Below are positions 1 to 21,038 of a DNA stretch of 21,038 nt, piece after piece. Made by a program: the position numbers and the translations under genes. The stretch's first letter is position 1; each line of letters begins with the position of its first letter. The notes beneath the pieces were generated by a model. The model was not told the DNA's origin and did no database searches. It saw nothing but the letters and a program-made list of their open reading frames with translations. Source of the DNA: a virus; the IMG/VR virus record IMGVR_UViG_3300032322_002288, positions 1-21,038 of that record, one strand, 5' to 3'.

Positions 1-78
1 GAGGATCAGCCTTTAGACTTGGGGCCAATGGAGTCAGTTGAGGATGAACAATTTTTAGCCGATGAGGGCATGGTATGA
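1..78 (+). CDS. C-terminal end of upstream protein, probably portal (partial)
   Basis: An open frame enters from the left edge in frame 1 and ends at a TGA (76-78), giving 25 residues rich in Asp and Glu and ending DEGMV. The next gene starts at 75 inside an ATGA overlap, so the two are translationally coupled. In scaffold-dependent tailed phages the gene just before the scaffold and capsid genes is usually the portal, and portal C-termini are often acidic and disordered; that is the only ground for the name. No domain is visible in this fragment, and a different head protein is possible. Confidence 0.55.
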   Translation, partial: EDQPLDLGPMESVEDEQFLADEGMV

Positions 79-332
79 AAAAAGATTTAATGAAAGACGC
101 TTTAGAAGAGAAAAAGAAAAAGGCTTTGGCTGTGACCATTGTCATTCCTATGTCTAAGGATGAGGACGATGATAAAGAGTCAAAAGAGCTAGACATGGCC
201 CCCGCACTTGATGAGGAAAAAAAAGAGTTTGTTAAGGGTGCGGACAGAGAGCTTATGAAAAAGAAAAAGTCAGGCGGTAGATTGTCTCTTCACGAGAAGG
301 CCATGCTAGAGGCAATGGACGAAAAGGATTGA
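75..332 (+). CDS. Small highly charged hypothetical protein in head module
   Basis: This encodes 85 residues, almost entirely Lys, Glu, Asp and hydrophobic helix formers, with Lys-rich runs near residues 12-16 and 62-65. There is no membrane segment and no Cys. The start overlaps the preceding stop (ATGA), which fixes it well. I do not recognise the family. Its place between the putative portal and the scaffold suggests a small head-assembly or packaging accessory, but that is inference from position only. Base use resembles the neighbours and continuous coding supports a real gene. Confidence 0.75.
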   Translation: MKKDLMKDALEEKKKKALAVTIVIPMSKDEDDDKESKELDMAPALDEEKKEFVKGADRELMKKKKSGGRLSLHEKAMLEAMDEKD

Positions 333-410
333 TTTAGAAATTTTAAACTGTGAGGCTATCCGGTAAAGGACACCCGCAATTTAGCGGACCCTAACTCAAG
401 GAGACCCCTC
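333..410 (+). other. Leader region upstream of scaffold gene
   Basis: This is a 78-bp non-coding stretch between the small charged protein and the scaffold. It holds an AAGGAG ribosome binding site (398-403) and, just before it, a short inverted repeat CCGC/GCGG (374-377 and 384-387) around a 6-base AT-rich loop. The hairpin has no T-run, so it is not a terminator; it could be an mRNA stability or processing element. I see no convincing -35/-10 pair. Confidence 0.3.
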
Positions 411-1235
411 ATGGATAAACTAAGTGAAATTAACTTAGACGATAAAATAGCAAGTATGGACACGCCGGAGTCGGCCCCAGAAAGCGAAGCGGTTAAGGAA
501 ACCGCCGAAGCAGAAAAGACACCCGAAGCCCAGGCGCTTCTGGACCTTTCAAAAGCTGAGAAATTCCTATTTAAGGGCAAAGAAATGACGTTAACAGACC
601 TTGAAAAGGCGATGTTGCGTCAAGAGGATTACACTCGCAAAACCCAGGCTCTTGCAGAGGAACGTAAGTATTACGATAACCTCACGATTGATCTGGACGC
701 TGTGAAAAGGAATCCGGCCCTGGCGTCAGAGTTTAAGAAGGTTTATCCCGAGAAATTCCATCGGTATTTAGACGTTCTTGGAGTTCAGGCGCAGAAAGAG
801 GAAGCTAGGCAGGGCCAAGTGGAGCTACCTAGGGAAGTTTTGGAAAGGATCGACCGGATTGAAGGCTCTTTTATGGAAAAAGAAAAAGAGGCCTTTAACG
901 CTAAACTTGAGTCGATTGAGCAAGGGTTACAGAAAAAGTTTCCTTACGCCAATTTGACGGATGTTTACGGTTCGGCCCAGACGTTTTTCGAGCAAAATCA
1001 AATTGACCCTAAAAAGGTTGATGAAAAGATGCTCGAGCCGTTTTTCGAGGCTTCTCATAAGTACAACACTTCACTTTTCCAGGCTTGGCAAAAAGAACAA
1101 CTTAAACAGGCCAAAGAGGCGAATGAAAAAGCGTCTGACATTGGTCGGGGCGGCGGTACTCCAGGGCAAGCTCCTAGGAAGTATTCAAGGCTTACTGACG
1201 TTGCAGACGATATTATAGCCTCGGAAGGTCTATAA
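411..1235 (+). CDS. Capsid assembly scaffolding protein
   Basis: This 274-residue protein is predicted to be the internal scaffold that guides capsid assembly and is lost before or during DNA packaging. It has an acidic N-terminus (about 1-45), then a segment with the pattern FKGKEMTLTDLEKAM...QEDYTRKTQALAEER (about 54-85), which I recognise from scaffold-like proteins encoded just upstream of phage capsid genes. Long charged helices follow (about 120-240), and the C-terminal tail begins with a GGG stretch and is basic around PRKYSRL, fitting the capsid-binding end of scaffolds. The start has a strong AAGGAG site 7 bases upstream. It lies 19 bp before the major capsid gene, the usual order. 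No protease domain is visible, so this is a plain scaffold and not a fused protease. Confidence 0.85.
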   Translation: MDKLSEINLDDKIASMDTPESAPESEAVKETAEAEKTPEAQALLDLSKAEKFLFKGKEMTLTDLEKAMLRQEDYTRKTQALAEERKYYDNLTIDLDAVKRNPALASEFKKVYPEKFHRYLDVLGVQAQKEEARQGQVELPREVLERIDRIEGSFMEKEKEAFNAKLESIEQGLQKKFPYANLTDVYGSAQTFFEQNQIDPKKVDEKMLEPFFEASHKYNTSLFQAWQKEQLKQAKEANEKASDIGRGGGTPGQAPRKYSRLTDVADDIIASEGL

Positions 1236-1254
1236 CATTAAAGTGAGGTAAAAA

Positions 1255-2478
1255 ATGAGTAACGTATTTCAAGGAGTCGCAAGCGGACTCTATAACTTAA
1301 AAAACTGGTATCAGGGGCCTATCGTTGACCAATTCAACGAAGATACTCCAATTTACCGTGGTGCAGAAAAGTCAAAACTTAAGTGGGACGGTTATCAAGT
1401 AGTGCGTCCTTTGCGAGTTAGACGTAATCAGGGCATTGGTGCTACTTCTGACGGTGGGACTCTTCCTGCTATCGGTCGTCAGGCTGGTGTTCAGGCTTTG
1501 GTTCAGGCGAAATATAACTATCTTCGCTTTGGTATCACTGGCCCAATGATTAAGTCGTCTATGACTGACAAAGGTAGCTTTGTTCGTCAGGCCGCTCATG
1601 AGCTACAAATGGCTTACAAGGACCTTCAGTCCGATGTAAACCGTCAGTGCTCTTGGGATGGTACAGGCGACCTAGCTCGTTTGAATGCCAACGTGGTTGC
1701 TACTAACTCAATGGTTGTAAAAGGCCGTGAGGATGGTGAGCCCGCTTTGAAATTCCTAGATGTCGGAACTGTTTTCGACGTTTATGATTCAGGCGGTACT
1801 TTGGTCGATTCTGGTATCCAAGTAACTGCTATCACTTCTGGTTCTGCCACAAGTGCCACAGCTACTTTGACCATCGATCAAAACATCACTGTTAGCGAAA
1901 ACGACATTATCGTTCGAGCTGGCGCTTTTGACCAGGAAGTGCAAGGTCTTCTGTATTCTCTAGACGGTGGTACTTCCACTATCTATGGAAACGTAAACCG
2001 CGCTCTATACCCATCTACTCAAGGTAACGTAGTTGATCTAAACCAAGCTCAGTTGACTTTGGATGCTCTGCAAAACCTTTGGAACTTGGGTAAAAACCGA
2101 GGTGGAGCTAAGTATTCTGCTATTTACTCTGACTTTGACAGTCAGCGAATGTATCAGAAACTTCTGACCGCCGATAAGCGTTATGTGAACACTGTTAAAG
2201 GCGATGGTGGTTTTGCTTCTAAAGAAGAAAGCTACCTTGAGTTTAACGGTATTCCTTGGGTGGCTGACAAAGACTGTCCTAAGCGCATTTTCATGCTTGG
2301 CAAAGACTGCATCGAGAAGATGGTTCTTTGCGAGATGGAATTCGCCGATGAGACTGGCTCTATGTACATCGCTCAGACTTCGGCTGACAGCTTTGAGGTT
2401 CGGGTGCGGCACTTTTTCAACTTGTTCAACGCTCAGGCTTCGGCTTGTGGTGTTCTAGTTGATTACGCCAGCCCCTAA
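1255..2478 (+). CDS. Major capsid protein (HK97-fold type)
   Basis: This is a 407-residue protein directly after the scaffold, with the size and position of a major capsid protein. Its N-terminal part (LKNWYQGPIVDQFNEDTPIY, about 15-34) and the following segment about converting residues to a basic loop (VVRPLRVRRNQG) are like capsid proteins of scaffold-dependent phages. A middle β-rich region (about 165-225, many Thr/Ser/Val) looks like an inserted domain, and the rest alternates helices and strands. The HK97 fold is inferred from family knowledge. There is no N-terminal delta-domain or cleavage signal that I can see. The start is supported by GTGAGGT upstream. The stop TAA overlaps an ATG at 2478. 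Confidence 0.88.
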   Translation: MSNVFQGVASGLYNLKNWYQGPIVDQFNEDTPIYRGAEKSKLKWDGYQVVRPLRVRRNQGIGATSDGGTLPAIGRQAGVQALVQAKYNYLRFGITGPMIKSSMTDKGSFVRQAAHELQMAYKDLQSDVNRQCSWDGTGDLARLNANVVATNSMVVKGREDGEPALKFLDVGTVFDVYDSGGTLVDSGIQVTAITSGSATSATATLTIDQNITVSENDIIVRAGAFDQEVQGLLYSLDGGTSTIYGNVNRALYPSTQGNVVDLNQAQLTLDALQNLWNLGKNRGGAKYSAIYSDFDSQRMYQKLLTADKRYVNTVKGDGGFASKEESYLEFNGIPWVADKDCPKRIFMLGKDCIEKMVLCEMEFADETGSMYIAQTSADSFEVRVRHFFNLFNAQASACGVLVDYASP

Positions 2479-2489
2479 TGAGGTTTAAA

Positions 2490-2966
2490 ATGGACAGTGA
2501 AGTTACACGTTTACAAAGAATCTTTAAACGGTTTGATAAGGATTTGACAGTGCGCCGAAGTCCCGACGGCGTTGCTCGACTTATTCAAAAAATCAAAAAG
2601 CTAAAGGGATTTGATGTGGACGGTTTAACTATTTACTGTCCAGTTGAGGAAGAGCATCTCATTTTCTCTTTTACCGATGATTTTTCGGCGAAAGGGAAGC
2701 CTGTGGAGTGGGGGCATGAGCCCCTATTTCACAAGATGCGTCAAATAGCTCTTGACCGTCGTGATGCTCTTTTTCGTGAGCTTGAGGAAGAGTCGAAGAA
2801 AAAAGAAGAGAAAAAGGACCGAGATCAATTTGCTAAGTTTGAGGACATAGCTCATGAGACTCGGGATATTTACAAAAAAACCTTTTCGGATGTCCTGACT
2901 CATTCAATGGATAAGTCAAAAGACCCGAGAAGGCGCTTAGAAAGGAGCAAATATGGCAATAGTTAA
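2490..2966 (+). CDS. Hypothetical protein following capsid gene
   Basis: This encodes 158 residues from the ATG at 2490. The frame is open from 2478, but 2490 is preferred because it is preceded by TGAGGT at almost the same distance as the capsid gene's own site. The N-terminal half is a compact α/β-like segment (about 1-75). The C-terminal half is a long charged helix with runs of Glu and Lys (about 88-115) and a basic end. It overlaps the next gene by 14 bp. I do not recognise the family. Its position suggests a head completion, capsid-associated or assembly role, which is inference. Confidence 0.75.
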   Translation: MDSEVTRLQRIFKRFDKDLTVRRSPDGVARLIQKIKKLKGFDVDGLTIYCPVEEEHLIFSFTDDFSAKGKPVEWGHEPLFHKMRQIALDRRDALFRELEEESKKKEEKKDRDQFAKFEDIAHETRDIYKKTFSDVLTHSMDKSKDPRRRLERSKYGNS

Positions 2967-3381
2967 TAGAGACCTAGACCGTTCGGAACAGTTATTCACA
3001 GTTGACGCCGTACATGGTGCGGTTGCGACTGGAGTATCTGTTATCGTGGGTCTTGTTAAAGCCCCTGGGCAATGCTTGGGGATGAGGCTTTCTGGTCGGG
3101 GACTTTCAGGAGCCCCTGTGTACCAGTTGGCGGTAGCTCGCTGGACGTCAGCCGGAATCACCAACATTGCTTTGGGAAGTGCAGTAACACTTGCCACGGC
3201 TTTTGGTGTGTCGGGTGGAGCCATTGGGATTAGCATTTCTGCTAGTTCTACTTTGGCAGCACTTCAGGCTGGGGACCTTCTAGTCTTGAATACAAGCGGT
3301 GCCAACACTGCCGTTACAAGTCTAGTTGTGTCTGCCGTCATGCAAGCTGCACAAGACATTAAAAAGACCCACGGTCTATAA
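2953..3381 (+). CDS. Putative capsid decoration protein
   Basis: This encodes 142 residues with a strong AAAGGAG site and an ATG at 2953. After a short polar start (VNRDLDRSEQLF) the chain is a run of short β-strands rich in Ala, Val, Gly, Ser and Thr, ending in a helical AAQDIKK tail. Proteins of this size and style, starting with the NRDLDxSEQ pattern, are often found just downstream of capsid genes in environmental phages, where they are thought to be capsid-associated decoration proteins. That assignment rests on recollection of the pattern and on position, not on a named domain. There is one Cys and no membrane segment despite the hydrophobic composition. Confidence 0.6.
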   Translation: MAIVNRDLDRSEQLFTVDAVHGAVATGVSVIVGLVKAPGQCLGMRLSGRGLSGAPVYQLAVARWTSAGITNIALGSAVTLATAFGVSGGAIGISISASSTLAALQAGDLLVLNTSGANTAVTSLVVSAVMQAAQDIKKTHGL

Positions 3382-3382
3382 T
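3377..3382 (+). promoter_or_regulatory. Candidate promoter (-10 box TATAAT)
   Basis: A perfect TATAAT lies across the stop codon of the decoration-like gene. The best -35 match is AAGACA (3353-3358) at 18-bp spacing, four of six bases. It would start RNA near 3389, at the beginning of the largest gap in the structural module. One good hexamer can occur by chance in this AT-moderate sequence. Confidence 0.3.
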
Positions 3383-3405
3383 TTTTGGGGTCTGGCTCAT
3401 GGTGG

Positions 3406-3465
3406 TGACTTCGCAGGGACGTGAGGTCAGGGCTTCCAGCTTGGGCCAGGCCCTTTTTGACTTTT
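3406..3465 (+). terminator. Candidate hairpin pair with rho-independent terminator
   Basis: Two hairpins stand back to back in the 3382-3501 gap. The first has 7-bp arms TGACTTC/GAGGTCA (3406-3412, 3423-3429; one G-U pair) with a 10-base loop. The second has arms GGGC/GCCC (3430-3433, 3450-3453) with extra pairing CCA/TGG inside, followed by TTTTT and a second T-run to 3465. It sits between the capsid genes and the fibre genes, where phages often reduce readthrough. The stem of the terminator is short, so confidence is limited. Confidence 0.4.
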
Positions 3466-3501
3466 TGGCTTGGATTTACTGAAATAGTCCTCGAGGTTAG
3501 A

Positions 3502-4017
3502 ATGCATATTTTTAAACCAGGATCATCGGGCGGTGGGGGATCTGGCGGCGGTGGGTCTTTACAGGCTTACGCTTCTGACTCAACTCCGGCTCCGGTTGAC
3601 GGCGTAGTTGATAACTTTGGGGTGCTTAGTTTTTCTCAGGCCGCAGGGCAGTCGATCTTTTATAATTTCGTAGTGCCTTCAAGTTATGTGGCTGGGGCTC
3701 AGCTAAACATGACTTTTCAATTCTTCTCTGACGCCGCAAGTAATAACATTCACTGGATTGCTAAGACTAAACTCATTCAGCTTGGGCAAGATGCTACCGT
3801 CCAGTCGGACCAACACATTTCAGCAACGGCGGCTATCACTCAGACTAACGCCAATTATCTTCAGACTGTGACTTTGGATTTATGTTCTGGTCTTGGCCAG
3901 ATTAACTCTATTCCTGTAGCGTCTGACGATTTGCTTTTAATAGAGATTTACCGAGACCCATCGGACACAGCGACAGAAGACGCTTATTTAATTAAAACAA
4001 CGGTGAGGATAGAATAA
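3502..4017 (+). CDS. Jelly-roll-like virion surface/fibre protein with Gly4Ser linker
   Basis: This encodes 171 residues from the ATG at 3502, preceded by GAGGTT. The frame is open back to a GTG at 3421, but that stretch covers the hairpins and lacks a proper site. A short N-terminal peptide MHIFKPGSS is followed by a perfect (GGGGS)2 linker (about 10-19), then a β-rich domain. The later segment DDLLLIEIYRDPSDTATEDAY resembles a jelly-roll module I recognise in phage fibre proteins, in which a strand ending in a YRDxxD motif is typical. The likely picture is a virion-anchoring peptide joined by a flexible linker to a surface domain. The stop overlaps the next start (TAATG). Confidence 0.65.
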   Translation: MHIFKPGSSGGGGSGGGGSLQAYASDSTPAPVDGVVDNFGVLSFSQAAGQSIFYNFVVPSSYVAGAQLNMTFQFFSDAASNNIHWIAKTKLIQLGQDATVQSDQHISATAAITQTNANYLQTVTLDLCSGLGQINSIPVASDDLLLIEIYRDPSDTATEDAYLIKTTVRIE

Positions 4018-5873
4018 TGCCCAATATTATTGCTTTGATCTTAAGTCTTACGTTCTGGCCACTTTTGACTGTGGCTCAGTTAACAAATCAACAGTCGCAG
4101 TTTGTGACTCCTGAGAATATCTTAGATAACCCAGGGTTTCAAAATGGCAAGACCAAGTGGGCGGTGTCTACCGGATCGTGGAGTGTGGCTGGGTCGGGGT
4201 TAGACAATTACGCATCGTGGGATGCTTCGGCGTCTACGCAGACTTTCTGTTCTGACCTTAAGACTGTGCCTGACCGCTTGAAGGGTAAAAACGGCGCGGC
4301 ACTTCTTAACGTGTCAGTACCATCGGGGACAGCGACCCATAAGATCGAGGTCAGAGACGGGTCAGCCAATATTCTAGCTCCGGATGACATTTTCTCTAAC
4401 GACCAAGCTGTGAATAACATCGTGAACTTTATCTTCCCGACATCTGGCACTGTGCGGGTGTGCTTAGTAGCACAAGCCGATGAGCCAGCGGTGCGGGTGT
4501 ATAACGGGATCATCGCCGATGCGACACATCTCAACATTGGCAATGCTTCGGTCATAAGTGGGTGGACGACAGTGACCATTTCGATGACCCACGCATCGGG
4601 TACTTGGACCAATACGACAGTATCGTCAATTATGAGAAGAGTTGGCGATAAGGCAGAGTTTAAAACTCGTGTCACGGCCAACGGCGCAGTCGGGACATTC
4701 TCTCAAGTCAGGTTTACTTTACCAGCAGGGCTAACTTTAAACTCAGCCGAGGCAGTGGATAGCTCAAGACCTATCGGTCGAGCATATTGCTGGGATGCAG
4801 CTCCAGTTCTTTTTCTTTGTGAAGTCAGGATAGATTCATCTGGAAACATTGAAGTCCTAGCCGCTACCGCTCCAACGACCGCCACGCAAGGAGTTGCTTT
4901 TATTACCCAGGCAGTTCCGTTTACCTGGGCGTCTGGTGACAGAATCCAGGCAGAATACTCGGTCCGCATCGCCGAGTGGTCGGGCACTGCATCGGTCTTC
5001 CGAGCCGACACAGTGGCGCAGAGTGGAATGTGGGCGTTTGACTCAAACTGCTCATGGGCTAGGACGAATACGGCTCTTGGAGATCCAGCGACCGATGCGT
5101 CCTGTACTTTGATCCAAGTTTCAAACGTCAACATGGGCACCGTGACGATTGCAGGTGGAGCGAATACGCTGCCTGGGATTATCTGGACTGCGAAAAGTAC
5201 GGGAGATTATAAAGTCTGCTTTACTATTTTAAATATCGTTATGAGCGCGGGAGCTATAGGCGGCACTACGATAGATATTAACGGGACTGATTACGTTCAG
5301 AGTGTAGACACATCTAGTGGGGCTTCGACATACCTTCCAGGTGTTAATTATTGTGCAACTCTTAGAGCGAGCGCAGGAACGCAATACACTGCAAAACTGC
5401 AAACTAGAGCAGGTTCTGGATCAATTACAGTTGCAGGTGCGGCAATACCATACACGTCATTTGTAACCATCGAAGCCTTATCAGTAGCCAAACCAGCCCC
5501 TCTTATCGAGAATGCTGTGGTGTCATCTTACACTGGAGTCACGGGGGTGGAGTGGGTCGCGTTTGGTGGAGCGACTGAGGGTACGAATAACTGCGCAGCT
5601 TCGCCTTGTACGGTTTATAGAAGAAGTCCTGGGGTAACAAGTGTTACTAGGGGTGGTACTGGTCTATACGACATAAATTTTAGTGCAGGGACATTTAGCT
5701 CTGCTCCAGTTTGTGTTGCCGTTTGTAACATCATAGCATCGGCAAACTGCGCGGCTGTGCAGTCTGCCTCAACATTGGCCACTAGCGTCCTATTTAGGAT
5801 GGCAACCATTGCTCCAGCAACAGGGGCATTAACAGACGCTTATATGATGGCTTACTGCATAGGACCCCGATAG
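4017..5873 (+). CDS. Modular fibre/adhesin-like protein with signal-peptide-like N-terminus
   Basis: This encodes 618 residues. Residues 1-21 form a hydrophobic stretch ending TVAQL, like a signal peptide although it lacks the usual basic start. Then follows a carbohydrate-binding-module-like domain (about 33-170) with the pattern NPGFQNGKTKWAVS and SASTQTFCSDL. A second β-rich module (about 178-330) starts near SGWTTVTISM and contains the VGDKAEFKTRV segment. A third module (about 335-495) and a C-terminal domain (about 500-618) follow. Such module strings are common in phage proteins that contact host surfaces. The chain has 14 Cys, unusual for a cytoplasmically assembled fibre. It is translationally coupled to the preceding gene and lies in the structural operon. 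A receptor-binding or secreted role is inference. Confidence 0.65.
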   Translation: MPNIIALILSLTFWPLLTVAQLTNQQSQFVTPENILDNPGFQNGKTKWAVSTGSWSVAGSGLDNYASWDASASTQTFCSDLKTVPDRLKGKNGAALLNVSVPSGTATHKIEVRDGSANILAPDDIFSNDQAVNNIVNFIFPTSGTVRVCLVAQADEPAVRVYNGIIADATHLNIGNASVISGWTTVTISMTHASGTWTNTTVSSIMRRVGDKAEFKTRVTANGAVGTFSQVRFTLPAGLTLNSAEAVDSSRPIGRAYCWDAAPVLFLCEVRIDSSGNIEVLAATAPTTATQGVAFITQAVPFTWASGDRIQAEYSVRIAEWSGTASVFRADTVAQSGMWAFDSNCSWARTNTALGDPATDASCTLIQVSNVNMGTVTIAGGANTLPGIIWTAKSTGDYKVCFTILNIVMSAGAIGGTTIDINGTDYVQSVDTSSGASTYLPGVNYCATLRASAGTQYTAKLQTRAGSGSITVAGAAIPYTSFVTIEALSVAKPAPLIENAVVSSYTGVTGVEWVAFGGATEGTNNCAASPCTVYRRSPGVTSVTRGGTGLYDINFSAGTFSSAPVCVAVCNIIASANCAAVQSASTLATSVLFRMATIAPATGALTDAYMMAYCIGPR

Positions 5874-5916
5874 ATGGGCGAGGCTGAGATTAGGGAAATA
5901 AAGGAGTGATGAAAAA

Positions 5917-6696
5917 ATGAGCAAATACTACGGTCTGGCTTTTTCGCCTTCAAATCCCAGCGCCTATCCTTCGCTGGCACCTACATTCATCACTTTTCGC
6001 AATGCGCTGACGGGGCAGACACTAGCCCCGCCGACACTTGCCCAAATAGACGTCACTGGAATTTATGGGTTTACGTTTTCGGCGACCTTCCCTGTTTATT
6101 TCTTAGCCGATGGGATAACGACTGCGACACCTACCGAGCGGTATGTTTATGGGGTTCTAGACCCTGCATTTGACATTGATTCTCAAGTAAGAGAATTAGG
6201 CTCGACTCTTGTGGCCTTAGGAAATTCGTCTGTGGCTTTAGGCAGTACTTCGATTGCTCTAGGGACTACAAATGTGGCCTTAAACACTAGCATTTTGGCA
6301 GTCGGAACGTCCACCTACGCGATTGGCGGGTCTATCCTAGCTGTGGGGAATTCTAACCTTGCTTTAGGAAATAGCATCTTAGCGGTGGGGACTTCGGGTC
6401 TTGCGGTCGGAAATTCTATCCTGGCCATTGGAACGTCCACCTACGCTGAGCTTTTGGGCCAGGCTGGAAGTGCTGCGACCCTTACGGCTCTTATTGGCAA
6501 TACTTCAAGCACTTTTGGTACTAACGTGGCCGACCCGACTACTTTATTCGGATATATGAAACGTATGCAGGAATTTAACGAGGGAGCCCAAACCTTCAGT
6601 AAATTAACTGGAACGTGGACAATTAACAGTCGTGGTGGAAGTCTAATTGCTACGAAAACGCTAAATAATTCCAGCTCAGAAGTGAGTCGGAACTAA
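5917..6696 (+). CDS. Fibre-like virion protein with twelve 7-residue repeats
   Basis: This encodes 259 residues. The N-terminal domain (about 1-85) has a pattern LAPTFITFRN...ITTSGxYGFTF that looks like a small β-sandwich seen in phage virion proteins next to adaptor genes. Residues 95-178 are twelve consecutive 7-residue repeats with consensus G-[NT]-S-x-[LVY]-A-[VLI]. Gly at each repeat argues against a coiled coil and for a β-roll, similar in style to the SxAxG repeats of YadA-type heads. A C-terminal domain (about 180-259) follows. The start has AAGGAG (5901-5906). It ends 24 bp before the glycosyltransferase gene. Role as a trimeric fibre or capsid spike is inferred. Confidence 0.7.
   Translation: MSKYYGLAFSPSNPSAYPSLAPTFITFRNALTGQTLAPPTLAQIDVTGIYGFTFSATFPVYFLADGITTATPTERYVYGVLDPAFDIDSQVRELGSTLVALGNSSVALGSTSIALGTTNVALNTSILAVGTSTYAIGGSILAVGNSNLALGNSILAVGTSGLAVGNSILAIGTSTYAELLGQAGSAATLTALIGNTSSTFGTNVADPTTLFGYMKRMQEFNEGAQTFSKLTGTWTINSRGGSLIATKTLNNSSSEVSRN
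6199..6450 (+). repeat. Twelve tandem 21-bp/7-residue repeats
   Basis: The repeat block encodes GSTLVAL, GNSSVAL, GSTSIAL, GTTNVAL, NTSILAV, GTSTYAI, GGSILAV, GNSNLAL, GNSILAV, GTSGLAV, GNSILAI and GTSTYAE. The DNA is largely diverged between units, but an identical 17-mer (GGAACGTCCACCTACGC) occurs at 6304-6320 and 6430-6446, exactly six repeats (126 bp) apart, pointing to duplication of a 42-residue block. Confidence 0.85.
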
Positions 6697-6720
6697 GCCC
6701 AAAACGAAAGGATAAGGTAA

Positions 6721-9003
6721 ATGAATCGTCCCACAATTACTCTAGCCTGTATCATGAAGGATGAGATTAAACACATCCGAGAAATGCTCAAAAGTGTTCA
6801 TGGGTGTTTTGATGAAATACACCTAACAGACACCGGATCGACCGATGGAACAATAGAGGTCGTGACAAGTGGCGAGGCTGAACAGATAGCCGGATGCCCT
6901 GTGAAGTTACTCCACTTTGAGTGGTGCGATGATTTCTCTAAAGCCAGAAATCACTCAATGAGTGAGGTAAAGACTGATTTTGTCATGTGGTTAGACCTTG
7001 ATGACCGCTTGTCTTCGATTGAAGAGTTTAAAAAGTGGCGCGACCATGTGATGCTTCTCGCTGATTTTTGGCTGGCCCCTTATCACTATGCCCATAATGA
7101 ACGAGGGGAAGTAATCTGCACCTTTACAAGGGAGCGGGTAGTTAGAACATCAAAGAAATTCTCTTGGGAGTATTTCATTCACGAGGGGATGATTGCAAAA
7201 GAGCCTGTAGACGCTCAGTTTGTTAATAATTGGTGGGTGGTTCACGCTCGGTCAAAAGAGGACTACGAAAAGGACTATTCTAGAAACGTGTCTATTCTAG
7301 AGAAGAGGGCCAAGACCGAGACCCTTCCGACACGTCTAAAGTGGTATTACGGAAAAGAGCTATTTGATAAGGGTCGTTGGGCTGAGGCTTACGTTTGGCT
7401 TGAGCAAGTGGTGGACGCCAAAGACTTAGAGCTTCACGATAGGATTTTGTGTTTTGAGTACCTGATTCGGGCCTCACTTCAGAGGTTTCATAATGAGGTA
7501 AACAAGGACTATAACCTAATCGCTAAAGGTCTTTCCTACGCCATGCAAGCGACTGCATTGGCTCCACAACGTGCTGAGTTTTGGTGTCTAGCTGGGGATT
7601 GCCTGATTCAAATGGGTCGGGACACTGACGCTATTCCCCTATACTCTGCGGCTTTAAATTGCTCACTTCCTGGCGCTAATGACCCTTCTTTTATCTTTGC
7701 TAATCGAGATGCCTACACACACATCCCGAAAAACCAAATAGCTCGAATAAAGTTTAAAATTGGTGATCTTGACGGCGCTCTACTGACTGCAAAAGAGTCT
7801 TTGGTTAAGTGGCCCCATCCTGAAACTGAGGGATTACTAAAGCAGCTCACCGAAATGAAGATGAAAGTTAAGGAAATGGAAGGTGGGGATAAAGTCGAGA
7901 CCGATGACATCGTGTTCACTTGTATTCCAGGCTCTCATCCCTATGAATTTGACGATGAGGTTTACTCTCAAAGGGGCATCGGTGGGAGTGAGACGGCACT
8001 TGTTGAGGTAGCAACGTGGCTTTCCAAGCTAACTCACCGAAGGATTATAGTTTTTAACACTCGTGAGACGGCGAAGGTCATGCCTAGCGGTGTGGAATAC
8101 CGTCCAGCTCAGAATATGCACGAGTATTTTAAACTCTATAAGCCAGGGGTCCACATAGCTTGGAGACATAACGTCAAGATAACAGACGCTCCGACTTATT
8201 TATGGTGTCATGACCTACACACTCCTGGGGCCGAGACACATAAAAACTATGTAAAACACCTCTGCTTAAGTGAGTTTCATAAAAATTACGTTCAGGTTTT
8301 GCAGAAAATCCCTTCGGACAAGATTTACATTACTAGAAATGGTGTGAACGCTGACAGGTTTAAGGGTTTTGTAGCGAAAAACGAGAATAAAGTTGTTTTT
8401 GCCTCAAGTCCTGACCGTGGATTAGACCGAGCAATCCTGATTGTCGAAGAGGCAAGGAAGGAAAAGCCTGATTTAGAGCTTCACGCCTACTACGGCATGG
8501 ATAATATGAAAAAAATGGGCGGGGCTTTCGGTGAAAAGGCCAAAATGCTCGAGGAAATGATCTCTACTAGGCCATGGGTGAAGTTTCACGGAAATGTGGA
8601 CCAAAAAACACTAGCAAAAGAGATGAAAGAGGCTGTGATTTGGCTTTATCCGGCTAATTTCATCGAAACCTACTGTATTACGGCTCTAGAAGCGATGTAT
8701 GCGGGATGTTTCGGGCTAGTGAGAGAAATTGGAGCCTTGAAAAACACTGTTAGGCCGTTTCACGACCGAGGATGGGCCAAATTATTGTTTATGGACGCTT
8801 CGACCGATGAGGAGCGCAAAGTTTGGGCTAAGGAATTGGTATCGGCCATTGATAGGAAGGCCTGGACTCAGATTGACATGAGTCAAATGGACTACTCGTG
8901 GCGTGGAGTGGCTCAAGATTTCATGAAGGTCATGGGAATTGAGGGAAAGACCCTAACGACAGAAGGGGCTTCTCTTATTCATGACGCTGTAATTTCACCT
9001 TAA
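6721..9003 (+). CDS. Bifunctional glycosyltransferase (GT2-like + TPR-like + GT4-like)
   Basis: This encodes 760 residues with two sugar-transferase domains. The N-terminal GT-A/GT2 domain (about 1-190) shows the nucleotide-sugar start ACIMKDE (9-15), DTGSTDGT (37-44) and the metal-binding DLDD (92-95). A helical, TPR-like linker (about 195-390) follows, as in TPR-linked GT2 proteins. The C-terminal GT-B/GT4 domain (about 405-740) has RGIGGSETA near 417-425, a nucleotide-binding-region segment RNGVNADRF near 539, and the E-x7-E pair E649 and E657. No membrane segment is visible, so it is probably cytoplasmic. It lies in the structural operon between fibre and adaptor genes with GGATAAGG upstream. 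It may glycosylate virion proteins or alter host surface sugars; substrates are unknown. Confidence 0.88.
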   Translation: MNRPTITLACIMKDEIKHIREMLKSVHGCFDEIHLTDTGSTDGTIEVVTSGEAEQIAGCPVKLLHFEWCDDFSKARNHSMSEVKTDFVMWLDLDDRLSSIEEFKKWRDHVMLLADFWLAPYHYAHNERGEVICTFTRERVVRTSKKFSWEYFIHEGMIAKEPVDAQFVNNWWVVHARSKEDYEKDYSRNVSILEKRAKTETLPTRLKWYYGKELFDKGRWAEAYVWLEQVVDAKDLELHDRILCFEYLIRASLQRFHNEVNKDYNLIAKGLSYAMQATALAPQRAEFWCLAGDCLIQMGRDTDAIPLYSAALNCSLPGANDPSFIFANRDAYTHIPKNQIARIKFKIGDLDGALLTAKESLVKWPHPETEGLLKQLTEMKMKVKEMEGGDKVETDDIVFTCIPGSHPYEFDDEVYSQRGIGGSETALVEVATWLSKLTHRRIIVFNTRETAKVMPSGVEYRPAQNMHEYFKLYKPGVHIAWRHNVKITDAPTYLWCHDLHTPGAETHKNYVKHLCLSEFHKNYVQVLQKIPSDKIYITRNGVNADRFKGFVAKNENKVVFASSPDRGLDRAILIVEEARKEKPDLELHAYYGMDNMKKMGGAFGEKAKMLEEMISTRPWVKFHGNVDQKTLAKEMKEAVIWLYPANFIETYCITALEAMYAGCFGLVREIGALKNTVRPFHDRGWAKLLFMDASTDEERKVWAKELVSAIDRKAWTQIDMSQMDYSWRGVAQDFMKVMGIEGKTLTTEGASLIHDAVISP

Positions 9004-9012
9004 GGGGGACTA

Positions 9013-9300
9013 ATGCCGTATCCTTTATTTGATGTAACTGTGAAGGGTACGGCGTTAGAGACTCAAGGTCATACTGAGTGGAATACCTATGACGGTCTTG
9101 GACTTCTCACCGATGGGCTAGTCTGGGATTGTCAAAATATCTGGTTTGGCCCCTACACTTCTACAGGGGCCACGATTATTGCGACAAATTGGACTTTATC
9201 GGCTGGCGAGGCCGTGACTACAAGCTGGACTTTATCCCCAGGAGTTACGGTTTCAACTACCTGGGTACCTTATTCGACTTATAATATAGAGGATTGCTAG
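9013..9300 (+). CDS. Small β-rich virion protein with Trp repeats
   Basis: This encodes 95 residues starting at an ATG behind GGGGGA. The first part (about 1-50) is polar and aromatic; the second holds three units of about 12 residues, TNWTLSAGEAVT, TSWTLSPGVTVS and TTWVPYSTYNIE (about 59-94), a β-strand repeat with Trp at the same place. It ends in Cys. I do not recognise the family. Position directly before the head-tail adaptor, and its small size, suggest a minor virion or tail component. Confidence 0.65.
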   Translation: MPYPLFDVTVKGTALETQGHTEWNTYDGLGLLTDGLVWDCQNIWFGPYTSTGATIIATNWTLSAGEAVTTSWTLSPGVTVSTTWVPYSTYNIEDC

Positions 9301-9309
9301 GGGGATTGG

Positions 9310-9969
9310 ATGACTTTTGCTCAGTTAAGAACACTTGTCTGGTCGTGGCTTGATGACCCAAATGGCGGGTATTTCACACAGTCGCAAGTAAACACTTGGT
9401 TAAATAACGCTCAGAGTGCGGTTCAGAAGTTAGTTGAGCAAGCCTTTGAGGGGCATTTCGAGAAGGTCGTTGAGACTACTACGGTCCTTAATCAAAGAGA
9501 ATACCAATTGCCTGACGATTTTAAGAGGCTTGTTAGGCTCGAGCTTGTTTTGTCTGGGAACACATTCGCCAACGAGTCAGTGCAAAAGCTAGATAAGATT
9601 ACACCTAACCAAGTGGACTTTTTCACCGAGCGGACTGGGATCTCAAGGGCTTACTACTTTAAGAAAAACCAGCTTATTTTGGTTCCTGCGCCTGAGAGCA
9701 TTAAAAAACTCCGAATGACCTACATTTATCGACTAGAAAACATGGTGAATGACTCTGACGTGTCCGAGATCCCAGAGGATTATCATGAGATGATTGCGGT
9801 CTTGGCGACTCTTGACGGTCTTTTAAAGGATGGTCGGGACACGTCTGCTATGGATAAAAAACGCGCTATGTACGAAGAGCAGTTAAAAAGAGACGCCGAG
9901 CAACGCCATGTCGATGCGCCTAGGACTGTGGTTCAAACCATTGAGGATGATTTCGAGGGTATTTACTAG
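9310..9969 (+). CDS. Head-tail adaptor protein (gp4/gp6-like)
   Basis: This 219-residue protein is predicted to bind under the portal and join it to the tail. It starts with helical segments (TFAQLRTLVWSWLDD, then QSQVNTWLNNAQSAVQKL, about 2-43), followed by a β-containing middle with REYQLPDDFKRLVRL (about 59-73) and a long helical C-terminal part (about 150-205). The pattern of an N-terminal helix with WLDD, then NxAQ, then a LPxDFKR strand is typical of the adaptor family in short-tailed phages. The start follows GGGGGATTGG. The next gene begins right after the stop, giving a tight cluster with the nozzle-like genes. Confidence 0.8.
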   Translation: MTFAQLRTLVWSWLDDPNGGYFTQSQVNTWLNNAQSAVQKLVEQAFEGHFEKVVETTTVLNQREYQLPDDFKRLVRLELVLSGNTFANESVQKLDKITPNQVDFFTERTGISRAYYFKKNQLILVPAPESIKKLRMTYIYRLENMVNDSDVSEIPEDYHEMIAVLATLDGLLKDGRDTSAMDKKRAMYEEQLKRDAEQRHVDAPRTVVQTIEDDFEGIY

Positions 9970-11841
9970 ATGCCTTATGAGAAGCTAAAGGATGAGCAAT
10001 ATAATAATTTAGGCGGGGTGAACGTAAAGGGATCCGCTTATATAACTGGGGACGGTCAGTTCCTAGATATTAGAAATTATTGTTTTGAGCGTCCAAATGC
10101 TTTGAGGTCACGTCCTGGTATTTCAGACACTCTAACCTTGGCCAAGTCTACCTATGGGGCGACGCCGACAAGTCTTTATCAGTTTACAAGTCCTAATTGG
10201 GCCACGACTGCGGTGGGGGCTTCTTTTTTGGTTTTCGATTCTGGAAATAACCTATATTTTCAAAATGACGTTACATTGTTTTCGGTGTTTCCAAGTCTGG
10301 CTGGCCAAAGCATTGATTTTGTTACTGAGATAAATAGTCAGTATACAAACACACAAAAAGATTATCTTTACTTTGCGAATGGCCAGGATTTCAGGCTTTA
10401 CTCAAGTGGTTCTGGTTCCACAGTGGGAATTTGGCCTTATTCTCTTGCTATTCAGTACAATTTCCCAGTACCTACTTCGGCACCAACGGTAAGCTCATCG
10501 GCACTAGGCACAACTACTGCTCCAATTGCGGCTGGCACACATATTATTAAAATTGTTCTCGGCAAGGCTTTTGACAATACTGCTACCGGAGTAGAAAACG
10601 CTTATTTTTCTGAGGACGGTCCACCCGCATATCGTTATGAACCTATAACTTTGTCTCCTGGTTTTCCTTTTGGCTTTGATGGTATTGCTCCAAATATCCC
10701 TGGGTATGGATACAACTGCTATGCAATTAAGTGGACTTCACCAGCGACAGGAATAGAACGAACATTTGGCCCAGACCAAAACAGGCGATTTTCTCAGGAT
10801 AGTGTTACATTTGCGTTTACATTTCAGGCAGTAGAGAGTTTTGACGCAGTTTCAGGCATTGCAAGTCTATCTCTAGCTCCTAGATTTCTAGAAACCTACA
10901 AAAATATGCTATTTATGTCTGGCTTTTCCGGCGAGCCGCACAGGATTAGACATAGTGACATTGGGGCTTTTTTATTTTTTGCAGCACAAAATCAAATCGA
11001 GGTCTTACCAGGACAATCAACGGAAATAACGTGCCTTAAAAAGTTTCAAGATTCTTTAATAGTATTTAAGGACTCTTCAGTTTATGAGATCCGAGGGGAT
11101 AGTCCAGAGACGTTAAGCGTTAAAACTATCACGACAGAGTATGGGTGCGTGAATAACCGAGCCGCAGTAACATTTGAAAATAAGCTGTGGTTCGTCGATA
11201 AAAAAGGCATTTGTGAATATAATGGACCGGACACTTTCATTGTATCCTATCCAGTAGAGGAATTTTTTAAAGACCTAGACCCTAATTCATTTAAAGCTTT
11301 ACACGTTAAAAGTGAAAATCAAGTGTGGTTTGCCTCTGACAATGTGGTTTTGGTCTATGATTATGAGGTGGGGGCTTGGACTATTTACGATAACATACCG
11401 ATAAGCTCAAATGCAGCTTCGGAAGTGATTGAATACGGTCAAACATTGCCAATGCCTACTTGGGTGACTTCGGGTACAAGCCATTTTTTCATTTCCAGAT
11501 TAGATCGGTCAGTCAATACCGACAGAGGACAAAACATAACATTAATTTTACAGACCAAATATCACAAAAGAATGGGTGACTCGACCCAAGAGCTTTTTAG
11601 ACGTCTTTTCCTAGATTATGCGCCAGGCCTAACAAATACGCCAACAATTGCTATTGAGCTTCGACCAGACTACGGGTCAAGCGTTTACTCGACCCTTTAT
11701 TCAAATCTTGATTCGTACCAATCTCGTTTAGACTTTGGTATTTCTGCAAAAGCTCTTTCTGTAAGAACTATTCTAAGCTCGGGCGAAAAGGTAACTTTTA
11801 ACGGCTACACGATTGAAAGCCGATACTTAAGGGGTACCTAA
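9970..11841 (+). CDS. Tail nozzle/DNA-stabilisation protein, copy 1
   Basis: This encodes 623 residues. It starts with YEKLKDEQYNNLGGVNVKG and continues to IRNYCFERPNALRSRPG (about 1-50), the start pattern of large proteins that follow the adaptor in podoviruses. The middle and later parts hold β-propeller-like blades, e.g. DSLIVFKDSSVYEIRGDSPE, then KLWFVDKKGICEY, then ENQVWFASDNVVLVYDYE (about 360-475). Such proteins form the ring below the adaptor that closes the portal channel, comparable in role to P22 gp10 or the T7 nozzle. The C-terminal NGYTIESRYLRG ending is shared with the next gene, a full-length paralogue. It begins immediately after the adaptor stop and its own stop overlaps the next start. 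Confidence 0.75.
   Translation: MPYEKLKDEQYNNLGGVNVKGSAYITGDGQFLDIRNYCFERPNALRSRPGISDTLTLAKSTYGATPTSLYQFTSPNWATTAVGASFLVFDSGNNLYFQNDVTLFSVFPSLAGQSIDFVTEINSQYTNTQKDYLYFANGQDFRLYSSGSGSTVGIWPYSLAIQYNFPVPTSAPTVSSSALGTTTAPIAAGTHIIKIVLGKAFDNTATGVENAYFSEDGPPAYRYEPITLSPGFPFGFDGIAPNIPGYGYNCYAIKWTSPATGIERTFGPDQNRRFSQDSVTFAFTFQAVESFDAVSGIASLSLAPRFLETYKNMLFMSGFSGEPHRIRHSDIGAFLFFAAQNQIEVLPGQSTEITCLKKFQDSLIVFKDSSVYEIRGDSPETLSVKTITTEYGCVNNRAAVTFENKLWFVDKKGICEYNGPDTFIVSYPVEEFFKDLDPNSFKALHVKSENQVWFASDNVVLVYDYEVGAWTIYDNIPISSNAASEVIEYGQTLPMPTWVTSGTSHFFISRLDRSVNTDRGQNITLILQTKYHKRMGDSTQELFRRLFLDYAPGLTNTPTIAIELRPDYGSSVYSTLYSNLDSYQSRLDFGISAKALSVRTILSSGEKVTFNGYTIESRYLRGT
11173..11220 (+). repeat. 48-bp exact repeat, copy 1
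   Basis: These 48 bases, encoding ENKLWFVDKKGICEY with flanks, are identical to 13032-13079 in the neighbouring paralogue. The bases on both sides differ, and most of the two genes are strongly diverged at DNA level. Confidence 0.95.
11798..11825 (+). repeat. 28-bp exact repeat at gene end, copy 1
   Basis: A 28-base identical run, encoding NGYTIESRY, matches 13654-13681 at the 3' end of the second nozzle gene. It lies just before the stop in both genes. Confidence 0.95.
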
Positions 11842-13697
11842 TGTCATACCCAAAGAGCAAAATTGAAAGCTATCAAAATTTTGGTGGGATTAACCTAAAA
11901 ACTTCTGAGTACACAACGGCTAAAAATGAATTACTCGACTCTAGAAATTACACCTTAGAGCGGCTAGGATCTTTGACTTCTAGAATAGGAACAGAGGCCC
12001 ATTTGTCTCTTCCGGTTTCTACCTTTTTAGTAAAGCCGCAAAACTCTTATGTTTACAAAAAAGAAGATGGATCTAGTTTTTTGATGTTTGACTCTGGGAT
12101 GACGCTTTTTGCCCTTGGTTCGTCTCTTGCTGGTATTGATGGGACGATAACAGAAAACGCCACGACCAGTGTTATCATGGATTTTGTGACTGCCAATGAT
12201 TACCTTTATTATTCGCCGAATGGCCTTCGCAGGTTTGACGGTACAGATTCTTTAAAAATAGGACCGCCGTCTATTTCTCTGGCTCCCACGGCTGGCCGGA
12301 CGCCTACGCTAGGGATTACATTTAACACAAGTCTTGGAACCGGAGTGACTGCGGTTATTCCAAAAGATTTTTATTATTGGCGAGCCTCTTGGCTGGTTGG
12401 TAGCCCGTCTCTCACTGATGGCAAGATTTCACAATTTTTCTTTTTAGAGGCTCCAAAATTTCCTGGCTCTACTGGCAGTTTTCGTGGGGCTGGGCAGCCC
12501 ATAGAGATTGGTTCAACTATAGTATCGCAAGGGCAATGGCTTTTGTGGGGCTTTTCTGTCCCGCCAGGATTTGGCGTTTCCTCGATTGCGTTGGCTTATG
12601 CTCGGGACGGTGTAACTAACTTTGTCTATGCGATGCCTAGAAGTTTTACTCTTACTATTATTTCTGGGGTTACGACATACGCCGCAGTAGTTCCTCATTT
12701 TACTACTACCCAATATAATTATTCGATAAAAGGACCGCCAACTCAAGGAGTCGATAGACTTTCATGGTATAACAACATGATTTTTGCGTCTAAGGACAAT
12801 ACTATAGACGTCTCGACAATTGAGGACATCGAGTCATTCCCGCCGGAAAATAAAATTATAATTTCCGGTAATCCTTCTGATTCTATTGTAGCTATGACAC
12901 CATTTCAGGATTCTTTAATAATTTTTAAAGAGGACTCTATTCATGAGTTAAAAGGAGACAGTCCAGAAACTTTGTCTGTGGTGGATATATCTTTCGAGTA
13001 TGGATGTGTTAGCCCAAGAGGGTTTTGCGTTTTTGAAAATAAGCTGTGGTTCGTCGATAAAAAAGGCATTTGTGAATATCAGGGCTCAAATATCCTGAGG
13101 GTTGCGGATAAAATAGAGCCATTAACTGACGTAGCCGATATGTATTCTATGGCGGCAATTCACGTCAAAAAATTAAATCAAGTGTGGTTTTCTGACGGAT
13201 CACTTGTCTTTGTTTACGATTACCTAGCAGACGCTTGGCTTCTTTATGATAACCTACAAATTGATAAGACATCGGGCCTAATAAATATAGATTATGGTTC
13301 TGACAGAATAGATCCTTTTTATTGGCAATCTGGGGCTTCTTTTCATTTAGGAATAAGATTCGGGCAAAGCCTGATGACCGATCTTGGGTCAGCCATTAGC
13401 CTTATGATAAAAACCAGGTATCATCAAAGAGAGGACAAGTCCTCAACCGAAGTATGGCGGCGTTTTTACCTTAACACCGATGTTACTGGCCAGACTCTCG
13501 GATTTACCCTGCTTATGAGGCCTGATTATGGGTCCAGCGTTTATGAAACAAGGTCTTTGCCGATGAGTCAATTTCAAGAGAGAATTGACTTCGGTATTCC
13601 GGCAGAAAGTTTATCGGTTGAGTTACAACTTGTGTCCTCGACCAAGGTAAGAATTAACGGCTACACGATTGAAAGCCGATATTTAAGGAGCGTTTAA
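11841..13697 (+). CDS. Tail nozzle/DNA-stabilisation protein, copy 2
   Basis: This 618-residue protein is a tandem paralogue of the preceding one. Shared parts include the start ESYQNFGGINLKTSEY with SRNYTLERLGSLTSR, the central DSLIIFKEDSIHELKGDSPE, the KLWFVDKKGICEY blade, LNQVWFSDGSLVFVYDY and the C-terminus NGYTIESRYLRS. The region between about 150 and 320 differs most. Its start overlaps the preceding stop in TAATG, with AAGGGG upstream. The likely role is the same ring or nozzle below the adaptor; two copies may form a mixed ring or two stacked rings, or one may have taken a new task such as holding fibres. A name beyond tail ring/nozzle is inference. Confidence 0.75.
   Translation: MSYPKSKIESYQNFGGINLKTSEYTTAKNELLDSRNYTLERLGSLTSRIGTEAHLSLPVSTFLVKPQNSYVYKKEDGSSFLMFDSGMTLFALGSSLAGIDGTITENATTSVIMDFVTANDYLYYSPNGLRRFDGTDSLKIGPPSISLAPTAGRTPTLGITFNTSLGTGVTAVIPKDFYYWRASWLVGSPSLTDGKISQFFFLEAPKFPGSTGSFRGAGQPIEIGSTIVSQGQWLLWGFSVPPGFGVSSIALAYARDGVTNFVYAMPRSFTLTIISGVTTYAAVVPHFTTTQYNYSIKGPPTQGVDRLSWYNNMIFASKDNTIDVSTIEDIESFPPENKIIISGNPSDSIVAMTPFQDSLIIFKEDSIHELKGDSPETLSVVDISFEYGCVSPRGFCVFENKLWFVDKKGICEYQGSNILRVADKIEPLTDVADMYSMAAIHVKKLNQVWFSDGSLVFVYDYLADAWLLYDNLQIDKTSGLINIDYGSDRIDPFYWQSGASFHLGIRFGQSLMTDLGSAISLMIKTRYHQREDKSSTEVWRRFYLNTDVTGQTLGFTLLMRPDYGSSVYETRSLPMSQFQERIDFGIPAESLSVELQLVSSTKVRINGYTIESRYLRSV
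13032..13079 (+). repeat. 48-bp exact repeat, copy 2
   Basis: This is the second copy of the 48-base block at 11173-11220. It encodes the same blade (ENKLWFVDKKGICEY) of the second nozzle-like protein and lies 1859 bp downstream of the first copy. Confidence 0.95.
13654..13681 (+). repeat. 28-bp exact repeat at gene end, copy 2
   Basis: This is the second copy of the 28-base run at 11798-11825, encoding NGYTIESRY just before the end of the second nozzle gene. Confidence 0.95.
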
Positions 13698-13698
13698 G

Positions 13699-14031
13699 GT
13701 GTCAGTTCCTAGGAATTGGTGGAACATGGATAATATAGCCCTTGAAAAACGCTGGTCTAGCCTTACTTTGTTTTTAAAGGACGTTTACACTATTTTAAGC
13801 AAAGGGTTAGTGTTTCAAGATAATTTCAGGGGTGCAATTTTAGATGTTACATTTACAGCCGCTAATGCAGACACAAATATTTTGCATGGCTTATCGTACA
13901 CCCCAACTAGATATTTGGTGCTTTCTCGGTCTGGCAATTTTGTAGTTTATGACGGCTCACTTCCGGCGACGCAAAAAAGTTTTTACTTAAGGTCTTCAGG
14001 AACTGGTACTGCATCTATTTTTATTTTTTAG
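13699..14031 (+). CDS. Small tail-associated protein
   Basis: This encodes 110 residues from a GTG at 13699, placed one base after the preceding stop and behind AAGGAG (13685-13690). The N-terminal third is helical with Trp residues (PRNWWNMDNIALEKRWSSL). The rest is a β-sandwich-like domain with ANADTNILHGLSYTPTRYLV, then FVVYDGSLPATQ and an FYLRSS...IFIF end. This pattern of a short protein with a [ND]xxHxLxxxPxxYxV strand and a final YLRSS strand recurs in phage tail regions. Its function is unknown to me; a small capping or fibre-attachment role is possible. Confidence 0.7.
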   Translation: MSVPRNWWNMDNIALEKRWSSLTLFLKDVYTILSKGLVFQDNFRGAILDVTFTAANADTNILHGLSYTPTRYLVLSRSGNFVVYDGSLPATQKSFYLRSSGTGTASIFIF

Positions 14032-14040
14032 GGGGATTTT

Positions 14041-15006
14041 GTGGCAGTAAGGGGAAATAGATATTCACGGGACAAGTTATCCACTCAGCCAGTTGGGTCG
14101 CCTACTCCTGTTCAGCCTGGGCAAATAAATCCTGTGAAGCCAAGTCAACAAGCAATGCCGCGTCCGATGACTGCACAAGAAAGATATTACCAACAACTTT
14201 CTGGATATGGTGACGATTACGGCGCGGCATTGGATAAATACGATGAATTAGTTGCGGCTGGCGGCGGTAGTGGAAGACGTGGCGGCGGCACTAGCTACAG
14301 TCAAAATCTAAATTTAAGAAGAGCGGCCCAGCAAAATTTTAAAGACTTTGAGCTAGACCCAAGGAAAATGGATTACGACACCTATGAGCGTATAATGCGG
14401 GCTCAGTATTACAATCCAGTGCAAAAAAGATGGGAAGGCCCAGGACAGTATCGTGGCGATGAAAAGGCGATAAGACAAAGAGTGCTAGATGACTACAACC
14501 GTTCGGCGGCGGGCGCTCGGGCTACAGATTTTGCCGAAAACCTTCCTAATTATATCCGTGGAGAGTCATCGTCATTACAACAGGCCTTAATGGACAGAAT
14601 GAATCAGCAAAGAAAAGGTCTTTTAGCTGAAATGAACAGAAGAGGCCTTTTGAGGTCTGGCCAAAAAGAGCTTGGAGAGGTCAATTTAGCGTCTGATACC
14701 GCAGCACAATTTGAACAGGGTCGAGCTGATATTTACAAAAGAGCAAATGAAGAGGCTCAACGGTTATTTACCGATCCGCTATTAAAACAAATGGGATACG
14801 ACGCTCGCCTAATGGATCTTCAAAGACAAATGGAACAAATGCGACAAAATGAAAAAGCCGCTAGGGCGCAGTTATTCGGTAATGCTGCGGGTCTTATAGG
14901 ATACGGCGGCGGCCTTCTGTACGGCGGTCGGGGCGGCGGCAGTATGGGCGGCGGCACTGGCGGGGCTTCAGGCGGCGGTCTTTACTCTGAAATGTCACCT
15001 TTTTAA
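14041..15006 (+). CDS. Putative DNA-ejection/internal virion protein (Gly-rich C-terminus)
   Basis: This encodes 321 residues from a GTG behind GGGGGA. The N-terminus (about 1-45) is Pro/Gln-rich and disordered. Residues about 75-90 are a Gly-rich loop (GGGSGRRGGGTSYSQN), followed by helices; about 175-285 is a strongly helical segment containing the RRGLLRSGQKE motif, a pattern I associate with internal or ejection proteins of podoviruses. The end (about 285-315) is almost pure Gly with Ser/Ala (GGRGGGSMGGGTGGASGGG). It is first in a run of four tightly spaced genes of this style after the tail genes, as in the gp7/gp20/gp16 set of P22-like phages. There is no sequence likeness that I can claim beyond style. 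Confidence 0.6.
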   Translation: MAVRGNRYSRDKLSTQPVGSPTPVQPGQINPVKPSQQAMPRPMTAQERYYQQLSGYGDDYGAALDKYDELVAAGGGSGRRGGGTSYSQNLNLRRAAQQNFKDFELDPRKMDYDTYERIMRAQYYNPVQKRWEGPGQYRGDEKAIRQRVLDDYNRSAAGARATDFAENLPNYIRGESSSLQQALMDRMNQQRKGLLAEMNRRGLLRSGQKELGEVNLASDTAAQFEQGRADIYKRANEEAQRLFTDPLLKQMGYDARLMDLQRQMEQMRQNEKAARAQLFGNAAGLIGYGGGLLYGGRGGGSMGGGTGGASGGGLYSEMSPF

Positions 15007-15015
15007 GGAGCTATG

Positions 15016-15504
15016 ATGGATTTGGCTGAGATGATTAAAGAACGAAAAGCTAAGGTCAAAAATTTAGACCCTTATGAGGTCGGGTCCATGTTTTCAAACA
15101 TGGGTCAAGATTATATGAAGCAGGGTTTTGAATCACAAATGGCCCAGGGCAATCCTTTTCAGGTCGGGAGTACAGAATTATTGGGTGGTAGGGCCTCGGA
15201 CATTTACAATCAGCGCCTTTCTGGACTTAAAAACTCAATTTTAAGAAATGCCGTTTTTGCCGATGCTCAAAGACAATCTGTTACTGGCGATTTAGTAGCA
15301 CAAGAAAGATTAAAACAAGAGCAAAGACTAATTGAAGAGGCTCAAAAAAGAGCCGCTAGAAAAGCTAGGAAAAAGGGACTTATGGGCGCTCTTGGTGGTT
15401 TGGCTGGAGCTGGTCTTGGAGCATTGTTAGCCCCGACTGGAATGGGCATGGCTGGGGCTTACATCGGACAGGGTGCGGGTAGTTTAATTTCTGGGGGTAG
15501 ATAA
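15016..15504 (+). CDS. Putative ejection protein with glycine-zipper membrane segment
   Basis: This encodes 162 residues from the second of two adjacent ATGs (15013 and 15016). AAGGAG at 15005-15010 is only 2 bases from the first but 5 from the second, so 15016 is preferred. Residues about 1-115 are charged and helical. Residues about 118-160 are a basic KKARKKG-type entry followed by a Gly/Ala/Leu segment (LMGALGGLAGAGLGALLAP, then MAGAYIGQGAGSLISGG), a glycine zipper suited to inserting in a membrane. This fits a protein that leaves the virion to help form a channel through the host envelope. The gene stop overlaps the next start. Confidence 0.6.
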   Translation: MDLAEMIKERKAKVKNLDPYEVGSMFSNMGQDYMKQGFESQMAQGNPFQVGSTELLGGRASDIYNQRLSGLKNSILRNAVFADAQRQSVTGDLVAQERLKQEQRLIEEAQKRAARKARKKGLMGALGGLAGAGLGALLAPTGMGMAGAYIGQGAGSLISGGR

Positions 15505-16424
15505 TGGACGCTTATGATTATGGATCTGGTCTTTTGGGTGGAGTGACTAAAGCTATAGAAGGTTATGGTCAGGCCTCAGAAAGAAGACAGCTAAGAGAAA
15601 TGCAAGAGGCCGAGAGGCGCAGGGCTCAAGCTATGGAACTAGCAAAGCTCAGGGCTCAGGGCTTTGATGTGTCTGAAGGCCCAGAGGGTTTTGAGATAAA
15701 GCCTAGTGAGCTGACGATGAAAAAGGAAAAAGCTCAGGGCCTTTTACAGGCTATGGAAAAAGGTCTAATTCCTGAATATGACGAATCTGGGCTCATTCCG
15801 GTTTCATATAGACGTGATCCTGAATACATGAAAATGAAGAATGAAGGTACAGAAGGACTTTTAAAACAATTACAGGCCCAGAAGTTAATGGGTGAACTGC
15901 AAGAACAAAGACAAAAAGCACAAACTGAAGAAACGAAAAAGTCTGAAACTGCAAAACAAGAGCTTCGAACTGCACAGATAATAAACGAGGATATTGACAG
16001 GGCATTTAAGGTCTTAGAAAACCCACTCGCATCGGGTCAGGTGGCTGGAAGAACTGCGTCTTTCGGTGTTGGTCCGGCTGCGCGTTTAGATAAGATTTTA
16101 GATTCTGTAAGGTCTAATATAACTTTTGATAAATTGACACAATTAAAAAAGGCGGCTGGCGGTATTGGTGCTATTTCCGATATGGAAATGAAAATGCTTC
16201 AGGCCACGGCTGGCTCATTAGATCCAAGACTGCCGACCGAAGAGTTAAAAAAGAACCTTTCCAGACTACAAGAGCAATTTCAGCAAGTCATAAGCAACAA
16301 CACCGAACAAAAACAGGGCCTATTGGGGACTCAGGGCGCTCAGGCCGCGCCACCCCCTGAAATAAAACAATGGCAAGGAAAAACGTACCGCCGACAAGGT
16401 GATATGTGGGTTGAGGTGAAATAA
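15504..16424 (+). CDS. Putative DNA-ejection protein, coiled-coil
   Basis: This encodes 306 residues. The N-terminus (DAYDYGSGLLGGVTKAIEGY) is followed by a long Gln/Glu/Arg/Lys-rich helix (about 25-55). A second coiled-coil stretch lies at about 115-160. Residues about 195-260 contain the segment LKKAAGGIGAISDMEMKML, then a helix with GSLDPRLPTEELKKNL, a pattern seen in phage ejection-type proteins. The tail ends IKQWQGKTYRRQGDMWVEV, a likely β-hairpin. It overlaps both neighbours by TAATG junctions. The role as a member of the ejection complex is inferred from company and style. Confidence 0.6.
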   Translation: MDAYDYGSGLLGGVTKAIEGYGQASERRQLREMQEAERRRAQAMELAKLRAQGFDVSEGPEGFEIKPSELTMKKEKAQGLLQAMEKGLIPEYDESGLIPVSYRRDPEYMKMKNEGTEGLLKQLQAQKLMGELQEQRQKAQTEETKKSETAKQELRTAQIINEDIDRAFKVLENPLASGQVAGRTASFGVGPAARLDKILDSVRSNITFDKLTQLKKAAGGIGAISDMEMKMLQATAGSLDPRLPTEELKKNLSRLQEQFQQVISNNTEQKQGLLGTQGAQAAPPPEIKQWQGKTYRRQGDMWVEVK

Positions 16425-18214
16425 TGTCTTTCAAAGTGGGTCAAGCTCCTTGGGAAACTGGACAGCCTGAGTCTTTTAGGGTCGGTGAGGCTCCTTGGGA
16501 AAAAAAGCCTAGAATGGGTGAGGGCCTATTGCGTGGCGCTCTTGAGGCTTTACCTGCGGCTGGGTCGATTGCTGGCGGTGTTATAGGCGCTCCACTTGGA
16601 CCGTTGGGAATTGGTGGGGGCGGTTTGTTAGGTGCGGGTCTTGGTTCTACTGCAAAAGACTTTTTAAAGGGCCAATTGCTAGATGAGCCTGTTAGTATTG
16701 GTCAGCAAGTTAAAAACGTAGCTACTGAGGGATTACTTGAGGGTGCGGGTGTCGCTGCGGCTGGTATGATCGGAAAAGCTGCACAATTAGGCAAAAGAGC
16801 TTTAGACCCAACGCTCGACATGATTTCAAAACTTGCGACAAAAGAAAAAGCGGCGGCCCCTGCACTAAAAGAATCGGCTGAGAGATTGGGAATCACTCCC
16901 ACTCGTGGAATGCTGACAGGCGACCCGACGATTCAAAGAATTGAGTCAGGACTTGCTCAAAGACCTTCTGGGCCAGGCGCTCAAATGAGGGAAACTTTTG
17001 AAGGGGTGACTGGCGGTTTAAAAGAGGCTGGCGAAAAGGTTTTTGGCCAAAGAGAGGCCCTAGAGACACCGATTCAAATTGGATCTAAGGTAAAGCGGCT
17101 TGTGTCTGAAGGTGTTGAGATGAAAGCGCGTCCTGCGGTTGAGATTTACCAAGAGCTTTCAAAAGACACTCCTTTTATCGACCTAGCGCCTGAGTCTGTA
17201 AAAAGAATTAGTAGAAACATCCGTTCGGTGCAAGGGGCAACGGCTATTAAGGGAAGTCCAGAGGCCGCTTTTGCCAATCAAATTGCTGACAGTGTTCAGG
17301 CGGCTCCTGACCTTGCGACTATTCGAGAAATTAAATCTTATGTTGGCAAAATGTCTGGGGATATTTCTCAGCCTGGTACCATGAGATATGTGGCCGGACA
17401 AATCGGCGAAAAGCTCACTAGGTTGGAGCAAAACGCGATTACTCGAGCGGCTTTGGCGGCTGGAAGAGACAAGCGCCACGGTCAAGCTGTGGCCAAAGAG
17501 ATGATTGGCGGCATAAAGGAAGCTAACAAGATTTACGGTCAGCTATCTAAGACCACAAAGGCACTTGCTGAGGATTTGGGCATAGGCAAGGTTAGAAACT
17601 ATCAAGAGTTTATCAGAGAAGTGCAGCGCCTTCCCGATGAGCAAATAACGCAGAAATTCTTTAACGCAAAAAACATCAATGCAATGAAGTCTTTCCAGAA
17701 GGAATTTCCCGAGGCTTTTGAGGCTTTGAGGACTGCTAAACTCGGCGAGATGTACGAAAAGAGCTTAACTCGTGGGGAAGTGAGCCCATCAAGACTATTA
17801 AATAACGTGAAAAAACTCTCCCCAGAAATGCGCGAGATGCTTTTTGGTAAAGACGCCAATCAGAAGTTAAAAGACATTGAGTTAGTGTTCAACAATATGC
17901 CGGACCGATTGGGTCCTTCGGGTACGCCTGAGGGAATGGCTTTCATGGGTTTTAACGTGTTTAGGCCGTCCACATGGTTTAACTCACTAAACGACATGGC
18001 CATAGAATACGCATTGAAAAACCCTGAGAAATTTTCCGGTGTAGCTCAAAGACATTGGGCAAAGAAAGCGGCTGATTTAACGGCTCCTCGTGGTCTTCAG
18101 GACTACGCAATGAATCAAAACCGCGCCATGCAGGAAATGGCTGACGTGGTTAAGAGTCGTTTGAAGTACCAGACGCCAATCCGAGCCATTGGGGCTATGT
18201 CGGGGGAAGAATGA
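16424..18214 (+). CDS. Large internal virion/ejection protein
   Basis: This 596-residue protein is the largest of the ejection set. Its N-terminus carries a direct peptide repeat, FKVGQAPWE (3-11) and FRVGEAPWE (18-26). A glycine-zipper hydrophobic region (about 34-80; AAGSIAGGVIGAPLGPLGIG and onward) and a second one (about 102-115) could enter the host membrane. From about 130 onward it is helical and soluble, with no catalytic motif that I can see; no lysozyme domain is present here, the only muralytic gene lying downstream. The start lies in a TAATG overlap, and its stop overlaps the next small gene's ATG. Assignment to DNA ejection rests on size, order and composition. Confidence 0.6.
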   Translation: MSFKVGQAPWETGQPESFRVGEAPWEKKPRMGEGLLRGALEALPAAGSIAGGVIGAPLGPLGIGGGGLLGAGLGSTAKDFLKGQLLDEPVSIGQQVKNVATEGLLEGAGVAAAGMIGKAAQLGKRALDPTLDMISKLATKEKAAAPALKESAERLGITPTRGMLTGDPTIQRIESGLAQRPSGPGAQMRETFEGVTGGLKEAGEKVFGQREALETPIQIGSKVKRLVSEGVEMKARPAVEIYQELSKDTPFIDLAPESVKRISRNIRSVQGATAIKGSPEAAFANQIADSVQAAPDLATIREIKSYVGKMSGDISQPGTMRYVAGQIGEKLTRLEQNAITRAALAAGRDKRHGQAVAKEMIGGIKEANKIYGQLSKTTKALAEDLGIGKVRNYQEFIREVQRLPDEQITQKFFNAKNINAMKSFQKEFPEAFEALRTAKLGEMYEKSLTRGEVSPSRLLNNVKKLSPEMREMLFGKDANQKLKDIELVFNNMPDRLGPSGTPEGMAFMGFNVFRPSTWFNSLNDMAIEYALKNPEKFSGVAQRHWAKKAADLTAPRGLQDYAMNQNRAMQEMADVVKSRLKYQTPIRAIGAMSGEE

Positions 18215-18372
18215 ACCTCTTTCAGACGATAGAATCAGGCAAAGGATTACTAAAGGACAGATACGAACCATCAAAAGAGAATATCATCACTGACGTTTTG
18301 TCTGAGAGGCGAAAAAAGCTCAAAAAAACCAGACTAGAAATGCCAGAGGGTCGATATGTCGAGGCTATCTAA
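18211..18372 (+). CDS. Small charged protein between ejection and endolysin genes
   Basis: This 53-residue frame runs from an ATG at 18211, overlapping the previous stop as ATGA, to a TAA at 18372. GGGGGAAG lies directly upstream, a strong ribosome site. It overlaps the endolysin start by 17 bp. The product is charged, with a Lys/Arg-rich helix (SERRKKLKKTR, about 31-41), no Cys and no membrane segment. Without it a 141-bp hole would separate two otherwise overlapping genes, so it is likely real. The function is unknown; it might tune endolysin translation by coupling, or be a virion or regulatory peptide. Confidence 0.65.
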   Translation: MNLFQTIESGKGLLKDRYEPSKENIITDVLSERRKKLKKTRLEMPEGRYVEAI

Positions 18373-18835
18373 AGAACAGTTAGAACCTATCATCGACAAA
18401 TACTCGGAAAAGTATCGACTGAGCAAAAACCTAATTTATTCGGTCATTATGGTAGAGAGCGCGGGGGACCCTTACGCTGTGAGATATGAGTCTCATTGGA
18501 AATATGTGCTTCACCCTGATACATTCGCCAAAATAGCTAAGATAAGCCTAGACACTGAGATTTTTCTGCAAAAATGCTCCTATGGTTTAATGCAGGTTAT
18601 GGGGACCGTAGCGAGGGAGCTAGGTTATAGGGACAATCTTTTAAAACTGCACGATCCAGACCTAGCAATTGATTTAGGGTCTAAAAAACTCAGGCAATTG
18701 TCCGACAAGTACATGACAACCGATGACGTCATTTCGGCTTATAACCAGGGGATTCCGAAGAAAAACGGTCCTCTTTATGTAAACCAGGACTATGTAACAA
18801 AGGTGAGATCATGGATGAACAAAAAGGAACTGTAA
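18356..18835 (+). CDS. Lytic transglycosylase endolysin (GH23/SLT type)
   Basis: This encodes 159 residues of a goose-lysozyme/SLT-fold enzyme that cleaves peptidoglycan between N-acetylmuramic acid and N-acetylglucosamine. The family marks are all there: the catalytic Glu in IMVESAGDP (E34), the SYGLMQVM motif (75-82) and the SAYNQG motif (127-132). It is a lone catalytic domain with no signal peptide and no cell-wall-binding domain, so release by a holin is expected. It overlaps the holin gene downstream by 25 bp, which supports an endolysin and not a virion-associated lysin, although the latter cannot be ruled out because ejection genes are next door. The start at 18356 follows AGAGGG. Confidence 0.9.
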   Translation: MSRLSKEQLEPIIDKYSEKYRLSKNLIYSVIMVESAGDPYAVRYESHWKYVLHPDTFAKIAKISLDTEIFLQKCSYGLMQVMGTVARELGYRDNLLKLHDPDLAIDLGSKKLRQLSDKYMTTDDVISAYNQGIPKKNGPLYVNQDYVTKVRSWMNKKEL

Positions 18836-19032
18836 AAGAGGTTTTGTTAAAGTTTGGCTCAAGGAAATTTATCGCGGTTTCCTTGCAGAGTGTGGTTTTG
18901 ATAGTTCTACCTATCGTCTATAAGCACTTTGAAATCACCGACCATATTCTAATGACCGTACTGATTGCGACAAGCGGTCTAGTTGGTGCCTACACAGGAT
19001 TTAACGTCCTACAGAAGAAATTTGAAGAATAG
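18811..19032 (+). CDS. Putative holin, two transmembrane segments
   Basis: This encodes 73 residues with a charged N-terminus (about 1-19, several Lys), a hydrophobic segment at about 20-37 (FIAVSLQSVVLIVLPIVY), a polar turn (KHFEITDH), a second hydrophobic segment at about 46-67, and a basic end KK. This is the layout of a small class II holin with both ends inside the cell. It starts inside the endolysin gene and so is translationally coupled; the endolysin-then-holin order is the reverse of the common one. The ATG at 18811 lies behind AAAGGTGAG. Holin families are poorly conserved, so this rests on topology and place. Confidence 0.75.
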   Translation: MDEQKGTVKEVLLKFGSRKFIAVSLQSVVLIVLPIVYKHFEITDHILMTVLIATSGLVGAYTGFNVLQKKFEE

Positions 19033-19246
19033 CGACTTGATTCTTTTAGTGTCTACCTTTCTTATATACCTAGTGACTAGGCTTGTGGTGTCGTTTTATC
19101 GCCGCAAGCTAGATAAAGAGTATTACGAGGCTAGGGCTTATGTTATTAGGCAAGAAATTAAAGAGAGTCAGGACCGCCTTGACCTTAAGCATCTTGTTGA
19201 CCGCGCAAATCGGCGCCACAGAAGAGATAATCCTAAAAAAGGGTGA
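19022..19246 (+). CDS. Rz-like inner-membrane spanin candidate
   Basis: This encodes 74 residues if translation begins at TTG 19022; the open frame reaches back to TTG 18983. With 19022 the protein begins MKNSD, has one hydrophobic segment (about 6-26) and then a charged, mostly helical tail with many Arg, Lys and Glu. That is the layout of an inner-membrane spanin (N-in, one membrane segment, periplasmic coil). It follows the holin with an 11-bp overlap, as lysis genes do. No Cys is present. The ribosome site is weak (AGAAG), fitting coupling to holin translation, and the exact start is uncertain. Confidence 0.6.
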   Translation: MKNSDLILLVSTFLIYLVTRLVVSFYRRKLDKEYYEARAYVIRQEIKESQDRLDLKHLVDRANRRHRRDNPKKG

Positions 19247-19454
19247 AAAAGCACCTTATTATGGCGTCTTTATGGATGAGGACCGCTATCGCTGGTATCA
19301 AAGGGAAGTGGACGTGACTGCAAGGATGCAAGAGGAATGGATGGCTTGTGAGATGAACGCTTGTGAGGATGAGCATTTCGACAGTGGTTCATTCATCTGG
19401 GGCGCGGTGTTCGGGTCTATGGCTTATTTTTTAATTCACGTTGCTAATGATTAA
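19140..19454 (+). CDS. Exported protein with C-terminal membrane segment, spanin-like partner
   Basis: This 104-residue gene starts within the Rz-like gene in another reading frame (107-bp overlap), the arrangement of Rz/Rz1. GAGGCTAGGG lies upstream of the ATG. A basic start (KKLKRVR) is followed by a hydrophobic stretch (about 12-26) ending IGA, like a signal peptide, but there is no lipobox Cys as expected of an outer-membrane spanin. A GEKAPYYGVF segment (35-44) follows, with DEDRYRWYQRE after it, a motif I recall from small phage envelope proteins. C70 and C75 could form disulfides. Residues 85-101 are a second hydrophobic segment. The role is probably in lysis; its mechanism is uncertain. 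Confidence 0.6.
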   Translation: MLLGKKLKRVRTALTLSILLTAQIGATEEIILKKGEKAPYYGVFMDEDRYRWYQREVDVTARMQEEWMACEMNACEDEHFDSGSFIWGAVFGSMAYFLIHVAND

Positions 19455-19662
19455 CCGATTTCTCTATTTCCCGAATCTTCATAAAAGCGGCGTCAATGTC
19501 TTTTGAGTGGTGAGTTTCTAGGTGTTTCACTCGAGCATTTAGTTCTGATAAAAACCAGGTCAGCTTTACGATGGCCGCAATTACCGTGGCAATAGTGCCA
19601 ATGTTAAAGATGACCATTATTCCGACTGCCCAAAAGAATGACTCAGGTAAGGCGCTCATCAC
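19444..19662 (-). CDS. Small membrane protein with coiled-coil tail
   Basis: This minus-strand gene encodes 72 residues. A hydrophobic segment (about 9-37; VGIMVIFNIGTIATVIAAIV) is followed by a heptad-like charged helix (SELNARVKHLETHHSKDIDA..). GGAG lies 5 bases before the first of two adjacent ATGs (19662, 19659). Its 3' end overlaps the stop of the plus-strand spanin-like gene by 11 bp, convergent. Its 5' end overlaps the RusA-type gene by 20 bp. One membrane segment plus a coiled coil resembles accessory lysis or holin-associated proteins, but the opposite strand argues for separate timing. Function unknown. Confidence 0.65.
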   Translation of the reverse strand: MMSALPESFFWAVGIMVIFNIGTIATVIAAIVKLTWFLSELNARVKHLETHHSKDIDAAFMKIREIEKSVNH

Positions 19663-20104
19663 ATCTCCAAAGGTAAATTTCTATTTTGTTTTCCGACCCT
19701 GGCTTTCGCCTTGAACCGTCCAAAAAACACACTTGAGAGTCGTTTTCTATTATACCGACTTTTTGAAGGCAGTCTTGGGGAAGCTCTATCAGGTTTGAAA
19801 GGTCTGGTAGGGTTTTTCGCCGGACCATGTGTTTTGTGAAGTAGTCTTTAAAGGTAAAGATGACTTCTAGGTGTATGTCTTCGGTTAAAGGGAAATTAAG
19901 ATGAGTGTGGCGTTTTTTGACAAGTTGTAGGATCTGACACATTTCTTTTTCGGCTTCTTTGACCCTTTTATTGGACCCGACAAACATTTGACCACTAGCT
20001 CTATTTTTATATAAGGATTTGCCGTTTTTCTTCACCGCATGAAAGGGGACGGTAAACTCGGCGTGAAAAAGCGGGTCAGTCGCGAAAATAGGTTCTGAAC
20101 ACAT
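19643..20104 (-). CDS. RusA-family Holliday junction resolvase-like protein
   Basis: This 153-residue minus-strand protein has the RusA layout: an N-terminal strand region (FTVPFHAVKKNG, about 17-28), a helix (VKEAEKEMCQIL), a strand pair, and the core motif LPDLSNLIELPQDCLQK (99-115) followed by IIENDSQVCFLDG (118-130). In E. coli RusA the acidic residues Asp70, Asp72 and Asp91 with Lys76 are needed; here the matching positions are D101, S103, D122 and E107. Ser at the second place is common in phage members; Glu in place of the Lys is unusual. RusA cuts four-way DNA junctions, used by phages to clear branched DNA before packaging. Overlaps with both neighbours show one operon. Confidence 0.75.
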   Translation of the reverse strand: MCSEPIFATDPLFHAEFTVPFHAVKKNGKSLYKNRASGQMFVGSNKRVKEAEKEMCQILQLVKKRHTHLNFPLTEDIHLEVIFTFKDYFTKHMVRRKTLPDLSNLIELPQDCLQKVGIIENDSQVCFLDGSRRKPGSENKIEIYLWRCDERLT

Positions 20105-20306
20105 CGTATAAGTCCAAGTCTGTTTTACTAAGGTCTATTTCAAGATAGGCCTCGGTGTTGATCTTGTGGCGACCGTTGTTTTTATAAACTCCAAAGGAAG
20201 CACGTTTTTCAGAGATCCCCGAGCTTTTAAGATACTTCAAAAACTTTTCCACATCAGGAGTAAACTCAAAATAAACTTTATTGGTTAGCTCTTTAAATGG
20301 TTTCAC
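20076..20306 (-). CDS. Small hypothetical protein upstream of RusA-like gene
   Basis: This minus-strand gene encodes 76 residues from a GTG at 20306. It is charged, with an α/β appearance: a strand KVYFEF (10-15), a helix PDVEKFLKYLKSSG, and an alternation near YLEIDLSKTDLDLYDVF. There is no membrane segment and no Cys. It overlaps the resolvase gene by 29 bp, so it is first in a three-gene minus-strand operon. The ribosome site is weak. I do not recognise the family. Confidence 0.55.
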   Translation of the reverse strand: MKPFKELTNKVYFEFTPDVEKFLKYLKSSGISEKRASFGVYKNNGRHKINTEAYLEIDLSKTDLDLYDVFRTYFRD

Positions 20307-20351
20307 AGTGAAAAGGTTTGACTGTTTTTTTTCTTAGGTCAATCTAGGTTA
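20307..20351. promoter_or_regulatory. Divergent intergenic region with inverted repeat
   Basis: Only 45 bp separate the minus-strand operon from the plus-strand gene. It holds an inverted repeat TTGAC (20318-20322) / GTCAA (20338-20342) around a T8 tract (20325-20332). Each arm reads as a TTGAC -35-like box for its own strand, but neither has a good -10 at 16-18 bp. It may be an operator or a divergent promoter; the arms are only 5 bp. Confidence 0.3.
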
Positions 20352-21017
20352 ATGTGTATCTTCAGACATGAGTATTGGAAGGGTCTAGTTGGTGCGGTGA
20401 TCGGCTGGCCACTCTTTCTATTGGTCAGAACTTTTTTTATACTTCTAGGTTATGTCATGGTCCCGACTGCGGTCTTGTGTCGGGCCTATAAAGAGGTAGA
20501 CAGTGAGTTTTCCAACAAGCATCAAAAGATTTATCTTTTCACATGGAAGATCATGGCCCCTTGGCAAAATTATGAGGACGGTTTTGCCTGGAATACATAC
20601 AAGGATTTTGGGTCTTTACTACTTAATGCTATTTACTGGTCTTGTTTTCGTAATCCTGCAAATGGGTTACGTTTTTTGCCTATTACAGGTTTTAAACTTG
20701 ACGTCAGTCGAATAGGTTTTGTTGGGACGTTCGGGACTATCGAGCAATACCGAATCCATGAGGAATTTAATCAGGATTTGACCTGGGTTTTAAGGTTCGA
20801 TGAGTCTACGCCACAGTGGTATTTCGCTTGGCAGGGGCTTTATTCTAATTTCTTTTGGCACTTTAAACTATTTGGAAAACTCTTTAGGTTTTGGATTGGG
20901 TTTAAGGTCTTCCCGAAGTCCTTGGTCCTTGGTGTGCCTGAATATCAGAAAAAAGGGGTGGGTTTTGCCACTCAGCTCAAGCAGGTAAAAAGGTCTTATT
21001 TTAATCATCTCGATTAG
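20352..21017 (+). CDS. Hypothetical membrane-associated phage protein
   Basis: This encodes 221 residues. A hydrophobic N-terminal part (about 10-42; VGAVIGWPLFLLVRTFFILL and on) looks membrane-bound. The remainder is rich in Trp, Phe and Tyr, with CFRNPANGLRFLP (about 98-110) and later WQGLYSNFFWHFK and RFWIGFKVFP. The FRNPxNxLR motif with an aromatic C-terminal part resembles a family of phage proteins of unknown function (I believe DUF7338), found on many phages. The gene is the first after the minus-strand island and ends 21 bp before the right edge. The start ATG is weakly supported (AGG close upstream); no better one is seen. Confidence 0.65.
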   Translation: MCIFRHEYWKGLVGAVIGWPLFLLVRTFFILLGYVMVPTAVLCRAYKEVDSEFSNKHQKIYLFTWKIMAPWQNYEDGFAWNTYKDFGSLLLNAIYWSCFRNPANGLRFLPITGFKLDVSRIGFVGTFGTIEQYRIHEEFNQDLTWVLRFDESTPQWYFAWQGLYSNFFWHFKLFGKLFRFWIGFKVFPKSLVLGVPEYQKKGVGFATQLKQVKRSYFNHLD

Positions 21018-21038
21018 CGAGTAAGAGAGAAACAATTA

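Follow-up and report, generated by a model that had tools for sequence, protein, structure and literature searches.

A clade of uncultured podovirus-like (short-tailed) phages, judged from their sequences, keeps a fused GT2-TPR-GT4 glycosyltransferase as a core gene of the structural operon, and this enzyme probably glycosylates virion proteins. The gene lies in a 21-kb virus record, the whole of which (21,038 nt) is referred to below as the window. The record contains a co-directional structural operon composed of genes for the scaffold, the major capsid protein, small structural proteins, a spike-like region, a block formed by the repeat protein (REP) and the enzyme, and an SU10-type adaptor, downstream of which are large stabilisation-like proteins and, further on, a transglycosylase. 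The features discussed here are the following:

1255..2478, + strand: major capsid protein (PHROG major head protein, E 3.6e-48); clade-defining marker and possible alternative acceptor
2953..3381, + strand: 142-aa protein encoded beside the capsid gene, present in relatives as 1-3 tandem copies; could be an alternative acceptor
5917..6696, + strand: REP, 259 aa, with conserved N-domain (residues 1-90) and C-domain (190-259); the repeats are its sole match to a known family
6199..6450, + strand: optional heptad array inside REP, about 12 heptads G-x-[ST]-x-x-A-x, YadA-head-like
6721..9003, + strand: fused glycosyltransferase, 760 aa, with a GT2-like GT-A domain (about 1-180), a TPR-like helical linker (about 180-390) and a GT4-fold GT-B domain (about 394-741)
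6721..7320, + strand: GT-A half of the enzyme, SunS/ThuS/GmaR-like, with DTGS 37-40, W68-x-x-D-F-x-x-A-R-N77, DLDD 92-95 and HEG 154-156
7900..8943, + strand: GT-B half of the enzyme, GT4-like, with GGSET 421-425, HD 497-498, NG 540-541, SPDRG 563-567 and E649-x7-E657
9013..9300, + strand: small Thr-x-Trp protein, 95 aa, with three units (ATNWT, TTSWT, STTWV); conserved enzyme neighbour and candidate acceptor
9310..9969, + strand: SU10-type adaptor gene, following the REP-enzyme-small protein block

Regarding the other structural genes, the one to three tandem copies of the 142-aa protein (L028, L032 and L077, for instance) form a pattern conceivable for a decoration protein. A 618-aa spike-like protein encoded at 4017-5873 had no family matches; most relatives have unrelated proteins in its place, so that this is a variable and perhaps receptor-binding slot. 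The large stabilisation-like protein is represented by tandem paralogues (35% identical) at 9970-11841 and 11841-13697, with two copies also in the near relatives L002 and L011 and one in most others.

Domain organization and relatives of the enzyme

The original prediction described a 760-residue fusion of GT-A, TPR-like and GT-B parts with intact DLDD and E-x7-E motifs, placed in the structural operon 24 bp after a repeat protein, and the analysis confirmed this description. Within the structural operon, 24 nt lie between the + strand ORFs at 5917-6696 and 6721-9003, with a Shine-Dalgarno-like AAAGGATA upstream of the enzyme's ATG. The GT-A half matched Pfam Glycos_transf_2 (PF00535) with an E of 1.3e-9 and 38.6 bits, above the curated cut-off of 23.3, and the GT-B half matched Glycos_transf_1 (PF00534) with an E of 6.1e-7 and 29.6 bits, above the curated cut-off of 26.4. 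The middle matched TPR_2 at E 1e-4 and 22.6 bits, under the cut-off of 27, gave profile matches to designed TPRs and formed helical hairpins in the predicted model. Structure prediction, proposed as a check, yielded an AlphaFold2 model with a mean pLDDT of 85 and the order GT-A, helical repeat, GT-B. Both motifs were located (D92-x-D94-D95 and E649-x7-E657): D92, D94, D95 and E649 are invariant across 48 homologues, and E657 is retained in 46 of them. Between the window and L002, the enzyme gene showed a dN of 0.22 with saturated synonymous sites, which indicates purifying selection.

The GT-A half is nearest to glycosyltransferases of proteins or peptides, namely SunS, ThuS and the flagellin-modifying GmaR. 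These were the sole solved relatives of this half in a single-sequence PDB search (E 2.8e-11 to 2.4e-7), a profile search recovered the same three at 2e-24 to 5e-16, and Foldseek ranked ThuS and SunS on top for the enzyme model, with OGT/SPINDLY prominent next. The SunS equivalog model TIGR04195 scored 47.6 bits against a cut-off of 350, so that the enzyme is only a distant SunS relative and no SunS orthologue. The GT-B half matched the GT4 fold of GlgM, MshA, HepE, PglA and WaaG with Z of 25-29 in VIA-align, the best Z being 28.7 to GlgM and MshA (313-314 residues aligned, rmsd 2.8-3.2); the list of matches was filled by GT-B folds and is uninformative on the GT-A half. Since the GT4 fold is common to lipopolysaccharide (LPS), teichoic acid and small-molecule transferases, the second domain gives no pointer to a protein acceptor.

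When compared to the glycocin peptide S-glycosyltransferases SunS and ThuS, the enzyme likewise has a GT-A domain of GT2 type ahead of a TPR-like helical part, shares the W-x-x-D-F-x-x-A-R-N, D-x-D and HE regions, and is encoded next to a gene for a small protein bearing Cys, Ser or Thr. SunS itself is encoded by phage SPbeta, and the enzyme is about 26% identical to the SPbeta protein where the two align. In contrast to these enzymes, it carries an extra GT4 domain and is situated in a virion operon, not in a bacteriocin cluster. Glycocin enzymes act on Ser, Thr or Cys residues (PMC8620827, PMC12457901). The Listeria flagellin O-GlcNAc transferase GmaR, which puts GlcNAc on flagellin and whose TPR domain is proposed to recognise flagellin, resembles the enzyme in its N-terminal GT2 domain and in a TPR domain, to which the TPR-like part of the enzyme would correspond, and its target is a protein subunit that self-assembles (PMC9638930), but it has a C-terminal linker and anti-repressor domains in place of the GT4 domain. 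OGT and SPINDLY also combine TPRs with a GT-B domain and act on proteins; they differ in lacking a GT-A domain and in belonging to GT41, whereas the GT-B domain of the enzyme is GT4-like.

Bacterial genome contigs scanned with the enzyme contained only GT-A/TPR relatives, in Firmicutes, and none of 79 bacterial glycosyltransferase ORFs compared to the enzyme model aligned across the GT-B part. Flagellin neighbours were rejected as a general pattern of the bacterial homologues, being present at one of the best 80 loci, the Clostridiales contig L182 (4213-6634, 8001-10351), where two flagellin genes are situated just upstream of a SunS/GmaR-like glycosyltransferase. The same transferase domain also begins giant proteins of 1780 residues in larger phage contigs (L122:9911-15265 and L123:9956-15301), with no capsid gene among the neighbours tested.

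Distribution in the capsid clade

Using the capsid and the enzyme as queries, scans gathered some 50 contigs of the clade. Of 47 clade records, the 43 extending as far as the site all carry the enzyme, as a single copy in the same place, and the four negatives end before it; a phage-encoded transferase linked to virion genes, a criterion for virion glycosylation, was thus found in each record that covers the position. In three clade contigs the gene is split over the contig ends; in one of these (L016, record G007) it is also partly inverted, with residues 63-504 on the minus and 518-735 on the plus strand, which is probably an assembly artefact. The gene order across the clade is REP, enzyme, small protein and adaptor, and an integrase was identified in two of the 50 records searched, 47 of which belong to this clade.

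Sister phages with 26-30% capsid identity, represented by the complete Manatee Spring genomes MW202554 and MW202795 and a 44-kb contig, showed no GT2 match, and the enzyme thus marks this capsid clade. In phages whose capsid protein belongs to another family (L007 and the pair L017/L018, which are MW202524/MW202718), fused homologues also occur, two or three genes downstream of the one for the capsid. In MW202524, a podovirus, the fused enzyme is followed by more transferase-like genes and two methyltransferases between the capsid and tail genes (L017:3120-11978), a gene set that possibly represents a larger virion-glycan cluster.

The neighbouring repeat protein and small protein

The heptad array of REP starts at position 6199, corresponding to codon 95, and extends over residues 95-172 as G-x-[ST]-x-x-A in steps of seven residues, the unit at 123 being degenerate. 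The pattern had 13 matches in REP, whereas 2000 shuffles averaged 0.8 and reached at most 5. Of the twelve G-[NT]-S-x-x-A-x repeats originally described, the number of about 12 heptads held, but strict G-[NT]-S-x-x-A occurs in seven units only and the others are near variants. The heptads form an insert between the conserved N- and C-domains. They share the heptad A-x-G-x-[ST] pattern with YadA-head repeats, in which positions of this kind belong to the beta-roll, and differ from them in being an optional insert, in scoring under the Pfam cut-off in the window copy (YadA_head, PF05658: 15.6 bits, E 0.022, cut-off 25) and in their low confidence in the monomer model; three of 24 relatives matched this family at E 0.05, the best with an E of 1.7e-6. 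In that model the N- and C-domains were confident and the heptads mostly at or below a pLDDT of 50, and a Foldseek search with it gave no match at E 0.001. By tblastn, REP and the small protein were found in no named phage.

The small protein measures 58-104 residues across relatives and is located beside the enzyme in nearly every genome, the exceptions being L012 and L033 and, for its motif, also L015. It had no PHROG or PDB match and single weak Pfam matches only. Its C-terminal part carries one to four units resembling [IV]-[ST]-T-x-W-[ST], spaced about 10-12 residues apart (for example ITTSWTSFSQGVTTNWTSFAQGVTTTW of L109), and the motif in the small proteins overall is Thr-x-Trp/Tyr. Among the HMM-detected small proteins, [ST][ST]-x-W was observed 38 times against 4.4 expected in shuffles, a density of 16.8 per 1000 aa compared to at most 0.6 in every other family, and the T58 and W60 columns of the first unit belong to the few that show at least 90% conservation in an alignment of 36 sequences whose mean column identity is 22%. 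A separate scan seeded with nine small proteins gave matches beside the enzyme only (18 of 18 loci). In L036 the small ORF, masked by overlap with the adaptor gene, carries three units, and the protein encoded after the enzyme in L030, a genome without REP, starts with TASYT, TASYT and TVTWV. Frames with two Thr-x-Trp motifs were absent from the examined parts of the sisters without the glycosyltransferase and of the distant fused-enzyme phages; their absence from the latter suggests that the small protein is unnecessary for some members of the enzyme family. The motif could serve as an acceptor sequon or for docking of the enzyme, or it may form a structural strand.

Two further candidate features were rejected. 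Array length and Thr-x-Trp copy number gave a Spearman coefficient of 0.52 over 33 genomes, with just five phylogenetically independent pairs and an uninformative sign test, and a C-terminal Cys comparable to that of glycocin F is present in near relatives only.

Acceptor, alternatives and proposed role

The original prediction suggested that the enzyme glycosylates the Ser/Thr heptads of REP, with serine-rich repeat proteins and their transferases as the parallel. The adjacency of the two genes, 24 nt apart, the periodic array rich in Ser and Thr, and the presence of the REP N- and C-domains with the enzyme in 37 of 40 genomes all speak for it. However, in the same survey, which comprised the 40 genomes in which the enzyme was complete and its neighbourhood known, at least four tandem heptads were found in 11, REP with fewer or none in 26, and no REP in three (L012, L030 and L033), with the enzyme intact; at least six changes of the array were counted on the enzyme tree. 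Co-occurrence among relatives therefore stood for the flanking domains of REP and failed for the array, and the serine-rich-repeat parallel fell with it, the repeat protein not being found wherever the enzyme is. The stretches examined in fused-enzyme phages of other capsid lineages likewise contained no REP-like repeat protein. Given the resemblance of the heptads to YadA-head repeats, the regular spacing of their Ser and Thr residues is probably structural, and an array both optional and YadA-head-like is not what the enzyme needs. The array could be modified where present; glycosylation of the heptads as the enzyme's role is improbable, and a required acceptor function of the array equally so.

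Modification of host surface glycans (LPS or teichoic acid), with superinfection block or serotype change as the outcome, is a frequent role of phage glycosyltransferases and would suit a GT-B fold common to WaaG, TarM and PglA. We consider it unlikely, given that an integrase in two of 50 records leaves little lysogeny to convert and that the gene is a core member of the late structural operon and occupies no accessory spot; the GT-A half is, moreover, nearest to protein-modifying enzymes. Glycosylation of phage DNA bases has a precedent in phage glycosyltransferases that can act on hypermodified DNA (Pyle 2024, as cited in PMC12619734), but the position of the gene in the structural operon and the absence of any thymidylate synthase/hydroxymethylase-family gene above cut-off in 25 larger records make it very unlikely; a TET/JBP search also gave no match, with its control likewise matching nowhere. 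The fixed place among structural genes would suit a catalytically spent enzyme retained as a virion or assembly protein, an explanation that we regard as the least credible because the catalytic motifs of the two domains are conserved in 48 homologues.

Glycosylation of virion proteins is favoured over host-surface conversion because the enzyme is a core gene of a clade mostly lacking integrases. In the original wording, the substrate was the repeat protein or other virion proteins; the protein-type GT-A half and the core operon position uphold the latter part, and the repeat array drops out. Since a syntenic operon position can be inherited, co-occurrence of neighbours is weak proof of a substrate. 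The small Thr-x-Trp protein is tentatively the most likely acceptor and a better candidate than the heptad array; after it come conserved proteins of the virion, for example the capsid protein, the 142-aa protein or REP through its flanking domains. A more speculative proposal is that the GT2-TPR-GT4 polypeptide may build a disaccharide at the one to four Thr-x-Trp sequons of this small, fast-evolving virion protein.

We infer the activity, the sugar, the order of transfers and the acceptor as follows. The enzyme would be a cytoplasmic bifunctional protein glycosyltransferase produced with the late structural genes, in which the TPR-like middle part probably binds a virion protein that is newly made or unfolded. 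A first sugar would be placed on Ser, Thr or Cys by the inverting, SunS/GmaR-like GT2 domain, and a second would come from the retaining GT4 domain. After incorporation of the glycosylated protein into virions, the glycan could have a shielding or stabilising effect on it or change adsorption.

To our knowledge, glycosylation of phage-particle proteins has been demonstrated in few systems only. It is already established in mycobacteriophages, where Che8, Rita and relatives with their own glycosyltransferases bear glycans on capsid and tail-tube proteins (Freeman 2023, as cited in PMC11256854 and PMC12619734). In mycobacteriophage Maravista the glycosyltransferase genes are located near the 3' end of the genome, whereas the single fused enzyme described here, known from sequence alone, lies within the structural operon. 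New here are the fused GT2-TPR-GT4 enzyme as a core gene of a podovirus-like clade, the conserved three-gene block and the Thr-x-Trp protein, of which we found no published description within a partial coverage of the literature. If the proposed role is correct, some phages would rely on glycosylation as an ordinary and obligatory part of assembling their particles, and together with its small Thr-x-Trp neighbour the enzyme would provide a compact, testable enzyme-acceptor pair.
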